From positions 1-62,307 of the forward strand of contig NZ_SDPL01000001.1 of assembly GCF_004135055.1 (NCBI RefSeq): a stretch of DNA of 62,307 bases, in the 5' to 3' direction. Made by a program: the position numbers and the translations under genes. Within the stretch, counting starts at the first letter, position 1, and each line of letters starts with the position of its first letter. This DNA comes from Agromyces binzhouensis. Its GTDB lineage: Bacteria > Actinomycetota > Actinomycetes > Actinomycetales > Microbacteriaceae. Positions 1 through 62,307 of this stretch are shown piece after piece. Below the pieces are notes generated by a model, which was given only the letters and a program-made list of their open reading frames with translations, did not search any database and had not been told where the DNA came from.

Positions 1-1120
1 CCCGCCCGCCCGCCGCCATGCGCCACGACCGCGGGATGCCGACGCGCTCGTCGTAGATCCGGACGATGCTCCGGGTGCTCGGGAGGGACTGCCGCAGGAG
101 CGCCTCGCGGATGTACTCCTGCTTCCACCTCGGATCGTCCGGCACGTCGAAGACGCTCCGATAGCGGTCGAGGGCGCCGAGCAGGTCAAGCGTGATCATG
201 GTGCGCCGGCACTTCCAGCATCGCGAGCAGTTGGTGCCGTCGACGGACTCGATGCAGACGTCGAGCCGGTCGTACGAATGCGGCACGTGCGTCACGAGCT
301 CGGTCTTCTGCCATCGGTCGAGGTCGGTGACCGCCGGCTGGAGCGTGAGCGACCGATGCGAGAGGAACGGCAGCAGGATCGGATCGGCGAAGGACACGTC
401 GAAGCTGGGTGTGGCCGCGACATCCGCGTAGGGCACCGACGAGGCGTACAGGAAGTGGCGGATGCCGCCCGCGAGCAGGTGCGCGACCGCGGCGTTCCGC
501 ATCGTATGGGTCTGCTGGAAGCCCAGCCCCGGCGCCGAGTAGAGGTCGTCGACGTTGGAGTCGACGTCGAACAGCGGCAGCCCCATCGACTCGGCGCCCG
601 ACCGGAGGGGCGCGAGTCGCCGACTGGAGAGCCGACGGCCGCGCTCACCCCGGCCGTGCGAGCCGACGTTGTTGTAGAGGAGCTGCGTCACGCGCACCGA
701 TGCCGGGACGTCGGCGGCGAAGTGGTGCCGCGCGAGCGTCGCGTACGAGTCGACTCCGCCCGAGTACCCGGTCGCCACCGCCTCCCCCGGCGGCGACGGC
801 GGGATGGCATCGCGGACCGTCACGTCGATCGGCCCGAGCTCGGGGCGGACGCCGCGCAGCACCGTCGGGACGTCGTGCGACAGGTTCCATGCGAGCTCGT
901 CCGTCACCGGTCCCTCGACCACCAGGGTGCGCCGCAGCCGCATCGCCGGCATCAGCAGCGCCAGCAGCGCGGCATCCGCCCTCGGGTTCACGTACCCCGC
1001 CGCGGCCTCGGGCACCGAGAACCAGAGACGTTCGACGCCGTCCACGCCCTCGACGCCGACCTCGTAGGTGATCCGACCTTCGCCGGCCCTCACGACCGGC
1101 GTTCCGATGACGATCGTCAT
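1..1120 (-). CDS. PP-loop ATPase-type protein with Cys cluster (3' end beyond window)
   Basis: The reverse strand is open from an ATG at 1120 to the window edge, giving at least 373 residues, so the C-terminus is missing. The protein carries a PP-loop signature (YSGGVDSYATLARHH, around residues 115-130), the ATP-pyrophosphate-binding motif of N-type ATP pyrophosphatases such as asparagine synthetase, QueC and ThiI. Near residues 295-310 it has a C-x2-C-x2-C cluster (NCSRCWKC), a plausible metal or substrate-binding site. The start lies 5 bp after the dcd stop, so the two genes are probably one operon. The substrate cannot be told from sequence. The family reading is firm for the PP-loop; the specific function is unknown. 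Confidence 0.75.
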   Translation of the reverse strand, partial: MTIVIGTPVVRAGEGRITYEVGVEGVDGVERLWFSVPEAAAGYVNPRADAALLALLMPAMRLRRTLVVEGPVTDELAWNLSHDVPTVLRGVRPELGPIDVTVRDAIPPSPPGEAVATGYSGGVDSYATLARHHFAADVPASVRVTQLLYNNVGSHGRGERGRRLSSRRLAPLRSGAESMGLPLFDVDSNVDDLYSAPGLGFQQTHTMRNAAVAHLLAGGIRHFLYASSVPYADVAATPSFDVSFADPILLPFLSHRSLTLQPAVTDLDRWQKTELVTHVPHSYDRLDVCIESVDGTNCSRCWKCRRTMITLDLLGALDRYRSVFDVPDDPRWKQEYIREALLRQSLPSTRSIVRIYDERVGIPRSWRMAAGGR

Positions 1121-1125
1121 CCGCG

Positions 1126-1731
1126 CTAGCTCCCGGCGGCGCCGGCGTCGGTCACGCCCACGTCGGCACGCGAGAAGTTCTGGAACGAGCGCGACGCCGT
1201 CGGCCCGCGCTGCCCCTGGTAGCGCGAGGAGTACTCGGCGGAACCGTAGGGTCGCTCGCTCGGCGAGGAGAGCCGGAAGAAGCAGAGCTGGCCGATCTTC
1301 ATGCCGGGCCAGAGCTTGATGGGCAGGGTCGCGACGTTGCTGAGCTCCAGCGTGACGTGCCCGGTGAAGCCGGGGTCGATGAAGCCGGCCGTCGAATGCG
1401 TCAGGAGGCCGAGGCGGCCGAGCGAGCTCTTGCCCTCGAGGCGCGCCGCGACGTCGTCGGGCAGGGTGACCGCCTCGAAGGTCGATGCCAGGACGAACTC
1501 GCCCGGGTGGAGCACGAACGCCTCGTCGGGGCGCACGTCGATGAGGTGCGTCAGCTCGGGCTGGTCCTCGGCGGGATCGATGAACGGGTACTTGTGGTTG
1601 TCGAACAGCCGGAAGTACCGGTCGAGGCGCACGTCGATCGACGACGGCTGGATCATGGCGGGGTCGTACGGGTCGAGCCGGATGCGCTCGCGGTCGAGCT
1701 CGGCCCTGATGTCGCGATCCGAGAGAAGCAC
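1126..1731 (-). CDS. dcd: dCTP deaminase (Dcd)
   Basis: A 201-residue protein starting [13 protein letters not shown] and carrying the Dcd/DUT trimeric fold signatures: the central [10 protein letters not shown] segment, the [14 protein letters not shown] segment that holds the catalytic region, and the C-terminal QGQRGPT segment. Dcd deaminates dCTP to dUTP; many actinobacterial homologues are bifunctional and hydrolyse dUTP to dUMP as well. That bifunctionality is known of the family and not proved here. It is read away from tRNA-Gly and precedes the PP-loop gene by 5 bp. This is core chromosome just outside the ICE. Confidence 0.95.
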
Positions 1732-1801
1732 GAGGTCAGCCTACCGAGGGGGCACCTGCGCCTTGCTACGATGGTGTCCGCGGCGTCGACGGATGCCGCA
1801 T

Positions 1802-1872
1802 GCCGATGTAGTTCAATGGTAGAACTTCTGCTTCCCAAGCAGACAGCGCGGGTTCGATTCCCGTCATCGGCT
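1802..1872 (+). tRNA. tRNA-Gly (anticodon CCC), ICE integration target
   Basis: A 71-nt cloverleaf: acceptor arm GCCGATG pairs with CATCGGC, D arm GTTC/GAAC, anticodon arm TCTGC/GCAGA enclosing the loop TTCCCAA (anticodon CCC), and T arm GCGGG-TTCGATT-CCCGT. The CCA end is not encoded. The 3' half from 1823 onward is also the 52-bp ICE attachment core, so integration leaves the tRNA complete because the element supplies an identical 3' end. A TACGAT hexamer at 1767-1772 is a possible -10 box. Confidence 0.97.
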
Positions 1873-1874
1873 CT
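1823..1874 (+). repeat. attL core (52-bp direct repeat, tRNA-Gly 3' half)
   Basis: Identical base for base to 52980-53031. It runs from AACTTCTG (start of the anticodon arm) to CATCGGCTCT, two bases past the tRNA end. The copies diverge at both borders (G versus T on each side), so the core is exactly 52 bp. Crossover within the anticodon arm is typical of tRNA-targeting tyrosine integrases. Confidence 0.95.
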
Positions 1875-2132
1875 GATCAGGGATTTCTCGGCTCCACGGG
1901 CGGCGCTTTTCGATTGCAAACGGCTTTCGTAGTCACTTAATAGTCACAAATTGGCGAACGCCAGCCTCCGTTGGCCGAGCCGGTGGAGTCTGTGGGCACC
2001 TAGTCCCATGTCGCCACCCTTGGTCGAACACGACCGCTGGATTAGGCGCAAGTGGGTCGCCAGCTCAAGCTGTCACGCTTCCCGCCGTGCGAGTCGGCGG
2101 TATCGCCCCCAAGCGCGTACCGCCGTCGCGTG
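1875..2132. other. ICE left arm with integrase arm-type repeat; no gene
   Basis: A noncoding stretch between attL and the DUF805 gene. It contains TGATCAGGGATTTC at 1874-1887 and the 24-bp segment 1927-1950, which includes two TAGTCAC units in direct order and recurs perfectly at 52865-52888. A diverged copy of 1874-1951 lies outside the ICE at 53143-53220. These are plausible arm-binding sites for the integrase or excisionase, an inference from position and repetition. Confidence 0.7.
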
Positions 2133-2993
2133 CTAACCGGTACAGACCAGCTTGTCGATGCCGGCATACTGCAATGGTTGGGGATCCAGGTTGAGTGTGA
2201 TCAGCCGAGGCGACCCTGCGTACCAGCCGTGGACGATACGGGTCTCGGTCCTCTCCGAGGCGCCGACGTCGCTCGAAGCCAGCCCGAACGTAATCTCTAC
2301 TCGGTCGCAGTCCTCCGCTGCAGTTACGTTCCATGCCCAGCAGTCCTTTCCATCACTGCATTCCCAGGAATTGGGTTCGACTTCGATGTCGGCGGGCAGG
2401 TCGAACGACATGGCGACTGCCGGCGGACGGCCTCCAGCCGAGTCTCCGTCGGTCTCGGTGTTCATCGACGACAGGGCAAACACAACGCCCGACGCGATCA
2501 CGGTGGCGGCAGTCATCAATGCCACGAGAGTGACCGAGAGGACGTCGCGAGCGCGAGTCTGCTCGTCAGGCCTCGGTGTGCTGGACTCGAAAGCTCCAGC
2601 GGCCGTCGGTTGCGCGAGCAATATGAGAAGGAGGATCGGACCGACGAACGGGACCCACACGATGAAGATCCAGGCCCAGTGGTTGCCGCCGTCACGGAGA
2701 CGTCTCACCGTCACCGCAATTGAGGGCACGATCAGTGCGACCGAGATGAGAAGCGCCGCGACGAGGACTACCCCAAATGCGGGAGTGTCAACGCCGTTGA
2801 GAGCGTCAATACCGAGCGCAAGGTACGGAGCGGCGGCGAGCGTGATGCCGAGACAGAACATTGCATAGGCCCACCACCAATACTCGGGTCGACCTGCCCG
2901 CCCGGTGAATTTCGCGTAGTTCACCAGGACACTGCGCACGGCCCTTGGGAAGGTCATCGCGCGCGACGGTGGCGCCTCGACATGCAACGTCAT
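2133..2993 (-). CDS. DUF805 membrane protein with C-terminal extracytoplasmic domain
   Basis: 286 residues. Residues about 13-120 match the DUF805 (YhaH-type) pattern, including KFTGRAGRPEYWWWA, a first hydrophobic pair, the RRLRDGG motif and two further membrane segments. A polar linker and another hydrophobic segment (about 150-170) follow, then a roughly 110-residue C-terminal domain with four Cys in WECSDGKDCWAW and EDCDRVE, probably outside the cell. The role of DUF805 proteins is poorly known; many carry such extensions. It lies between the left arm and integrase, so it is ICE cargo and may be the last gene of the leftward operon. An alternative start at the internal Met before the DUF805 core is possible. 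Confidence 0.8.
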   Translation of the reverse strand: MTLHVEAPPSRAMTFPRAVRSVLVNYAKFTGRAGRPEYWWWAYAMFCLGITLAAAPYLALGIDALNGVDTPAFGVVLVAALLISVALIVPSIAVTVRRLRDGGNHWAWIFIVWVPFVGPILLLILLAQPTAAGAFESSTPRPDEQTRARDVLSVTLVALMTAATVIASGVVFALSSMNTETDGDSAGGRPPAVAMSFDLPADIEVEPNSWECSDGKDCWAWNVTAAEDCDRVEITFGLASSDVGASERTETRIVHGWYAGSPRLITLNLDPQPLQYAGIDKLVCTG

Positions 2994-3082
2994 GCAGCGA
3001 GCGTATTGCAGGCATCGTGCCGGTCAACTTGTCGTTGTGCCCGGCGCGCATGTGGCGACCTTGGACGGGGGCGCGGACGATT

Positions 3083-4240
3083 TCAGGAGGCTTGCGCACC
3101 GCCGCCGAGGGCGTCGAGACGTGACGAGAAGTCGCTGCGGTCGATCTTCACCGGGACATAGAACCGCGAGGTGATGCGGGAGCTGGAGTGTCCGAGTTGC
3201 TCGCTGGCCGCCTCGATGTCCTCTGCTGCCTCGAGGTAGGTCGCCACGGCCTTGCGGCAGGACACCGGTGTCATCCACTCGAGTTCGGTGCCGCGCACCG
3301 CGTGAGCCCACTGGGTTCGGATGTTCTCGGGCCAGCGAACGGCGCCCCCCGATGCGGGAAAGACGAGCTCGCAGTACGCATCGAGCCGCCGCCTGGTGAG
3401 CACATCCAGCGCAAAGTTCGGCAGCTTGAGCCGGCGGGTCGAGGAGTCGGTCTTCGGGCGTTCTTGGATGACCGCTCCCTGACCGGGTGAGCGCACGATG
3501 GTGGCCCTGATCGTGAGCGTGCGGTTCTCGAGGTCGACGTCGCTCCATCGGAGCGCCAAGACCTCCCCGATGCGCGCCCCGGTCGCGATCAGCATGTCGC
3601 CGATGTCTCCCAGGTCGCGGATGACCAAGCCCCGCGCCGTGTCGCGGCGATCGTGCGCCGCGAGCAACTCTCGGAGCATGTGGATCTGTTCGAGTGTCGG
3701 CGCGACGACCTCTTTCCGGCGTCGCCGCGGACCCTTCAGCATGGCGGCCGGGTTGGTCTCGAGGGCGCCAAGGCGCACCGCGAGGGTGAACATGCCATTG
3801 AGCACGACGATCAGCATGCGTGCCGCCCCGGGTCCCGAGCCGTCGGCGACGCCGTGGACGAGCCGCTGGAGCCGAGGGACGGTGCATTCATAGAGCCGGA
3901 GCCCCGCGCTTGGTTCCAGGTGGCTGCGGATGGTCGACGAGTACCGCGAGATGGTGGCGATCGCCTTCTCTTCACGCTTGATCTCGTCGACCCACTGCTT
4001 GGCGAGCGCACCGAGCGTGGACTCCCGCGTCAGGATCTCGTACGTCGGCGTCAGCCTCTCCTTGAGCGCCTTCGTGAGATTGCGCTCCGCCTCCGCGTAC
4101 GTGCGCCCGGTCCGGATCATCCGTCGACGCTTCCCGTCGGCGTCGCGGAAGTACACGAGGGCGGCCGGGCTGCCGTAGTGAACCAGACGCTGCACCCGGC
4201 CCCAGCTCTCCAGATCCAGTGGCGGTCTACCTCGACCCAT
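3083..4240 (-). CDS. Tyrosine recombinase (ICE integrase)
   Basis: 385 residues from ATG 4240 (MGRGRPPLDLESW). An N-terminal arm-binding region is followed by a SAM-like core-binding domain (about 90-165) and the catalytic domain. Catalytic residues visible: Arg in ATGARIGEVLALRW, the beta-hairpin Lys in ERPKTDSSTRRLKLP, Arg in VSCRK, His in QLGHSSSRIT, and the Tyr nucleophile in SRFYV. The first His of the usual HxxR motif is Val here. It overlaps the hydrolase gene upstream by 14 bp and is the fourth follower in the XRE-led operon, so its expression is probably tied to that regulator set. The frame is open further upstream, but that part overlaps the hydrolase and has no integrase character. 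It acts on attP and the tRNA-Gly site. Confidence 0.93.
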   Translation of the reverse strand: MGRGRPPLDLESWGRVQRLVHYGSPAALVYFRDADGKRRRMIRTGRTYAEAERNLTKALKERLTPTYEILTRESTLGALAKQWVDEIKREEKAIATISRYSSTIRSHLEPSAGLRLYECTVPRLQRLVHGVADGSGPGAARMLIVVLNGMFTLAVRLGALETNPAAMLKGPRRRRKEVVAPTLEQIHMLRELLAAHDRRDTARGLVIRDLGDIGDMLIATGARIGEVLALRWSDVDLENRTLTIRATIVRSPGQGAVIQERPKTDSSTRRLKLPNFALDVLTRRRLDAYCELVFPASGGAVRWPENIRTQWAHAVRGTELEWMTPVSCRKAVATYLEAAEDIEAASEQLGHSSSRITSRFYVPVKIDRSDFSSRLDALGGGAQAS

Positions 4241-5330
4241 GTAGCACCTCCGCCGCTCCCGCTTGCTCAAGCCACGCCAGGATGCTTCGCCCGAACAGCT
4301 CCGGGTCGCGGTTCCACTCGAGCGTGTGTGGACTGGGTGGGAACTCGACAAGGTCGACCTCACCGAAGGCTGCGGCGGCCGATCGAGTGGTCTCGATCGG
4401 GACTGTCGCATCGCCGCGCGAGTGGAAGATGAGCGTTCGAGGCGCCGAAGCGAGGTCAAGGCCGTCGCCAATCGGCTGGTCAATTCCGGCCAGCCGACAC
4501 ACCACCGGTGTGCGGAGAACGGCGGCCGCGGCCGCGATAAGAGGCTTCGGAAGTCGTCGTCGGGTCGCCACCAGTCGGAGCACCTCGAGGAGGTCGAACA
4601 TCGGAGAGATGAGTACCACGCCGGCAACTTCTGGGCGGCGGTCAGCGGCGTCCAGCACCAGTCGCGCGCCGTACGACCAGCCGACCATGACGACCCGCGT
4701 CGCGCCCTGCTGAATTGCATGATCGATCGCTGCGACCACCCGACGAACGTGTTCGACCGCCATCCCCCTGCTTCGCTCGTCGATGTCGGCGCTGGCTTCG
4801 AGCGACACGATCGTGGACGGGTAGCCCGCCTCGCGGACAGACTCGACCGATCGAAGCGTCGAGCTGGGTGCAGCGCCCATCCCGTGGACGTGGACGAACC
4901 AGACATCGCGCTTCCCCGCAGGGTCCGGCATTACGTCCCAGTGGACGAACGAGACCCCCTCCATCTCACCCGTGTGCGCGATCGCCGAGCGTGCAAGCGG
5001 GCTCTCTCGGCCGAAGACATCACCCACGAAGCTCACCTCCGCGGCCCCATCGAGGTCGCAGCGCTCGACGCGGCGCTCGACGGTAGACGTGTCCACCCGC
5101 ACGACCTCCTGAACGCGAAAGAGTCGGCGCCCGAGTTGCAGGCCGAAGGTGCGAGGCTCCACCGTGGCCTCCATTCGAGGGAGCACTACGGTCCCTGCAT
5201 CCGCACGAAATTCAGCGCGCATCGGCCGCCGCCGACCGAGCACGGCGTATCGCGCAACGGCAGCGCCCGCGATTGCCACCACGGATGCGCCGCCTGCCGC
5301 AATGGCTCCGATCGTGGCCAGCCGGCTCAT
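4227..5330 (-). CDS. Alpha/beta hydrolase, membrane-anchored
   Basis: 367 residues. An N-terminal hydrophobic segment (about 5-30) suggests a signal anchor. The alpha/beta-hydrolase core shows HVHGMG (oxyanion region, about 148), the nucleophile elbow GWSYGA (Ser about 220), an acid candidate in HSRGDATVP (about 315) and a His in SPHTLEW (about 340). The substrate is unknown. It overlaps the 7TM gene by 4 bp upstream (ATGA) and the integrase by 14 bp downstream, so translation is probably coupled. Its place inside a regulatory and excision operon is unusual; a role in hydrolysing a signal molecule is possible but only inferred. Confidence 0.85.
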   Translation of the reverse strand: MSRLATIGAIAAGGASVVAIAGAAVARYAVLGRRRPMRAEFRADAGTVVLPRMEATVEPRTFGLQLGRRLFRVQEVVRVDTSTVERRVERCDLDGAAEVSFVGDVFGRESPLARSAIAHTGEMEGVSFVHWDVMPDPAGKRDVWFVHVHGMGAAPSSTLRSVESVREAGYPSTIVSLEASADIDERSRGMAVEHVRRVVAAIDHAIQQGATRVVMVGWSYGARLVLDAADRRPEVAGVVLISPMFDLLEVLRLVATRRRLPKPLIAAAAAVLRTPVVCRLAGIDQPIGDGLDLASAPRTLIFHSRGDATVPIETTRSAAAAFGEVDLVEFPPSPHTLEWNRDPELFGRSILAWLEQAGAAEVLHGSR

Positions 5331-6295
5331 CGTGCCGCCATCTGGAAGAGGTCATCAGGGATGGCGATGTGATCGTGAGCGAGGCGAAGGCGCCGCGCCT
5401 CGTCTTCGCTCAGTTGGAGTTCTCCCCCGGACCTGAACCGAGCGTCCTCGATCTCCACGACCATCCGATGCAACTGCATCTCATGGTCATCGTTGCTGAG
5501 CGCGCTCGGAAGCGCCGAGCCCGAGACGGTTCGCGCCCACAACGGCTCGAGCTCCCCGATCAGCGCGGCAGTGTGCCGGCCACGCCAGTATCGAACCACG
5601 AAGCGCGCCGCTGCGGGGATCGCGAGTCCGGTGCAGAGTAGCGCCATCACGACGAAGAACATCGGGCTGTAGAGACTCTGCAGGAATCGGAGGGCGTCCC
5701 ACCATCCCATGAGATTCGACAGGTTCATTCCGATCACGTCGATGACCAGGGCGATGCCGACGACGCAGCCGACTGCGAACATCGTGAACCCGATCGAGCT
5801 CGCTCGAGTAGTGAGCCTCGAGCGATTCTGAAGGATCACGACGCCGGTGTATCCCAGCACGAGACCGAGATAGACGAATTGAACGGAGTTGTAGACAGCC
5901 GCCGGCCACTGGCCGCCGAAGTCGATCATGAACCGCGTCGACGAGTGCCGCATGTCGATGAAGGCGAACGCCACCACCATCACGCATCCTGCAGCGACGA
6001 GCAGCCAGACCGGCCATCTGCCCTTGCGATCCTGCACGCCACGGACGGAGACGATGGCAGCGGCCGAGAGGAAGTACGTGCCCGTGATGAGTGCGCCATC
6101 CGAGATGAAGGTCGTGAGGTTGCGTTCCCCGAGCATGTGGTCGACGGCGAGGTACACCTCATCGATGTTGAGGAACATCGCGAGCGTGATGAGGGCGGAC
6201 GCGTACAGGATCCTCTGGCTCCGGCGGTGGCGCACGGTGATGAACTGCACGACGGTCAGCAGCGCCATGAGGCTGGTCACGGCTACCTGAGTCAT
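5327..6295 (-). CDS. MAB_1171c-like 7TM protein with C-terminal DUF6545-like domain
   Basis: 322 residues with about seven hydrophobic segments in the first 235 residues, then a cytoplasmic tail (LIGELEPLW through the end). This matches the actinobacterial MAB_1171c family, called putative transporters, whose tail is DUF6545. In other actinobacteria these genes commonly sit beside ImmA/IrrE and XRE genes, exactly as here, which argues for a membrane sensor or signal-handling role. That function is inferred from context. It overlaps the ImmA/IrrE gene by 4 bp and the hydrolase by 4 bp. Confidence 0.8.
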   Translation of the reverse strand: MTQVAVTSLMALLTVVQFITVRHRRSQRILYASALITLAMFLNIDEVYLAVDHMLGERNLTTFISDGALITGTYFLSAAAIVSVRGVQDRKGRWPVWLLVAAGCVMVVAFAFIDMRHSSTRFMIDFGGQWPAAVYNSVQFVYLGLVLGYTGVVILQNRSRLTTRASSIGFTMFAVGCVVGIALVIDVIGMNLSNLMGWWDALRFLQSLYSPMFFVVMALLCTGLAIPAAARFVVRYWRGRHTAALIGELEPLWARTVSGSALPSALSNDDHEMQLHRMVVEIEDARFRSGGELQLSEDEARRLRLAHDHIAIPDDLFQMAAR

Positions 6296-6852
6296 CCGAA
6301 ATGCTCCTCGAGCGGATGCCGGCGGGGCCGACGAATCGCGGCTGCGAGACGATCGGCGAGGCGCTCTGCCTCGACCTCCGTCTCGTCTTCAAATGCGACT
6401 CGACCGAAGATCGCGTCGCCACGCTCCAGGCGGATGTCGGGTACGAACCGGGCGAGTTGGCCGGCGCTGCCCGGCGACGATTCGTCGTGGCGGAGAAGGA
6501 CATGGCTGAGCTCGTGAAGCACGCACTGCAACCGGTGCAGTGGCGAGGTCTCCGGCACGTAGAAGATGTGGTGCATCCCCTGGCGCCTCACGACGAGGCC
6601 GCACGTGGAAGTCCCCCGCAGTGTTTCGAGCGGAGTGATGTTGACCTTCGTGCCGCGCTCGCGTTCGACATACGCGACGATCGCATCGAGCGAGCAGTCG
6701 TCCTCGAATGGAAGTGCCGAGAAGCTGGCATCGGCTCGTGTGACCGCACCCGAGAGTTGTACTCGCTCGTCTGCGGTGACGACGTCACCCTGACTGCGAA
6801 CCAACTCGACCGGCGAACGGAAATGTAGGGCTCCCCTGTCCCGCCGGCGCAT
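6292..6852 (-). CDS. ImmA/IrrE-type zinc metallopeptidase
   Basis: 186 residues from ATG 6852. The HExxH motif appears as HELSHVLLRH (about residues 113-122), with downstream acidic residues EVEAERLADRLA that fit the third zinc ligand region. ImmA of ICEBs1 cleaves the XRE repressor ImmR to induce excision; IrrE/DdrO in Deinococcus is similar. The XRE gene starts the same operon 2 bp upstream, so this protease probably cleaves that regulator. A longer frame upstream overlaps the XRE gene and was not chosen. Confidence 0.88.
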   Translation of the reverse strand: MRRRDRGALHFRSPVELVRSQGDVVTADERVQLSGAVTRADASFSALPFEDDCSLDAIVAYVERERGTKVNITPLETLRGTSTCGLVVRRQGMHHIFYVPETSPLHRLQCVLHELSHVLLRHDESSPGSAGQLARFVPDIRLERGDAIFGRVAFEDETEVEAERLADRLAAAIRRPRRHPLEEHFG

Positions 6853-6854
6853 GC

Positions 6855-7550
6855 TCAACGTTCCTCGTGCCGAAGACTCGAGGTGATCGCCCGGAGGGTC
6901 TCGGGCGTGATGTCGTCGCTGCCTCGGGCGGCGAGCCCTTCGACCTTGCTCTCGTGCAGCGCACGGAGGAAGTCGAGCTGCGCCTCGATCCGAACGACCT
7001 CGGGGTCGCCTACGGCGCCAGTGAGGTAGACGCCATCGATGCCGAGCACGTCGGCGATGGCTTCGAGCGATCGACGGCCGGGAGCGCGCATGGCACTCCC
7101 CTCGAGCAGCTCGGCCCACTCTTCCTGGTTGAACCGGACTCCGCGCTCGAGCAGCAGCGGCGCGATCTCCTTGTAGCCGTGCGCAGAGCCGCGACCCCGT
7201 GCAAGCACCGACACCAGGAGCGCGATGCGCCGGCCGACCTCGCTGGGATCCGGTTCATGCGAGCCGTCAGCGTCGTCGAATGTGAGCTGCCCGGATGGCG
7301 CGCGGGACTCGGCCGCGAGACGAGCCGCCGCACGGTCGACCAAAGCTGCTGGATCGACGTCGAGTGCCATCGCGACGTCGTAGAGGACGGGCACGGGCAT
7401 GTCTCGGTGGTTGTTCAGGTACCGCAGAAGCGTCCCGTGGAAGATGCCTGCCCTTTCGGCGAGCTGCTTGACCGTGACGTTGCGCATGCTGCGTTCGGCG
7501 CGAAGCTCAGTCATCAGACAGCGATTGAACTCTGTGCCCGAAGTCTCCAT
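6855..7550 (-). CDS. XRE-family regulator of the ICE excision module
   Basis: 231 residues from ATG 7550 (METSGTEF). An N-terminal HTH_3 domain shows VKQLAERAGIFHGTLLRYLNN. A linker and a second XRE-like half with EEWAELLEGSAM and SLEAIADVLGI follow. It heads the leftward operon XRE-ImmA/IrrE-7TM-hydrolase-integrase and faces a small HTH gene transcribed rightward. An upstream in-frame ATG at 7592 would add 14 residues. The CCC-N4-GGG sites in the 95-bp divergent region are likely its operators or those of the neighbouring HTH protein. It is the probable ICE repressor. Confidence 0.85.
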   Translation of the reverse strand: METSGTEFNRCLMTELRAERSMRNVTVKQLAERAGIFHGTLLRYLNNHRDMPVPVLYDVAMALDVDPAALVDRAAARLAAESRAPSGQLTFDDADGSHEPDPSEVGRRIALLVSVLARGRGSAHGYKEIAPLLLERGVRFNQEEWAELLEGSAMRAPGRRSLEAIADVLGIDGVYLTGAVGDPEVVRIEAQLDFLRALHESKVEGLAARGSDDITPETLRAITSSLRHEER

Positions 7551-7568
7551 ACGGATCACTTTATGCGT

Positions 7569-7651
7569 CCGTTTGGGTGGTTTGTGAGCCATTGTGAGAC
7601 CAAATTCGCTTGCGCTACCCGTTTGGGAACCGTACGCTACCCATATGGGAA
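7569..7651. promoter_or_regulatory. Divergent promoter/operator region with leaderless start
   Basis: A -35 TTGCGC (7610-7615) and a -10 TACGCT (7633-7638) are 17 bp apart, and the ATG at 7645 sits at the expected transcription start, so the rightward gene is probably leaderless. Two related palindromes overlap this promoter: TACCCGTTTGGGAA (7616-7629, in the spacer) and TACCCATATGGGAA (7638-7651, spanning the start codon), 22 bp apart, about two helical turns. A half-conserved third site, CCGTTTGGG (7569-7577), precedes the leftward XRE gene. Confidence 0.72.
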
Positions 7652-7887
7652 GCAGTGAGATTCGGACGAACGTAGCTGAACGCGTGAGGTCGGCGCTGAA
7701 GACGCAGGGGCGAAGCCAGCTCTCGCTATCGCTCGAGATCGGCATTCCGAATACGACCCTCGGCCGGAAGCTGGCCGGCCACATCGACTTCACCGTGTCA
7801 GAGGTGTTCGCGATCGCCAGAGCGTTGAGCGTACCGGCCTCGGATCTGCTCCCGGACACCCTGCCGAGGAATGGGGAGCAGCGATGA
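7645..7887 (+). CDS. Small XRE-like HTH protein
   Basis: 80 residues from the ATG at 7645 inside a palindromic operator. The helix-turn-helix runs through SQLSLSLEIGIPNTTLGRKL and FTVSEVFAIARALSV. It lacks any extra domain and resembles Cro/CI-type phage and ICE regulators. No Shine-Dalgarno sequence is possible before this start if transcription begins at the mapped -10, which supports leaderless translation. It overlaps the next gene by 4 bp (ATGA) and faces the larger XRE regulator, forming a two-repressor switch layout. A start 51 bp upstream was rejected because it lies before the promoter. Confidence 0.8.
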   Translation: MGSSEIRTNVAERVRSALKTQGRSQLSLSLEIGIPNTTLGRKLAGHIDFTVSEVFAIARALSVPASDLLPDTLPRNGEQR

Positions 7888-8174
7888 GCGACAAGGTCAC
7901 GTTGAAGCGACTGCTGGACAACGCGCGCAGGTCGCTGTCAGGGGCGGACGAAGCACTTGAGCGCTTCGTAGAAGACCACCGTGTCGGTGAAGTCCTGGAC
8001 TCCACGCGCGCCGCTGAGTACTGCGGACTCGCGAAGGGCACCCTCTACAACCTCGCCTCGAGGCGCGAGGGGCCGGTGCAGCACAAGCACGGCCGCAAGA
8101 CGGTGTACTACCCCGTCGATCTCGACGTCTACCTGTTCTCTCGGGTTCAGCCCATCCTCTCCGACGCAGCGTGA
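7884..8174 (+). CDS. Excisionase-like MerR/HTH_17 DNA-binding protein
   Basis: 96 residues preceded by GGGGAG. The core STRAAEYCGLAKGTLYNLASRREGP and the C-terminal GRKTVYYPVDLDVYLFSR match the helix-turn-helix HTH_17 excisionase pattern, where a winged helix recognises att arms. It is translationally coupled to the small HTH gene. It likely acts as recombination directionality factor for the integrase; that role is inferred from family and place. The stop codon lies in the loop of a 9-bp hairpin. Confidence 0.82.
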   Translation: MSDKVTLKRLLDNARRSLSGADEALERFVEDHRVGEVLDSTRAAEYCGLAKGTLYNLASRREGPVQHKHGRKTVYYPVDLDVYLFSRVQPILSDAA

Positions 8175-8230
8175 CGCTGCGTCGACATCTGACTACCACC
8201 AAAGAAAGGACCCCCCGTTGCAGCGGGGGG
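8163..8230 (+). terminator. Two hairpins after the xis-like gene
   Basis: GACGCAGCG (8163-8171) and CGCTGCGTC (8175-8183) form a perfect 9-bp stem whose 3-nt loop is the stop codon TGA. Shortly after, CCCCCCG (8211-8217) and CGGGGGG (8224-8230) form a 7-bp stem with a 6-nt loop. Neither has a T-tract, common in high-GC actinobacteria. They may stop or attenuate transcription before the gene at 8274. Confidence 0.55.
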
Positions 8231-8273
8231 CCGGGATTCCGTTTCGCCGGGAAGCAAGAGGAGGAATCAGTCC

Positions 8274-8546
8274 ATGTTCAAGATTATCAGTGGGGCGCAC
8301 CGCGCCGCCGTCGACGCCAGCGCGGCGTCCACGGGTAGGCCTGCCACGCCGTTCAAGCGCTCGGAGGTCGAGCGACTCGGGGCATTCGCCGAACGAATCC
8401 GCGAGACGACCCACGGCCTCTGGTGTGGGTCTGCCTCCCCCTCCACCCCAGCGACGGACTGCACCTCCCTCGCGTGCGCATGGGTGGCGTGGGATATCGC
8501 CCGCGACGTCCATGACGAGCTGCGCAGCTCAGGGCTCAGCGCATGA
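8274..8546 (+). CDS. Small ICE protein of unknown function
   Basis: 90 residues beginning MFKIISGAHRAAVDAS. A strong AGGAGG lies about 9 nt before the ATG, and the stop overlaps the next start by 4 bp (ATGA), so it is a real gene coupled to the ParB-like gene. No known domain was recognised. The C-terminal half (CTSLACAWVAWDIARDVHDEL) looks helical. Three Cys are present without a clear metal motif. It opens the rightward maintenance and conjugation cluster. Confidence 0.65.
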   Translation: MFKIISGAHRAAVDASAASTGRPATPFKRSEVERLGAFAERIRETTHGLWCGSASPSTPATDCTSLACAWVAWDIARDVHDELRSSGLSA

Positions 8547-9535
8547 CCGCCACTCAGCCCGCGATGCCGCTGAACCGGACCGATGAGGTGAATCCGGTGA
8601 TCTGGGCCGATGTCGAGGCGATCGTGCTTCCGCACGATCGTTCGAGGAAGGAGCCGGACCCGACGGTCGTCGATCGCCTCACTCGCTCGCTCGCGGATGT
8701 CGGGCTGCTCATGCCGATCGGCGTGACGCCGCGCAACGTCCTCATCTTCGGAAGCACTCGCCTGGCTGCCGCGAAGAAGCTCGGTTGGCAGCAGATCGAA
8801 GCTCGTGAGTTCGAATCGGCCGACGACCCTGAGGTGCGACGACTGATGGAGTGGGAAGAGAACGACGCCCGTCAGGATCTGTCACTCGAGGAACAGCTCG
8901 CGTTCAAGCGCGATGTGCTCGATCCGATTCTGACCGCGCGAGCGAAGGCAGCGCAGCAGGCCGGCGCGGCGAGTACGAACCATCGGCGATGGGGCTCGCC
9001 CGTCGGCGGTGGAAACTTGCCACCCGCGAACGACGCGGTCATCTCAGCGGCGGCACTCGTCGCGCGCGCTGATGCCGTATTGGAGCGACCTGCAGCGGCG
9101 ACGCTGCAGGCATCTGGCAAGTCCCGCGACCTGATGAGTCACTACCTTGGCGTCTCCGGGCGGACGATGGAGAAATTCGAGCGCCTCGCGGAGTGGTCGG
9201 AGGATCCGTCTCTTCCCGAGCCGATTCGTCAGGAAGCGAGTAGGGCTCGAGACCGAGCAAACACCCTGGGCAAGGTCGACGGCGAGTACAAGCGCGTGCG
9301 GGCACTCGTAGAACCTCCCATCGTCGCTGAGCCGCCCGCTGCGGTGATCGCCGAGACCCAGCTAACACGGGGGTTCAGCACCTTCGAGCGCTTGCTCGAG
9401 GATCACCCGCCTGCCGAGATTGCCGCACAGCTGTCGGAAGGCAGCTGGCGTGGCCTTGCCTCGGTCCTGCGGCGGGCGATGGAGTGGGGGCGAGATGCTC
9501 AAGCCTCCCGAACCACTGCTGGGGAGGTGAGCTGA
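8543..9535 (+). CDS. ParB/Srx-fold N-terminal domain protein
   Basis: 330 residues. The ParB/sulfiredoxin-like N-terminal domain spans about residues 20-110: a conserved LTRSLADVGLLMPIGV helix-strand segment and GSTRLAAAKKLGWQQIEA, the equivalent of the ParB box with GxRRLxAAxxLG. A DLSLEEQLAFKR segment follows. The C-terminal half includes KSRDLMSHYLGVSGRTMEKFERLA, a possible HTH. No ParA gene is adjacent, so it may act in ICE maintenance or regulation. Function beyond the domain call is unknown. Confidence 0.82.
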   Translation: MTATQPAMPLNRTDEVNPVIWADVEAIVLPHDRSRKEPDPTVVDRLTRSLADVGLLMPIGVTPRNVLIFGSTRLAAAKKLGWQQIEAREFESADDPEVRRLMEWEENDARQDLSLEEQLAFKRDVLDPILTARAKAAQQAGAASTNHRRWGSPVGGGNLPPANDAVISAAALVARADAVLERPAAATLQASGKSRDLMSHYLGVSGRTMEKFERLAEWSEDPSLPEPIRQEASRARDRANTLGKVDGEYKRVRALVEPPIVAEPPAAVIAETQLTRGFSTFERLLEDHPPAEIAAQLSEGSWRGLASVLRRAMEWGRDAQASRTTAGEVS

Positions 9536-9536
9536 G

Positions 9537-10319
9537 ATGCAGCGGTGGTCCGGGAACCAATTGAAGGCGGTCGTCATGGCCGCGACCTCAGTCGGGCGTG
9601 ACTTCTGGTCATCGGCCGATTGTGCTGAGCTGGTCGACCAAGTCGATCAGTATCTCTCCGGCCAGATCTCGCGTTCGGTTCGAGCGAAGCTTGGATACGC
9701 GATCGAGCGTGACGAGGTGACGAACACCGTCCTTGTGCGCCTTGCGGAAACAAGCACCGGGCAAGCGCTCGCGTCAGGCATGCTCAGCTCGCGAGACCCG
9801 TGGGCATACCTGGCCAAGTGCGCCGGCATCTGGGCGATCGGGCAGGCCGGCCACCGGGTAGGTGAGCTCGACGCACTGGTTCATCTGCCGGGCGTTGCCA
9901 CCTCCGCCGCAGATGCCGGCATCGATCCTGCGCATGGGCTGACGCCACTTCCGGTCGTCATCGAGAAGACGGCGACGACCGTCGAGGCGTTCGTCGACGA
10001 TGCGGCCGAGCGGTCGTATCGAGCCGCCGTCAGGTGGTTCGCCGAGAACCCCCCGACGCATCAGGGCCACGGACACGCTGAGGCGCGCCGCGCCCCTGAG
10101 TTCGCGCGGATGGGTTTCGCGCCTGATGAGGTCGCCGCGCTCGCTCGCGTCACATGGGGTGGCCGGCCGAACATGCACGTCACAAGCCTCTTTCGCGCCT
10201 TCCTCCTTGATGACGCCTTCGATCCGCATGCCTCCCGGCCACACCGCTTGGCCCTGATGAACATGCGCGCCGCTCTCGCCCGAGCAGGCGTCCAGGTGGA
10301 TCAGGGCCGTGCGGCCTGA
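9537..10319 (+). CDS. Conserved ICE protein, possibly sigma-region-2-like
   Basis: 260 residues starting 1 bp after the ParB-like stop. No family was recognised with confidence. The segment ERDEVTNTVLVRLAET followed by SSRDPWAYLAKCAGIWA is loosely like sigma-70 region 2, where a DPxAYLxxIA helix is common, but no matching region 4 was seen. The C-terminal part has an EVAALARVTWGGRPNMHVT segment that could be helix-turn-helix-like. It lies between the ParB-like and replication-initiator-like genes, so it may serve element regulation or replication. Confidence 0.6.
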   Translation: MQRWSGNQLKAVVMAATSVGRDFWSSADCAELVDQVDQYLSGQISRSVRAKLGYAIERDEVTNTVLVRLAETSTGQALASGMLSSRDPWAYLAKCAGIWAIGQAGHRVGELDALVHLPGVATSAADAGIDPAHGLTPLPVVIEKTATTVEAFVDDAAERSYRAAVRWFAENPPTHQGHGHAEARRAPEFARMGFAPDEVAALARVTWGGRPNMHVTSLFRAFLLDDAFDPHASRPHRLALMNMRAALARAGVQVDQGRAA

Positions 10320-10353
10320 TGCAAGCAAAGTCTGAATCGAGAGGGATCACGAC

Positions 10354-11505
10354 ATGAGACGGGAAACCGAGTTCGTGCGCCCGGAACTCGCCTTCGAGCG
10401 CGACTTCCTCCAGGTGCGCAATTGGTGGGTGCGGGATAAGCGGATTGTCGGGAACGCCTCGTCGATCTTCTTCTATCTCCTCTCGCACCGGTCCGACTTC
10501 CGGGTGACCCAGTCGAAGGTGATGCGCGAACTCGGCCTCGGCAAGGATGCGTACCTCGCCGCGCGGCGGAAGCTCGAGGCAGCCGGCTACCTCGAGGTCG
10601 TGGTGCACCGGTATGCCCCGGGCGAGGTTGATGAGCTCGGAGCGCCGATCGGCGGTCAGAAATGGACGGAGCTCATCGTCTGCGACCCAGAGGCACCGGC
10701 CGAGCTGCTCCCCTTCGAGCGTCACCGATCGACCGATGCCGACGCTCCCGAGATGAAGGTTGGAGCCTCGGCGGATATTCCGCCAAGGGCCCCATCTGGC
10801 ATGGGAGAGTCGCTCCCTCAGCCCTCGGCGGAAAAGCCGCGTTGGCCTTCGCCGGGCTTAGTACCGGCGGGTGCGGCCAGCGAAAGTCCACGTGATCACT
10901 GTTCGAAGCCCTCGGCGGAAGACCCGTCGCCGGATCATCCGCCGCTTAAACAAGACCAAGCCCAAGAACACTCTTCGTCGTCTCTCGCATTCACGACCAT
11001 CGCCGGTCGTGAACATCGTGCGACGGCCACGCCGGACGACGACGAATCTGTAGCCGAGTCCGACTCGGCGCTCGCGGAGCGGCTCGCTGCGCTTGACTCA
11101 CGGCTCCGCCTCGGCGAACTTCTCGATCGCCTGGCCCAACATCATCCCGAGGTGGCAATCGGCGTCATCGATCTGTCCCGCGCGGCCGATGACATCCTTG
11201 GCGCCGCTCCCCGACGCGTCGGAAATCCCGTCGCGTACGTTGCCTCGTCTCTCGCCGCCGAGCCCTGGCGTTGGGTCCGCACCGAAGATCTCGATCGGAT
11301 TGGATCCGCGCCAGCGAAGTCGGCATCGCAGCCGGAGCGGACACCGCGAAGGCCACCGACTGGCGCCGAATGCGCCGCAGCCGGGCATCGCTGGATCGGC
11401 GAGTTCGACGAGTCCTGCGCCTGGTGCGGGTCTGAACGACCGCACTGGCGGGATGACCGCGACGCGGCACTCGCGGTCACCGCACCGTCACGATCGAGGG
11501 GATGA
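10354..11505 (+). CDS. Winged-helix replication-initiator-like protein
   Basis: 383 residues. Residues about 15-85 form a winged-helix segment (NASSIFFYLLSHRSDFRVTQ, then KVMRELGLGKDAYLAARRKL) like plasmid RepA/DnaD-type or phage replisome-organiser HTHs. A long low-complexity linker rich in Pro/Ser/Glu spans about 130-230. The C-terminus carries a Cys/His cluster, CAAAGHRW then ESCAWCGSER, likely a zinc-binding finger. A role in ICE replication or its control is an inference from the HTH type and position beside the ParB-like gene. Confidence 0.65.
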   Translation: MRRETEFVRPELAFERDFLQVRNWWVRDKRIVGNASSIFFYLLSHRSDFRVTQSKVMRELGLGKDAYLAARRKLEAAGYLEVVVHRYAPGEVDELGAPIGGQKWTELIVCDPEAPAELLPFERHRSTDADAPEMKVGASADIPPRAPSGMGESLPQPSAEKPRWPSPGLVPAGAASESPRDHCSKPSAEDPSPDHPPLKQDQAQEHSSSSLAFTTIAGREHRATATPDDDESVAESDSALAERLAALDSRLRLGELLDRLAQHHPEVAIGVIDLSRAADDILGAAPRRVGNPVAYVASSLAAEPWRWVRTEDLDRIGSAPAKSASQPERTPRRPPTGAECAAAGHRWIGEFDESCAWCGSERPHWRDDRDAALAVTAPSRSRG

Positions 11506-11509
11506 CGCG

Positions 11510-12340
11510 ATGAGCGCGAAGAACGTGAAGCGTACGTGGGGCAGCGTGATGTCGCTCGTGCTGCCGCTCGTCGTCGTCGGCGCCTCCGCCATGGCGATCA
11601 GCTACGCGACACTCATCGATGTCGCGCGCGTCAATGGAATGCCCTTGCCGGAGCTGTTCCCGATCCTCATCGACGTGGGCACCGTCGCTTGCATGGTCGC
11701 CGCGGCGCAATTCCGAACGCTCGGCATCAACGGTCGCTGGCTCGCGTATGCGACGTTCTTCGCCCTGTCGGCGATCTCGGTGTTCGCGAACGCGACGCAT
11801 GCGCTCGGCGCCGCTGACCTGTCGTCGACGACGCTCGGTGTCGCGATCATGCTCGCAGCGACGCCGCCGGCCGCGCTCGTCGCGATCACCCATCTCGTCA
11901 TGAAGCTCGTCCCCGACATCAAAGAACGGGAACGGATCGCAGCAGCGAGCGCGACACGCGACGGCGCTCGTCATGACGCGGCCTGGAGAGCGTCGCGGCG
12001 CGACACACGCGTCCGCGACAACCCGACGACCAGCCGGCCGGACGCGACTCCCACCACGACGCAGTCTGTCGCAGTCAGTTCGGCCGCCACAGCCGTCGAT
12101 GACGCCGTCGCGGGCGCCTCAGCGAGCGACGCCGTGATGCGTCACACACAGGCCGCGACGCGAGCCCGGTCCCCGCAGATGTCGAAGGGATCGTGGCGCG
12201 TCGATGCGCGAATACGCGAGGCGCTTGAGCAGGGCATGACGCCGTCAGGGCGCGAAGTCGCCGACTGGCTCGGCGGTAAGTCGACTCGCACCGGACAGCG
12301 GTACCTCGCCGCCTACCTTGAGCGCGAGAACGCGGCCTGA
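11510..12340 (+). CDS. DUF2637 membrane protein (Spd-like)
   Basis: 276 residues from ATG 11510, four bases after the previous stop. The first 130 residues hold four hydrophobic segments (VMSLVLPLVVVGASAMAIS; FPILIDVGTVACMVAA; YATFFALSAISVF; GVAIMLAATPPAALVAI) in the DUF2637 arrangement. DUF2637 proteins are typical of actinobacterial conjugative elements and are linked to plasmid spreading. A basic, low-complexity tail follows, ending in an HTH-like segment TPSGREVADWLGGKSTRTGQR. Role in DNA spread is known of the family only loosely. Confidence 0.8.
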   Translation: MSAKNVKRTWGSVMSLVLPLVVVGASAMAISYATLIDVARVNGMPLPELFPILIDVGTVACMVAAAQFRTLGINGRWLAYATFFALSAISVFANATHALGAADLSSTTLGVAIMLAATPPAALVAITHLVMKLVPDIKERERIAAASATRDGARHDAAWRASRRDTRVRDNPTTSRPDATPTTTQSVAVSSAATAVDDAVAGASASDAVMRHTQAATRARSPQMSKGSWRVDARIREALEQGMTPSGREVADWLGGKSTRTGQRYLAAYLERENAA

Positions 12341-12402
12341 GCGGCGCCGCACCATTCTTGCCCGCGTGCTGCCTACTGCGCGAGCGGCGGGATCGGTGAG
12401 GC

Positions 12403-12897
12403 GTGTACGACGACGAGCTTGGGCCAGGCGACCACAACACGAGTGAGCCCGACCCTGTCGCGCCTCTCTCCGAAGGCGGCGGGCTGAATCCACCGATCGA
12501 CTGGTGGATGCTCAGCGAGTCAGAGCGGCGCGCCCAACTGAACCGTGCGTGGTCGTTCACCCAGCGATTGGTGCGGTCCTACCGGCTCCCTGGCGAGATC
12601 GTGCCGCCGTGTTGGTTCCGGCACGACGAGATGGTCCAAGAACTCCTCGCACTCATGCAGTTCCGCAATGAGCAGCAGTTCATCCAGCAGCAGTCCCCCG
12701 GGGCGGCGCTCGACTTCCACTATCACCTCGGTCTGTGGATCACGAGAATGCGCGGCTGGGTTCTCGAGGCCGGATGCAAGCCGAATGAGCACCTCGAGAA
12801 GGCTCACCCCATGTGGGTCGTGCCGGACAGTTCGGCCGCGGTTGCGGTTGAGCGTGATTTCGACGAGCTGCTTCGGCGAATGGCGAATCAGGAGTAG
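12403..12897 (+). CDS. Conserved ICE protein, DUF4913-like
   Basis: 164 residues from a GTG start. The middle segment PPCWFRHDEMVQELLALMQF and GAALDFHYHLGLWITRMRGW resembles the DUF4913 pattern (a Cys-rich-Trp-His helix followed by a D..Y H......L segment), a family seen next to T4SS genes of actinobacterial ICEs. The resemblance is from memory and moderate. It is followed 5 bp later by the membrane-anchored transfer gene, so it is likely part of the same operon. Confidence 0.65.
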   Translation: MYDDELGPGDHNTSEPDPVAPLSEGGGLNPPIDWWMLSESERRAQLNRAWSFTQRLVRSYRLPGEIVPPCWFRHDEMVQELLALMQFRNEQQFIQQQSPGAALDFHYHLGLWITRMRGWVLEAGCKPNEHLEKAHPMWVVPDSSAAVAVERDFDELLRRMANQE

Positions 12898-12902
12898 AGA
12901 AC

Positions 12903-13820
12903 ATGGGCAAGGTCTGGGCATCACTCACCGGGACGCTTCGGGAGCTGTGGTCGACTGGGCGCGGCCGGTTCGTCGTGATTGCGACTGGTGCGCTCACGCT
13001 CATGGTGATCGGGGCGATCGTCGCGATGAATGTCGCGATCGCGCCCGCAGCGGCACCGCCCGCTCCGGCGACTCAGTCCCGGCCATCCGAAGAGCTCTTT
13101 CCCGATGCATCGGCGGAGACACCGGAGTCGGGCGGTGCCCCGGTCATCAAGGACAACGGACAGGTCGATATCGGCGGCCCGGGGATCGCTGCGAACGTCG
13201 ACGGCTGGATCGAGCCGGATGCGCCCGAGGCCAAGCCGAGCGCAGAGAGCGGACTCGCGTCGTGGCCATCGGAGGTTCCGCTCGACGAGCTCACAATTCC
13301 GAGCTACAACGAGGTGCCCGTTGCTGAATGCGCTGCACCGCAGATTCCCGAAGCACGCGCGATGGCGAATGACATCGTCGCCTACCTGTTCACCTGGGAC
13401 AGCCGTGTGGCGAGCTTCGACGAGTGGGCAGCACCCGTCGACGGGGAATGGAATCGGCTGTTCGGCTACTACGGCGGCGAAGGGATGAATGGGAAGGGCG
13501 ACACCGGTCGGCTTGAGGACCGATTCATGTCGATCGGCGCCAGCGAATCCACGTGGACGGGTTGGGCGCGGAACGGCGTCCGAAGCGAGGTTCGCGTGAA
13601 TCAGGTGGTGACCACGGCACCGAACCGCTCGCTGCTGCAACTCGACTACACGGTAACCATCACCCGGGCCGGCGACGGCCTCGCTGCGGAGTCCGCGGTG
13701 GAGACCGTCACGATCGTACTCACGGCCCCGTGCGCCCATGACAACTGGCCGAGCCCCGCGTCGCGATGGGACATGACCGGTCTGCAGTTGTTCGACCTCC
13801 GCGGGTGGGGCTCGGAGTAA
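12903..13820 (+). CDS. Membrane-anchored extracytoplasmic transfer protein (VirB8/TcpC-like candidate)
   Basis: 305 residues with a short cytoplasmic N-terminus, one membrane segment (FVVIATGALTLMVIGAIVAM, about 22-42), a long Pro/Glu-rich linker and a C-terminal globular region. The last 120 residues (from VAYLFTWDSRVASFDEW to VTIVLTAPC) alternate helix and strands in a way that fits the NTF2-like fold of VirB8/TcpC core proteins. It sits 3 bp before the cell-wall hydrolase gene in the T4SS cluster, the usual VirB8/TcpC place. The fold is inferred, not seen. Confidence 0.65.
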   Translation: MGKVWASLTGTLRELWSTGRGRFVVIATGALTLMVIGAIVAMNVAIAPAAAPPAPATQSRPSEELFPDASAETPESGGAPVIKDNGQVDIGGPGIAANVDGWIEPDAPEAKPSAESGLASWPSEVPLDELTIPSYNEVPVAECAAPQIPEARAMANDIVAYLFTWDSRVASFDEWAAPVDGEWNRLFGYYGGEGMNGKGDTGRLEDRFMSIGASESTWTGWARNGVRSEVRVNQVVTTAPNRSLLQLDYTVTITRAGDGLAAESAVETVTIVLTAPCAHDNWPSPASRWDMTGLQLFDLRGWGSE

Positions 13821-13823
13821 CTC

Positions 13824-15056
13824 GTGAAGCAGCCATTGCGGGTCGCCGGTGCTCTGCTCGCCCTGGTGGTGCTTGCCGTAGTCGGCCCGATCGCGCTCGT
13901 GATCATCCTCCTAGCGAGCGGAGCGCAGGCCGCTTCCTGCGCGCCCCCGCGCCCCGTCGATACCGCGGTCGCGCAGCTCGATGTTGAGCAGACCCAGAAC
14001 GCGGGGATCCTCATCGGCGCGGCGAAGGCACTCTTCCCCGACGAAGCGACCGGGCAGCGAGCTGCGATCGTGGCGATCGCCACAGCCCTGCAGGAATCGG
14101 GACTGCGAAACATCGAGTATGGAGATCGCGACTCGGTCGGTCTCTTCCAGCAGCGGCCATCGATGGGATGGGGAACCCTCGAGCAGATCATGGACCCGCC
14201 GTATGCGGCTGGCCGGTTCTACAAGGCACTCGCTGAGGTGCCGGGATGGCAGCAGCTGCCGGTCACCGTGGCGGCGCAGCGCGTGCAGAAATCCGGCTTT
14301 CCCGACGCATATGCAAAGTGGGAAAGCACCGCATCAGGCACGGTCGACGCATTGTGGTCTCAGCAAGACCCCATCTCGATCCCCTCTGGGGTCGGTTGGG
14401 CTGGCATGGCCGGCTCCGAGGCGGAGGACGCCATTGGGACCGGCGGATGCATTGCATCGGGCGAGCTCGTGCGGCCCTTGCCGGCCGGGTACTCGCTCAC
14501 CGACGGCTACGGATGGCGCAACCTCGGGATGGGAACGAACCCGTTCCATCGGGGCGTCGACCTCGCAGCCGAATGCGGTACGCCGGTATACGCGATGATG
14601 AGTGGCCGCGTCTTATCCACGGGCCCCCTCACAATGCTGATCGAGACGCCCGGCGTGGGCCAGATCGGCTACTTGCATACGGCCCCCACCGATCATCTCG
14701 TGCGCATCGGCGACGAAGTGGCGGCTGGTCAGCAGATCTCCGCGGTCGGCAATCAGCCGCCGTCGACCGGTTGTCACCTCGACGTGCGCGTGAATCCGGC
14801 CGGTGCAACCGATCCGCGAGTCCTCGCGCTTGTACCCGACCCCGGCGCTGACGGGTGGGTGAACCCCGAGGAGTTCACACGGGCGTTCGGTGTCGACCTC
14901 TGCCCTGCGGAGAACTGCGGACGCCCGGAGGAAGCGAGTCGCCTAGTGCGCCGTCCGGTGGATCAGTGTTCCGAGCCGATGAGCGGCTCGGAAGGGGCAC
15001 AACTCACATGGACGCAAAGACCCTTACGATCGCGGGCGAGATCGACCCCGGGGTGA
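13824..15056 (+). CDS. Cell-wall hydrolase: lysozyme-like plus M23-like domains
   Basis: 410 residues from GTG 13824. A signal anchor (about 5-33) is followed by a transglycosylase/lysozyme-like domain (IATALQESGLRN with candidate catalytic Glu about 93, GLFQQRPSMGWG) and a LytM/M23-like domain (about 215-345) with GYGWRN, HRGVDLA and GCHLDVRV. Canonical M23 zinc sites use HxxxD and HxH; the second motif here is H-x-D, so the peptidase may be weak or inactive. Such enzymes open peptidoglycan for the conjugation channel. The C-terminal extension overlaps the pilin-like gene by 49 bp and encodes through a hairpin, so the last 35 residues are probably dispensable. Confidence 0.85.
   Translation: MKQPLRVAGALLALVVLAVVGPIALVIILLASGAQAASCAPPRPVDTAVAQLDVEQTQNAGILIGAAKALFPDEATGQRAAIVAIATALQESGLRNIEYGDRDSVGLFQQRPSMGWGTLEQIMDPPYAAGRFYKALAEVPGWQQLPVTVAAQRVQKSGFPDAYAKWESTASGTVDALWSQQDPISIPSGVGWAGMAGSEAEDAIGTGGCIASGELVRPLPAGYSLTDGYGWRNLGMGTNPFHRGVDLAAECGTPVYAMMSGRVLSTGPLTMLIETPGVGQIGYLHTAPTDHLVRIGDEVAAGQQISAVGNQPPSTGCHLDVRVNPAGATDPRVLALVPDPGADGWVNPEEFTRAFGVDLCPAENCGRPEEASRLVRRPVDQCSEPMSGSEGAQLTWTQRPLRSRARSTPG
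14969..14993 (+). promoter_or_regulatory. 10-bp-arm hairpin before the pilin-like gene
   Basis: TTCCGAGCCG (14969-14978) and CGGCTCGGAA (14984-14993) are perfect inverted repeats with a 5-nt loop ATGAG. The 3' arm overlaps the Shine-Dalgarno GGAAGGGG (14990-14997) of the gene at 15008, so it could mask its ribosome site or act as an mRNA processing or stability element. Confidence 0.65.
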
Positions 15057-15310
15057 CCCCCTCGAGCTCGTGGCCGATCTTCAGCTGGATCGGGCAGCAG
15101 GTCGGCAACTTCCAGACGCTGGGGGTCGTCGCGATGGTCGCGCTTCTCATCGCCGGCATCTTCACCTGGGTGGCCGGATCGGGAAGCGACAACTCGAGGC
15201 AGCAGACCGCGGGCAAGTGGATGGTGTTCCTCTCGGTCATCGGCGCCGTCGTCATCGGCGCGGCACCGGCCATCATCAAGTGGGCATCCGGCCAGAACCC
15301 GATCGGCTGA
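15008..15310 (+). CDS. Two-TM pilin-like conjugation protein (VirB2/TrbC type)
   Basis: 100 residues from ATG 15008, preceded by GGAAGGGG. Two hydrophobic segments (LGVVAMVALLIAGIFTW, about 39-56, and WMVFLSVIGAVVIGAAP, about 74-91) with a short polar loop match the small two-TM layout of VirB2/TrbC pilins and their Gram-positive T4SS counterparts. It lies directly before the VirB6/TrbL-like gene with a 14-bp gap. The start is inside the tail of the hydrolase gene. The pilin role is inferred from size, topology and neighbours. Confidence 0.72.
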   Translation: MDAKTLTIAGEIDPGVTPSSSWPIFSWIGQQVGNFQTLGVVAMVALLIAGIFTWVAGSGSDNSRQQTAGKWMVFLSVIGAVVIGAAPAIIKWASGQNPIG

Positions 15311-15324
15311 TCAGGAGGCGCGAC

Positions 15325-16530
15325 ATGGGCTGGCTCGGTGACTGGTTCGGTGACGGGTTTCTCGACCTGCTCCGGGCTGGGATTCTCGGACTCGCGGCAT
15401 TCGTGGGCGACATCCTCGACGGCATCTTCACAATCGACTCGCGTACGACCGACGGCCGGCCGACCGACGCCGACCTGGACGCGGCGACGAGCGTCGGTAA
15501 TGTCGTGCTCTACCTCGCCGTGCCGCTGACGATCGCCGCGATGATCTGGCAGATCATGCGCTCGGCCGCCCAAGGGCGAGTTCAGGGCGTGCTGCGCGCC
15601 CTCGTCGGCGGGGTGGCGATGGTCGCAGGAACCCGCCTGGTCTTCTGGTACGGCCCCGAGCTGGTGCGTGGCTTCGATGAAACGACGATCGCGCTCCTCG
15701 ACGCGTTCGAGTCCGGCCCCGGTGGCCTCGGCACGACCCTCATGGAAGGTGTCGGTCTCCGCAAGGTGGGTGACGAGTGGCAGTCGACCGACGGCGGCGA
15801 ATACGAGCCTCCGGTATGGATGGTGTTCAGCGCCGCTGGCGGCAACCCCCTGGGCATCCCGCTCATCCTGTGGCTGCTGATGGCGGGCGCCGCCCTCGCG
15901 CTCATGATGATGCTCGCCTTCCGCAGGTGGGCCATCGTCGCGATGATCGCGCTCGCTCCGCTTGCGCTCATGTTCCTGCCTGCCGAGAAGGCGTCGAGGA
16001 ACATGATCGGCCTCTGGATGAAGATCTTCATCTCGCTCGTGGCAGCAAAGCCGCTCGCGGCGATCATCCTGTCGCTCTCGGCGAAGATGGTGTCGGTCTC
16101 GGCCGGCATGAACCTGGTCATGTTCATCGCGGCGTTCGTCGGACTACTCGTCGCTGCCTTCGCGCCGATGATCGCGATGAAGTTCTTCGGCTTCCTCGGC
16201 ACTGAGGTCGCCGATGCCTACGCACGGGCGGCAGGCGAGGGCAACCTCAAGAACGGCGCCCAGAGGACCGGCCGGGCCGCGACATCCGTGATCGCAATGG
16301 GACGTGGCGGTAGTGGCGGTGGCAGTGCTGGCCGGAGTGCTCCGAAGCCGGTGCCGAATCGCTCGGGCAGTTCCGGTTCGCGCGGTAATCGACCTGGGCC
16401 CGTGCCGAACCGTCCGAACGCCGCGCCGTCCGCGAGCTCGGCGCCGCGGCCGAACCCGGGCCCGCCGTCGCGACCGGCGCCCGGGCACTCGAGGCCGAGC
16501 CATCAACCGAGACCGGTGCCCAAGCAGTAG
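15325..16530 (+). CDS. VirB6/TrbL-like polytopic T4SS protein
   Basis: 401 residues from ATG 15325, with AGGAGG 7 nt upstream. About six to seven hydrophobic segments between residues 15 and 290 (for example VVLYLAVPLTIAAMIW; PLILWLLMAGAALALMMML; IVAMIALAPLALMFL; MFIAAFVGLLVAAFAPMIAM). A Pro/Gly/Arg/Ser-rich cytoplasmic tail fills residues 320-401. This matches the TrbL/VirB6 inner-membrane channel component. It lies between the pilin-like and SCO6880-like genes in a canonical actinobacterial T4SS order. Confidence 0.82.
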   Translation: MGWLGDWFGDGFLDLLRAGILGLAAFVGDILDGIFTIDSRTTDGRPTDADLDAATSVGNVVLYLAVPLTIAAMIWQIMRSAAQGRVQGVLRALVGGVAMVAGTRLVFWYGPELVRGFDETTIALLDAFESGPGGLGTTLMEGVGLRKVGDEWQSTDGGEYEPPVWMVFSAAGGNPLGIPLILWLLMAGAALALMMMLAFRRWAIVAMIALAPLALMFLPAEKASRNMIGLWMKIFISLVAAKPLAAIILSLSAKMVSVSAGMNLVMFIAAFVGLLVAAFAPMIAMKFFGFLGTEVADAYARAAGEGNLKNGAQRTGRAATSVIAMGRGGSGGGSAGRSAPKPVPNRSGSSGSRGNRPGPVPNRPNAAPSASSAPRPNPGPPSRPAPGHSRPSHQPRPVPKQ

Positions 16531-16551
16531 TCCCAAGAATCGAGGCTGACC

Positions 16552-18054
16552 ATGACACGAGATGCTCCCACGGGCGTTCCCCGCCTCGCATTCCCAGGTC
16601 GCCGTCGCACGGGCGTCCTCGGCAGCTACAGCCCTGCCCAGCTCGCCGTCGCCGGAACCGGGGCCGGGCTCGCCATCCTGAGCATGTTCACCGCGCCGGA
16701 CCCGGTCCAAGGGCTCACGGCGGCGCTCATTCCCGCGGCGGTGCTGATCGCTGTCGGCCTCTGGTTCGACGAGTACGGCCACCCGCTCCTTTGGACCATT
16801 CAGCAGAGAGCGTTGTTCACCATGAGGAAGCTCCTTCGTCAGACCATCTATCGCCGCCCTGCCGGCATCCCGATCGAGGACGCTGGAAAGCTGCAGTTGC
16901 CCGGGGCGCTGGGAAGCCTTCGCCTGCTCGAAACGCAGGGCGGAGGAGCGATCGTCGAGGATGCCGCATCCGGAACCGCGGCGGCCGTCGTGGAGGTGAC
17001 GTCACCCGGCTACGGCCTCCTTGACGACCGCGATCAGGAGGGTCGGGTGGCAGCTTGGGCGCAGCTGCAGTCCGGCCTTGTCAACCACGTCGGGCTCGCT
17101 CGCGTACAGGTGCTGAGCACATCTCGTGTCGCGCAGCCGAAGCAGTTGCGCGACTACTACGAGCGCCGCGTCTCCGATTCGGTGTCGAGCTGGGCCCGCG
17201 AGCAGTACGAGACTCTGCTCGAGGCTGGCGTGGCGACGACCACCACGCATCGGCAATACCTTGCCGTCGTGCTCGACAAGGCGAGGATCGGCAAGGAGAT
17301 CCGGGCGCAGGGAGGGGGCAGGGCCGGCCTTGTCTCAGTGATGGCCCGTGAGGTCGCCACGCTCAGGCGCGGCCTTGCGGACTGCTCCGTGACCGTTCGA
17401 CATTGGCTCGGGTCCCGGCAACTCGCCGCGGTGACGCGCATTGGCTACGACCCCACCACGGGCGACCTGATCGAGGAACGCACCGCCGACCGAGCCGGCG
17501 TCGCGCCGGAGTCGGCCGGGCCGATGGCCGGCGAGGAGCACTGGGACCACATCCAAGTGGACGGCGTGCTGCACCGTACCTTCGAGATCACGGAATGGCC
17601 GCGCATCCCGACCCTCCCCGACTTTCTGAACGCCGTGAACACGTTGCCGTTCCAGCACGCGATGTCTCTGTACTTCTCTCCAGTCAAGCTCAGGCAGTCG
17701 ATCTCGCGGATCAAGCGCGAGCGCGGCGCGATCGATTCGAACCGGGAACTGCGGCAGAAGCGGGGCAACTACCGCGAAGACAATGCGTTCGAGAAGCGCG
17801 AGCGTGACGCGATCGACCAGCGCGAGGAGGAGCTCACGCAGGGGTTCGGTGACCTCGAGTACATCGGTCTCATCACGGTGACAGCGACGACCCTCGAGGA
17901 CCTCGACGCTTTCTCGAGCGAACTGCGGACCGCAGTCGAGAGCAAGGGCATGGAGGTTCGTCCTATGTTTGGCCAGCAGCTCGCTGCGTTCAACTCGAGC
18001 GGCCTGCCCTTTGCGCTCGCGCCGGCGAAGACGCGCGGCGTGAAGGTGTGGTGA
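16552..18054 (+). CDS. SCO6880-family T4SS protein
   Basis: 500 residues. An N-terminal pair of hydrophobic segments (QLAVAGTGAGLAILSMF and AALIPAAVLIAVGLWF) is followed by a large soluble domain with LRLLETQGGGAIVEDAASGT, a long charged helix (about 380-430) and a C-terminal segment TVTATTLEDLDAFSSELRTA. This matches the SCO6880 family of Streptomyces and other actinobacterial ICEs, which sits between TrbL-like and VirB4-like genes and resembles a fusion of a VirB3/PrgI-like membrane part with a VirB4 N-terminal domain. It likely supports the VirB4 ATPase at the membrane. Confidence 0.85.
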   Translation: MTRDAPTGVPRLAFPGRRRTGVLGSYSPAQLAVAGTGAGLAILSMFTAPDPVQGLTAALIPAAVLIAVGLWFDEYGHPLLWTIQQRALFTMRKLLRQTIYRRPAGIPIEDAGKLQLPGALGSLRLLETQGGGAIVEDAASGTAAAVVEVTSPGYGLLDDRDQEGRVAAWAQLQSGLVNHVGLARVQVLSTSRVAQPKQLRDYYERRVSDSVSSWAREQYETLLEAGVATTTTHRQYLAVVLDKARIGKEIRAQGGGRAGLVSVMAREVATLRRGLADCSVTVRHWLGSRQLAAVTRIGYDPTTGDLIEERTADRAGVAPESAGPMAGEEHWDHIQVDGVLHRTFEITEWPRIPTLPDFLNAVNTLPFQHAMSLYFSPVKLRQSISRIKRERGAIDSNRELRQKRGNYREDNAFEKRERDAIDQREEELTQGFGDLEYIGLITVTATTLEDLDAFSSELRTAVESKGMEVRPMFGQQLAAFNSSGLPFALAPAKTRGVKVW

Positions 18055-18060
18055 TTCGGC

Positions 18061-19698
18061 ATGAAGAGTAAAGCGTTCGCTGGCCGGGTCATCCCGGAGA
18101 ACGAGACGCGCGACGCCCGGAAGGCGCGCGAGGCGGAAATGCGCGAGCGGGTCAGCGCCACGGCGCCGTCGCGGCCAGGACCGTCAACAAGTACTGAGCC
18201 GCGAGCGAAGGCGTGGGGTGATCGAGGACGATCGGCGTGGTGGGGGCCGGCGCGCGTGACCCCCAGTCCGCACCGCGCCAGTTCCCTCGTCGCCTCGTAT
18301 GCCTACCCGTTCCTCACAGAAGAGGGCCTCGGAACCCGAGGGGTATGGATGGGCAAGCTCGCCGACGTCAGTGGTGGCGGCGACTTCGTGTTCGACCCGT
18401 ACGAGCTGTACAACGCCGGCCACGTGACCGGCACGTCAATGGTCTGGATCGGTACGGTCGGAACCGGGAAGTCCGCAGGGGCGAAGTCGTTCGCCACGCG
18501 GATGGCGACGATGGGTGTCAAAGTCACCGTCGCGTCGGACCCGAAGGGGGAATGGGCGCCCGTCGCCGAGGCCATCGGCGGGAAGGTGATCGCTCTGTCG
18601 CCTTCAGGAGACCACCGTCTGAACCCGCTCGATGAGGGTCCACGCGACTCGCGGCTGAGCGACGCAGCCTGGGCGCGGCTCGTGAAGTCGCGACGGCGGC
18701 TGCTGCTGTCGTCGATCATCCCGTCGCTGATCGATCGCGACCTCAAGCCGGCCGAGCACACACAGCTCGACATCGCCCTCGACCGCGCCGTCGCCGACAG
18801 CGCTGGCGGCGGGGTGGTCACCATCCGCGATGTCTACCGGTGGCTCGTCGACCCCGAACATGGCGCTCCCGCAGAGCCGGCCGCGGATGCCGACGTCGCC
18901 CACGGCATGCGTCGACTGGTCGAGGGCGACCTTGCGGGCGTCTTCGACGGCGAGTCCACTGTCACGTTCGACGAGGACGCGCCGATGGTCGTCATGGACA
19001 CCTCTGGCTTCATGGGCGCATCGGGGACGCTGCTCTCGGTCGCGATGACGGTCGTGGCGGCCTGGGTGGAAGCGGCGGTCATGGACCCCGATGGCGGGCG
19101 ACGCATCCTCGTCTACGACGAAGGGTGGCGGATGCTGCGCGACGAGCTCATGCTGTTGCGGATGAGCGAGCAGTGGAAACTCGCCCGGCAGTACGGGCTC
19201 TGCAACCTGCTGATCATGCACCGCATCACCGACCTCGACATGATCGGGGACCAGGGCTCGGCTGCGCGAGCGCTCGCGCAGGGGCTGCTCTCGGATGCCG
19301 AGATTCGCATCGTCTACCGCCAGGAAGCGGACGTGCTCGAGGCCACCAAGGAGGCACTGGGGCTCACGGATCGAGAGATCGACGAGGTTTCGACACTTCC
19401 TAGGGGGATGGGTCTATGGAAACTCGGCAAGCGTCCGTTCCTAGTGAGCAACATCCTCACTGAGCAGGAGCTGGAGGTGTTCAAAACCAGCGGTCGCTTC
19501 GAGGTCGAGATCCCGGAGGAGATCATCGTCGACCGGGCACCAGTCGCGGAAGCTGTCGTGAGCCAGCACACATGGGAGAATCTGGCGACTACCGCCGGGT
19601 GCGACTCGGCGATCCATTCAGTCACAAGGGCAGGCAAGTACTGCACTCGATGCGGTGCGCGAAGGCCGGACGCGGAGGTCGGTTCCGCCGCAGCGTGA
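18061..19698 (+). CDS. VirB4-like conjugation ATPase
   Basis: 545 residues, beginning 6 bp after the SCO6880-like gene. Walker A GTVGTGKS (about residues 132-139), Walker B RILVYDEGW (about 345-353), then a motif around LLIMHRITDLDMIGDQ, place it in the VirB4/TraC/HerA ATPase superfamily. The C-terminus has a small zinc-ribbon-like segment (GCDSAIHSVTRAGKYC then CGARR) not usual in VirB4. It powers assembly or substrate transfer at the mating channel. It lacks the VirB4 N-terminal domain, which the preceding protein probably provides. Confidence 0.88.
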   Translation: MKSKAFAGRVIPENETRDARKAREAEMRERVSATAPSRPGPSTSTEPRAKAWGDRGRSAWWGPARVTPSPHRASSLVASYAYPFLTEEGLGTRGVWMGKLADVSGGGDFVFDPYELYNAGHVTGTSMVWIGTVGTGKSAGAKSFATRMATMGVKVTVASDPKGEWAPVAEAIGGKVIALSPSGDHRLNPLDEGPRDSRLSDAAWARLVKSRRRLLLSSIIPSLIDRDLKPAEHTQLDIALDRAVADSAGGGVVTIRDVYRWLVDPEHGAPAEPAADADVAHGMRRLVEGDLAGVFDGESTVTFDEDAPMVVMDTSGFMGASGTLLSVAMTVVAAWVEAAVMDPDGGRRILVYDEGWRMLRDELMLLRMSEQWKLARQYGLCNLLIMHRITDLDMIGDQGSAARALAQGLLSDAEIRIVYRQEADVLEATKEALGLTDREIDEVSTLPRGMGLWKLGKRPFLVSNILTEQELEVFKTSGRFEVEIPEEIIVDRAPVAEAVVSQHTWENLATTAGCDSAIHSVTRAGKYCTRCGARRPDAEVGSAAA

Positions 19699-20181
19699 AC
19701 CGGGTGGTGCGCACTGTCGTAGGGCGACTGGAACCGCCGCGTGTCTCGGATCCAGATGCAGCTCGTGTGAACCAGGCTAACTCGTCCTCGCTGGCCCAGC
19801 CTAGGATCCGAGGGCGCCCATCGCGATGAAGCCGCTTGTCAGCACTGCAAGCTCTGCAAACATACTCCGAGACGATTGACCACGGGCGACAACGCGACAG
19901 GTTCGTGGCGCCAGGCCCGAACCGTGTGTTTGCTCCACGCGAGTCATGAGTGAGCGCCCCTCCGGCGAAGCGCGGGGACACACACGAAACGAGACGTGGT
20001 CTTGATTCAAGCGGTCATCTCGGTCCTGAACGACAGTGCAGCTACGCGGCGGACAGCGCTTCACGCACTGGAACGGAGCCGATTCAAGGGGGCTCGCCCA
20101 CCGTCATTTCGACCTCTTCGCCCGATAGCGTGTTGCTTGATCATAGAGAGCACCGAACCACGCCAAAGGGAGCCCCTACCG
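19699..20181. other. Intergenic region between virB4-like and hsdM
   Basis: A 483-bp stretch with no supported gene. GC content is visibly lower than in the flanks and short reading frames there look random. A promoter for the hsdMSR operon is expected near its right end; a weak match (TTGCTTGATCATAGAG region, about 20130-20147) is not convincing. It marks the junction where the restriction cassette was likely inserted into the conjugation cluster. Confidence 0.5.
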
Positions 20182-21714
20182 ATGACGCTTGCTTCCATCG
20201 ATCAGCGCCACCTCAGTCAGCGGGAGCTCGAGCAAACGCTCTGGGCAGCCGCGAATGCACTGCGCGGCCCGGTCGACCCCGGCGACTTCAAGGCGTACGT
20301 GTTCCCGGTCCTCTTCTACAAGTGGATTAGCGACGCATACGACTACCACCACGGTCAGGCCGTCTCCGATCTGGGCGACGAGTGGACGCAGGAGATCGAG
20401 GACGAGGACTATCAGACGTTCCTCATTCCTGATGGGACCCACTGGGACGCGACTTACGAGGTGACCAAGAATCCCGGCGCCGCCCTCAACCGTGCACTCG
20501 TCGCGATCCAGGAAGCTAACCCCGGCAAGCTCGCTGGCGTGTTCGGTGACGTGAACTGGGCGAATACAGAACGTATCCCTGAGTCGGCGCTGAAGAGTCT
20601 CCTAGGCGTGTTCAATCGGCTCACTCTCGACCCGGCTCACGTCTCGGGCGACATGCTCGGCTCCGCATACGAATACCTGCTGCGGGAATTCGCCGAAGCG
20701 AGCGGCAGGAAGGCAGGCGAGTTCTTCACGCCCCGCCACGTGGTCCACCTACTCGTCAAGATCCTCGCCCCCGAAGCCGGCGACTCTATCTGCGACCCCG
20801 CTTGTGGGTCGGCGGGCATGCTCGTCGAAACAGTCGAAGCCGTCAAACTTCACGGCGGCAACCCCGAGTCGCTCCTCCTGTACGGGCAGGAGCAGAACCT
20901 CACGACCGCCGGTATCGCCCGCATGAACCTATACCTGCACGGTCTCGAGGATTTCGAGATCAAGCGTGGAGACACTTTCCGAGAGCCGAAGCTCCTGGAC
21001 GAAAGCGGGCGGCTTCGAAAGTTCGACGTCGTCATCGCAAACCCGCCGTTTTCCCTCGACAATTGGCCCGCGACGACCTGGGCGCAAGACCCGTTCAAGC
21101 GCGCGCTCGGCGGGATCGTCCCGCCCGCAAAGAAGGGCGACTGGGCGTGGATTCAGCACATGCTCTCCACGATGCGCGACGAGACTGGGCGGGTGGGCGT
21201 CGTGATGCCGCACGGCGTGCTCTTTAGGTCAGACTCGACGTCTGAACCTGCGATGAGGAAGTACGTGGTAGAGAACGACCTGCTTGACGCAGTCATCGGG
21301 TTGCCGAACAACCTCTTCTACTCGACCACCATCCCGGTCTGCCTGCTCATTTTCCGCGCGAAGAAGCCTGTCGAGCGCGAAGACCACGTCCTGTTCATCG
21401 ATGCCCGCGCGCGATTCAAGCCGGGCAAGAATCAGAACACGATGAGCGACGACGACATTGAGATCATCGACGCCGCCTACAAGACCGGGAACGACACCGA
21501 CGGCGACAGCGGCCTGAACCTCCAACTCGTGCCCAAGTTCGACATCGAGAAGAACGGCTACGATCTCAACCTTGGTCGGTACGTCCAGGCCGAGACCGAG
21601 GCAGAAGCCGACGTCGATGCGGCTCTCGCCGCCCTCCGTGAGGCTCAGGAGCGAATGGACGCCACGCGAGCCGCCCTCGACATCCGACTCAAGGAAGCCG
21701 GCTTCTATGCGTGA
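20182..21714 (+). CDS. hsdM: Type I restriction-modification methyltransferase subunit HsdM
   Basis: 510 residues from ATG 20182 (AAGGGAG upstream). The N-terminal HsdM domain begins QRELEQTLWAAANALRG. The AdoMet site DPACGSAGML (about 206-215) and the catalytic NPPF in IANPPFSLDNW (about 286-296) are intact, marking an N6-adenine methylase. The C-terminus ends in a coiled-coil-like helix that docks HsdS. It overlaps hsdS by 8 bp. HsdM2S modifies; HsdR adds cleavage. Frames upstream of 20182 were rejected as noncoding. Confidence 0.95.
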   Translation: MTLASIDQRHLSQRELEQTLWAAANALRGPVDPGDFKAYVFPVLFYKWISDAYDYHHGQAVSDLGDEWTQEIEDEDYQTFLIPDGTHWDATYEVTKNPGAALNRALVAIQEANPGKLAGVFGDVNWANTERIPESALKSLLGVFNRLTLDPAHVSGDMLGSAYEYLLREFAEASGRKAGEFFTPRHVVHLLVKILAPEAGDSICDPACGSAGMLVETVEAVKLHGGNPESLLLYGQEQNLTTAGIARMNLYLHGLEDFEIKRGDTFREPKLLDESGRLRKFDVVIANPPFSLDNWPATTWAQDPFKRALGGIVPPAKKGDWAWIQHMLSTMRDETGRVGVVMPHGVLFRSDSTSEPAMRKYVVENDLLDAVIGLPNNLFYSTTIPVCLLIFRAKKPVEREDHVLFIDARARFKPGKNQNTMSDDDIEIIDAAYKTGNDTDGDSGLNLQLVPKFDIEKNGYDLNLGRYVQAETEAEADVDAALAALREAQERMDATRAALDIRLKEAGFYA

Positions 21715-22888
21715 CGGCTGGAAGCAGGCGGTGCTGGCGGAAGTGCTGACCGAGATTCAGCGTCCCGTGCCGGTCTCATCACTCACGGAGGTGCGGTTCG
21801 CGGGCGTGCGCTGGTACGCCGAGGGCGTGTACGCCCGCGAGACAGTTCGCGCCGGAGAAGTCAAGACTGCCACCGTCACCGAACTCCGCTCGGGGGATAT
21901 CACCTACAACCGGATGTGGGCTACAAAGGCGAGCTTTGGACTCGTCGGCGACGACGTCGACGGATGCCACGTCACGAATGACTTCCCAATCTTTGAGGTG
22001 AACGAAGCCGAGACGACGGGGCGTTATGTGGAGTTGATATTCCAAACCACACCGTTTCAGGCGGAGGCGGCGGCTCGCGCGACCGGGACTACCGAGCGTC
22101 GCCGGCTCAAGCAGCGTGACTTCCTGTCGATCCCGATCGTCCTCCCGAAACTCGCCGAGCAGCGGCGGGCCGTGGATCTAATCACGGCGCTCGACGAAGC
22201 GATCGAGGCCGCCGGACAGGAGGCTGAGGCGGCGCACGCGGCTCTTGAAGATGTCCGGGACCTGTTGATCTGGGGACGATCGGAGGTCCGCGTAGCGCTC
22301 CGAGAGGTTGCTGCGGTCGTAGGACGATTGGTGAGCCCGATGGAACCTGAGTTCGCATCATTGCCCCATATCGGGACGGACCGAATCGAGTCAGGAACCG
22401 GCGTTCTACATGGAGTCATCTCGGCCGCCCAGGACCGGGTCATCAGTGGAAAGTACCTGCATGAGCCGAGGACGGTGATCTACTCAAAAATTCGCCCCAA
22501 CCTGCGCAAGGTGGCCGTTCCAGACTGGCGCGGTCTTTGCAGCGCGGACGCCTACCCGCTTCTGCCCCTCGGCAGCGATGATGTCGACTACTTGAGTCAA
22601 CTGCTCATCTCTCGGCCATTCACGGCCGAGGCAGTCTCGCGATCGGGCCGGACGAAGATGCCGAAGATCAATCGCGCGGACCTTATGTCGATCGAGGTGC
22701 CGTCACTGGACTCAGCTGAACAGGCGAAGGTTTCAACTACCTTGAGCAGCCTCTCGAACGCTCGCGACGCGGCCCGCGCCACCGCCCAGACCCTTGGTGC
22801 GTTGCGTGCGAACCTGCTGACGGTAATTCTGTCGGGCGAGCACGAGATCCCTGCGACGTATGACGCACTGCTCGAGGAGGTCGCGTGA
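21707..22888 (+). CDS. hsdS: Type I restriction-modification specificity subunit HsdS
   Basis: 393 residues from ATG 21707. Two target-recognition halves are visible: the first ends in KQRDFLSIPIVLPKLAEQRR and a conserved helix (LITALDEAIEAAGQEAEAAH), the second in NRADLMSIEVPSLDSAEQAK and another spacer helix (LSSLSNARDAARATAQTLGA). This is the normal TRD1-CR1-TRD2-CR2 plan, so it sets a bipartite recognition sequence that cannot be read from sequence alone. The start overlaps hsdM and the stop overlaps hsdR (GTGA), so the three are translationally coupled. Confidence 0.92.
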   Translation: MRDGWKQAVLAEVLTEIQRPVPVSSLTEVRFAGVRWYAEGVYARETVRAGEVKTATVTELRSGDITYNRMWATKASFGLVGDDVDGCHVTNDFPIFEVNEAETTGRYVELIFQTTPFQAEAAARATGTTERRRLKQRDFLSIPIVLPKLAEQRRAVDLITALDEAIEAAGQEAEAAHAALEDVRDLLIWGRSEVRVALREVAAVVGRLVSPMEPEFASLPHIGTDRIESGTGVLHGVISAAQDRVISGKYLHEPRTVIYSKIRPNLRKVAVPDWRGLCSADAYPLLPLGSDDVDYLSQLLISRPFTAEAVSRSGRTKMPKINRADLMSIEVPSLDSAEQAKVSTTLSSLSNARDAARATAQTLGALRANLLTVILSGEHEIPATYDALLEEVA

Positions 22889-25860
22889 CCGGGTATTCCG
22901 AGAAGGACACGGTGCAGAACGGGCTCGTGCAGCTGCTTGTAGAGGCGGGCTGGACGTACGTGCCTGGTCACGCGCTTCCTCGCACAAAGCAGGAGGTGTT
23001 CGTGCAATCGGACCTGCGGGACGCGATCGAGCGGCTGAATCCTGCCCTCGTGGGCCGCACGGACGCGGTCCTCGCCGCGCTGCGGATCGTCGCGTTGTCG
23101 GCGGCATCCGACGGACTCATGGTCGCCAATCAGGCGTTCACGCGGCTGCTGCGCGGCGGTGGGACGGTGCTGATGCCGGACACGAACCATGACGAGCCGT
23201 ACCGCCTAATCGACTTCGAGCACCCGGAGCGGAACACGCTCATTGTCTCCGACGAGGTGAGCTATCAGGACGCCAGATTCGACGTCGTCCTATGGGTCAA
23301 CGGCATCCCGGTTGTGGTGGGAGAGACGAAGACGCCAGTGTCGACGTCTGTGACTTGGGTCGATGGTGCGAAGGACATCTACGGGGCGTACGAGGAGAAG
23401 TCGCCGGCGTTCTTCACCGCGAATCTGCTCTCGTTCGCCACCGAAGGAAAGGACTTCCGCTACGCGGGCGTGCGGACCCCTCTAGACCACTGGCACCGCT
23501 GGGGATCCGGCGACGTGCCCGCCACCATTGAAGGCTGGCCTCGCGTCCAGATGTCAGTCACTGGGCTCCTCACCCCGGTGGTAGTGCTGAACCTCGTCGA
23601 ACACTACGCCATGTACGAGAAGAAGCACTCCGATGGCGTCGTGCACACGATCAAGCTGCTGCCGCGGTACTTCCAATACGATGCGGTCGAAAAGATCGTC
23701 GCCCGCGCCACGACCGAGACTGGCAGCCGCGGACTGGTCTACCACACGCAAGGCTCCGGGAAGACGCTCACGATGTCCTGGGTGGCGACCCGCCTGTACT
23801 TCGATCCCCGGATGCATAGGCCGACGATCGTTGCCGTCGCCGACCGGACGCAGCTTGTCACCCAGACGTTTACCCAGTTTGCGTCCGCAGGCGTCCCCGA
23901 ACCGGTCAAATCGTCAAGCCTGGCGTCGCTCCAGTCCGCGCTGCGCCATGACGAACGGGGCATTATTGCGACAACCGTGCACAAATTCGCTGGCGCTGGT
24001 GTTCTCAGCGAACGGGCGAACATCGTTCTGCTCGTCGACGAGGCTCACCGCACTCAGGAGGGCTCGCTCGGCGCCGACATGCGGGCGGCGCTCCCTAACG
24101 CGCACCGGTACGGATTCACCGGCACACCCATTGCCGACCTCGACCGGAACACTTACCAGCTGTTCGGCGACGAGCGCGACGACGGGTGGGCACTCGGCAC
24201 GTATGACTCCGATCGCTCCATTGCCGACGGAACAACCGTGCCGATGCGGGTGATCCCGAGGCCCGTGAAGTTCGACATCGCCAAGGACGAGCTCGACCAG
24301 GCGTTCGACGCCCTCGCTGATGAGGAAGAGTTGACTGAGACGCAAAAGGAGGGATTCGCTCGGCGGGTAGCAAACGCACGTGCCATCTTCCACAATCCCG
24401 AGAGGATCGCAGCGGTCGCGGCAGACATCGTCGACCACTTCTATAGATCCATCGATCCGCTTGGGATGAAGGCGCAGATCGTCGTGGCTGACCAGGAGCT
24501 GTGCATCCTCTATAACGCCGCTCTCCGTAATGCATTAGCAGGGGCGGGCCGAGACGACGAGGTCGCCGTGGTGATCTCCGCGAAGGGCAAAGCCGAGTTC
24601 GAGTTCTATAAGCTCACGGAGGCCGAGGAAGAGGTGCTGCTGGACCGATTTCGCGATGAAGCCGACCCGCTGAAGTTCCTCATCGTCACTGCGAAGCTCG
24701 GCACGGGCTTCAACGCTCCTATCGAGGGGGTGCTCTACCTCGATAAGCCGTTGAAGCTGCACACACTATTCCAGACGATCACGCGCACCAACCGCCCGTG
24801 GAAGAACGCCGAGACCGGGTTCGCCAAGGCGTACGGCACTATCGTCGATTACGTCGGGCTCGGCGACGGATTCGCTCGCGCGATCGCCCCGTCCAATCCT
24901 GAGCACGCGCAGCGTCAGATCGACACGGAAGGTCTGCTGGGAACGCTCGGCCAGGCGCTGAAGGAGATGAGACGCCGATTCGTCGGAGTCCCCCGCGACA
25001 ACTCAATGGGATCGCTGCAGGTCGCGCTGGAGCGTGTCCCGGCTGACACCGAAGACCGGCAGGAGTTTCGGGCCGAGTTCCAACTGGCGCAGGGCCTGTG
25101 GGAAACGATATTCCCGGACGCCGCCCTCGATGACTGGTCTGAGGACTACCGCTGGTACGCGCAGGTCTACGCGGCTATCCCCGCGGGGACCGATGATGAT
25201 GACTTGCTGTGGGAGCGCCTCGGCCCGAAGACACGTGAACTCGTCCACTCGCACATGCGCAACGTTCGTGTTGACGACCGCAACATCGCCGTCGTGATCG
25301 CTGACGCTGACACGATCCGCCGCATGTCAGAATCGGGACGCCTGCCACCCGTCCCGACGGAGTACGAGGGGCAATCTGCCCAGGAGATTCTGGACTCGTT
25401 GACCGATCGGATTCGACGCCGGCTCGAAGGCGGCGATGACGAGGCAGCGCGGTACTCATCGATAGCAGAACGTCTCGACCAGCTCCGCCAGCGTGTGATC
25501 GCGACAGCCGAGGACTCGATCGACTTCCTAACCGCCCTGTTCGAAGTCGCCACCGAACTCACCGACGCGGAAGGCGAGGACGGCGACGGCGTCCTCACCG
25601 ATCTTCCCGACCCGAACGTCGGCATGCTCACCCGCATCTTCGAGGAGCACAAACCCGAAGGGATGACCGTGCTCGTCAGCCAGGTAGTGGCGGAGGTGGA
25701 TGTACTGGTCCGCCACGCGGTCCATCCAAACTGGGCGTCAAAGGACGCGTCGAAGAAGGAGATCCGCAGACAGCTGCGCCAACTGTTTCGTAAGTACAGG
25801 CTCCCCATTGCGGGCGAGCCGCTCGACTCGGCGTGGGCATACATCCTCAAGCACTACTGA
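22885..25860 (+). CDS. hsdR: Type I restriction endonuclease subunit HsdR
   Basis: 991 residues from GTG 22885. The N-terminal PD-(D/E)xK nuclease domain shows Asp in RFDVVLW (about 133) and ExK in VVVGETKTP (about 147-149). The SF2 translocase follows: Walker A HTQGSGKTLTM (about 288-298), DEAH in LLVDEAHRTQ (about 384-390), motif III TGTP (about 411) and motif VI-like ITRTNRP. A helical C-terminal region for docking ends the protein. All key residues seem intact, so the hsdMSR cassette is probably active. It sits between virB4- and virD4-type genes. Confidence 0.95.
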   Translation: MTGYSEKDTVQNGLVQLLVEAGWTYVPGHALPRTKQEVFVQSDLRDAIERLNPALVGRTDAVLAALRIVALSAASDGLMVANQAFTRLLRGGGTVLMPDTNHDEPYRLIDFEHPERNTLIVSDEVSYQDARFDVVLWVNGIPVVVGETKTPVSTSVTWVDGAKDIYGAYEEKSPAFFTANLLSFATEGKDFRYAGVRTPLDHWHRWGSGDVPATIEGWPRVQMSVTGLLTPVVVLNLVEHYAMYEKKHSDGVVHTIKLLPRYFQYDAVEKIVARATTETGSRGLVYHTQGSGKTLTMSWVATRLYFDPRMHRPTIVAVADRTQLVTQTFTQFASAGVPEPVKSSSLASLQSALRHDERGIIATTVHKFAGAGVLSERANIVLLVDEAHRTQEGSLGADMRAALPNAHRYGFTGTPIADLDRNTYQLFGDERDDGWALGTYDSDRSIADGTTVPMRVIPRPVKFDIAKDELDQAFDALADEEELTETQKEGFARRVANARAIFHNPERIAAVAADIVDHFYRSIDPLGMKAQIVVADQELCILYNAALRNALAGAGRDDEVAVVISAKGKAEFEFYKLTEAEEEVLLDRFRDEADPLKFLIVTAKLGTGFNAPIEGVLYLDKPLKLHTLFQTITRTNRPWKNAETGFAKAYGTIVDYVGLGDGFARAIAPSNPEHAQRQIDTEGLLGTLGQALKEMRRRFVGVPRDNSMGSLQVALERVPADTEDRQEFRAEFQLAQGLWETIFPDAALDDWSEDYRWYAQVYAAIPAGTDDDDLLWERLGPKTRELVHSHMRNVRVDDRNIAVVIADADTIRRMSESGRLPPVPTEYEGQSAQEILDSLTDRIRRRLEGGDDEAARYSSIAERLDQLRQRVIATAEDSIDFLTALFEVATELTDAEGEDGDGVLTDLPDPNVGMLTRIFEEHKPEGMTVLVSQVVAEVDVLVRHAVHPNWASKDASKKEIRRQLRQLFRKYRLPIAGEPLDSAWAYILKHY

Positions 25861-25932
25861 GTTATGGAACGCAGCACGAAGTGTGGCGATGATCGGGGCC
25901 GCTCGATTGACCCCTGATCGATATCGCCCTAG

Positions 25933-26178
25933 GGGCGGTCGTGGCCGCAATGGGTTGGTGGGGTTCGGATAGAAGGAGCTCATTCTTCAACCTCATGCAG
26001 AGGACGTTGCCGGGGCGCTGGTGCGCACCACGATCGATTTCGGCGCTGGACGTTCAAGGTTTCACGGCAGCTCATCGAAGGCGCTCCGACGGACACGGCC
26101 TCGTTTGTTGATCGATTGGATCGTCAGGTGAGTCAGCAGCTTCAGGTTCCCGTGAGAATGGCGGATCTGCTCAAGTGA
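25933..26178 (+). pseudogene. Headless coding-like fragment
   Basis: One frame is open for 82 codons up to a TGA at 26176-26178, without an ATG, GTG or TTG until very near the end. The translated tail has coding character (FRRWTFKVSRQLIEGAPTD, then SFVDRLDRQVSQQLQ). It may be the 3' end of a gene cut when the hsd cassette inserted. The source family was not recognised. Confidence 0.35.
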
Positions 26179-26206
26179 GGCGTCCGCTCAGCATCCGAAG
26201 CTGCCG

Positions 26207-26326
26207 TCAAACTCGGCTAGACAGTACGCGCAGATCGCAGCCCCGGCAGGTGCAGATGCCATGGTCAAGCACGCACCTAGTGCCGCAGGCCGGGCAATCC
26301 GGCTCTGTGGAGAGGAAGTCGTCCAT
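26207..26326 (-). CDS. Possible 39-residue zinc-ribbon-like peptide
   Basis: From ATG 26326 the reverse strand encodes MDDFLSTEPDCPACGT and then RCVLDHGICTCRGCDLR. The CPxC and CxCxxC spacing looks like a small zinc ribbon. The upstream ribosome site is weak. Tiny Cys-rich ORFs of this kind occur in actinobacterial genomes, but the function is unknown and the call rests on the Cys pattern alone. A longer in-frame version exists upstream, but its extra part looks noncoding. Confidence 0.4.
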   Translation of the reverse strand: MDDFLSTEPDCPACGTRCVLDHGICTCRGCDLRVLSSRV

Positions 26327-26466
26327 CCTGCGAGCGTAGGCGTCAGCGGACACGCGCGCTCGTCGCTGTCCACATGATCGGCGGAACACCGCGAGTGGAC
26401 CGCGCACCTGTGTGTCGAAAGGTTGCGCTTCGCGCGTGCTTGCAAGTATCTCGCTAGCGTTGGGCT

Positions 26467-27342
26467 GTGACTGACAAGCCCCCACGCGCCCGCCGCGTGG
26501 TTCGCGGAACATGGGCCGCCCATGTCAGGAAGATGGCGGCATTCCTCAGGGCGGACCCCCGCTGGACGATCGGCACGGCAATCAGCACGGCAATCGGCGC
26601 GGCAGCGCTCGTGGTAGCGATCTCTGTTGCGCTTGCATCATCCAACACTTCTGCCGGCCAGCAGGATGCCATCGACGTCGGCGACAAAGGCCCCCCACCA
26701 GTTGCAGCGCCGACGGATGACCCGGGCGCGACTCCCCCATCCGACGACTACGACGGCGGATGGGGCCCGGATCGAGAGGTTTTTACCACCGCAAATCCTG
26801 CCGGTTATGTCGCGCTCAACTCCATCACCGACAACCCTGTGCACGGCGACGAGCGCAACTTCGTCCAAGTGCGGCAAGCAGGAGCGCCTAACGAGACCTA
26901 CTCGGACGTGATCCGCGGTGGACCTGGTACCGAGTACGTCGTCTACGCGTGGGTTGCGAATAATGTGGCGGACAACTTTGCAAGCCCAGTTGCCACGTTG
27001 CGTGGCCTACGAGCGCGAGTCATTCTGAACTCTGGATCGAACGAGCATGTGATCGGTGTGGCCATTTCGGCCGACAATGCGACGGCGGTGTGGGATGGCG
27101 CAACAATTTTCACTCGTGAATCGTCAGCGCTTGAGTACGTCGACGGGAGTGCCTGGTTTCATACCAACCCCGACGGCGGTTTCGCTCTAGCCGACGACCC
27201 TACGACGGCGAAGGGCGCGCTGCTGGGACAGCACTTTGCCGACGGCGAACTTCCAGTGGGGCGCGATAGCGACGGTGAGTACCTTGGCCACGGCTACCTG
27301 ACGTTCAGAGTGAAGATGGTCGAGGTACAGGGGGCAGGTTGA
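26467..27342 (+). CDS. Membrane-anchored extracytoplasmic protein of unknown function
   Basis: 291 residues from GTG 26467. A basic N-terminus, one membrane segment (IGTAISTAIGAAALVVAISVALA, about 35-57), an acidic/Pro linker, and a C-terminal domain (about 100-290) rich in beta-strand patterns (RNFVQVRQAG; YVVYAWVANNVADNF; ARVILNSGSN; GYLTFRVKMVEV) that suggests a secreted beta-sandwich. No family was recognised. It lies between the hsd cassette and the coupling-protein gene and may be an envelope protein shaping mating or exclusion, which is speculation. Confidence 0.7.
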   Translation: MTDKPPRARRVVRGTWAAHVRKMAAFLRADPRWTIGTAISTAIGAAALVVAISVALASSNTSAGQQDAIDVGDKGPPPVAAPTDDPGATPPSDDYDGGWGPDREVFTTANPAGYVALNSITDNPVHGDERNFVQVRQAGAPNETYSDVIRGGPGTEYVVYAWVANNVADNFASPVATLRGLRARVILNSGSNEHVIGVAISADNATAVWDGATIFTRESSALEYVDGSAWFHTNPDGGFALADDPTTAKGALLGQHFADGELPVGRDSDGEYLGHGYLTFRVKMVEVQGAG

Positions 27343-27462
27343 AGTGGGCGATCGCCGATCTCGGAGGATCGCTGCTTCGGATTGGGCGCTATCGGTACGG
27401 CTGTCCAAGCACCGACTAATCGCGGTCGCTAACGTCATGCGTGTCGTGTTACTCGTGTGGCA

Positions 27463-28056
27463 TCAAAGTCGCTGCGCCGCAACGTACGCCTTGTGCACGC
27501 GCTCAGCTGCCTCACGCAGACGCACACTGCGCCCGCCGAGCCGTTCGCCACGTAGCTCGCCGACGTAGAGGATCGATTCGCCCTCTCGAAGGATCCGGAC
27601 GGCTCCATACGCGCGACCGGACGAGTCGACCATTGTCCAGACGCCAGGTGTCCGCTCCTCCGCGCTAAGGAGGGGATGCCACTCGACGCCGTGATCATGG
27701 GTCCTGACCATCGTGCCCTCCTGGTGCTGAGCCGCGATAGCGGCTTGGTACTCGTCCCACACGCACTCGGCCGCGAGGCGCAGCTCGTCGGCCGGGAAGT
27801 AGCCGATGAACACTCGAGCTGCGGCGTCCGGCGCCCACGTTTCTGCGCGGAGAAGCGATCGCGGCGGGGTCGATCGCTGAACCATGCGAATCACCGCGAT
27901 GCGTCGCGACCCGTCGAACTGAAGCCACTCGCCTCGCTGGACGGTGCGCAGTTTCGGTTGCCAGTAACGCAATCGGGCCGGCTCCTCGGGAAGGTGTGGA
28001 GCGCGCCGGCCCGCGCGATGAGCCAAGTTTACGACGGCGACACCCGGCGCGACCAC
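27463..28056 (-). CDS. Hypothetical ICE protein
   Basis: 197 residues from a GTG at 28056, read against the coupling-protein gene, with only 46 bp between their starts. No domain recognised. The C-terminal half (WTMVDSSGRAYGAVRILREGES; LYVGELRGERLGG) has regular strands and normal codon use, supporting a real gene. An internal ATG (MVQRSTPPRS) is an alternative start. A 12-bp perfect palindrome TCACCTTGGTGA (28075-28086) in the divergent gap may be an operator for either gene. Confidence 0.55.
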   Translation of the reverse strand: MVAPGVAVVNLAHRAGRRAPHLPEEPARLRYWQPKLRTVQRGEWLQFDGSRRIAVIRMVQRSTPPRSLLRAETWAPDAAARVFIGYFPADELRLAAECVWDEYQAAIAAQHQEGTMVRTHDHGVEWHPLLSAEERTPGVWTMVDSSGRAYGAVRILREGESILYVGELRGERLGGRSVRLREAAERVHKAYVAAQRL

Positions 28057-28102
28057 GGTGCGCCGGCCTCGGGATCACCTTGGTGACCGAGAGGAGCTAC
28101 CG

Positions 28103-29884
28103 ATGCGATCACCGGATTCATGGCGCGCAAACATGGCACTCGCGACCGTCGCCATCGCTGCCGCCCTGGTTGCCATTCAGGCCGGAGTGGTCTTCGCGCT
28201 GGCGACGTTCACGTCGACCGCCTCCCCCAGACTCACAGTGTGGGAACTGCTGGGTCTCTACGGACAGCCTGACCCGACATCCGTCACGACGCAGCCGGTA
28301 TCAGCGCTCGTGCACTGGGCACTCGTGACAGCAATCGTCGCCGGCATCGTCATGTGTGCTTCGTACTGGAACTCACGCCGGCGCGGATCGGCGAAGACCG
28401 AGACTCTTCGCAAAGGAACCGCCCGGCGAGCAGAACTCGCGAGGCACGCGGGCGCCGATCAACTCGTCGCCCGTGCGCGCACCCTCCGCCCGTCCGTCGA
28501 CGTGAAGGCCGCACGCCCCGGGGACGTCGGCTACTGCATCGGCCGCTCGCATCGTCTGCCGATCTGGATGAGCGTCGAGGACTCGGCGATCCTCGTCGGG
28601 CCGTCGCGGTCGGGCAAGGGGTTCAACTTCATCGTGCCCATGCTCACTAAGGCGATGGGCGCGGTCGTGACGACATCCACTCGCGCGGACAACCTTCTCC
28701 TGACGATGGAGCATCGCAAGCGAACGGGCGGGCCCGTGTTCGTCTTCGACCCCAACGGTGTCACAGCCGGCGCCGGGAACCAGCTGCGCTGGTCGCCGCT
28801 CGACGGGGCGGAAGACCTCGACGTCGCCATGCGGCGCCTCGCGTCGCTCATTCCCGGTGACGGGTTCGAGGGAGTTCAGAACGCCGGTTATTGGGAAGCG
28901 ACGTCGAAGAAGATCATTCTCGCGCTGTTCCACGCCGCCGCGCTCGACGGCCGTACGATCGAGGACTTCTGGCGATGGATGAGCGACCCGAACCTCGCGA
29001 AGACCGAAGCGCTCGACATCCTCAACAGCTCCCCCGACGCCGACCGAGCTACCGCGCGGTCTCTCAACGCCGTACTCGCCGGCAGCCCCGAGCAGCGCGG
29101 CAACGACTGGGCGGCGGCATACGCGGATGTCGCGTACATGGCGTCGCCGAAGGTGCGGTTGTCGATGAGCCCCAACGAGGATGATGCGGTGTTCGACCCG
29201 TTCGACTTCATCATGTCGCGCGGGACGCTCTACCTGATCGGGGATGCCGCGGCCGCGGCAGCCTTCGAACCGCTCGTCGTCGCACTGGTCGAGGAGATCT
29301 CCGCGGTCGCTCAGGGTATAGCTGGCGCGTCGCCCGGTGCGCGGCTGGATCCGCCAGTGCAGTTCATCCTCGACGAAGCGGCGAACTTCAAGATCCCGAC
29401 GTTGCCGAAGCTCATCAGCTACAGCGGTGGGTCGGGGCTAACGGTCATCGTGGTGCTGCAGTCGATCTCGCAGGCTGAGATGGCGTGGGGACGAGAGGGC
29501 GCCCGAGCAATGTGGGGCGCGGCGAGCCTCAAGATCGTGCTCCCCGGTGGATCCGATCCATCCGATCTCAAAGATCTCGAGACGCTCGTCGGTGAGGTCG
29601 AACTCGAGCGTCGCTCGTACTCCACATCGGAGAGCGGCGTCTCACGCCAGTACGCGCGCGAGGAGAAGCGAGTGCTGCGGGCGAGCGAGATCCGAACCCT
29701 GCCATTCGGCACCGCGCTCGTATTCTTCCGGCAGCTCAAGCCCGCGATCGTGAAGCTCTCACCCTGGATCAAGCTGCCGATCGCCGAACAGCTCGAGCGT
29801 GACCGCGAGCTCGTTGCCGCGCGTCTGAAGGCCGCAAGCCCGTATGCCGCGCGGCTCCACGCATGGAACAGGTCGATTGTCTGA
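28103..29884 (+). CDS. Type IV coupling protein (VirD4/TraG family)
   Basis: 593 residues from ATG 28103 (GAGGAG 8 nt upstream). Two N-terminal membrane segments (ATVAIAAALVAIQAGVVFAL; LVTAIVAGIVMCASYW) precede the ATPase. Walker A GPSRSGKG (about 165-172), then TTSTRADNLLLT, and Walker B VQFILDEAANFKIPTLP (about 420) match the TraG/VirD4 T4SS-DNA-transfer family. The motif YSGGSGLTVIVVLQS follows as in TraG. It couples the relaxosome to the mating channel. It is separated from virB4 by the hsd cassette, probably a later insertion. Confidence 0.93.
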   Translation: MRSPDSWRANMALATVAIAAALVAIQAGVVFALATFTSTASPRLTVWELLGLYGQPDPTSVTTQPVSALVHWALVTAIVAGIVMCASYWNSRRRGSAKTETLRKGTARRAELARHAGADQLVARARTLRPSVDVKAARPGDVGYCIGRSHRLPIWMSVEDSAILVGPSRSGKGFNFIVPMLTKAMGAVVTTSTRADNLLLTMEHRKRTGGPVFVFDPNGVTAGAGNQLRWSPLDGAEDLDVAMRRLASLIPGDGFEGVQNAGYWEATSKKIILALFHAAALDGRTIEDFWRWMSDPNLAKTEALDILNSSPDADRATARSLNAVLAGSPEQRGNDWAAAYADVAYMASPKVRLSMSPNEDDAVFDPFDFIMSRGTLYLIGDAAAAAAFEPLVVALVEEISAVAQGIAGASPGARLDPPVQFILDEAANFKIPTLPKLISYSGGSGLTVIVVLQSISQAEMAWGREGARAMWGAASLKIVLPGGSDPSDLKDLETLVGEVELERRSYSTSESGVSRQYAREEKRVLRASEIRTLPFGTALVFFRQLKPAIVKLSPWIKLPIAEQLERDRELVAARLKAASPYAARLHAWNRSIV

Positions 29885-30032
29885 GCTCTAAGGCGCGCGT
29901 GCTTCGCACCCGAGGCGCCGGCCTTCGAGTCCCTACAGGGGGGCACTCAGTCATCGCGACCCGTCCAATGATGCCCTAGACATCGAACTCGGCATACCTG
30001 CAGACGACGCGGCTCAGTCAGCTGGTGCGCGC

Positions 30033-31076
30033 CTAGCGGCTTGCCGCCGTCGGCGGCGGGGACGTCGATGGCAAGAGGGTGACATCGGCGATCGCCCAAA
30101 CGAACCGATTCTCGTGGCGTCGCCATTTCGGGTCCCCAGCAGGCTCCTCGCGTTCACTGATCACAGCCTTGGCGCAGATGTAGCGAACCTCACCATTGGA
30201 GCCGCTGATCTCCACGTCAGCCTTCCATTGGGTGGAGGCCACCCCCGTGAGACTGACACCTGTGTCGCCCCAGTAGAGAAGCACGTAATCCAACGACTGT
30301 GCTGTGTCGGCCAAACACTTGAACTCTGCTTGTTTCGCCTCGGAAACCCTCGGGTCCTTGGAAGCCAAGTCGGTGAACGCGATCAACCGGAGCAGCAGGG
30401 TTTCCTTTGCTCGCATCGAAGATGCCGAAGCGTCGGCGGTTACCGTAACTGTGTTCGCATCCTTGGGGACGACGCTCAGGTCGAGCGAAGGCTTCTCCCG
30501 AACGCTGAGGTTGGCAGTACCAACTACGACGGCGACGCTCACGCCCACCAAGGCCACACCCGCGCCGATGGCAAGCACCCATCTTGTCGCCGTTGCCCTG
30601 GGCCATAGGAGTGCGATCGATGCGGCGACGCCCCCGACCAGAGTCGCGATGACGGCCCAAGCGAACGCTTCCGGCGCGTTCCTGATGAGCCTGGTCAGGA
30701 GATCGCCTTGAATGCCGAGCGCAGCGAGCACGGCGATCAGCAATCCGAAGTACGCCAGCGCGGCAACCCGCACCGCGTTCATGAATTCAGCGGTGGGAGG
30801 CTCGCCCTTGGCACCGTTGAGGCTACCCGACTCCACCTTCTCGCTCGCCGTCCCTTTTCTCGTTGGCGGGGAATCCTTCTTCGCGCCCTCTTCCGGCTCC
30901 TTTGCCACTGGTGGTTCGGTCGGAGCAGCCTTCGTGCGGCGTAAGCGAACGCGAATCGCTGCGAGGACTGCGATCGCCACAAGGGCGACGAACGTCTGCC
31001 CGCGGACATGCGCGGATCCCGGATTCGCCGTCGCGGCTCGTTGCCCCGAGCCCACAGATCGCGGAGCGCCCATCAT
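30033..31076 (-). CDS. Multi-TM hypothetical membrane protein
   Basis: 347 residues; GGGGGAAGG lies just before the ATG pair at 31076/31073. One N-terminal membrane segment (FVALVAIAVLAAIRV), a charged linker rich in Glu/Lys/Pro, then three more hydrophobic segments (VAALAYFGLLIAVLAALGI; AFAWAVIATLVGGVAASIALL; WVLAIGAGVALVGVSVAVVVG) precede a C-terminal domain of about 150 residues that is probably extracytoplasmic. No family recognised. It is a single gene read against its neighbours, cargo of the ICE. Nothing obvious in the 148-bp gap after the coupling protein. Confidence 0.65.
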   Translation of the reverse strand: MMGAPRSVGSGQRAATANPGSAHVRGQTFVALVAIAVLAAIRVRLRRTKAAPTEPPVAKEPEEGAKKDSPPTRKGTASEKVESGSLNGAKGEPPTAEFMNAVRVAALAYFGLLIAVLAALGIQGDLLTRLIRNAPEAFAWAVIATLVGGVAASIALLWPRATATRWVLAIGAGVALVGVSVAVVVGTANLSVREKPSLDLSVVPKDANTVTVTADASASSMRAKETLLLRLIAFTDLASKDPRVSEAKQAEFKCLADTAQSLDYVLLYWGDTGVSLTGVASTQWKADVEISGSNGEVRYICAKAVISEREEPAGDPKWRRHENRFVWAIADVTLLPSTSPPPTAASR

Positions 31077-31290
31077 GCCTTCCCCCGGGCCTGAGCGGTT
31101 CTCAATCGGAGGATACTCTCACTCCTCCTATTGATCTATTCCTCAGAAATGAGGACAAGTCAGCACCTGCAGTTCTTCGGACGGCCCTACCTCGACGAAT
31201 ACCGCGCTCGCGCACGCCGATCGCTGCGCGACGGGTGGCATCAGAAGGGTGAGGTCGGCACCCGCTGGCCATGACGGGAGTCGAAGATTC

Positions 31291-31740
31291 ATGGCAACGA
31301 CGAAGGAGAACATCCCGCTCAAGGGGCGGCTGGTCACCAATCCGGAGCGATTGGACCACGAGAACGGTCCGAAGATCCGCTTCCGATTCGTGGAGGAGGA
31401 CTACAACCGTGAGAACGGGCAGCTCGTCCGGGACGAGAACGGCTACCCCGTCGTGTCGAACATCGCGTTCCACGACGCCGTCGTCTGGCATGAGCCGCTC
31501 GCCGAGCGGATCGCGAGCACCCTCCGCTCCGGTGACGCCTTCGTCGCGACGGGTGACCTGAAGTTCTCGACGTACGAGGACAAGGACGGCAACACCCGTC
31601 CGTCGCATGAGTTCGCGCTCCGCGCGATCGGTGCCGACCTCGCCAGCGGGCGTGTGGTGATCGATCGCGCTCCGAAGGCAGCGACCGTGACGGGGGAACA
31701 GCAACTCGCTCCAGAACAGACACGTCACCTCGCACGGTGA
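31291..31740 (+). CDS. ssb: Single-stranded DNA-binding protein
   Basis: 149 residues from ATG 31291. The OB-fold signature is visible in strands KGRLVTNPERLD, KIRFRFVEEDY, NIAFHDAVVWHEPLAERI and GDAFVATGDLKFSTYEDKDG. It lacks a classical acidic SSB tail (ends HLAR), as do many element-encoded SSBs. It probably coats transferred DNA in the recipient. A strong hairpin terminator follows at once. Confidence 0.85.
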   Translation: MATTKENIPLKGRLVTNPERLDHENGPKIRFRFVEEDYNRENGQLVRDENGYPVVSNIAFHDAVVWHEPLAERIASTLRSGDAFVATGDLKFSTYEDKDGNTRPSHEFALRAIGADLASGRVVIDRAPKAATVTGEQQLAPEQTRHLAR

Positions 31741-31747
31741 CCCCATG

Positions 31748-31776
31748 GGCGGCCTCCGCGTCACGCGGAGGCCGCC
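31748..31776 (+). terminator. Hairpin terminator after ssb
   Basis: Perfect 14-bp inverted repeat: 31748-31761 (starts GGCGGCCTCC) and 31763-31776 (ends GGAGGCCGCC) around a single central C; as RNA about 12 bp of stem with a 5-nt loop. No T-tract. It starts 8 bp after the ssb stop. Confidence 0.8.
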
Positions 31777-31803
31777 ATCGACTTCAGCTGAGAGGACAAC
31801 GCG

Positions 31804-32346
31804 ATGCAGGGTCCCGAGTTCGCGGAGCAGTCCGCAGCATCCGCCCCCGATTCGCCATCAAGCTCGCACGTCCGCCGCGGCGTCCTTCTTCCGCCGGCAA
31901 GGGCAGGGATCGTCGAAACCAAAGGGAACGGATACGACTTCATAGCCGCGAACGAGCGGGCGGGATGGCGCGCCGTCCCCGACTGGGGCAGAAACGGTTG
32001 GGACCTGGGCCGGTGGCCCACTGCAATCGTCATGGCCTCGGACGAGCATCGCCGTCCGCGGGCGCTCGTCTACCTCGAGGGGGACCTGGAGGCTCGAGAG
32101 TTCGACACCGCCGATGAGCGCACGCGGTTCGTCGACGATGTCGCCGAGGAGCTCTGGCGCGCCGGGGAAGCGGACGGCCCTCGCGATGTCGCCGCGTATC
32201 CGGCCGGCGAGCTGCCTCCCGAATACCGCGGGCCAGTCCCGCGAGCGCAGGGGTCACCGGCTGCGGGGACCGTCGGCCCGTCGACGACATCCGTGCCCTC
32301 CGTGCACGAGGCACCATCCACCGCACGCTCCGTCGGGCGGCGCTGA
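31804..32346 (+). CDS. ICE protein with AGW-VP/REFD C-terminal domain
   Basis: 180 residues. The middle segment (about 45-105: ANERAGWRAVPDWGRNGWD, then ALVYLEGDLEAREFDTADER) is shared with the C-terminus of the protein at 32723, where the matching features are ANVRAGWCVVPSR and GPEVREFDSAEAR. Ends are low-complexity. The shared module is unnamed as far as I can tell. The gene opens a rightward three-gene run between ssb and the relaxase operon. Confidence 0.65.
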   Translation: MQGPEFAEQSAASAPDSPSSSHVRRGVLLPPARAGIVETKGNGYDFIAANERAGWRAVPDWGRNGWDLGRWPTAIVMASDEHRRPRALVYLEGDLEAREFDTADERTRFVDDVAEELWRAGEADGPRDVAAYPAGELPPEYRGPVPRAQGSPAAGTVGPSTTSVPSVHEAPSTARSVGRR

Positions 32347-32456
32347 CGCCTCCGACGTTCCTCAGATCGGGCAGCCATCCACAGATCGCACCGCTCTCCG
32401 GCCCTATCGCGACACCGTCCATACCTTCAAACGCACGGCCGAAAGGACCGACCCCA

Positions 32457-32726
32457 ATGACCGCTCAAGACCAGATCGACATCGCCCTGCAGCGCACCGC
32501 GATCGCGGCCTTCATCTACTACCCGCAGATCCACGTCGACCAGCCGGACTACCGGCTCGAGGACGATCTTGCCTGGTGTGTGGAACCGCTCGGCGAACTC
32601 GACGCAGTCGCTCTCGGCGCGGTCAGGGAGGTCGTCGGACGGGCGATCGTCGAGCCCACCGAATACCGCGAGGAGCTCTTCGCGATCCTCTCGGGCCTTG
32701 CCGACGCAGACACCCCGGGCGAATGA
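32457..32726 (+). CDS. Small acidic ICE protein
   Basis: 89 residues beginning MTAQDQIDIALQRTAIAA, with GAAAGGA before the start. It is acidic and probably helical; no family recognised. The stop overlaps the next gene's start by 4 bp (ATGA), so it is translated together with the coiled-coil protein. Confidence 0.65.
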   Translation: MTAQDQIDIALQRTAIAAFIYYPQIHVDQPDYRLEDDLAWCVEPLGELDAVALGAVREVVGRAIVEPTEYREELFAILSGLADADTPGE

Positions 32727-33949
32727 CTCGTCCCCTCCCGGAAGACGAGCGCATCGCCCGTGACCGGGCGCGCAAGCAGGCATGGTGGGACGCCAACCCG
32801 AACTACCGGGCAGAACACCGCGAGAAGAACCTCGAGCGTCTCCGCGAGCAGAACCGCGAGTACATGCGCGCTCAAGCCGCCGAGAAGAAGCGGCGCGCGC
32901 GCGAAGTCGAGCGCGTCCGCCAATGGAGCAAGGAGAATCCCGAGAAGCGCCGTGCTGCGCGCGAGCGCTACAGGGCGGCGAACCCCGAGAAGTATCGCGA
33001 GGCCCAGCGGGAGTACTACCACCGCAACAAGGAGGCAATCCGAGCTCGGCGCGATGCGGCGCGCACAGCTGATCAGGTGCGCGCAGGCGCGCGACGCGAC
33101 TACGAGAAGCGGGATCGGTCCAAGCCTGCGAAGCCGCCGTCGCCGGAGCAACGCGAGCGGCACAAGGCTCAGGAGCGCGAGAAGAAGCGCGTCGAACGAG
33201 CCCTCGCCAGGGCCGGGCTTCCTCCGCGGAGACTGCAGCGCGTGCTCGCCTTCGAGAAGCGGAACAATGCGGCTGCGGCGAACGAGTTCTTCGACAGGCG
33301 GCGAACCGTCAAGGAGGTCGCGCAGATCCGGAGGCAGGACGGGCCGACTCCCCGAGCGCTGCTCGAGGGCTTCACCGAGACGAACGCTCGCCTTCGGGAG
33401 CGGCTCCTGTTCCGGCGCGCCGTCGACGCCCACCAGCTTGCCAACGCCGCACGGCTCCACCGAGACGTCCTCCTCGACTCGCGGGCACGCGAGCTTGCCG
33501 GGAAGCCGCCTTACGACACGTTGCTTGAGGTCCGCCGGCGTGCCGCGAGCGAAGTGCGCGAGGCGCAAGCCCGCCAGAGCGGCGCCGGACGCCTCGTCGA
33601 GCCGCACCGGAGCGGAGCGGTGCTGAGAGCCGGCAGCGTTCGTGAACTGGTGCAGGCGAATGTGAGGGCCGGATGGTGCGTCGTCCCCTCGCGCGCTGGC
33701 GTCGCGCCGCAGCAGCTGCTCCTCTTAAGCGACGAGTTCGACTCCCCGCGGCTGCTGACCATCAGCCGTGGCGGACCCGAGGTCCGGGAGTTCGACAGTG
33801 CGGAGGCACGATCGACGCACCTCAGGAAGTTGAATGGCGGGAGCGAGGCGTCGCCGGTCGGACCTTCAGCGGTCGCTACTCGGAGAGGATCGACGTCACA
33901 GCCGCCGTCCGTGACGTCGCCCCGCACGGCGGCGGTCTCGGGTCGGTAG
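32723..33949 (+). CDS. Highly charged coiled-coil protein with AGW-VP/REFD C-terminal domain
   Basis: 408 residues from ATG 32723. Residues about 15-125 are Arg/Glu/Lys-rich with spaced N-P-x-K/Y and Y-R repeats (WWDANPNYRAEHREKNLE; NPEKRRAARERYRAANPEK; REAQREYYHRNKEAIRA), predicted to be a long charged helix. Another helical region spans 140-290. The C-terminus (about 305-370) carries the domain also seen in the protein at 31804 (QANVRAGWCVVPSR; EVREFDSAEARST). DNA or RNA binding by the basic helix is plausible but unproved. The frame is open further upstream, but that section is the shadow of the previous gene. Confidence 0.7.
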   Translation: MTRPLPEDERIARDRARKQAWWDANPNYRAEHREKNLERLREQNREYMRAQAAEKKRRAREVERVRQWSKENPEKRRAARERYRAANPEKYREAQREYYHRNKEAIRARRDAARTADQVRAGARRDYEKRDRSKPAKPPSPEQRERHKAQEREKKRVERALARAGLPPRRLQRVLAFEKRNNAAAANEFFDRRRTVKEVAQIRRQDGPTPRALLEGFTETNARLRERLLFRRAVDAHQLANAARLHRDVLLDSRARELAGKPPYDTLLEVRRRAASEVREAQARQSGAGRLVEPHRSGAVLRAGSVRELVQANVRAGWCVVPSRAGVAPQQLLLLSDEFDSPRLLTISRGGPEVREFDSAEARSTHLRKLNGGSEASPVGPSAVATRRGSTSQPPSVTSPRTAAVSGR

Positions 33950-33960
33950 GCACAGTCTGT

Positions 33961-34830
33961 TCACCGTGCGATGTCGCGTTGTCCGACTCGAACCCTCCGG
34001 GTCAGTAGGACACCGCGATTTCGATCGACGAGCTGCCAGCATCCCTGAGCGGCCCGGCCCCAGAGGTCTTCCTCGACCCACTCTCCGGTCGCGTAATCGA
34101 GAGCGAGAACACGAGAGCGTTCGCGAGCATGTTCCGCTCGCTCTATGTAGAGAATCCCGTGGCCACCATCCTCGGCCATGCGCACGAGTCGCGCCCAGCG
34201 CCAGCGGGCGAACGCGCGCGCGAAATGACGTGTCATGGCGCCGCCCACAACTGCCGCGGCGCCGAGGAGAAGCGCCCCGGTGATCATGAACGCGGTGGTC
34301 GCGGCATCCGTCATGTCGGTGGTCGCTGCTGACGTCAGCATGGGCGTCGATGCGGCGCTGGCGATGATCATGCCGAGGAAGCCTCGGCGAACCATACGCC
34401 GGCTCGGGACGAATGCCACGATGGCGCCGAGGACGAACGCCGCATACGCAAGCTGGGCGCCGGTCAGCCGAACGATGGCCGTGGCCGGCTCGACCTCGAT
34501 AACGGCGAGCCGGCTGCTCGACACGCTCATCGCAACGGCCGACGCGACGACCAGCACGGCCGGTATCAGGATGGCTAGAACGGCGCGCACCCAACCTCCG
34601 GCCCGCCGGCGGCCCTCCCCTCGGCCGCACCGTTCGTCGTACGCTCGCCGGCGATCGGGATCCGTGAGCACTCGACCCGCATCCAAGACCCGGCGATGTT
34701 CGCGCCGCGTGCGGCGGGAGCCGGCCAGGTCAGGATGGGTCGCGAAGGCGCGTTCGGTTGCGGCGCGCGCGATGGTTTCGGCGGATGCGTAACGGTCGAC
34801 GCCGAGCGACCGGTAGAGATCGCCTCTCAT
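33961..34830 (-). CDS. J-domain membrane protein
   Basis: 289 residues from ATG 34830. Residues 1-72 form a J-domain: YRSLGVDRYASAETIARA, the diagnostic HPD in FATHPDLAGS and TDPDRRRAYDE. Four hydrophobic segments (about 90-215) follow, then a cytoplasmic C-terminal region with ALDYATGEWVEEDLWG. J-domains stimulate Hsp70/DnaK ATPase, so the protein may recruit DnaK to the membrane during conjugation. It overlaps the relaxase stop by 4 bp (ATGA), making it the last gene of the relaxase operon; this coupling is the main functional clue. Confidence 0.8.
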   Translation of the reverse strand: MRGDLYRSLGVDRYASAETIARAATERAFATHPDLAGSRRTRREHRRVLDAGRVLTDPDRRRAYDERCGRGEGRRRAGGWVRAVLAILIPAVLVVASAVAMSVSSSRLAVIEVEPATAIVRLTGAQLAYAAFVLGAIVAFVPSRRMVRRGFLGMIIASAASTPMLTSAATTDMTDAATTAFMITGALLLGAAAVVGGAMTRHFARAFARWRWARLVRMAEDGGHGILYIERAEHARERSRVLALDYATGEWVEEDLWGRAAQGCWQLVDRNRGVLLTRRVRVGQRDIAR

Positions 34831-37800
34831 GGCGCCGACCGTAGCCGCGGTCCACGATGCTCGTGCAGTTCGGTCGGAACCTGTGGACGGGCGCCTACCA
34901 GCCCTCGGCGCGGGCTTCTGGGTGAATCCGGGCTCGTCTGCTCGATACGGTCGAGCGCGCCCTTCGCCACGGTGTAGTCGGCGCGGCGCTGGTGGTTCAG
35001 GTCGTCGATGGGCCCGAGTGGGTCGGCGTCGGTCACGCCCCACTTATCGCGGTATGCGGCGACCGTGATGGCCGCAGACCGCCCTCCTTCTCCGGATGCG
35101 TCGCCGAGTCGCTCCGTCCATGGCTCGCGATCTGAGAGCGCAATGTCGAGGACGGTGTTGGCTCGCATGACGATCGCGGCCGCGCGTTCCTCGAGCGCGC
35201 GGCGCATGTCTGCGTTGTCCGTGGTGATGCTCGGAACCAGGCCGGCGATTTGTTCGCGGTGGCGGCCAGGCCGGGATGCCGCGGCGACCGCGAGGCGGTC
35301 GGTCAGTCGCTGATGCACCACGGCCGCGGCATCCGTCGCATTATGCAGCTGCCGCGCGCGGACGGCGTCGCTCACCACGTCACGGACGGGAAGACCTTGC
35401 TCGTCGACACGGCGGATGAGGGCGACGAGTGCGTCGTACCCGCCGTGGTGCCGAAGCTGGTCGTGCAGCTGCGCACCGAGCGCGTCGGCGAGTAGTGGGC
35501 CGTAGCGTTCGTGCGCGACGTGTGCGGCGAGTGTCTCGTACTCAGCCGCGAGCTGACGGATGCTGGACATGCGCTCGTGCTCGCGCGTGATCGTCGCCGT
35601 CGCGGAGGTCTCGGCGCCGGTCGATCGCAGCACGGACTCGAGCACATCCCGCCAGCCGCGCTCGAGCTGCCGGGTGGCGTCGGTGTCGGCGAGACCGGCG
35701 GTGACGTAGGCCCGGTTGGAGTGCTTGCCGCGGGTCATGCCGACGTAGAAGACCTCCCGCGAGGTGCTCTCATCGACCAGGACGTGGGCTGTGTCGACGG
35801 TGCGGCCCTGAGATCGGTGTGCGGTCGTCGCGTACGCGAGTTGGACGTGGTCGCGCAGGTAGTCGACCGGCATCGTCACGCGGGCCCGTTCGGTGTTCTC
35901 GACGACGGCTTCTCCGTTGCGCCGTATCCGCACGACGACCCATTCCTGTCCGTTCCGAACCCATTCGCCGGCGCTGTCGCGCAGCGTGCGGTTGTTGCTG
36001 CGGGACACGATGCGGTCGCCGATGTGGGCGCGCATCCGCTCTAAGATCTCGACGGATGCCTCGCCGAGGCGGCCAGCGGCGCGAAGCCATTGCTGGGCAT
36101 GCTCGTTCAGCGTGCGAACCTGCGAGTTGTCGGATGCGATCAGGAGGGCGTCGCGACCGTCAGCGACATCCTGCTTCCATGCCGAGAGCGCGTCGGCGAG
36201 CATCTGCTCGCTCGTGCCTGACTCGACCCGGTCGTGCGCCGCGTAGGCATCGATCGCGGCGGAGTCGCCAAGACGGAGCAGCACGGACGCGTCGCGCTCC
36301 CACTCAGCGGTGAATCGCCACACCTGGTCGAGCTCGGCGGCGTCCTTTCCGCGGGAAGCGGCGATCGTGACGAACATCCCGCCGGCGCCGACGGCGCCGA
36401 GCTGTGCCCAGTCGCCGACGAGCAGCAGTTTCGCACCTGCCCGCTCGGACTGGGCGCGGAGCTCGTCGAGTGCGAGGGTGCCGCTCATGCCGGCCTCGTC
36501 GACGATGACCAGCTGTCCCGAGCGCATCGCGAACCGCGGGGCGGGGCCGGTTGAGCCGGTGATCCACATGGCGGTGTTCTCGGTCTCGATCTCGAGCGCC
36601 TCACCAAGCACTTTCGCGGCTGATGCTGACGGGGCGAGCCCGATCACGGAGTTCTGCCCGTGCTGCTGCTCCCAGAGCTCGCGGAGCTTCGCGAGGGTGG
36701 TGGTCTTCCCGGCGCCGGCCGGCCCGACGAGCACGTCGATCGCGAGCCCGGACGCGGCGATCATCGCGACGGCGTCGCGCTGGTCCGAGCCCAGCATCCG
36801 CCCCTGCCGGTCCGGCTCATCGAGCCGTCCCTCCAGGATCGCGGCGTCGACTCGAAGCCCGGTCTGGTGCGATGCGGCATTTAGGAGCCGGCGTTCGGCG
36901 TCGAGCAGTCGCTGTGTCGTGAACAGCTCCCGGGATGTTGGCGCGAACGCGGACGCGCCATCTGACTGCCGGAATTCGCGCGGCGCATGCATCGGGTTTC
37001 GTGGGGTGACCGCGACCGCTTGGTCGATGACGCGCTGCAGGACTCGACGGGATGCATTGTCGCGGTCGAGGATGCTGCGGAACGTGATCGGCTTCAGGGC
37101 CCGGTGAATCTCGGCCATCGCGTTCGCCCGCGTCCACGTCGCGCGCGCCTCGGCCAGCGTCGCGAGTACCCGGCCGGCGACTTCCTGGATATCGAGCACA
37201 TCGGCGAGGTCATCGCCGCGGAGCGACCAGCGGCCCTGTTCCGCGAGCCGGGCGGATCCGGCACGAACGATGTCGGCGACGAGCTCGTCGGGGTCGGTGA
37301 TGCGAGCAGCGCGTTCGCGCCAGTCCTCGCTGAGTTGTTCGAGCGAGCGCACGGTCTTCGCGGTGCGAGTGCGGCGGGTCGCCTGGTTGCGCATGCGCCA
37401 CACCTGGAACCGGGACGGCTCCTTGCCGGTAGCCGCCCGGTACTCGTCGATCAGGTCGTCTTTCGCCTTCGCGATCGCCGTCGATCGTTGCGAGAACTCA
37501 TCGAGCAGCCGTGGCGGGATGCCGGCGATCTCCCACTTCCGGTTCCGCGCAGCGACCCCGTTCGCGTCGGCGAACAGCGCCCGCGCCTCCTGCGAATCGG
37601 ACAGGCCACGGTCTTGCAGGAAGCGGGCGAAGCCGCGCTCGTCGACGGCGGCCGTCCGCTCGGTCCATTGCACGCCGAGCCGGTTCGAGAGCGCATCCAT
37701 CAGTGCCGCGTCGTACGCCTCCGAGAGGGTGACGACATGCGGCGAGAGCGCGTGACGGGAATCGATAGTGCGCCACCGCCCGTCCAACGTCTGCACTCGG

Positions 37801-38462
37801 TTCGCGATGAGCAGGTGCGTGTGCAGCTGCGGGTCGCCATCCCGCGAGTCCCAGTGATCGAACCCGGTCGCGACCGCGCCGAGCACCTCGAGTTGCGCGA
37901 CCCCGCCGGCGCCGACGCGGGTCCGCAACGCGTCGCGCTCGAGGATCGCGAGAGTCTCCTGAAGGGCCTGCTCGTGCGCGGCCTTGATCTGCTCCTGCAC
38001 GGACGGCGGCGCGAGCGCCCAGAGCACGCTCACCGACTTCGGCGGGTTGAACACGAGCTCGAACCCGGCGACGGATGACGCCGGCGCGTGCGCCGTCTCC
38101 TCGGCGATGATCTTGGTGACGGCGTGCTCGCGCGTCGCGTCATCGAGCGAGGTGTCGAGCTGCTTGACGCGGGCGTCAACGCGTTCCTCGAGTGTCGCGA
38201 CTACGGCGTACCGCCGCGCCAGCGGCTCACCGGTCAGTGGGTGCGCGCCAGCGCCGTACAGATGCGACAGCTCGGCTGGCGTCACGGTTCGACCTTCGGC
38301 GACACCGAGGCCCGCGACACCGGAGCCGTACCAACGCCCCGCGGGCGTTCCCTCTGCGGCGTAGTAATCGACGGCGTCACCACGCCCAGCCTCGACGGCG
38401 ACAGAGTCGTGGAAGTAGCGCCACGCATCCTCGCCTGACGCGATCTTCACCATCGAGATCAT
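34827..38462 (-). CDS. MobF-type relaxase/helicase (TrwC/TraA family)
   Basis: 1211 residues from ATG 38462 (an ATG at 38453 is an alternative). N-terminal TrwC relaxase domain: active-site Tyr pair in DAVDYYAAEG (about 30), metal-binding histidines in FDHWDSRDGDPQLHTH (about 205-220). The RecD-like helicase follows: Walker A GPAGAGKTTTL (about 576-586), motif II VIVDEAGMSG (about 648), and motif VI AYATTAHRSQGRTVD (about 875). The last 200 residues are helical. It nicks oriT, covalently holds the 5' end and unwinds the strand. It overlaps the zinc-ribbon gene upstream and the J-domain gene downstream, both by 4 bp. Confidence 0.95.
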   Translation of the reverse strand: MISMVKIASGEDAWRYFHDSVAVEAGRGDAVDYYAAEGTPAGRWYGSGVAGLGVAEGRTVTPAELSHLYGAGAHPLTGEPLARRYAVVATLEERVDARVKQLDTSLDDATREHAVTKIIAEETAHAPASSVAGFELVFNPPKSVSVLWALAPPSVQEQIKAAHEQALQETLAILERDALRTRVGAGGVAQLEVLGAVATGFDHWDSRDGDPQLHTHLLIANRVQTLDGRWRTIDSRHALSPHVVTLSEAYDAALMDALSNRLGVQWTERTAAVDERGFARFLQDRGLSDSQEARALFADANGVAARNRKWEIAGIPPRLLDEFSQRSTAIAKAKDDLIDEYRAATGKEPSRFQVWRMRNQATRRTRTAKTVRSLEQLSEDWRERAARITDPDELVADIVRAGSARLAEQGRWSLRGDDLADVLDIQEVAGRVLATLAEARATWTRANAMAEIHRALKPITFRSILDRDNASRRVLQRVIDQAVAVTPRNPMHAPREFRQSDGASAFAPTSRELFTTQRLLDAERRLLNAASHQTGLRVDAAILEGRLDEPDRQGRMLGSDQRDAVAMIAASGLAIDVLVGPAGAGKTTTLAKLRELWEQQHGQNSVIGLAPSASAAKVLGEALEIETENTAMWITGSTGPAPRFAMRSGQLVIVDEAGMSGTLALDELRAQSERAGAKLLLVGDWAQLGAVGAGGMFVTIAASRGKDAAELDQVWRFTAEWERDASVLLRLGDSAAIDAYAAHDRVESGTSEQMLADALSAWKQDVADGRDALLIASDNSQVRTLNEHAQQWLRAAGRLGEASVEILERMRAHIGDRIVSRSNNRTLRDSAGEWVRNGQEWVVVRIRRNGEAVVENTERARVTMPVDYLRDHVQLAYATTAHRSQGRTVDTAHVLVDESTSREVFYVGMTRGKHSNRAYVTAGLADTDATRQLERGWRDVLESVLRSTGAETSATATITREHERMSSIRQLAAEYETLAAHVAHERYGPLLADALGAQLHDQLRHHGGYDALVALIRRVDEQGLPVRDVVSDAVRARQLHNATDAAAVVHQRLTDRLAVAAASRPGRHREQIAGLVPSITTDNADMRRALEERAAAIVMRANTVLDIALSDREPWTERLGDASGEGGRSAAITVAAYRDKWGVTDADPLGPIDDLNHQRRADYTVAKGALDRIEQTSPDSPRSPRRGLVGARPQVPTELHEHRGPRLRSAP

Positions 38463-38920
38463 GACGCCGCCGCCTGTCGCGACGCCCGGTACGCCGCGAC
38501 ACGACACCGCGTCGAACAGTACTGCTGGCCCGCCCGGGGATGCCGCATGTCGCCGCGACACGCGGCGTTCGCGCACGTCGTCCGGCGTGGGGATGCGACG
38601 CGCGACGCGTCATGCCAGGCACGCTTGCGACAGCTCGCCGAGCAGAAGCGTTGACGCGGGCTCCCCGCCACGTACCGCGACAGGCAAGCCTCGCAGCGAC
38701 GCACAAGCACGGATGTCGCGGCGTCGCGGCCGTGACGCGACCGTCGACGCCGCGCCGCGTCACGGCACGACTGCGAGCAGAACGCCGCGTGCTGCGTGCC
38801 GGCGACAAAGCGGCCGCGACACTCCGGACACCACAACGCGAAGCGTCGATGCCCGATCCGCTGCGGCGCATGCGCCGCGTCGCCGAGCATCGACATCGCA
38901 CGCGACAACTGCCGCGTCAC
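38459..38920 (-). CDS. Triple zinc-ribbon small protein upstream of relaxase
   Basis: 153 residues. Three successive Cys4 modules share a pattern: CPEC then FCSQSCRDAARRRR (about 31-60); CEAC then RFCSASCRKRAW (about 76-103); CANAAC then QYCSTRCRVAAYRA (about 116-147). Each looks like the small YCSxxCRxxAYR zinc ribbon common as single copies in actinobacterial elements. It overlaps the relaxase start by 4 bp, so it is coupled to it and may be a relaxosome or oriT-binding accessory factor, an inference from position and its basic nature. Confidence 0.75.
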   Translation of the reverse strand: MTRQLSRAMSMLGDAAHAPQRIGHRRFALWCPECRGRFVAGTQHAAFCSQSCRDAARRRRSRHGRDAATSVLVRRCEACLSRYVAGSPRQRFCSASCRKRAWHDASRVASPRRTTCANAACRGDMRHPRAGQQYCSTRCRVAAYRASRQAAAS

Positions 38921-39024
38921 AGTCGCAACTCCGCGCCGTTCGTGATCGCGGGCTTCGTGCCGGCCGGCTTCAGCCGCTCGTCGCCGTGCTCGAGTTCAAG
39001 GTCTGTGCCCGGTGCCTGCTCCAT
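38917..39024 (-). CDS. Possible 35-residue leader ORF of the relaxase operon
   Basis: From ATG 39024 a short frame (MEQAPGTDLELEHGDERL, ending GAELRL) overlaps the zinc-ribbon gene by 4 bp (ATGA). The overlap matches the spacing style of this operon, and the peptide composition is less Arg-rich than random frames here. It could be a real small gene or a leader; no family recognised. Confidence 0.35.
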   Translation of the reverse strand: MEQAPGTDLELEHGDERLKPAGTKPAITNGAELRL

Positions 39025-39443
39025 GCCTGCCCGATGGCCCACGGCGCGCACGCGACGTAACGCGGTTGCGACGCAATCGCCCTCAAGTGCCAGACGTGTT
39101 CTGCTTGGATAAGCGCCAGGGTCAGCGCCTGACCTCGGTCTAGACGCGGCCGCCATCGACGAGGATGGTCTGTGGCAACCGTGCGCGCTGCGTGTCTGGG
39201 CGTCCGCCGCCGTCAGGCTCGCTCGTGACAACTTTCCACCTGCGACAATTCCGGAACACGTGCTGCTCTGGGCGTCGCATCCTCGTTTCGCCGACCCGAG
39301 CTCACCCTTTCAACTCGGCACGCACACGTGCCAAACGATGTCGTCTTTCAACGTGACACTTAATGTCGCGCCGCGGACGACGACTCGCCACGGGTCCCTC
39401 AGTAGGCAGAGTTCTCGTGCTCGCGGACTGCCATGCTTGTCAC
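39025..39443. other. Candidate oriT / relaxase operon control region
   Basis: About 420 bp with no convincing gene, between the leftward relaxase operon and the rightward NYN gene. It contains inverted repeats GGTCAG-CGC-CTGACC (39120-39134), GGCACG-CACA-CGTGCC (39317-39332) and GACA-CTTAA-TGTC (39355-39367). MobF origins of transfer usually lie next to the relaxase gene and include such hairpins beside nic. The nick site was not located. Assignment is by position and repeats. Confidence 0.55.
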
Positions 39444-40178
39444 GTGTCGCAACCGAATGACCTCCTCGCCGTCCTCGTCGACGCAGATAATGTGCCGCCT
39501 TCGAAAGTAGGTGCAGTCCTCGCGGAGGTCGCCCGGTTCGGCACGGCCTCGGTGAAGCGGGTCTACGGTGACTGGACCAAGCCGAACCTGAGCGGTTGGA
39601 AGCCTGTCGCGAGCGATCATGTGGGTCAGCCGATGCAGCAGTTCGCGAACACGGTCGGCAAGAACGCGACCGACAGCGCCCTGATCATCGACGCCATGGA
39701 CCTGCTCTATACGCGCCGATTCCACGGGTTCTGCATCGTGTCGTCCGACAGCGATTTCACCCGTCTCGCCTCACGTATTCGCGAGGAGGGCGTCACGGTC
39801 TATGGGTTCGGGGAGCGCAAGACGCCGGAAGCGTTCCGCAACGCCTGCGATCGATTCACTTACCTTGACGTGCTCGACGAGTCTGCAGCGGAGAACACCG
39901 CGGCCGTGCCGGCGCGCGTCCCGGCTGCGAAGCTCCGCAGCGACACCAGGCTCGTTCACGGGCTGCGTACTAGCGTCAGCACCGCATCCGGAGAGGACGG
40001 CTGGGCGAACCTCTCCACAGTAGGTCTACTGCTGCGAAAACAGCGTCCCGATTTCGACTCGCGAAACTGGGGCTACGCGAAGCTCTCGGATCTGATTCGA
40101 GCGACCGAACTCTTCCTCGTTGAACCACGACCCGCCGGTGGGCTGCAGGTGCAGGGCAGAACGAAGAACGGCGACTGA
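39444..40178 (+). CDS. NYN-domain nuclease fused to OST-HTH/LOTUS domain
   Basis: 244 residues from GTG 39444. The NYN (PIN-like) domain starts AVLVDADNVPPSKV and includes ATDSALIIDAMDLLYT and the acidic SSDSDFTRLASRIRE (about 100-115), matching the LabA/MARF1-type metal-binding aspartates. The C-terminal 60 residues (GWANLSTVGLLLRKQRPDF, then KLSDLIRATELFLVE) are a LOTUS/OST-HTH RNA-binding domain. Family knowledge suggests RNA cleavage. It starts the accessory island and is followed 2 bp later by the DUF7255-like gene. An ATG at 39363 would add 27 residues lying over the repeat region. Confidence 0.88.
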   Translation: MSQPNDLLAVLVDADNVPPSKVGAVLAEVARFGTASVKRVYGDWTKPNLSGWKPVASDHVGQPMQQFANTVGKNATDSALIIDAMDLLYTRRFHGFCIVSSDSDFTRLASRIREEGVTVYGFGERKTPEAFRNACDRFTYLDVLDESAAENTAAVPARVPAAKLRSDTRLVHGLRTSVSTASGEDGWANLSTVGLLLRKQRPDFDSRNWGYAKLSDLIRATELFLVEPRPAGGLQVQGRTKNGD

Positions 40179-40180
40179 CC

Positions 40181-40807
40181 ATGGTCGCGACCGGGGCGAG
40201 AGCACGAGAACTGCAGTCGATCCTCATTCGGGCGGGCTTCGCCAGGGCTGTAGGCCCCTCGGCGCCGCGCTTGGAGACGCTGCCTTCGGAAGCGGCAGCT
40301 GACATCCTGAATCTGTACCGTGCGCTCGGTGGAGTTCTGGCCTGGCCGGCGCTCGCTCCAGGAAGCTGGGACCTGTCATTCTCAGACGGTCTCCTGGTCG
40401 AGCTCGATGAGTCGTTCCACTTCAACCGATACCGCGAGTTGACGCTCCAACGTCCATGGGCAGCGTCGCTTCCGTGGCAGAACGACTATCTCGAATACAG
40501 TCGCCGATGGGAGCGGCACTCTGGCACTGGCGGTCGACGGTGGTCGAACGACTCCGCGAAACGCATGTTCGGCAGGGCTGACGCCGACGGAGTGTTCGGC
40601 GAGTTCGGCGCGCCGAGGTGGAAGCAGCGCGCCCTCTACGACGCGATGAAGGATGCCGCGGCTGCCACAGGGATCGTTAGGCTCGCGCGGGTGTCGATCT
40701 ACGACGAGGTTGGAGGGATCCGTCTGGATGACATCCTCTACCGGAAGGCCGACGTGCCTGCCGAAACCGTCGCAGCGCTCGTCAGCGAGCGAGTCGCCCA
40801 ACCATGA
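40181..40807 (+). CDS. DUF7255-like protein paired with NYN-LOTUS gene
   Basis: 208 residues. The core GSWDLSFSDGLLVELDESFH followed by FNRYRELTLQRPWAASLPW and ALYDAMKDAAA resembles a small uncharacterised actinobacterial family I recall as DUF7255. The strand-D-x(n)-ELDE arrangement is reminiscent of restriction-endonuclease-like folds, but no ExK was seen. It begins 2 bp after the NYN-LOTUS stop, so the two are co-transcribed and may function as a unit. Function unknown. Confidence 0.6.
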   Translation: MVATGARARELQSILIRAGFARAVGPSAPRLETLPSEAAADILNLYRALGGVLAWPALAPGSWDLSFSDGLLVELDESFHFNRYRELTLQRPWAASLPWQNDYLEYSRRWERHSGTGGRRWSNDSAKRMFGRADADGVFGEFGAPRWKQRALYDAMKDAAAATGIVRLARVSIYDEVGGIRLDDILYRKADVPAETVAALVSERVAQP

Positions 40808-40896
40808 ATCGCGAGCGGGCCACCCGGAGCGGTCGGGGGAGCCGATAGTCTCATCGCGGCTGACACGATGTCGGCTTGTGCGGCGGATGGAGCTAC

Positions 40897-41646
40897 ATGG
40901 CGGACGACGGTGTCAAGTATGAGACGAGGACTGTGCGCACTATCCGTGGCACGGAGTCTCGGGCGGCGGCGAAGTGGGAGAAGGCCGGTTGGGAGGTCCT
41001 CTCCCAGTCTCAGGGGAAGCTGCAGACGGAGCTAACCATTCGTCGACCCCAGCCGAAGACACCGTGGCGTCTCTACGCGGTCGGCGGCGGTGCGCTCGCG
41101 ATCGTCATCATCGCTGGCATCATCGGCGGGATCATCGGTGAGAGCAGCGACGTCGAGACTGCCGGTCCCTCGACCGACTCCGCCAGCCAGACAACCTCGC
41201 CGCCCAGGGAGACGCCCTTCCAGGAGCCGACGCCATCCTCCGCACCCCCGGCCGAACAAGTCGTACTCACAGCTGATAACAACGAGGAATTCGCAGCCAT
41301 CCTTGCTCTCGGCGACACCTGCGATGACTCAATCGCTGCGTTCGCCGAGAAGTACCGTGGTCAGACGCTTGCGTTCGCCGCGAGCATCGGGGCAATGGCC
41401 AACCACAACGGCTATAGCACCCGATACGACATCCTGATCTCAGCAGGCGACTACAGCGAGACGTCGGCCTGGGGACCGGCCTTTCAGTTTCGCGATGTGA
41501 ACACCACATTCGACCTTCATTACTCCGGTAACGCACCCGACACGATCGGCGTCGGCACGAACCTCCTCGTGACGGCGGAGGTGGACCAGTACGAACCCAA
41601 CTCGTGCCTGTTCCTATTGGAGCCGGTCGAGACCGCGTTCCGGTAG
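40897..41646 (+). CDS. DUF4839 membrane-anchored protein
   Basis: 249 residues from ATG 40897. A cytoplasmic N-terminal module (KWEKAGWEVLSQSQGKLQT) is followed by one membrane segment (LYAVGGGALAIVIIAGIIGG, about 65-85), a Pro/Ser/Thr linker and an extracytoplasmic DUF4839 domain (about 125-249): LTADNNEEFAAILALGDTC, AFAEKYRGQTLAFAASIGAM, DILISAGDYSET, CLFLLEPVETAFR. DUF4839 is a common lipoprotein-like or membrane-anchored domain in Microbacteriaceae and relatives, function unknown. Confidence 0.85.
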   Translation: MADDGVKYETRTVRTIRGTESRAAAKWEKAGWEVLSQSQGKLQTELTIRRPQPKTPWRLYAVGGGALAIVIIAGIIGGIIGESSDVETAGPSTDSASQTTSPPRETPFQEPTPSSAPPAEQVVLTADNNEEFAAILALGDTCDDSIAAFAEKYRGQTLAFAASIGAMANHNGYSTRYDILISAGDYSETSAWGPAFQFRDVNTTFDLHYSGNAPDTIGVGTNLLVTAEVDQYEPNSCLFLLEPVETAFR

Positions 41647-41772
41647 ACACCCGCGCTAGGGCCGAGGCAGCAGTAGGGCTAGCACCCTGAAGGTGTGGCC
41701 CGCACGACCTACCGAGCACTCGCCCGCCACGACATCGCTCCCCATCGGCTCCGCAGTTGAAGGACCCAGCAC

Positions 41773-42129
41773 ATGACCAACTACTTCGCGGCTCGCGGAC
41801 TGAGACTCGCCGCGGAAGCGATCGCTAAAGAGCTCCGCGCGACGCCCGGCTACCAGAACGTCAGGGTCTATGCGGACTCAGAATCGCGCGAAGGCTACGC
41901 GATCGTGGAGTATCAAACGCCGAAGGGAAAGGCCCGCAAGTTTGCTCTGCACTTGGACGAGGACGGCCAGCGCCTTCGCTGGGTAAACGCCGGCGCGTAC
42001 GAGATCGGCAAGGTCGTGCAGGAGACTCGGGTGGCGGGGAGCATGACGCACGGGTGGACTCAAGCGCTGTCAAAGCTGATAGCCGCACCAGCAGCTGCAA
42101 AGCGGAATGCCCGCGTCCCCGGCGCTTGA
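41773..42129 (+). CDS. Small hypothetical protein
   Basis: 118 residues from ATG 41773, with a GGACC ribosome site. The fold is likely alpha/beta: helix GLRLAAEAIAKELRA, then strands NVRVYADSESREGYAIVEYQ and ARKFALHLDEDGQRLRWV. No family recognised. It stands alone between the DUF4839 gene and the helicase. Nothing obvious in the 126-bp gap before it. Confidence 0.6.
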   Translation: MTNYFAARGLRLAAEAIAKELRATPGYQNVRVYADSESREGYAIVEYQTPKGKARKFALHLDEDGQRLRWVNAGAYEIGKVVQETRVAGSMTHGWTQALSKLIAAPAAAKRNARVPGA

Positions 42130-42432
42130 TCTGCCAGCATCGTCTGCCGCCGTGAATCGGCTTGAGTCTCGTTCCGTTCTTCAAGCAAGAATGGAGAAGA
42201 TGAACAGGAGTGTTCGCCGGAGATACGTGAGCGGGAATCTCGCTGAGGTTCGGCCGAGGCACCCGAACATGATGAGCGCGGTCCGGAGTGTGCCGGGCTG
42301 TTGGGGATGAGCCCGGAAGTGCGGCGGCCCTGGCATCGCCGCGCGAGATCGACTCTGGCGTGAAGCCGGCTGTGACGACGGACGCGGCGGAGATCAAACG
42401 GTTGCAGAAGGAGAACGCGAAAGGGAGCCTTG
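42130..42432. other. Intergenic region before helicase gene
   Basis: About 300 bp without a supported gene. Small overlapping frames look random. It likely holds the promoter of the helicase-nuclease/ApeA-like pair, but no clear -35/-10 was seen. Confidence 0.5.
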
Positions 42433-45006
42433 ATGGCATTCGTTGGCAAGACCAGGAAGGTTATCCAACAGTTCGATACCCCCGAGGAGCTGTATCTGAG
42501 GGGTGCACTCCCTCGTACGGGTGAGGCGGTGCCGTCGCTCTGGCTACACCAAGGCGACGTTATTCGTTCGTATGCAGAAAAGCATCAGAAGACGCCCGAT
42601 CTCGCCTTGGAACTCCCGACCGGCACAGGAAAGACGCTTCCTGGTCTGCTTATCGGCGAATGGGTAAGGCGCAAGGGCGAGGGGCCGGTTCTCTACGCGA
42701 CGCCGACGAAACAGCTCGCCAGGCAGGTCGCCGGTGCCGCGAAGCGTGAAGGCATTCCCGTCGCACTGCTCCTCGACGGGCACCGGAAGTGGGACGTCAA
42801 TGATGAGACCGCTGTGGAGGCAGGCGAAGCCATCGGGGTCACCACGTACAGCGCGATCTTCAACAGCAACCCGCATGTGCCCACACCGCGCCTGATCGTC
42901 TTCGACGACGCGCACGCCGGTGAGCAGTTCGTCGGGCACGAGTACGGCGTGGACATACGTCGATCAGAGAGCGAGGAGGCTTACTTTGCCGTGCTCGCGA
43001 CTCTGAAGCCTTTCCTGTCCGGACTGCTGATTCAACGACTCGAGGGCGCGCCAGATCCGGGGGCGCACAATCAGGTAAGGCTCATCGTCCCCGCCGTAGA
43101 TCAGACTGCGCTGGGGGCCTTGGACGCCGCGCTCGCGAGGCTGCCAAGGCCGTACAAGTTCGAGCACGCGATGGTGCGCTCCGGGCTTGCCTCGTGCCTC
43201 CTGTATCTCTCGTACAGCGGAGTCCAACTACGGCCCATGGTGCCGCCGACGTTCGAGAATAAGGTCTTCGCGCAGGCCGGACAACGGATCTACCTCTCGG
43301 CAACGCTCGGCTCCGGAGGCGAGTTGGAGCGAGCGTTCGGGCGGCGCGAAATCGTCCGCATGCCGCTGCCCACCAAGACTCCGCCGCGTTCGGGACGCCG
43401 ACTCTTTGTGTTCCCCGACCTCGTTGCGGGTGGTGATAGTGCCGCGCTCACGAAGCGCATCGTGGCCCTCACGAACAAGGCACTTGTCCTGAGTCAGGAC
43501 ACGGTTGAGCGGGCTCGCGAGGCGGCAGCTGCTCTGGCTGGCCCAGGAGTTCCCGTTCTCGGTAAAGACGAGTTGGAGTCCGAAGGCCTGGAGTCGTTCG
43601 CGATCGCCAGGACAGGCGTGCTCGGCCTGGCTAATCGGTATGACGGAATGGATCTTCCAGACCACGCGTGTCGAATCGTGGTGCTGGACGGCAAGCCGGA
43701 TGCTGTCGGCCTACAGGAGAAGTTCCTCAGCGAACGCGCTGAGGCGAACGCCGCGCTCTCCGAGCGGATCCGAACACGGATCGTGCAGGGGGCAGGGCGG
43801 AGCACACGCGGTCCGAATGACTACGCGGTGGTGGTTGTCCGAGGTACTGATATCACCAAGTACTTCAGCCGCCCGGAGAACATCGCTGCCCTCGAGCCAG
43901 AGATCCAGGCAGAGGTGCAGTTCGGCTGGGCGAACAGTCGAGGTGCAGATCCGGATGACGTCATCGAGAACGTCACGACGTTCCTCGCTCATGACTCGGC
44001 CTGGCGGGAGACTGGCGAGGAAATGGTGGCGGAGTTCCGGGGAGACGCCGTCAAGGTCGAGCCTCTCGCCGCGGAGCCTCTCGGGAAAGCGGCACCGCTC
44101 GAGGTCGAGGCGTGGCAGCTGGCGTACAGCGGGGAATGGATTGCAGCCAGTGAGAAGCTCCGAGAAGCGGTGGTTCACGTCGGCCCGGAAGCAACGCGCG
44201 GGTACCGCGGCCTGCTGCTATACATCGCGGGCGTCTGGCTGCATCTCGGTGCGGCCGACGAGACGGAGCGCGGTCGCGCACGAGAGTTGGTCCGAGAGGC
44301 GGGGTTGGCGGCGAACCGGGGAACTTGGCTCAGGGAGATGGTGCCGCTCCCCGCTGCGGATGAGGTGGAGCTGGCCCCCATGGATGTAGTGGCTGTCAAC
44401 GAGATCGTTGCACGCCTCCGCGGTCGCATTCGTCCCAGCGTTATCAAGGCCGAACTGGGCGAGATGGGGGCTGCGCTGTCGCAGGCGGACGCCGAGCGCT
44501 ACGAGCGGGGTCTGACAATCCTGGGCAAGTACCTTGGCGCTGCGGCATCGAAGCCGAAGGGTCGCGCCCGTTGCGATTCCGCATGGGAATGGGGCAATGC
44601 GATGTGGATGACGGTCGAAGCGAAGTCGGAGGAGCACTCTGACGGGCTACTGCCCGTGAAGGACATTCGACAGGCGAACACCCAGCTCGACCAGCTGGCG
44701 CACGACCGGGGCGCAGACAATGCGCCGGCGGGAAGCGTGAGCGTGCTGCTATCCGACCGGCTGGCCGTGGACCCGCAGCATGCCCCCGTGGCGAACCCCA
44801 ATGTCTACCTGAGCTCGCCGGAGACGGTGGAAGGAATCGTGGGCGATGTGGTGACGGTCTGGTCGGATCTGCTCTCGACCGCCACCGGCCAGATGTCGGA
44901 GGCTGAACAAAAGAAGCACGTCCGCGCCGTCCTCACTGAGAACGGATGCCTGCCAAGCCAGATCCTTGACCGCCTCACGCAGACCCGGATTCGGCCTGGC
45001 GACTAA
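42433..45006 (+). CDS. SF2 helicase fused to PD-(D/E)xK-like nuclease (defence candidate)
   Basis: 857 residues from ATG 42433 (AAGGGAG upstream). Helicase motifs: Walker A ELPTGTGKTLPG (about 57-68), motif Ia YATPTKQLARQV, motif II as DDAH in LIVFDDAHAG (about 155-160), SATLGSGGEL, and motif VI QGAGRSTRG (about 453-461), an XPD/DinG-like layout. Residues about 712-740 show CDSAWEWGN and TVEAKSEEHS, i.e. D-x(n)-E-x-K, then DIRQANTQLDQLAH, which fit a PD-(D/E)xK nuclease. It lies 50 bp before an ApeA-like HEPN gene in the same direction. A helicase-nuclease plus HEPN pair suggests an anti-phage or anti-plasmid role. The nuclease assignment is motif-based. Confidence 0.78.
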   Translation: MAFVGKTRKVIQQFDTPEELYLRGALPRTGEAVPSLWLHQGDVIRSYAEKHQKTPDLALELPTGTGKTLPGLLIGEWVRRKGEGPVLYATPTKQLARQVAGAAKREGIPVALLLDGHRKWDVNDETAVEAGEAIGVTTYSAIFNSNPHVPTPRLIVFDDAHAGEQFVGHEYGVDIRRSESEEAYFAVLATLKPFLSGLLIQRLEGAPDPGAHNQVRLIVPAVDQTALGALDAALARLPRPYKFEHAMVRSGLASCLLYLSYSGVQLRPMVPPTFENKVFAQAGQRIYLSATLGSGGELERAFGRREIVRMPLPTKTPPRSGRRLFVFPDLVAGGDSAALTKRIVALTNKALVLSQDTVERAREAAAALAGPGVPVLGKDELESEGLESFAIARTGVLGLANRYDGMDLPDHACRIVVLDGKPDAVGLQEKFLSERAEANAALSERIRTRIVQGAGRSTRGPNDYAVVVVRGTDITKYFSRPENIAALEPEIQAEVQFGWANSRGADPDDVIENVTTFLAHDSAWRETGEEMVAEFRGDAVKVEPLAAEPLGKAAPLEVEAWQLAYSGEWIAASEKLREAVVHVGPEATRGYRGLLLYIAGVWLHLGAADETERGRARELVREAGLAANRGTWLREMVPLPAADEVELAPMDVVAVNEIVARLRGRIRPSVIKAELGEMGAALSQADAERYERGLTILGKYLGAAASKPKGRARCDSAWEWGNAMWMTVEAKSEEHSDGLLPVKDIRQANTQLDQLAHDRGADNAPAGSVSVLLSDRLAVDPQHAPVANPNVYLSSPETVEGIVGDVVTVWSDLLSTATGQMSEAEQKKHVRAVLTENGCLPSQILDRLTQTRIRPGD

Positions 45007-45056
45007 CGGGCGAGCCAGGTCGCGGCGACAGTGACGTGGTGTGGGAAGGTCGACTC

Positions 45057-46499
45057 GTGAGCGAAACAGTGCCCCTTCGTCATCTTCTCGAGCCCGGCGA
45101 GTACCGGGTGCAGTGGACGATTCCGTCACGAGAAACCGGGGAGATCACGCTCGAAGGCGACCTGGATCTGGTCGCTGACCGCCCGCCGCGCGCGCATGTC
45201 TATGGCGAGATCCCCGGGACCTACTCGCCGGGCGAATCCGGAACACGAATCGCGAGTTTTCCGCAAAGCTACTACGGGGGTTTGGTGCGGGGACGCCTGC
45301 TGAACGGGCAGCACGTCCTGCTCGTGGACACCACCATCGACGTCATCTTCCCCGACCGGGCGGCACTACACGCACGGGCTGCGCTCGTCGGCCGCAACCC
45401 TGCCCCCGATGGCGAACTGTCCGTCACGCAGATGAAGGCCCAAGTAGAAGGACTCGACGCGGTAGCGGGGATTCCGCCGATTCACCAGACCGAGGTGCCA
45501 ATGCAGGCGCCACCAGGAACGAAGCATCTCGACTGGAGCTGGAAGGCCTATGGGCAGCCGGAGAGCACGCAAATCTGGGCGGATACGGAGGCCGAGGTAC
45601 AGATCCGATACCTGAACAGTTACTCGGCGACGGACTGGTACGCCTTTCGCGTGAGCTTCAGCCCGGTCGTGCTCGTCAAACCGACCGCTCCTCTGGGTAT
45701 TGAGGCGGTGTTCGACGATTGGATCGAACCGGTGCGGCGCCTCATCTCGCTCTCAACCGGACGGCGCGAACGCCTTACTTTCGTCTCCGTGACGCTCGCA
45801 GGCAAGCCTGACATCGCGCCGGATGGAGACGAGGTCAACGAGTTTCAGATATACGGGAGCGCGATCCACCAAGAGCCATACGCATCACGTGGAGCGGACG
45901 TTGGCAAACTCTCGCCAGCGTTCCACTTCTCGCCACAGGAGATGTCACTCCTGGCGATGCTCCGCCGCTGGCAAGAACTCGCGGCAGATCACCACCCGCT
46001 TCTCGAGTCCTACGCGTCCCTCATTTACGCCCGAGACCAGCACCCTCGCTCCCGGTTGCTGCTGCTCATCCAAGCCATCGAAGGCTTCTACGGTCATGAG
46101 ACCCACGCCGCCTACGAGGTCCGGCTAGCAACACACAAGACCCGCAGGGAAGAGATCCTCGCCCTCCTCGCGAAGACGCAAAATGAGGACGTAATGAGCT
46201 TCCTGAAGAAGCACCTCATGAAATCGCCTCCGGCCAGTCTGGAGGAGGCCCTCGGGAAGACGCTAAAGGCCGCGCCGGTCGACGTCGTCCCGGAGCTGAA
46301 AAGGACGGCCCTGCTATCCGAGCACGAATCGGTTCCGTCTGGTCTGCGCATCATCCGCAACGATCTCGCTCACGGTAACCGCGGCTACCCACCCGAAGAC
46401 CTCCACGAGATTGTTCGCGCCCTTGATGGCGTTGTCCGAGCCAACCTGCTGCGCGTCCTTGGTTGCGACGAAGCGAGCCAACGAGCGGCCCAGCAGTAG
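45057..46499 (+). CDS. ApeA-like HEPN ribonuclease (abortive infection type)
   Basis: 480 residues from GTG 45057, with GGAAGG 8 nt upstream (a GTG at 45036 is an alternative). The N-terminal part (about 1-190) has beta-rich segments ITLEGDLDLV, AHVYGEIPGTY and LVRGRLLNGQHVLLVD, like the ApeA N-terminal domain. The C-terminal helical domain (about 330-475) carries LLLLIQAIEGFYGHET and the HEPN catalytic R-x4-H in IIRNDLAHGNRG (about 432-437). ApeA proteins are known anti-phage HEPN effectors that likely cleave host RNA. Following the helicase-nuclease gene suggests they work together as sensor and effector. Confidence 0.82.
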   Translation: MSETVPLRHLLEPGEYRVQWTIPSRETGEITLEGDLDLVADRPPRAHVYGEIPGTYSPGESGTRIASFPQSYYGGLVRGRLLNGQHVLLVDTTIDVIFPDRAALHARAALVGRNPAPDGELSVTQMKAQVEGLDAVAGIPPIHQTEVPMQAPPGTKHLDWSWKAYGQPESTQIWADTEAEVQIRYLNSYSATDWYAFRVSFSPVVLVKPTAPLGIEAVFDDWIEPVRRLISLSTGRRERLTFVSVTLAGKPDIAPDGDEVNEFQIYGSAIHQEPYASRGADVGKLSPAFHFSPQEMSLLAMLRRWQELAADHHPLLESYASLIYARDQHPRSRLLLLIQAIEGFYGHETHAAYEVRLATHKTRREEILALLAKTQNEDVMSFLKKHLMKSPPASLEEALGKTLKAAPVDVVPELKRTALLSEHESVPSGLRIIRNDLAHGNRGYPPEDLHEIVRALDGVVRANLLRVLGCDEASQRAAQQ

Positions 46500-46557
46500 T
46501 GCCCCTGCAGGCGGGCCGCTCAGGAATGTCGCGCCCTGAAAGGGCCGCGCCGCACGA

Positions 46558-46917
46558 CTACGTTGAGACGAACGCTTTACGAGTATCGAGATCAACCGAC
46601 TCGGTTCTGAACTGAGGGTCGCGCCGGCGAAGCACGGACGATTCCTCACCGAGAGTTCGCTTCCCTCCCACGGGCCCAGGCTGTGATGGGGGCCGAATGG
46701 CCACGGCTCGAGTTATGGCTGACCCAGAGCGAAGAGAGATCCGGATTTCGTCTGGTACATCCTCGGCGTCGAAGATGCGAAGGGCTACGTAACGCTCGGG
46801 AGGCGCCGGAAGGGTCCGGGCCCTCCGGTGCAGACGCATGATGCTCACTCTCATGTGTGAGGGCGAGTCTGGCCGTGTCAGCACCGCGAACCCAGCCGCC
46901 CACGAGTGTTCGTTCAC
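46558..46917 (-). CDS. Hypothetical protein downstream of two-TM gene
   Basis: 119 residues from GTG 46917, 2 bp after the preceding two-TM gene. The core PPERYVALRIFDAEDVPDEI has a beta-strand followed by an acidic loop; the C-terminus holds several Arg. No family recognised. The tight spacing and shared strand suggest an operon with 46920-47156 and 47178-47858. Confidence 0.5.
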   Translation of the reverse strand: MNEHSWAAGFAVLTRPDSPSHMRVSIMRLHRRARTLPAPPERYVALRIFDAEDVPDEIRISLRSGSAITRAVAIRPPSQPGPVGGKRTLGEESSVLRRRDPQFRTESVDLDTRKAFVST

Positions 46918-46919
46918 GC

Positions 46920-47156
46920 CTAGGAAGCGCGGCGGTGGCGGCGAACGTGTTCGTCGAACTCCGCCTTCGGCACCAGCTTCCCGTTGAGAAGCCTCCGTCC
47001 CCCTGCGGCCAGCAAGTATACGAAGACTGAGATCGCCGTCACGCCGATCAGGCCTGCGACCTCTTCGAACGTGTCACCGTGCAGTAGTCCCCACACCACG
47101 CTCGAGCCCAACAGCACCATTGTGATACACGCCAACGTCGCGATGGTTTCCCTCAT
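46920..47156 (-). CDS. Small two-TM membrane protein
   Basis: 78 residues: two hydrophobic segments (ATLACITMVLLGSSVVWGLL and LIGVTAISVFVYLLAAGG) and a basic C-terminal tail (EFDEHVRRHRRAS). No family recognised. It lies 21 bp after the lipoprotein gene and 2 bp before the next gene, so probably in an operon with both. Confidence 0.65.
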   Translation of the reverse strand: MRETIATLACITMVLLGSSVVWGLLHGDTFEEVAGLIGVTAISVFVYLLAAGGRRLLNGKLVPKAEFDEHVRRHRRAS

Positions 47157-47177
47157 TGCTCCCGGATCCTCGGGCCT

Positions 47178-47858
47178 TCATTCATAGATCGAGATTCGAC
47201 TTGGATCGTAGAGCTCGATCTGGGCGACCCCGTTGTATAGCGTGATGACGCCCGACGTGCAGAGCGTTGAGCCGTAGGCGATTGGCTCGAGACCGCCGAC
47301 GTCCCAGACGATGATCTGGAAGCGGCCCGGATCCGGGTAGTCGAGACCGAGGTTGAGGAAGACATCGTCTTCGGAGTAACCATCACCGACGAGCGGCCCA
47401 CAGACGCGCTGCTCCGTTCCCGCGTAGCTGACGGCCGCGTCCCACGCGATCCCATCGCCGGGCTGTTCAACCGGTTCGGGCGCGGCTAGCGCGCTTCCGC
47501 TGGTGCAGAGCCCATCGGCGAGGAGAAGTTCGATGGCTTCGGGAACGAGGTACTGGGCGAGGTCACTGCAGGGCTCGGGGCCGAGCGCTCCCGATGCTGC
47601 TCCTCTCGTCGACGTGTAGTCGACCAGGATGTCGTATTCGTACGAGCAGTTCTCGGTGAGCCATTGGAAATACGAGTCAGTCGTGCCTGAGCTGTCGTCT
47701 GCACGCACGCCCTGGATGGCATTCGCGAGTACCCCGTCGCAGTCGGGCTCTTGGTAGGAGTTGCTGCTGCCGATTCCGTAGCTGCAGCCCGTCAGTAGGA
47801 GCACGAATGCGAGCACGGCGCCAGAAACGCAACGCCCAGTGTGCATCGTGTTGGCCAC
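47178..47858 (-). CDS. Lipoprotein of unknown function
   Basis: 226 residues from GTG 47858, chosen because AGGAGA lies about 5 nt upstream; an ATG at 47846 is an alternative. The N-terminus has an n-region, hydrophobic core VSGAVLAFVLLL and lipobox LTGC, so the mature protein is acylated at Cys. The mature part has six further Cys that may form disulphides (DCDGV, ENCSYEY, EPCSDL, GLCTSG, RVCGPL, TLCTSG). Exported, surface-anchored ICE cargo; lipoproteins on conjugative elements can serve in entry exclusion, but that is only an idea here. Confidence 0.72.
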   Translation of the reverse strand: MANTMHTGRCVSGAVLAFVLLLTGCSYGIGSSNSYQEPDCDGVLANAIQGVRADDSSGTTDSYFQWLTENCSYEYDILVDYTSTRGAASGALGPEPCSDLAQYLVPEAIELLLADGLCTSGSALAAPEPVEQPGDGIAWDAAVSYAGTEQRVCGPLVGDGYSEDDVFLNLGLDYPDPGRFQIIVWDVGGLEPIAYGSTLCTSGVITLYNGVAQIELYDPSRISIYE

Positions 47859-48021
47859 GGCTCTCCTTTGGTCGGCCTCGGAAGTGCTCCATGAGGACAC
47901 TAGGACCTAGGACGGGTCTGGCGCGGCCGCGACGTACCCCCTTTCTGGTGACACATCAGCTCCATTGGAGTGTGCCGCGCACGCATTCCCACGGATGCCG
48001 GACTGAGCGTTCGCATGAGGC

Positions 48022-48456
48022 CTATGCGATGCGGCGGGCGTTCTCGCCGTGCGGGTCAATCCACACTTCGAGCTCAGCATCGCCGTATAGCTCGTCGTAC
48101 TCTTGGGCCTCGCGCTCGAGGAACTCGGCGTCTTGCGCGGCGCGGGTCGCGGCGCGCCGGGCTCGAACTTCGTCGAGCCACGCCCACCCGTCTTTGCCCC
48201 CGTAGCCGCTGTATCCCGAGAAGGACAGATCCGCCACGAATAGGCTGCCGTTGCCGACGCCGACGTAGATGTCGAACAGGTCCTTGAAGGCTTCCGGCGT
48301 GTGCGCGGTTTCGACGAGTATTACTGAACTCTGAACGCGTATCCAGCGACCCCCGCTTTCGCCGAATTCGTCGCGGAGCAGTCGCTTGAATCGGCCGTGG
48401 CCCTGGGCGTCAAGGTCGTAGGTGGCGAGGAGTAAGTTGAGCGGTTCTTCGGTCAT
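48022..48456 (-). CDS. Cas2/SinR-like ferredoxin-fold small protein
   Basis: 144 residues from ATG 48456. The N-terminal 90 residues run LNLLLATYDLDAQGHGRFKR, then RWIRVQSSVILVETAHTP and LFVADLSFSGYSGYG. The order 'strand YDLD, helix, WxxxxSSVxLVET, ..., strand DLS..GYGG' is like the SinR/Cas2/VapD ferredoxin-like group. No cas1 or CRISPR repeats were found, so this is not a CRISPR gene. Cas2/VapD relatives include nucleases and toxins. The match is by pattern and only moderate; a long acidic helical tail (about 100-135) is extra. Confidence 0.5.
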   Translation of the reverse strand: MTEEPLNLLLATYDLDAQGHGRFKRLLRDEFGESGGRWIRVQSSVILVETAHTPEAFKDLFDIYVGVGNGSLFVADLSFSGYSGYGGKDGWAWLDEVRARRAATRAAQDAEFLEREAQEYDELYGDAELEVWIDPHGENARRIA

Positions 48457-48695
48457 GGCGTCGACCGTACACGTCGACTTTTCTTTATCCGGCTTTATCC
48501 GAGCATCCCTCACCCCTCACCCTGTTCCGGAGGGCACCCGGTTGTGGTCGGCCGTCCGTGTGCGCGCTAATCATGGCGGCGAAGTCTACCCAGGTCGAGG
48601 CGAAGCCAATCACCCCAGTAAGGGCAGCCGGACAAAATTCGGATTATCGGCCAGTCACTATGTAAAGCGACTTACGATAGTGCTACGATTAATGC

Positions 48696-49259
48696 ATGAT
48701 CGAAGTGAACGTGTCGCAGGAGGCCGACGGAAGTTGGCTCGTCGTGGTCGACGGCCGCGAACAGTACGCCTACCAGCGGCTCACCGACGCGATCCGTCGC
48801 ACGGGTCGCCGGCTCGGTGACGAGGCAGGTCCTGGCCAGTCCACCTCGGTGAGATGGACCTTCGCCGACGACTTCGTGAACGAGGCCGTCGCTATTGCCA
48901 AGGAGCGTCGTCAGCTCGCGGAGGACGAGGCCCGGATCGCAAAGCTCACGAACGAAACCATCGTGAACCTCGCCCAGCAAGGGCTCTCGAATGGCGATAT
49001 CGCCACCGTTCTGGGCCTCACTCCGGCTCGTGTGTCTCAGATCGTCCAGGATCGCGCCGACTGGCTCTGGGGGGAAGGCGATACCACCGGAGAGGTGACC
49101 TTCGCCCGGCTCCATTTCGGAAACGGCTGGCGTGTGGTGAAGGGCCGCGGACCTGTGCCTCCGCGGATCACATTTGCTGGCCTTACGTTCGAAGCCAGCG
49201 GGGGCTCTCACGCAGTGGGTGGCCAGCCCATGATTCCTTCGTACGTGGAAGTCGTCTAG
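48696..49259 (+). CDS. HTH-containing antitoxin/regulator-like protein
   Basis: 187 residues from ATG 48696. The N-terminus (MIEVNVSQEADGSWLVVVDG) looks like a small HicB-type beta domain. A helical region includes the HTH LAQQGLSNGDIATVLGLTPARVSQIV (about 96-121). The C-terminal part (LHFGNGWRVVKGRGPVPP) is a further small domain. A TACGAT -10 box at 48684-48689 puts the start codon at about the transcription start, so it may be leaderless. It may regulate itself or the neighbours; no toxin partner is evident beside it. Confidence 0.62.
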   Translation: MIEVNVSQEADGSWLVVVDGREQYAYQRLTDAIRRTGRRLGDEAGPGQSTSVRWTFADDFVNEAVAIAKERRQLAEDEARIAKLTNETIVNLAQQGLSNGDIATVLGLTPARVSQIVQDRADWLWGEGDTTGEVTFARLHFGNGWRVVKGRGPVPPRITFAGLTFEASGGSHAVGGQPMIPSYVEVV

Positions 49260-49372
49260 GTATGCATCACCGCGAATCGGTCTCGCGATCGTGTCGGAGC
49301 TCTCGACACAAGGAGATTGTCGGCTTACTGTGACAGCCAGTTCCTCACAGCGCAGGGGTGGTTGACAGGAGT

Positions 49373-49921
49373 TCAGCCCCCGTTGGCTTCTGGAGAAAAT
49401 TCCATGCGTGCGGCAGACAGAGCGCCAGCAGTCGACGGTCGATACTTCCTGCACCAGGCTTCGACCTCGGGATGGTCGATCTTGCTGGAGGCTTCCCATT
49501 CTCCACTGCGTTGTAGCGCCTCTTCGCGCTCAGCAACTACCGCAAGGACTGCTGCTGCCTCCTCGGATCCAGCCGCCTCGGGGCTTCGGGCTGCCGTGAT
49601 CACCGCCGTGAGAGCTGTGAGGCGCATCCAGTCGAGTGTCGTTCCGGGGTCGAGGCTGGAGTCTGTCTCTCCAGCGAGCCAGTCTCGACTCACTCCGGTG
49701 GCCAGGGCCCACATGGCGATGGTCGCCTTCGCAGGGCGGCGGTGCCCGTTCTCGGCCGCCGAGATCGTGGCTCGCGAGAGGCCGGCTATCTCTGCCAGTT
49801 CTGCCTGCTCGAGTCCCGCTTCCTCACGCGCCTTTCTGAGGCGGTCCGCGAGCGACCACGCGGGGTGCTTGTCTCGATTGGGATCGGAGATTTCAGGCAG
49901 CATGCGCACAATGCTAGTCAT
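49373..49921 (-). CDS. XRE-family regulator of the divergent pair
   Basis: 182 residues from ATG 49921. The HTH_3 domain is clear: LADRLRKAREEAGLEQAELA then IAGLSRATISAAENGHRRP (about 23-65), followed by TIAMWALATGVSRDWL. The C-terminal 90 residues are helical with no family recognised. The start codon is inside a 14-bp perfect palindrome (49915-49928) that also contains an ATG on the other strand, pointing to autoregulation and joint control of the divergent gene. It is a Cro/CI-type repressor by family. Confidence 0.82.
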   Translation of the reverse strand: MTSIVRMLPEISDPNRDKHPAWSLADRLRKAREEAGLEQAELAEIAGLSRATISAAENGHRRPAKATIAMWALATGVSRDWLAGETDSSLDPGTTLDWMRLTALTAVITAARSPEAAGSEEAAAVLAVVAEREEALQRSGEWEASSKIDHPEVEAWCRKYRPSTAGALSAARMEFSPEANGG

Positions 49922-49928
49922 ATGACTA
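49915..49928. promoter_or_regulatory. Palindromic operator spanning two back-to-back start codons
   Basis: TAGTCATATGACTA is a perfect 14-bp palindrome. Its centre CAT|ATG gives an ATG on the reverse strand (49921-49919), the XRE start, and an ATG on the forward strand (49922-49924), in frame with the divergent gene. Binding by XRE there would block both. A second inverted repeat, GGGTCCG (49973-49979) and CGGACCC (49992-49998), lies in the divergent leader. Confidence 0.72.
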
Positions 49929-50017
49929 ACCTTATGCAAGGGTGTCGCCGCTGCCATTCCCCAAGGAATCTTGGGTCCGGTTGGAACGAATCGGACCCGT
50001 TCCGTCGTGAGATAGGT

Positions 50018-51256
50018 ATGAAACGAACCAGCGACCTGAGCGGGGACCAGATGACGGTCGAGCGTGAGCCCACGGCGGCGGAGATGGAAGAGTGGCAGCG
50101 GGAGCACACAATTGCCTCGTCGGACGAGATCACGGACGTGACCTACCCCCGTATGACGAACTTGAGCGCGGGGTTCATGTTTCGGGCGATCGCCAAGCCG
50201 CTGCAGCCTGAGCGCCCGGAGTACGTGACCATCCGTTCGGACGGTTCGTTGGAGACCGTGGGGATGATCGCGCAGTGGAACCTTCCCTGGGAGGCAGGGC
50301 AATTCCGGCGGCGCTACTTCGATGAGGATGACTTCACCCCCCAGCTGCGACGCATCGCCAGCCTCGGCGACGTCAACGTCACGCTGGTGCCGCGGACCCG
50401 GTCACGGTACTGGGAGTACGCCCCGCTCGTGCACCTCCTCCCCCGTGCCACGCTTGAACGGTTCGGTCTGCCGCTGCTCCGCGCCGGCCAGTGGCCATTT
50501 CTGGCTGATTCCGGGGGTATCGATCGTTACCTTCCCGAGGACTTCGAGCAGAGGCTGTCCCGGGCTTGGGCGTCGGTCGTGTGGCCGCATCTGGTGTCCG
50601 GGTCGCCGATGAGGGGGTTCTCGAAGGATGACCCGATTCGGCTGCTCTCCCACAACCTTGATTACTGGCTGCCGCCGGTCACCGCAGTGATCCAGGACAC
50701 TCTCCGACAGTTGCCCGAGATCGCCAACGGCATCGAACCAGGCCCGGTCACCCTTGTCGACGGCAGCACCCTTGAAGGTGCCATCGCGGCCAACCCGAGG
50801 AAGGGAGGGGACATCTGGGAAGGCGAACAGGAAGCCGCTGAGATCGTGGAACGCACGGTTGAGGCGGCCGATGGGACGGGTCGGCTGCGGGGAATCCTAG
50901 ACGCTGTTCGATCGAATCGCGTCGAGGACGACTTCTCGAGCACGTGGTCCTTCGCGCGGGAGGATTTCGAGCGCAAGCTCTACCGGAAGCGATCGAAGAC
51001 TCGGGTTCGTTTCGTTGAGCTCACAGACACGATCCCGGTGCAAGCACCGGAGAGCGATATTCTCGGCTCTCTTGTCACCAACGACTTCCTCGCGGTCCTT
51101 GACCAGCGCAACCGGCAGATCGTCGTCCTCCTCAACAGCGGCTACACAACGAAGACCGAGATCGCGGAGATCCTCGGCTTCGCCAACCATTCGCCGGTCT
51201 CGAAGCGGCTGGCTCAGATTCGCAAGACGGCGAACGACTTCTTCGGTGAAGACTGA
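50018..51256 (+). CDS. Unknown protein with C-terminal sigma-4/HTH-like domain, divergent from XRE
   Basis: 412 residues from ATG 50018; the frame is open back to an ATG at 49922 inside the operator, which would give 444 residues if leaderless. The body (about 30-340) has no recognised family and includes YPRMTNLSAGFMFRAIAKPL, AQWNLPWEAGQFRRRYFDE and YWEYAPLVHLLPRATLERFG. The last 55 residues (LDQRNRQIVVLLNSGYTTKT, then IAEILGFANHSPVSKRLAQI) form a helix-turn-helix of the sigma-70 region 4/LuxR kind. It is probably a DNA-binding protein under control of the divergent XRE, or a defence-linked sensor; both are inference. Confidence 0.6.
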   Translation: MKRTSDLSGDQMTVEREPTAAEMEEWQREHTIASSDEITDVTYPRMTNLSAGFMFRAIAKPLQPERPEYVTIRSDGSLETVGMIAQWNLPWEAGQFRRRYFDEDDFTPQLRRIASLGDVNVTLVPRTRSRYWEYAPLVHLLPRATLERFGLPLLRAGQWPFLADSGGIDRYLPEDFEQRLSRAWASVVWPHLVSGSPMRGFSKDDPIRLLSHNLDYWLPPVTAVIQDTLRQLPEIANGIEPGPVTLVDGSTLEGAIAANPRKGGDIWEGEQEAAEIVERTVEAADGTGRLRGILDAVRSNRVEDDFSSTWSFAREDFERKLYRKRSKTRVRFVELTDTIPVQAPESDILGSLVTNDFLAVLDQRNRQIVVLLNSGYTTKTEIAEILGFANHSPVSKRLAQIRKTANDFFGED

Positions 51257-51380
51257 TGACCAACGAGCGCCGCACCGAAAGCGCCCGCGTGCCTAGCGGG
51301 ACACATGGGTCAGTGGTCGACAGTTGGTGAGCAGGCCCGCCGCGGGTGACTTCGACGGGAACGGTCAGACCCAGCGGGTA

Positions 51381-51440
51381 GAGAAAAACCCCGGTCGCAT
51401 CATGGCTCAAGGCCAGAGAGGCGAAACCCGGGGACTTCTG
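51381..51440 (+). ncRNA. Candidate structured leader RNA upstream of Abi_2 HEPN gene
   Basis: The 220-bp gap 51257-51477 has no gene. Within it CCCCGG (51389-51394) pairs with CCGGGG (51428-51433), enclosing GGC (51404-51406) pairing with GCC (51412-51414); an A-rich start (GAGAAAAA) and GGCGAAA flank the stems. Abi_2/AbiF-type HEPN genes have been linked to upstream noncoding RNA antitoxins, so this may be an RNA partner. No terminator or promoter was proven. Confidence 0.45.
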
Positions 51441-51477
51441 GTTCTAGTTTATTGGCATCGGCGGAAGGAGTCCAGCC

Positions 51478-52278
51478 TTGATTGACCAGCCCGGTGGTGC
51501 CGATCCGGTGGCCGCTGCGGCGATGGCCGCGGCGCAGCTTGCCCGCGAGGAGTCGGCTCTGGACCAGGCCATCTCGGCGGACAGGTTTGCCACGTACCTC
51601 GGTGCGGGCGCCGGCGATCATGCGCTGGCCCGCGCGCTGTATATCTGGGATCGGGATGTATCGATCTCAATCCTTGCCGATATCGCGATCCTCGAGGTTG
51701 CGCTCCGCAACGCGATGCATGGCGCGTTGAGCGCGGTGTGGGGTGTCCGGTGGTACGAGAACCCCGATCTTATGTTCGATGAGCGCACGCTCGGGCAGCT
51801 GCGTCGCGCTTGGGAGGAACTCCCGGCACCGGTCCGCAAGAACCGTTCCGACTCGCGGCTTCCCGGGCGGCTGGTGGCACGCTGCATGTTCGGTTTTTGG
51901 GCGAACCTGCTCGATGCCGGCGGACAGGTTGGTCTCGAACCGCGACGGACCAAGGTCGACTACGAGGTTATGTGGCGCAGTGCACTGCATAGCGCGTTCA
52001 AGGGTGGCCCGGTCGAAGCTCGCGCAGAGGGAGCCAGGTATACCCGGCCGTGGGCGCATGAAGCACTGCGCACCGTGAACATGCTCCGAAACCGCGTAGC
52101 GCACCATGAGCCTTTGATCAATGGCTTTCCGCTTCCAGGGCAAGCCCAGCGGCTCAGCGCCATCGACGGACACGAGGCGTGCCGGAAGTTGGCGCGAATG
52201 ATCGACCGCGACCTCGCAACCTGGCTGGACCGCTCTTCGCAAACGCCGACATTGCTCGCTACCCGCCCGCAGCCCTGA
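51478..52278 (+). CDS. Abi_2-family (AbiD/AbiF-like) HEPN protein
   Basis: 266 residues from TTG 51478, selected for its strong GGAAGGAG 7 nt upstream. The family layout is clear: ADRFATYLGAGAGDHALARA, then YIWDRDVSISILADIAILEV, ALRNAMHGALSAVWG, and the C-terminal HEPN catalytic R-x4-H in MLRNRVAHHEPLIN (about 202-215). Abi_2 proteins cause abortive infection; the HEPN pocket is expected to cut RNA. It is the last clear gene of the ICE before attR, with a structured leader just upstream. TTG initiation would keep expression low, consistent with a toxic product. Confidence 0.85.
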   Translation: MIDQPGGADPVAAAAMAAAQLAREESALDQAISADRFATYLGAGAGDHALARALYIWDRDVSISILADIAILEVALRNAMHGALSAVWGVRWYENPDLMFDERTLGQLRRAWEELPAPVRKNRSDSRLPGRLVARCMFGFWANLLDAGGQVGLEPRRTKVDYEVMWRSALHSAFKGGPVEARAEGARYTRPWAHEALRTVNMLRNRVAHHEPLINGFPLPGQAQRLSAIDGHEACRKLARMIDRDLATWLDRSSQTPTLLATRPQP

Positions 52279-52979
52279 CGGCGCTCACAGCGCAGTCGGA
52301 AGCGGCGTCCCTGCCCGGCGAGAAGAAGCCCAGCCGGGGCAGGCCGGTAACGTCAGAGGTTGAGCTGGTACACCGCTTCGACGACCTCGAGTCGTTCGGC
52401 GAGGCCGTCGAAGAGTTGGAGAAGCGGCCCGTCGCGGTGAGCGTCAAAGTATTGACGCGCACAGCGACCGCTTTGAGTGATTGTCCCGCAGGAAGGCCCT
52501 AATGCAGCGTCTCAGGCGCGCTGCAACCGTCAACAGTGTCTACGCGCCGATGAGGCCTTTCCGAGGCAGCTCGGCATGTGGCATGACCAGCGCGCGCAGG
52601 TACGCTATCGCGGCCAGACTCCCGTCGGTGGGGGGTGGTTGACCCGGCGAGCGTAGCGGCGTTCGTCAGCTGCGCACTTCCGGTCCCTCATCGAGATCGC
52701 GCGCGGTCGGAAGGGAATGTCCTCGGCATGCATGTCGGCTCGCCGATATACGCGAATGGTGCACCTATCGGCGCGCCATTAGGGTGAAGCGTGCGATGAG
52801 AGACCCCACGGTCGACCGCCGGAAGGAACTTGGTTCGCGCGCATCCCAAGCACGCAGGAGGAGCTCGTAGTCACTTAATAGTCACAAAATCGAGATCACG
52901 TTGGTTCACTGGAGTTCACACTTCCCCGTGATTCCGGGGCTGATGAGCCAGAGTGAAGTCGAGTGAATCACTACTGGAT
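52279..52979. other. Right-end noncoding region of the ICE
   Basis: About 700 bp with little coding signal. One frame ending near 52502 (containing GRPVTSEVELVHRFDDLESF) has some coding character but no good start and overlaps the Abi gene; it may be a remnant. The 24-bp arm repeat is at 52865-52888, 91 bp before attR. Confidence 0.5.
52865..52888 (+). repeat. Arm-type direct repeat, right end
   Basis: A 24-bp perfect copy of 1927-1950 (begins TCGTAGTCAC, ends AGTCACAAA), in the same orientation as the left copy. It lies 91 bp inside attR. A third copy with two mismatches lies outside the ICE at 53196-53219. Confidence 0.8.
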
Positions 52980-53031
52980 AACTTCTGCTTCCCAAGCAGA
53001 CAGCGCGGGTTCGATTCCCGTCATCGGCTCT
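52980..53031 (+). repeat. attR core (52-bp tRNA-Gly 3' copy)
   Basis: Perfect match to 1823-1874. It contains the anticodon arm, T arm and 3' acceptor strand of tRNA-Gly but not the 5' half, so it is not a functional tRNA. It marks the right end of the ICE. Confidence 0.95.
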
Positions 53032-53142
53032 TCGGCAATTCCCTGATCAGACGCACTTTCGATGCTCCCGCATCACGCGTGCGATCCCACGTAGCGCACG
53101 GAAACAGTCCACGCGGATGCACTTCGATAGGTTCACGGGGCT

Positions 53143-53220
53143 GATCAGGGATTTCGACTACGACGGAGCCGCGACTCTCGATTGCGAAATCGCTCTCGTA
53201 GTCACCTAATCGTCACAAAT
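53143..53220 (+). repeat. Diverged copy of the ICE left arm outside attR
   Basis: This stretch follows the left arm 1874-1951 with the same order of blocks: TGATCAGGGATTTC (identical), CGATTGC-AA, then TCGTAGTCACCTAATCGTCA against TCGTAGTCACTTAATAGTCA, and ACAAATT. About three quarters of positions agree. It is probably the remnant of an older related element that used the same tRNA. Confidence 0.65.
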
Positions 53221-53305
53221 TCGAGCGGCCCTCCGCCTCAGCGACCGTGGCCGACGGTCATGCGCCTCGACTCATCGACTCGCCCGCGGTGGGACACTGA
53301 TCCCT

Positions 53306-53748
53306 GTGACCGTCGAGTTCGAGTGCCGGACGCACGTGCCCGTCGGCGTGCAGGAGGCATTTGACCGCTCTCGGAGCATCGACCTTCACATGGCGTCCAT
53401 GTCCGCTTCGCGCGAGCGCGCGATCGCCGGCGTCACGACCGGTCTGATCAGCGAAGGCGAAGAGGTCACCTGGCGGGCATGGCACTTCGGGGTGCCGATC
53501 CGAATGATCAGCCGCATCACCGCGATGACGGAACCGGAGTACTTCGTCGACGAGCAGGTGCGCGGGCCGTTTCGCTCGTTCCGGCACGAGCACGAGTTCC
53601 GACAGGACGGGTCCGGCGCGCTCATGATCGATCGCGTGAAGTTCGACGCGCCACTCGGACCGCTCGGCACGATGGCAGAACTGCTGATCGGCCCTACCTG
53701 CGACGTCTCATCGAGAAGCGCAACGCCCGCATCGCGGCAGCCAACTAA
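53306..53748 (+). pseudogene. SRPBCC-family gene with single-base frameshift
   Basis: From GTG 53306 the frame encodes an SRPBCC (polyketide cyclase/START-like) protein: TVEFECRTHVPVGVQEAFDR, EEVTWRAWHFGVPIRM, RGPFRSFRHEHEFRQDG, APLGPLGTMAELLIG. After about codon 128 (near 53691-53695) the family's usual RYLRRLIEKRNA tail continues in the next frame (YLRRLIEKRNARIAAAN, stop 53746-53748). One lost base (a CGC codon reduced to CC) would explain this. It is either a real pseudogene or a sequencing error. Confidence 0.75.
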
Positions 53749-53770
53749 CCGCTCCGTCGAGATCCCTGCT

Positions 53771-54238
53771 TCACGAGGTGGGCGGCCAGTCGATGAGCGG
53801 CGCGTCACGATGCACGTAGAGCGGATGCTTCGGGTGCCCATCCTTCGTGACGCCCAATGCGTTGAGCGAAGGCAACAGCGCGACCGCCTGAGCGACTCGG
53901 GCCGGGTCGGCGTTCGTGCCCCACCCCGCTACGACGGTGCCAGTCACTTTGCCGAGCACGCGATCGTTCTCAGGCCCCACGGGATCAGCCGCGGCCATCA
54001 TCACTCTCGGGGACTTGGTACGGAACGCGTACAGGTTGGCGATCACCATGCCGCCGTACCCCTCGCGCTTCGCGAAACCGACGCACCGCCGTAGCGTGGG
54101 ATCGAGTTGCTCCGCGTCGGCGGTGCTCGGGTTCAGCAGCACGAACGTGATCGTTGGCAGCGCTGCGTCCCAGACGCGGGTCAGTGTGTAGCGGTAATCG
54201 CCACGGATGTCCGCGGTGGCCGAAACGAAGTCATTCAT
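53771..54238 (-). CDS. DUF1643 protein
   Basis: 155 residues. Typical DUF1643 segments: YRYTLTRVWD, ITFVLLNPSTADAEQLDPTL, RRCVGFAKREGYGGMVIANLY, AFRTKSP, and HPKHPLYV near the C-terminus. The family is widespread and of unknown function, often on mobile or variable loci. It is just outside attR and overlaps by 4 bp a short upstream frame ending ...SSEFDE. Confidence 0.88.
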   Translation of the reverse strand: MNDFVSATADIRGDYRYTLTRVWDAALPTITFVLLNPSTADAEQLDPTLRRCVGFAKREGYGGMVIANLYAFRTKSPRVMMAAADPVGPENDRVLGKVTGTVVAGWGTNADPARVAQAVALLPSLNALGVTKDGHPKHPLYVHRDAPLIDWPPTS

Positions 54239-54555
54239 CGAACTCGCTGCTTTCCTCGGGCCAGATCATATTGCGCTGCGGCGACATCGGGTCAGGGCTG
54301 ATCCGCACGGCACCCGGTGGTTCGCGAGGCGGTTGAGCATGAGATCGAGACCCCCGCGGTGGATGGCTTCGAGGTCTTCGTGCTGGGCTGCGATGCGGCC
54401 ATGATCAGCGAAGGGGTGCGACTATCGGCCGACGTAGGTCGGTGGCGATAGCGATATCGGCGGCCAACGGGGGATCCCCAGTGCGAGCGAAGAGCCCGTA
54501 GGGATGCTCGCGCGAGCGAGCTTACCCGGCGAGAGGGCCACTCGTGACGCGGTCA
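54239..54555. other. Intergenic or gene-remnant region before DUF1643
   Basis: About 300 bp. The reverse strand has two short coding-like pieces in different frames (one with HGRIAAQHEDLEAIHRGG, another MSPQRNMIWPEESSEFDE overlapping the DUF1643 start), suggesting a decayed gene or a small leader. No intact gene is supported. Confidence 0.4.
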
Positions 54556-54837
54556 TCACTGCGTTCGGAGGCCGCTGCGTCGGGCGATCCGCGCGATGAT
54601 CGCGCGTCGGCCACGGTGGAGCCACGGCATGATGCCGTAGATCACGATCGGCACCGCGATGGTGGCGAGGATCAGGGTGCGGACGACGCTCGGCATGCCG
54701 TCGAGCACAGGTCCGAGGAGCAGGTTCAGTGCAGTGAGGGTCGGGAAGACGGCGACCCAGATCATGAGCGCCAGTTGGTGCGTGCTCGGCGGCGGCAGCT
54801 GGGGGGCGATCGTGGCGGCGGATTCGGTTGCGGACAT
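54556..54837 (-). CDS. Small two-TM membrane protein
   Basis: 93 residues with two hydrophobic segments (LALMIWVAVFPTLTALNLLLG and TLILATIAVPIVIYGIMPW) and a basic tail (RRAIIARIARRSG). AAGGAGAACC lies just upstream of the ATG. It follows the oxidoreductase gene by 52 bp on the same strand and resembles small hypothetical membrane proteins found beside XRE-cupin/oxidoreductase loci. Confidence 0.75.
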   Translation of the reverse strand: MSATESAATIAPQLPPPSTHQLALMIWVAVFPTLTALNLLLGPVLDGMPSVVRTLILATIAVPIVIYGIMPWLHRGRRAIIARIARRSGLRTQ

Positions 54838-54889
54838 GGTGGTTCTCCTTGGTCGTTCGGTGCTGCAGACGGGGTGGGACGGCGTGAGG

Positions 54890-55804
54890 TCAGCCGTCGA
54901 AGCGGGGTGAGAGGGCGTGTTCGAGGTCGTCCTCGATGAGTTCGGCGTTGATGGCGATCGCCGCGGCGGAGCCTTGACCCGCTGCGGTGATCACTTGGGC
55001 CCTGGGGTCGGCGGCATTGCCGGCAACGCGCACACCGGGCACCGAGGTGCGGCCGAGGGCGTCGTGTTCGACCCACCCGTTCCCGTCGACACGGCAGCCG
55101 AGCTGGAAGAGCAGATCGCTGTTCGGCACGAATCGAGGTCGCACGAATACGGCGGCTCGGGTGACGATGCGGCCGTCGGCGAGCTCGATGCCGCGCACGC
55201 GATCGTCGCGGACGACGATCCGGGCGACGACGCCCTCGATGAGACGGATGCCGCGGGCGGCGAGGAGGGTCCGGTGCGCGTCACTCGGGTCGTCGGTGTG
55301 CGTGAAGAGCGTGACATCGTCCGACCACTGCCTGATCAGCAGTGCATGCTGGACGGCTTCGGCGTTCCCGCCGAGCACGCCGAGGGGCTCGCCGCGGACT
55401 TCGTGGCCGTGGCAGTACGGGCAGTGGAGCACGTCGCGTCCCCACCGCTCGTGGATCCCGGGGATGTCGGGCACATCGTCGGTGAGTCCGGTCGCGACCA
55501 GGAGCTTCCGCGCACCGAGTTCCCGGCCGCCGGCGAGGTGCACGTGGAAGCCCGGCGCGGCGTTCGTCACCGTGTCGTCGATCAGCACTCCCCCGTACTG
55601 CTCGACCTCGCCGCGGCCCACGGCGATCAGTTCGCGCGGGGCCATTCCGTCGCGCGAGAGGAACCCGTGCATCGCCGTCGCCGGCGCGTTGCGGGGTGCG
55701 CCCCCGTCTACTACGGCGACGGTTCTGCGGGCGCGGAGGAGGACGACCGCGGCGGTCAGGCCCGCGGCGCCGCCGCCGATGATCACGACATCGAACTCGT
55801 TCAT
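54890..55804 (-). CDS. NAD(P)/FAD-dependent oxidoreductase, thioredoxin-reductase-like
   Basis: 304 residues. N-terminal FAD Rossmann motif VVIIGGGAAGLTAAVVLLRA (about 5-24), ATGLTDDVPDIPG, redox pair CPYCHG (about 132-137), second nucleotide site LGVLGGNAEAVQHA and the FAD-binding C-terminus VAGNAADPRAQVITAAGQGS. This is the low-molecular-weight thioredoxin reductase class; proteins with CPYCHG are often annotated as generic oxidoreductases. It is divergent from the XRE-cupin gene and probably controlled by it through the operator between them. Confidence 0.9.
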   Translation of the reverse strand: MNEFDVVIIGGGAAGLTAAVVLLRARRTVAVVDGGAPRNAPATAMHGFLSRDGMAPRELIAVGRGEVEQYGGVLIDDTVTNAAPGFHVHLAGGRELGARKLLVATGLTDDVPDIPGIHERWGRDVLHCPYCHGHEVRGEPLGVLGGNAEAVQHALLIRQWSDDVTLFTHTDDPSDAHRTLLAARGIRLIEGVVARIVVRDDRVRGIELADGRIVTRAAVFVRPRFVPNSDLLFQLGCRVDGNGWVEHDALGRTSVPGVRVAGNAADPRAQVITAAGQGSAAAIAINAELIEDDLEHALSPRFDG

Positions 55805-55833
55805 GGTCCAACCGTGAGGTTGAAGCTCCCGTA

Positions 55834-55851
55834 CAGCAACGTTTGTTGCTG
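55834..55851. promoter_or_regulatory. Inverted-repeat operator between oxidoreductase and XRE-cupin genes
   Basis: CAGCAAC-GTTT-GTTGCTG is a perfect 7-bp-arm inverted repeat in the divergent gap, 30 bp from the oxidoreductase start and 31 bp from the regulator start. It is the likely binding site of the XRE-cupin protein. Confidence 0.72.
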
Positions 55852-55881
55852 AAACTGGGATGGATGCAGTGAGATGAGGGC

Positions 55882-56484
55882 ATGGATGACACGACGCTCA
55901 TCGACGCGGCCCTCGACGCTGTCGGTCCGAGACTCAAGCGCCTGCGCTCCAAGCTCGGCGTCACGCTCAGCGAGCTGTCGGAACGGACCGGCGTCTCGAA
56001 GAGCACGCTGTCTCGACTCGAGACCGGCCAGCGCAAGCCGAGCCTGGAACTGCTGCTCCCCCTCGCCCAGGCGTATCGCGTCCCGCTGGACGAATTGGTC
56101 GGCGCCCCGGACGTCGCCGACCCGCGGGTGCGACTGAAGCCTCGGCGTGTGCACGGTCGCACGGTCATCCCCCTGACTCCGAACCCCGGCGGCGTGCAGG
56201 CATGGAAGATCCTGATCCCCGCCAGCCAGAACCAGCCCGACCTGAAAAGCCATGAGGGGTACGAGTGGATCTACGTCCTCTCCGGGAAGATGCGACTCAT
56301 CCTCGGCGAGCACGACCTGGTGATGGCCGCGGGCGAAGTGGCCGAGTTCGATACTCGGCTGCCGCATTGGTTCGGGAGCGCCGACGGCGAGCCGGCCGAA
56401 GTGCTCAGCCTCTTCGGGAGGCAGGGCGAGCGCGTGCACGTCCGCGCCAAGTCCGCATCCCGCCGCGCTGCTGACAGCACCTGA
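55882..56484 (+). CDS. XRE regulator with C-terminal cupin domain
   Basis: 200 residues. HTH_3 domain at about 15-70 (LRSKLGVTLSELSERTGVSK then STLSRLETGQRKPSLELLLP). The C-terminal cupin (about 95-190) has HEGYEWIYVLSGKMRLILGE and AAGEVAEFDTRLPHWFGS. This two-domain plan is the PuuR/SutR-type ligand-sensing repressor. Divergent from the oxidoreductase, with a shared palindromic operator. Confidence 0.92.
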   Translation: MDDTTLIDAALDAVGPRLKRLRSKLGVTLSELSERTGVSKSTLSRLETGQRKPSLELLLPLAQAYRVPLDELVGAPDVADPRVRLKPRRVHGRTVIPLTPNPGGVQAWKILIPASQNQPDLKSHEGYEWIYVLSGKMRLILGEHDLVMAAGEVAEFDTRLPHWFGSADGEPAEVLSLFGRQGERVHVRAKSASRRAADST

Positions 56485-56544
56485 ATCGGGCCGAGGCTCC
56501 CATCGCGGCCGCGGGCCGCCACCAGTGGGCGGGAATGCCCCAAC

Positions 56545-56583
56545 GGCTATCAGCGTTAGCTTCAGTGGCTAACACTGATAGCC
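56545..56583. promoter_or_regulatory. 16-bp-arm inverted repeat: TetR operator
   Basis: GGCTATCAGCGTTAGC (56545-56560) and GCTAACACTGATAGCC (56568-56583) are inverted repeats with one mismatch around a 7-nt centre, 27 bp before the SRPBCC start. Length and symmetry fit a TetR-family operator, and a TetR gene ends the same operon. Confidence 0.8.
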
Positions 56584-56610
56584 TCAACGCCGACCGCAGG
56601 AGACCGCGCC

Positions 56611-57054
56611 ATGAGCACCACCATCACGACCACGATCGACATCGCCGCCGACCCGGACACCGTCTGGACCGTCCTCACCGACTTCGCGTCCTACTCGGAG
56701 TGGAACCCGTTCATGAGCCGCGTGGAGGGCACTCCCGAGGTCGGCAGCAGGCTCGTCGTCCGTCTCACGCCCGCGGGCGGCCGCGGCATGACGTTCAAGC
56801 CGACCGTCCTCGTCGCCACCCCGGGACGCGAGTTGCGCTGGCTCGGCAAGCTCGGCTTGGGCGGCCTGTTCGACGGCGAGCACTTCTTCGTCCTGGAGCG
56901 CGGTGCTGATGGCGGCACGCGGATGACGCACGGCGAGAAGTTCAGCGGCATCCTCGTCAGCCTGATGCGAGGTGCCACGAAGGACGCCGACGATGGCTTC
57001 GACGCGTTCAATCGCGCCCTCAAGCACCGGGCGGAGAAGGTCGTCGCGAGATGA
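56611..57054 (+). CDS. SRPBCC domain protein
   Basis: 147 residues. START/SRPBCC signatures: TTTIDIAADPDTVWTVLTDF, YSEWNPFMSRVEG, a GxRLxVRLTP strand, and FVLERGADGGTRMTHGEKF, with C-terminal long helix AFNRALKHRAEKVV. It probably binds a hydrophobic ligand. The TetR gene overlaps it by 4 bp (ATGA), so the ligand or substrate may also be sensed by that regulator. Confidence 0.9.
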   Translation: MSTTITTTIDIAADPDTVWTVLTDFASYSEWNPFMSRVEGTPEVGSRLVVRLTPAGGRGMTFKPTVLVATPGRELRWLGKLGLGGLFDGEHFFVLERGADGGTRMTHGEKFSGILVSLMRGATKDADDGFDAFNRALKHRAEKVVAR

Positions 57055-57611
57055 CCTCGCCGAGCGAGGCGACTGAGACAGGGATGCCGGGGACGGCGAG
57101 GGGTTCCGCGCGCAAGGCCCAGCTCGTCGCCGCTGCGCGGCACCTCCTCGAGACGGAGGGGATCGAAGCGGTCACCATCCGACGGCTCGCAGCCGCCCTC
57201 GGGATCCGTGGCCCGTCCCTCTACAAGCATGTCCCCGACAAGGCGGCCATCGAGGCCGCGGTGGCCATCGACGGGCTGACCGAGCTGGCCGAGGCCGTCC
57301 GAGGGGTTCCCGCGACCTTCACCGACGTATCCCGCGCCTACCGGGAGTGGGCCCTGGCCCACCCCCACCTGTACCGCCTCCTGAACACGCACCCCGTGGA
57401 CCGCAGCCGCGTGCCGCCGGACCTGGAGGACCGCGCCGCCGAGCCGCTCATCCTCGCCACCGGCGGCGATCTCGACCTCGCCCGCGCCGCGTGGGCGACG
57501 ATCAACGGACTGGTCGACCTCGAACTGGCCCGACGCTTCCCGCCCGGCACCGACATCGACGCGGTGTACTCGGCCGCCGCCCGCGCCTTCGATACAGCTC
57601 GGGCCGACTGA
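57051..57611 (+). CDS. TetR-family regulator (TetR_C_33-like)
   Basis: 186 residues. HTH in AARHLLETEGIEAVTIRRLA, then ALGIRGPSLYKHVPDKAAIE (about 28-70). C-terminal helical ligand domain with YREWALAHPHLYRLLNTHP and AWATINGLVDLELARRFPPG, typical of the WHG/TetR_C_33 group. Translationally coupled to the SRPBCC gene; likely autorepresses through the inverted repeat at 56545-56583. Confidence 0.92.
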   Translation: MTSPSEATETGMPGTARGSARKAQLVAAARHLLETEGIEAVTIRRLAAALGIRGPSLYKHVPDKAAIEAAVAIDGLTELAEAVRGVPATFTDVSRAYREWALAHPHLYRLLNTHPVDRSRVPPDLEDRAAEPLILATGGDLDLARAAWATINGLVDLELARRFPPGTDIDAVYSAAARAFDTARAD

Positions 57612-57714
57612 CCCCGAGACCGCGGCAACCCGAAGCCCGACGACCTCCACCTGCCCGCGTCGAGATCCGCGGACGCGAATCCATCCAGGGAGGCAACACA
57701 CAGCGATCCTCCTC

Positions 57715-57800
57715 TAGACTTCGAAGTCCAAGGGGAGTACTCCGGCACGGTCGCTCGTCATTACGGATGCACGTCGCATCCCGGGCCATCGGTTCCCGAT
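57715..57800 (+). promoter_or_regulatory. Probable Mn2+ (yybP-ykoY) riboswitch upstream of TerC-family gene
   Basis: The leader of the exporter gene contains GGGGAGTA (57732-57739) and CGTCATTACGG (57756-57766), which I recall as the conserved loop elements of yybP-ykoY manganese riboswitches, then a hairpin GGATGC/GCATCC (57765-57779). A TerC-family gene starts directly after it, the usual partner class. Pattern recalled from memory; not folded computationally. Confidence 0.62.
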
Positions 57801-57806
57801 CAGGGG

Positions 57807-58874
57807 ATGGAGAAGACCTTGGCGTCGATTCCGTTCACGCCAGGTTTGGAGCTTCCCTTGAATGTCACCCCTCTCGTCTGGGTCATCACGATCGCGGTCA
57901 CGGTCGCCTTCTTCATCTACGAGTTCTTCGCCCACGTGCGCAAGCCGCACGAGCCGACGATCGGGGAGTCGGCTCGATGGTCGGCGTTCTACATCGGCCT
58001 CGCGCTCCTGTTCGGCGTCGGCATCGGCGTCGTCTCCGGCTGGACGTACGGGGGTGAGTACTTCGCGGGATACCTGACCGAGAAGGCGCTGTCGATCGAC
58101 AACCTGTTCGTCTTCCTCATCGTGATGACGAGCTTCGCCGTGCCGAAGGCCTATCAGCAAAAGGTGCTGATGATCGGCATCGTCATCGCACTGATCCTGC
58201 GCGGCATCTTCATCGCCGTCGGCGCCGCGCTGATCGAGAACTTCACGTCCGTCTTCTACCTGTTCGGTGCGCTGCTGCTGCTCCTCGCCTACCAGCAGGC
58301 GTTCGCGCACGGCGGTGGGGACCCCGCCGACGGCAGGTTCATGCGCTTCGTCCGCCGTCATCTTCGGGTGACGAACGAGTACCACGGGGACCGGCTCACG
58401 GTGTCGAGGGACGGCCGGCGATGGGCGACGCCGATGCTGCTGACCATCATCGCCATCGGCTTCGTCGACCTCATCTTCGCCGTGGACTCGATCCCGGCGA
58501 TCTACGGGCTGACCGAGGAGGCCTACATCGTCTTCACCGCCAACGTGTTCGCGCTGATGGGGTTGCGGCAGCTCTTCTTCCTCATCGGCGGCCTGCTCGA
58601 GCGACTGGTCTACCTCGCGCAGGGACTCGCGGTCATCCTGGCCTTCATCGGCGTGAAGCTGCTCATCCACGCCCTGCACAAGAACGAGCTGCCGTTCGTC
58701 AACGGCGGCGAGCCGGTCACCGTGATCCCCGAGATCCCGATCTGGCTGTCGCTGCTGTTCATCGCGGCGACGATCGCGGTGGCGACCGTCGCCAGCCTCG
58801 TCAAGACGCGCGGGGACCGCCGTACCCCGACGAACGATCGGCAGTCGACGGATGTCACGGGCGGACGCCGGTGA
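57807..58874 (+). CDS. TerC-family membrane protein (probable Mn2+ exporter)
   Basis: 355 residues with about nine hydrophobic segments. Signature acidic motifs of TerC/Alx proteins are present: EKALSIDNLFVFLIVMTSF (about 90-110) and GFVDLIFAVDSIPAIYG (about 218-235), each with Asp in a membrane segment. The RRHLRVTNEYHGDRLTV loop lies between the two halves. Related Alx/MntX proteins export manganese. A probable manganese riboswitch in the leader supports that. ATG 57807 is preceded by AGGGG. Confidence 0.9.
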   Translation: MEKTLASIPFTPGLELPLNVTPLVWVITIAVTVAFFIYEFFAHVRKPHEPTIGESARWSAFYIGLALLFGVGIGVVSGWTYGGEYFAGYLTEKALSIDNLFVFLIVMTSFAVPKAYQQKVLMIGIVIALILRGIFIAVGAALIENFTSVFYLFGALLLLLAYQQAFAHGGGDPADGRFMRFVRRHLRVTNEYHGDRLTVSRDGRRWATPMLLTIIAIGFVDLIFAVDSIPAIYGLTEEAYIVFTANVFALMGLRQLFFLIGGLLERLVYLAQGLAVILAFIGVKLLIHALHKNELPFVNGGEPVTVIPEIPIWLSLLFIAATIAVATVASLVKTRGDRRTPTNDRQSTDVTGGRR

Positions 58875-58998
58875 GCACCGCGTACGCGTCGCCGGCCCCA
58901 GCGGAGCTCGCGGACCTCATCCACGCGTCCGAGGTTCCACTCGCCCCTTGATTCGCCGCCGCGACAGGCGCACAGTGGAAGCTGCGAGGGAGGTTCCC

Positions 58999-59685
58999 AT
59001 GCGAGGCGCAGAATTCCATCCCGATGTCGTGCCGATCCTCTCACCGGGTCGGCATCGCTCGCCGCGTCGCGGCGCATGCTTCATGGAGTTCGCGTCGTTC
59101 CTCGCCGGCGAACCCTGGAGCGACCATCCCGCGTGCACGCACGGCACCCTCGCGCACCTCGCCCGGTTGGTCAACGATCGGGCGAGTGACGCCGGACGCG
59201 CACGCCTCACCGCGCTCATCCCGTCGGTCGTCGGACTGACGAGCGACGATCCGCTGCTCGACGTGGTCCTCGCCGTGCGGGCTGCGCATGCGGCGCTTCC
59301 GGTCGCCGCCGAGGAACGACAGCGGTCGCAGGCGGTGGGTCTCCGCTCGGCGATGGTCGCGCTCGCCGGCCGCGACGACGACGTCTCCGCGGCGGCGCGC
59401 GAACTCGCCGAGTCGGCACTGCGGTCCGCCCCGGCAGCCGACGCCTGGGCGGTCCGGTTCATCGACGAGGTCGGTCGGGGCCGCCCGCGCACGTCGGTGA
59501 AGCAGTGCCGCCACGTCATCACCGGGGCGGTCGACGGGATCGCGACGGCCGCGGTCGGAGATCGCGACGATCGGCTCGTCGCGCTGCTCGCCGCGGCGGT
59601 ATCGGACACAGAACGGTTCGTCGGCAGGTCGGCCGAACCGACGGACGGCGTCCGCCAGCGGTCCGCAGCGCCCATCGCGACGTAG
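58999..59685 (+). CDS. Actinobacterial hypothetical protein
   Basis: 228 residues from ATG 58999, with GGGAGG upstream. The N-terminal section EFASFLAGEPWSDHPACTHG then TLAHLARLVNDRASDAGRAR is a pattern I have met in uncharacterised Microbacteriaceae proteins. The rest is mostly helical (DDVSAAARELAESALRSAP). Function unknown. In-frame sequence before this Met is the shadow of the TerC end. Confidence 0.75.
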   Translation: MRGAEFHPDVVPILSPGRHRSPRRGACFMEFASFLAGEPWSDHPACTHGTLAHLARLVNDRASDAGRARLTALIPSVVGLTSDDPLLDVVLAVRAAHAALPVAAEERQRSQAVGLRSAMVALAGRDDDVSAAARELAESALRSAPAADAWAVRFIDEVGRGRPRTSVKQCRHVITGAVDGIATAAVGDRDDRLVALLAAAVSDTERFVGRSAEPTDGVRQRSAAPIAT

Positions 59686-59757
59686 TCGCCCCCGCAGCCT
59701 CGCCGCCCTCCCTCGTGGCTCCCGTTCCGCACGGTGCACCCGTGCCATGATCCACGC

Positions 59758-60453
59758 ATGGCGAAGCCGCGGAGCGAGCTGAAGAGCACCGGGTACGAGA
59801 TCTTCGTCGGTGCGCTGTCGGTCCTCTCGATCGTCAACCTCGTCCTCATGTACGCGCTCGTCGACGACGCGGCGCTCGACACCGTGCTCGCCGTCATGAA
59901 CGCGGTCTTCAGTGCCGTGTTCCTCGTCGACTTCGCCTATCGGCTGGCTACCGCCCCCCAGCGCGGGGCGTACTTCTTCCGGCATTTCGGGTGGGCGGAC
60001 CTCCTGGCGAGCCTGCCGTTCGCGCAGTTGAAGGTCCTGCGGCTGTTCCGGATCATCCGAGTCATCCGCCTGTTCCGGGAGCTCGGAGCGCGCACGATCT
60101 GGCGGACCCTCGTGCGGGACCGCGCCGGGAGCGCCCTCTACGCGCTCCTGCTGATGGGCGTGCTGGTGCTGCAGTTCGGGAGCCTCACGATGCTCTACCT
60201 GGAGCAGGACGCGCCCGGCGCCAACATCACCACGGCGTCGGACGCGCTCTGGTACACGGTCGTCACGATCTCGACCGTCGGCTACGGCGACGAGTACCCG
60301 GTCACGAACGCGGGCCGGTTCGCGGGCGCGCTCATGATCGTCGTCGGCGTCGGCATCTTCGGCACGTTCACCGGCTACCTCGCGAACCTGTTCCTCGCGC
60401 CGCGGAGGGCCGAGCGCGACGGAGCCGGCGCGGAGGAGCCGCCGGCGGCCTGA
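59758..60453 (+). CDS. Voltage-gated-type potassium channel
   Basis: 231 residues from ATG 59758. Hydrophobic segments are followed by a voltage-sensor-like S4 with regularly spaced Arg (KVLRLFRIIRVIRLFREL, about 96-113), then the pore: ASDALWYTVVTISTVGYGDE with the TVGYGD selectivity filter (about 178-183) and last helix GRFAGALMIVVGVGIFGTF. It is a single-chain six-TM K+ channel (Kch/KvAP type) without a ligand domain. Confidence 0.92.
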   Translation: MAKPRSELKSTGYEIFVGALSVLSIVNLVLMYALVDDAALDTVLAVMNAVFSAVFLVDFAYRLATAPQRGAYFFRHFGWADLLASLPFAQLKVLRLFRIIRVIRLFRELGARTIWRTLVRDRAGSALYALLLMGVLVLQFGSLTMLYLEQDAPGANITTASDALWYTVVTISTVGYGDEYPVTNAGRFAGALMIVVGVGIFGTFTGYLANLFLAPRRAERDGAGAEEPPAA

Positions 60454-60672
60454 GTGCATCACCGCCGCATCGCGGTGGGGCGCCGCCACCGATCGGCGGA
60501 CCCGCGCCCCCGGACGGAGAGCCGGGAGCGCGTCCTCGAGTCCCCCCGGACTCTCGACACCCCCGACCCACCGGAGAATGGCGGCGGCGGATCCGTCCCC
60601 AGACCGTCCGCCTCGCCGCTTCGAGTCTGATCGACACGTCGCAGGACGACGAATCCTCGGCCGAGGCTTGAC
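60454..60672. other. Intergenic region between convergent genes
   Basis: About 220 GC-rich bases between the channel and antiporter genes, which converge. A bidirectional terminator is expected, but no single strong hairpin was pinned down. No gene seen. Confidence 0.5.
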
Positions 60673-62001
60673 TCAGGACGCAGAAGGTGGCAGCGCCCCG
60701 TCCCCATCCCCGTTCTCGGCCGCGCCGTTCAGGCCCGGGAACTGCCGGCGATGCCGCGGCAGCCTCGTCGGAACGGACTCGCCGGGGGTCGAGCCCGTCG
60801 CGGTGTGCGCGTCGTACCAGCGGTGGTAGACCTCGACGAGCGGCGCCGACGTGAGGCCGTGCAGCGTGATGCTGAATGCGACGGTGACGACGACGGTGGT
60901 CAGCACGGTCTCGCCCTCCGGCACGCCGCTCTCGGCCGCGAGCAGGGCGAACACCAGCGAGGCGAGGCCGCGCGGTCCGAACCATCCGATGAACGCCACC
61001 GTCGGGCGCCTCGCGCCGCTGCCCGCGAGGGCGATCGCGACGGGGAGCATCCGCACGACGGTGAGGCTGAGCACCGCGTAGACGAAGACCTGCCAGGTCA
61101 CGTACGGCAGGGCGAGCGTGAGCGCGAGCGCCCCGAACGCGATCCAGGTCACGGCCGCGAGCAGGTCGCCCGCGGCCTCCGAGAGCACGGTCACCTTCGA
61201 TCGGCTGGGCCCCGCGAGCCGGCCGAAGGCGATGCCGCCGACGAACGCCGCGATGAATCCGCTGCCGCCGAGGTCCTGCGCGATCGCGTAGGCGAGCAGT
61301 GCGACGGCGAGCGGCAGGATCTGCCGCCACTCGCGTGCGATCCAGCCGCGGCGGTCGGCCGCCCGGAAGAGCAGGCCCCCGGGAATCGCGGCGACCAGGC
61401 CGGCCGTCAGCGCCCAGCCGATCTGCGCGGCCATGCTGCCGGCCACCATGCCCGTGACCCCGGCCTCGTACTCGGCGTTCGCGATCGACAGGGCCACGAG
61501 GAAGAGCGGCACGGCGAGGCCGTCGTTGAGCCCGCTCTCCACGTCGAGCGCCTGCCGCACGCGTGACGGGACCCGGCTGTCGGCGACGACCTTCTGGCCG
61601 AGCGCCGCGTCGGTCGGCGCGAGCATGATCGCGAGGAGGAATGCGGACGCCAGCGCCATGCCCGGGAACACCAGCGCCGCGATCCCGGTGCCGGCGAGGA
61701 TGCTGAGCGGCAGGCCGATCAGCAGCAGTCGGGTCGGCCACCCGAGCTGGTTGCGCAGCACGCGGAGGTCGATGCGCGTCGCGTCGCTGAACAGGAGGAG
61801 CACGAGGGCGATCTCGGCGATGCGCTCGGCGACCACCGTCTCGAGCGAGACGTCGAGGATGTCCGGCGCGACCGCGCTCACCCCGAAGCCGACGGCCATG
61901 AGGAAGAGCGCCGGGGTGATGCCACGGCGGTCCAGCGGGCGCGACAGGGCGCTCCAGACGATGATGATCGCCATCACCACCGTGACCGTCACCGCCAGCA
62001 T
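60673..62001 (-). CDS. CPA1-type cation:proton antiporter
   Basis: 442 residues from ATG 62001; an upstream ATG at 62118 would add 39 soluble residues unlikely to belong. About twelve hydrophobic segments fit the Na+/H+ exchanger fold. Conserved features include LAPTDAALGQKVV and DVESGLNDGLAVP (the ND of the CPA1 ion site, about 155-190), GSGFIAAFVGGIAFG, and FIGWFGPRGLASLVFALLAA. It exchanges Na+ or K+ for protons. The C-terminal tail is short and hydrophilic. Confidence 0.9.
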   Translation of the reverse strand: MLAVTVTVVMAIIIVWSALSRPLDRRGITPALFLMAVGFGVSAVAPDILDVSLETVVAERIAEIALVLLLFSDATRIDLRVLRNQLGWPTRLLLIGLPLSILAGTGIAALVFPGMALASAFLLAIMLAPTDAALGQKVVADSRVPSRVRQALDVESGLNDGLAVPLFLVALSIANAEYEAGVTGMVAGSMAAQIGWALTAGLVAAIPGGLLFRAADRRGWIAREWRQILPLAVALLAYAIAQDLGGSGFIAAFVGGIAFGRLAGPSRSKVTVLSEAAGDLLAAVTWIAFGALALTLALPYVTWQVFVYAVLSLTVVRMLPVAIALAGSGARRPTVAFIGWFGPRGLASLVFALLAAESGVPEGETVLTTVVVTVAFSITLHGLTSAPLVEVYHRWYDAHTATGSTPGESVPTRLPRHRRQFPGLNGAAENGDGDGALPPSAS

Positions 62002-62307
62002 GCCGACCCCGTCCCCGATCGTCCACGCGGCCGCCCGAGGCGGCCCACCGCCATCGTACGGATGCCCCGGACGCGCCGACCAGCCGCCGCGCCCCGTCGT
62101 CACCCGTTCGCGTGCCACCCCATGGGGGGCTTCCTGCGCGGGTTCTCCGCTGACTACCGTTGGGGCACTTCGCGGCGCACCCCTCCGGGGCGCCGCGGGT
62201 CATCGGACGCGGGCGGGGTTCGGCCGGGGAGGTCGGGTCCCGCCCTGCACGTGCGGACGGGAGCCGCCCGCCCTCGCGCGAGGCTGCACGTCCGGGGCGG
62301 CGAGTCA
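62002..62307. other. Right window edge, no gene seen
   Basis: About 300 GC-rich bases upstream of the antiporter. No convincing coding start is visible to the window end. Confidence 0.5.

Follow-up and report, generated by a model that had tools for sequence, protein, structure and literature searches.

The closest described relatives of the locus reported here are AbiF-AbiFr, known from the PbAbiF complex (8VZ6), and AbiFCd-RCd22 of C. difficile. In both, an Abi_2 HEPN protein with an R-x4-H motif is accompanied by a structured noncoding RNA (ncRNA) located upstream of its gene. As described in PMC12373285 and PMC12737573, the RNAs of PbAbiF and AbiFCd bind and silence the toxin and are regarded as antitoxins. 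The AbiF-like group has been linked to the origins of Cas13 (PMC12165695, PMC12373285), and AbiF has been proposed as the ancestor of Cas13, with its RNA partner as the forerunner of crRNA. The type III toxin-antitoxin systems ToxIN, CptIN and TenpIN are similar in that an RNA antitoxin is proposed to bind an RNase toxin directly. According to PMC12373285, however, ToxIN complexes are structurally different.

The window, i.e., the whole 62,307-nucleotide stretch of Agromyces binzhouensis DNA that was analysed, fairly likely contains a two-gene RNA-protein toxin-antitoxin (abortive-infection) module, in which a 57-nt small RNA (sRNA) silences an AbiF-like HEPN RNase (Table 1). Its assignment to the AbiF-ncRNA kind of system is partly supported; it would be an actinobacterial variant whose RNA is not recognised as RF03085, is predicted to be transcribed divergently and has its own predicted terminator. 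RNAs of the RCd22 type are co-transcribed ahead of the toxin with read-through, whereas here the promoter and U-run signals are on the other strand, although a test based on A.C and G.U pairs leans to the contrary. RCd22 has two motifs, and the window has a single copy of the element with no tandem array. Compared with type III systems, the window has a HEPN toxin and lacks a repeat array and a shared operon with a read-through terminator. Type VI CRISPR Cas13 is also a HEPN RNase with a small structured RNA and a proposed common ancestry through AbiF, but the window protein has one HEPN motif (RNRVAH) where Cas13 has two, and its RNA is conserved without a spacer-like part. The idea of an RNA antitoxin, raised in a first-pass annotation of this DNA, is strengthened by the analysis, with its strand, coordinates and architecture revised.

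Table 1. Features of the Abi-RNA locus, its surroundings and the second orphan element.
Feature	Position	Strand	Basis or remark
Upstream ORF end	51256		Gap to Abi ORF, 221 nt
Structured RNA element, 57 nt, probable antitoxin sRNA (predicted)	51384..51440	-	Covariance model R1, covariation, conservation
U-run at sRNA end; predicted intrinsic terminator with CCGGGG stem	51384..51388	-	Sequence; homologue tails
-10 box TAAACT of sRNA, 7 nt before GAAG; predicted start about 51438-51439	51446..51451	-	TANNNT position test
-10-like TAGTTT of Abi gene (predicted)	51445..51450	+	1 nt off sRNA -10, symmetric TANNNTA
Ribosome-binding site GGAAGGAG of Abi gene	51463..51470	+	Read from sequence; 7 nt 5' of TTG start
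AbiF-like Abi_2 HEPN protein, 266 aa; RNRVAH, residues 204-209	51478..52278	+	Pfam, alignment, AlphaFold2, 8VZ6
tRNA-Gly(ccc) 3' end, left copy of 51-bp direct repeat; probable island left end	1823..1873	+
Right copy of 51-bp tRNA-Gly repeat; probable island right end	52980..53030	+
Orphan R2-type element	L249 8477-8522 (-); L251 479-524 (+)		Metagenomic phage contigs

The Abi Gene and Its Protein

The gene-free gap noted earlier in front of the Abi gene was confirmed, with no convincing gene inside it. The reading of the gene as Abi_2 HEPN with an intact R-x4-H also stands. The window protein matches Abi_2 (PF07751) with 30.1 bits against a Pfam cut-off of 25.6, and the R, N and H of its RNRVAH are invariant across 18 homologues in the alignment. 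The TTG start had been called weak; in its context it is not, because GGAAGGAG lies just before it.

The AlphaFold2 model of the protein has a pLDDT of 95.5. Its top structure match in the PDB is 8VZ6, the PbAbiF-ncRNA complex (rmsd 3.3 over 209 residues), with Z 13.0, a level that the tool calls doubtful for helical folds; as helical folds score high, the weight rests on the gap to the next row (4.7). Foldseek likewise placed 8VZ6 at rank 1 (E 8.8e-3, probability 1.00), and in a PDB sequence-profile search it appeared merely at E 0.015, amid ankyrin artefacts. The proposed link to the Cas13-ancestor group is supported by the best structural match by far. The nearest PADLOC profile is PD-T4-5 (E 1.4e-9), with AbiD weak (0.0017), and the anti-phage role of the window protein is putative.

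A Conserved RNA Element in the Leader

Nested hairpins had been noted in the leader, but the folding energy of the gap on the plus strand is ordinary: no unusual stability was found for 51257-51477 (z -1.06; 31 of 200 shuffles as stable) or for 51360-51477 (z -0.53; 57 of 200). The minus strand contains the 57-nt element, which occupies 57 of the leader's 221 nt and is oriented away from the Abi gene. It folds with -25.1 kcal/mol, and 1 of 500 mononucleotide shuffles was as stable. It begins with a conserved GAAGUCCCC 5' end, continues through three stacked helices (CCCCGG/CCGGGG, UCGC/GCGA and UGG/CCA) and finishes with CCGGGGUUUUU, with a U-run at the 3' side; GAAG and CUCU are conserved and unpaired. 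A covariance model, R1, was built from ten seeds aligned on the minus strand, and the window element, itself one of the seeds, matches it with 81.4 bits.

The absence of covariation in homologues had been named in advance as the result that would refute the idea; the test was run, and the stems covary. In family A, with 33 distinct rows, 93.0% of the cells are paired, 6 pairs are changed on both sides, and there are 35 double-changed cells compared with 12.1 in shuffles. In a wider set of 39 rows, 94.5% are paired and 10 of the 13 pairs are changed on both sides, with 51 double-changed cells against 13.7 in shuffles; when the pairing partners were slid, at most 8 such cells remained and the signal was destroyed. 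Wherever copies are called distinct, identical ones were collapsed (50 loci to 35; 52 to 51). Set A2 takes in one likely false row (the second match in L101) and the divergent L007, and set A4 leans towards the R1 structure because it was selected by R1 at E < 0.01. In 17 comparisons the RNA element is 70-93% identical and the protein 48-65%, so the RNA is the more conserved of the two.

No family of Rfam 15 matches the element. The abiF RNA family RF03085 has no match in the window, nor in 51200-51560 up to E 10, nor in 20 Abi loci at gathering scores; the sole sub-threshold Rfam match in 51200-51560 is L31, which lies outside the element. In the literature available to the search there was no report of such an RNA, and the published AbiF work (Cell 2025) may mention actinobacterial cases. 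The first-pass proposal that the leader is an RNA partner of the Abi protein survives in part: there is a conserved, covarying RNA candidate, but its strand, coordinates and architecture differ from those proposed, as it is divergent and confined to the 57 nt.

The element could also be a DNA operator or a plain terminator in a divergent promoter region rather than a functional RNA. It is palindromic, GC-rich and adjoins promoter signals, and a few matches of a second model described below, R2, are plain terminators (L056, L247). Conserved unpaired positions, together with covariation in three helices with internal loops, nevertheless fit an RNA, as do the promoterless phage copies next to tRNA genes, and such a DNA-level role is considered quite improbable.

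Strand, Promoter and Terminator Signals

A sigma-70 consensus scan found 0 promoters and 2 terminator-like sites, neither of them at the minus-strand end of the element; a TANNNT position test was used in its place. Of 32 distinct non-viral copies, 28 have a TANNNT box that precedes the conserved GAAG by 6-8 nt, compared with 0.6% of background positions. The four copies without it (L071, L074, L083, L084) have an Abi remnant, a broken gene or no Abi. The loss is not general in decayed loci: of the ten with broken, remnant or absent Abi, these four lack the box and six retain it (L072, L076, L081, L085, L092, L093). At the other end, 22 of 24 matches of a sequence pattern that did not require T have three or more T among the 5 bases that follow GGGG. 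A U-rich 3' end is found in 43 of 51 R2 matches against 10 of 51 on the other strand, a count that is partly selected because the R2 model includes the tail.

The predicted -10 boxes of the two divergent genes overlap in the window. A plus-strand TANNNT exactly 1 nt off the sRNA -10 is found in 13 of 24 distinct leaders, window included; given one box, the symmetric form needs just one more T, so roughly a fifth to a quarter would be expected by chance (a rough estimate). In L002, L038 and L042, this plus-strand TANNNT lies 6-7 nt before the Abi ATG, and there the Abi mRNA would be leaderless.

These signals bear on the alternative that the element works on the plus strand and, in the manner of RCd22/abiF, belongs to the Abi mRNA as its structured leader or attenuator. 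RCd22 is co-directional with its toxin gene, according to PMC12373285. Of the 52 leaders matched by R2, two have a co-directional match, both weak, and L018, L019 and L022 may be co-directional as judged by eye. The A.C/G.U strand test leans the same way: in family A the minus-strand cells include 13 A.C and 1 G.U, which would read G.U and A.C on the plus strand, and the counts thus fit a plus-strand RNA better. Twelve of the 13 A.C cells fall on two pairs (8 on 18-80, 4 on 13-82), and pair 18-80, which also shows U.U and A.A, may thus be absent from part of the family; the wider set has 6 A.C and 7 G.U cells. Against a plus-strand leader stand the -10 at the minus-strand 5' end (28/32) and the U-run at the minus-strand 3' end. 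The plus-strand -10, where present (13/24), lies between the element and the gene, which would leave the element outside the Abi mRNA, and the phage orphans are on the strand of tRNAs and late genes. A plus-strand leader is accordingly judged unlikely. With the opposite strand and its own -10 and U-run, as read from the sequence, the element probably does not serve the Abi mRNA as a leader.

An antisense RNA of the type I kind, which would pair with the Abi mRNA, is highly improbable. The element is on the strand opposite to the toxin gene but does not overlap it. Type I systems rely on complementarity of the RNA to the toxin mRNA; here, pairing was no better than with shuffled RNA (159 of 200 and 88 of 100 shuffles as good).

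Recurrence beside Abi Genes

When the whole leader was used as a DNA query against 199 genomes of the window's family, 7 had a match, and in the window, G049 and G017 it lay at the element. The other four are GC-rich fragments at leader positions 67-116, outside the element. One leader match in another genus is 93% identical over 57 nt and lies upstream of a 65%-identical Abi gene. With the element alone as the query, 14 actinobacterial plasmid records were retrieved (83-93% over 54-61 nt), from Mycobacteroides abscessus (9), Rhodococcus (2), Mycobacterium marinum, Dietzia and Prescottella; an A2-type element as the query had no plasmid match. In the seven plasmid records inspected, the element is just 5' of an "Abi family protein", except in Prescottella (L041), where about 90 nt separate it from a "hypothetical protein" identified as Abi by an HMM. 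The element thus recurs next to Abi genes, both chromosomal and plasmid-borne, in several actinobacterial families. In a protein-only search of 299 family genomes, the seven best homologues (48-64% identity) all carry it; five of them are R1 seeds, L003 and L007 are not, L007 scores just 25.8 bits, and L008 is split over two frames. In M. abscessus Tn-seq data reported in PMC8262987, pMAB23 was dispensable except for repA and the region upstream of repA, which is indecisive for the element because it has no TA site.

The sequence pattern required no U-run, promoter, helix 3 or outer pairs of helix 2. It found 24 stretches in a genome-contig collection and 10 in viral contigs, and all 34 match R1 at 62 bits or more; three of the 24 (L086-L088) are loci L006, L003 and L002 again, two of which are R1 seeds. 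A full open Abi gene is present in 13 of the 24 genome-contig loci, and one runs off the retrieved stretch (L080). Abi is broken in L074 and L076 and a fragment in L071 and L092 (by tblastn) and in L072 and L093 (by eye); no Abi trace was found in L081, L083, L084 and L085. In all 20 genome-contig loci with an Abi trace, Abi is on the divergent side.

R1 was also searched against 394 genomes and found 26 places, which besides the window and G049 gave 24 loci (L046-L069); by an Abi HMM scan, Abi adjoins the match in 8 of them. The other 16, except L048, L054 and L056, were taken for chance (19.8-27.4 bits). The broader model R2 matched 52 of 93 actinobacterial Abi leaders at E < 0.001, 50 of them divergently, which is not an independent count because R2 was built from 36 of these leaders and three plasmid loci. 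The 93 leaders comprise 52 of the 56 and 41 of the 50 matches listed from two Abi protein searches; the window, G164, second pieces, short fragments and one longer match in G424 were set aside. The promoter is not part of R2, and TANNNT lies 3-11 nt upstream in 40 of 51 distinct matches, with a background of 2.4%. Two same-strand R2 copies 5' of one Abi gene were noted in L172 (89-137 and 161-201) and L175 (100-146 and 167-212), and L147 also has two same-strand copies (70-122 and 275-329), an array-like arrangement that recalls RCd22.

In 296 genomes, R2 found 39 places. Thirty loci were scanned, and 20 have Abi on the divergent side (two partial). Among the ten without Abi on that side, L243 retains the Abi N-terminus (tblastn 1e-12), L048 and L245 retain it by eye only, and L235, L054, L244 and L246 contain orphan-like elements. 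The weak tblastn match in L235 overlaps the element and that in L048 belongs to the Abi gene next to it. The matches in L056 and L247 are plain terminators, and that in L059, found on both strands, probably is too.

At the same threshold, R2 has no match in 41 of the 93 leaders. Several of these show other hairpins by eye, some in the same divergent layout. By eye, L018, L019 and L022 have a different conserved hairpin (GCCCCAG...CCTGGGGC) 5' of Abi. It is accompanied by a TANNNT-like box and a T-rich tail, both on the strand of the Abi gene, and may be a co-directional RNA of these bacteria. In L015, L021, L023 and L024, which belong to another Abi clade, a longer two-hairpin element ending in a T-run is seen by eye on the divergent strand; R2 has no match to these leaders at E < 0.001.

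On an Abi tree of 71 rows, made with a quick method and a one-matrix model, the four RNA labels need 12 changes compared with 35.8 when shuffled. Genes of less than 0.6 coverage (L008, L017, L074, L080) and L086-L088 were left out, and L076 was included as a 169-residue part. Family A falls within one 22-row set that includes L007 (support 99), a grouping that partly reflects selection, because RNA or DNA searches supplied the majority of family A rows. Selection does not account for the A1/A2 split within the set: RNA subtype A2 corresponds to exactly one Abi clade of 8 rows (support 100), which spans the window's family, Brevibacteriaceae, Actinomycetaceae and Corynebacteriaceae. RNA subtype therefore follows Abi clade, i.e., the two have co-diversified.

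Lone Copies in Phages

Besides the ten viral contigs of the pattern search, copies are present in the GenBank M. abscessus phage or prophage records phiGD24-3, prophiGD24-3, prophiT46-3 and prophiBWHA-1. Twelve copies were inspected, those of the 10 contigs and of 2 of the 4 records. All are 5' of a tRNA gene on the same strand, mostly at a tRNA cluster; the distance is 9 nt in ten copies and 36 nt in the other two. In the two annotated records, the element is flanked on one side by lysin A and on the other by a tail-region gene, annotated as a minor tail or hypothetical protein. The viral copies have no -10, and TTCTCT replaces the U-run, so release of the RNA would require cleavage of a longer transcript, for which RNase P acting at the tRNA is a possibility. 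With the window protein, tblastn found no Abi in mycobacterial phages (5 records match at 1e-5, none of them mycobacterial). Plasmids of M. abscessus carry the full Abi-RNA pair.

The phage orphans are candidate anti-AbiF decoys. There is a precedent for a phage-borne copy in a cyanophage with a predicted abiF sRNA (PMC9964418), and a reference title in PMC12737573 states that a DNA region of the lactococcal phage sk1 protects phage 712 from AbiF. The recurrence with Abi and the lone phage-borne RNA near tRNAs suggest that the RNA is an antitoxin and that phages may copy it.

Two related metagenomic phage contigs (Table 1) contain a second, different element, which matches R2 with 39.9 bits and precedes tRNA-His by 72 nt; no relatives of L249 were found among GenBank phages. 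Four further viral pattern matches were taken for chance: L252 and L254 have no R2 match, and L250 and L253 are weak and inside ORFs.

Proposed Mode of Action

From the conserved covarying element with its place and orientation, the promoter and terminator signals, the AbiF fold and the match of subtype and clade, a scheme of transcription, binding, neutralisation, RNase target and phage trigger can be predicted. Transcription of the 57-nt sRNA would run leftwards to an intrinsic terminator of its own, from a promoter with a -10 that overlaps the -10 of the rightward Abi gene; through this overlap, the two transcripts would be coupled or balanced. Once folded, the sRNA would bind the AbiF-like HEPN RNase and keep it inactive, in the way that AbiF is bound by PbAbiFr and RCd22. 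We infer that it is an RNA antitoxin because of the homology with PbAbiF and AbiFCd, whose RNAs have this function. During phage infection, the sRNA may be lost, diluted or sequestered, and the freed RNase would stop growth by cutting cellular RNA, perhaps tRNA. The phage copies would act as decoys. Cas13a cuts tRNA anticodons, according to PMC12373285 and the title of PMC11042736, and by analogy tRNA would be a plausible target of the window protein. The RNA-antitoxin reading made at first is partly supported, with a conserved covarying RNA candidate beside a protein that has 8VZ6 as its best match; this RNA is not recognised as RF03085 and is probably not a co-directional leader.

The RNA could instead be a guide or activator of the HEPN enzyme, as in Cas13, rather than its inhibitor. 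Cas13 is proposed to descend from AbiF-like proteins (PMC12165695, PMC12737573), and the unpaired GAAG and CUCU could serve recognition. The family A alignment, however, shows no variable, spacer-like part, and the published AbiF RNAs are described as antitoxins in PMC12373285. Some loci keep the RNA with Abi decayed or absent, and phages carry it alone, which fits a protective role better; a guide or activator is regarded as improbable.

With the antitoxin reading, a broader and more tentative proposal can be made, which as a whole is rather doubtful: that a large, unlisted actinobacterial family of divergent RNA antitoxins shares a symmetric promoter with its toxins, and that phages carry single copies as decoys beside tRNAs that serve as replacements, because the RNase, once released, cuts tRNAs. 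A second RNA family, in the opposite orientation and covarying across many actinobacterial families, would show how freely AbiF-like proteins exchange or evolve their RNA partners, and specificity could be tested on the many toxin-RNA pairs that it offers in nature. From the single phage copies next to tRNA genes, RNA-based counter-defence and a tRNA target follow as testable predictions, and with the plasmid and phage versions of Mycobacteroides both sides are present in a single host species.

Genomic Setting

The 51-bp tRNA-Gly repeat bounds a probable 51-kb integrated island, and the Abi-RNA pair it carries is about 0.7 kb from the probable right end. The same island contains a second HEPN defence gene at 45036-46499, which is ApeA-like (ApeA_NTD1 in Pfam; PDC-S58 and Cas13-ApeA in PADLOC). 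A DUF1643 protein (Pfam) is encoded at 53771-54238 on the minus strand, just outside the right end of the island.
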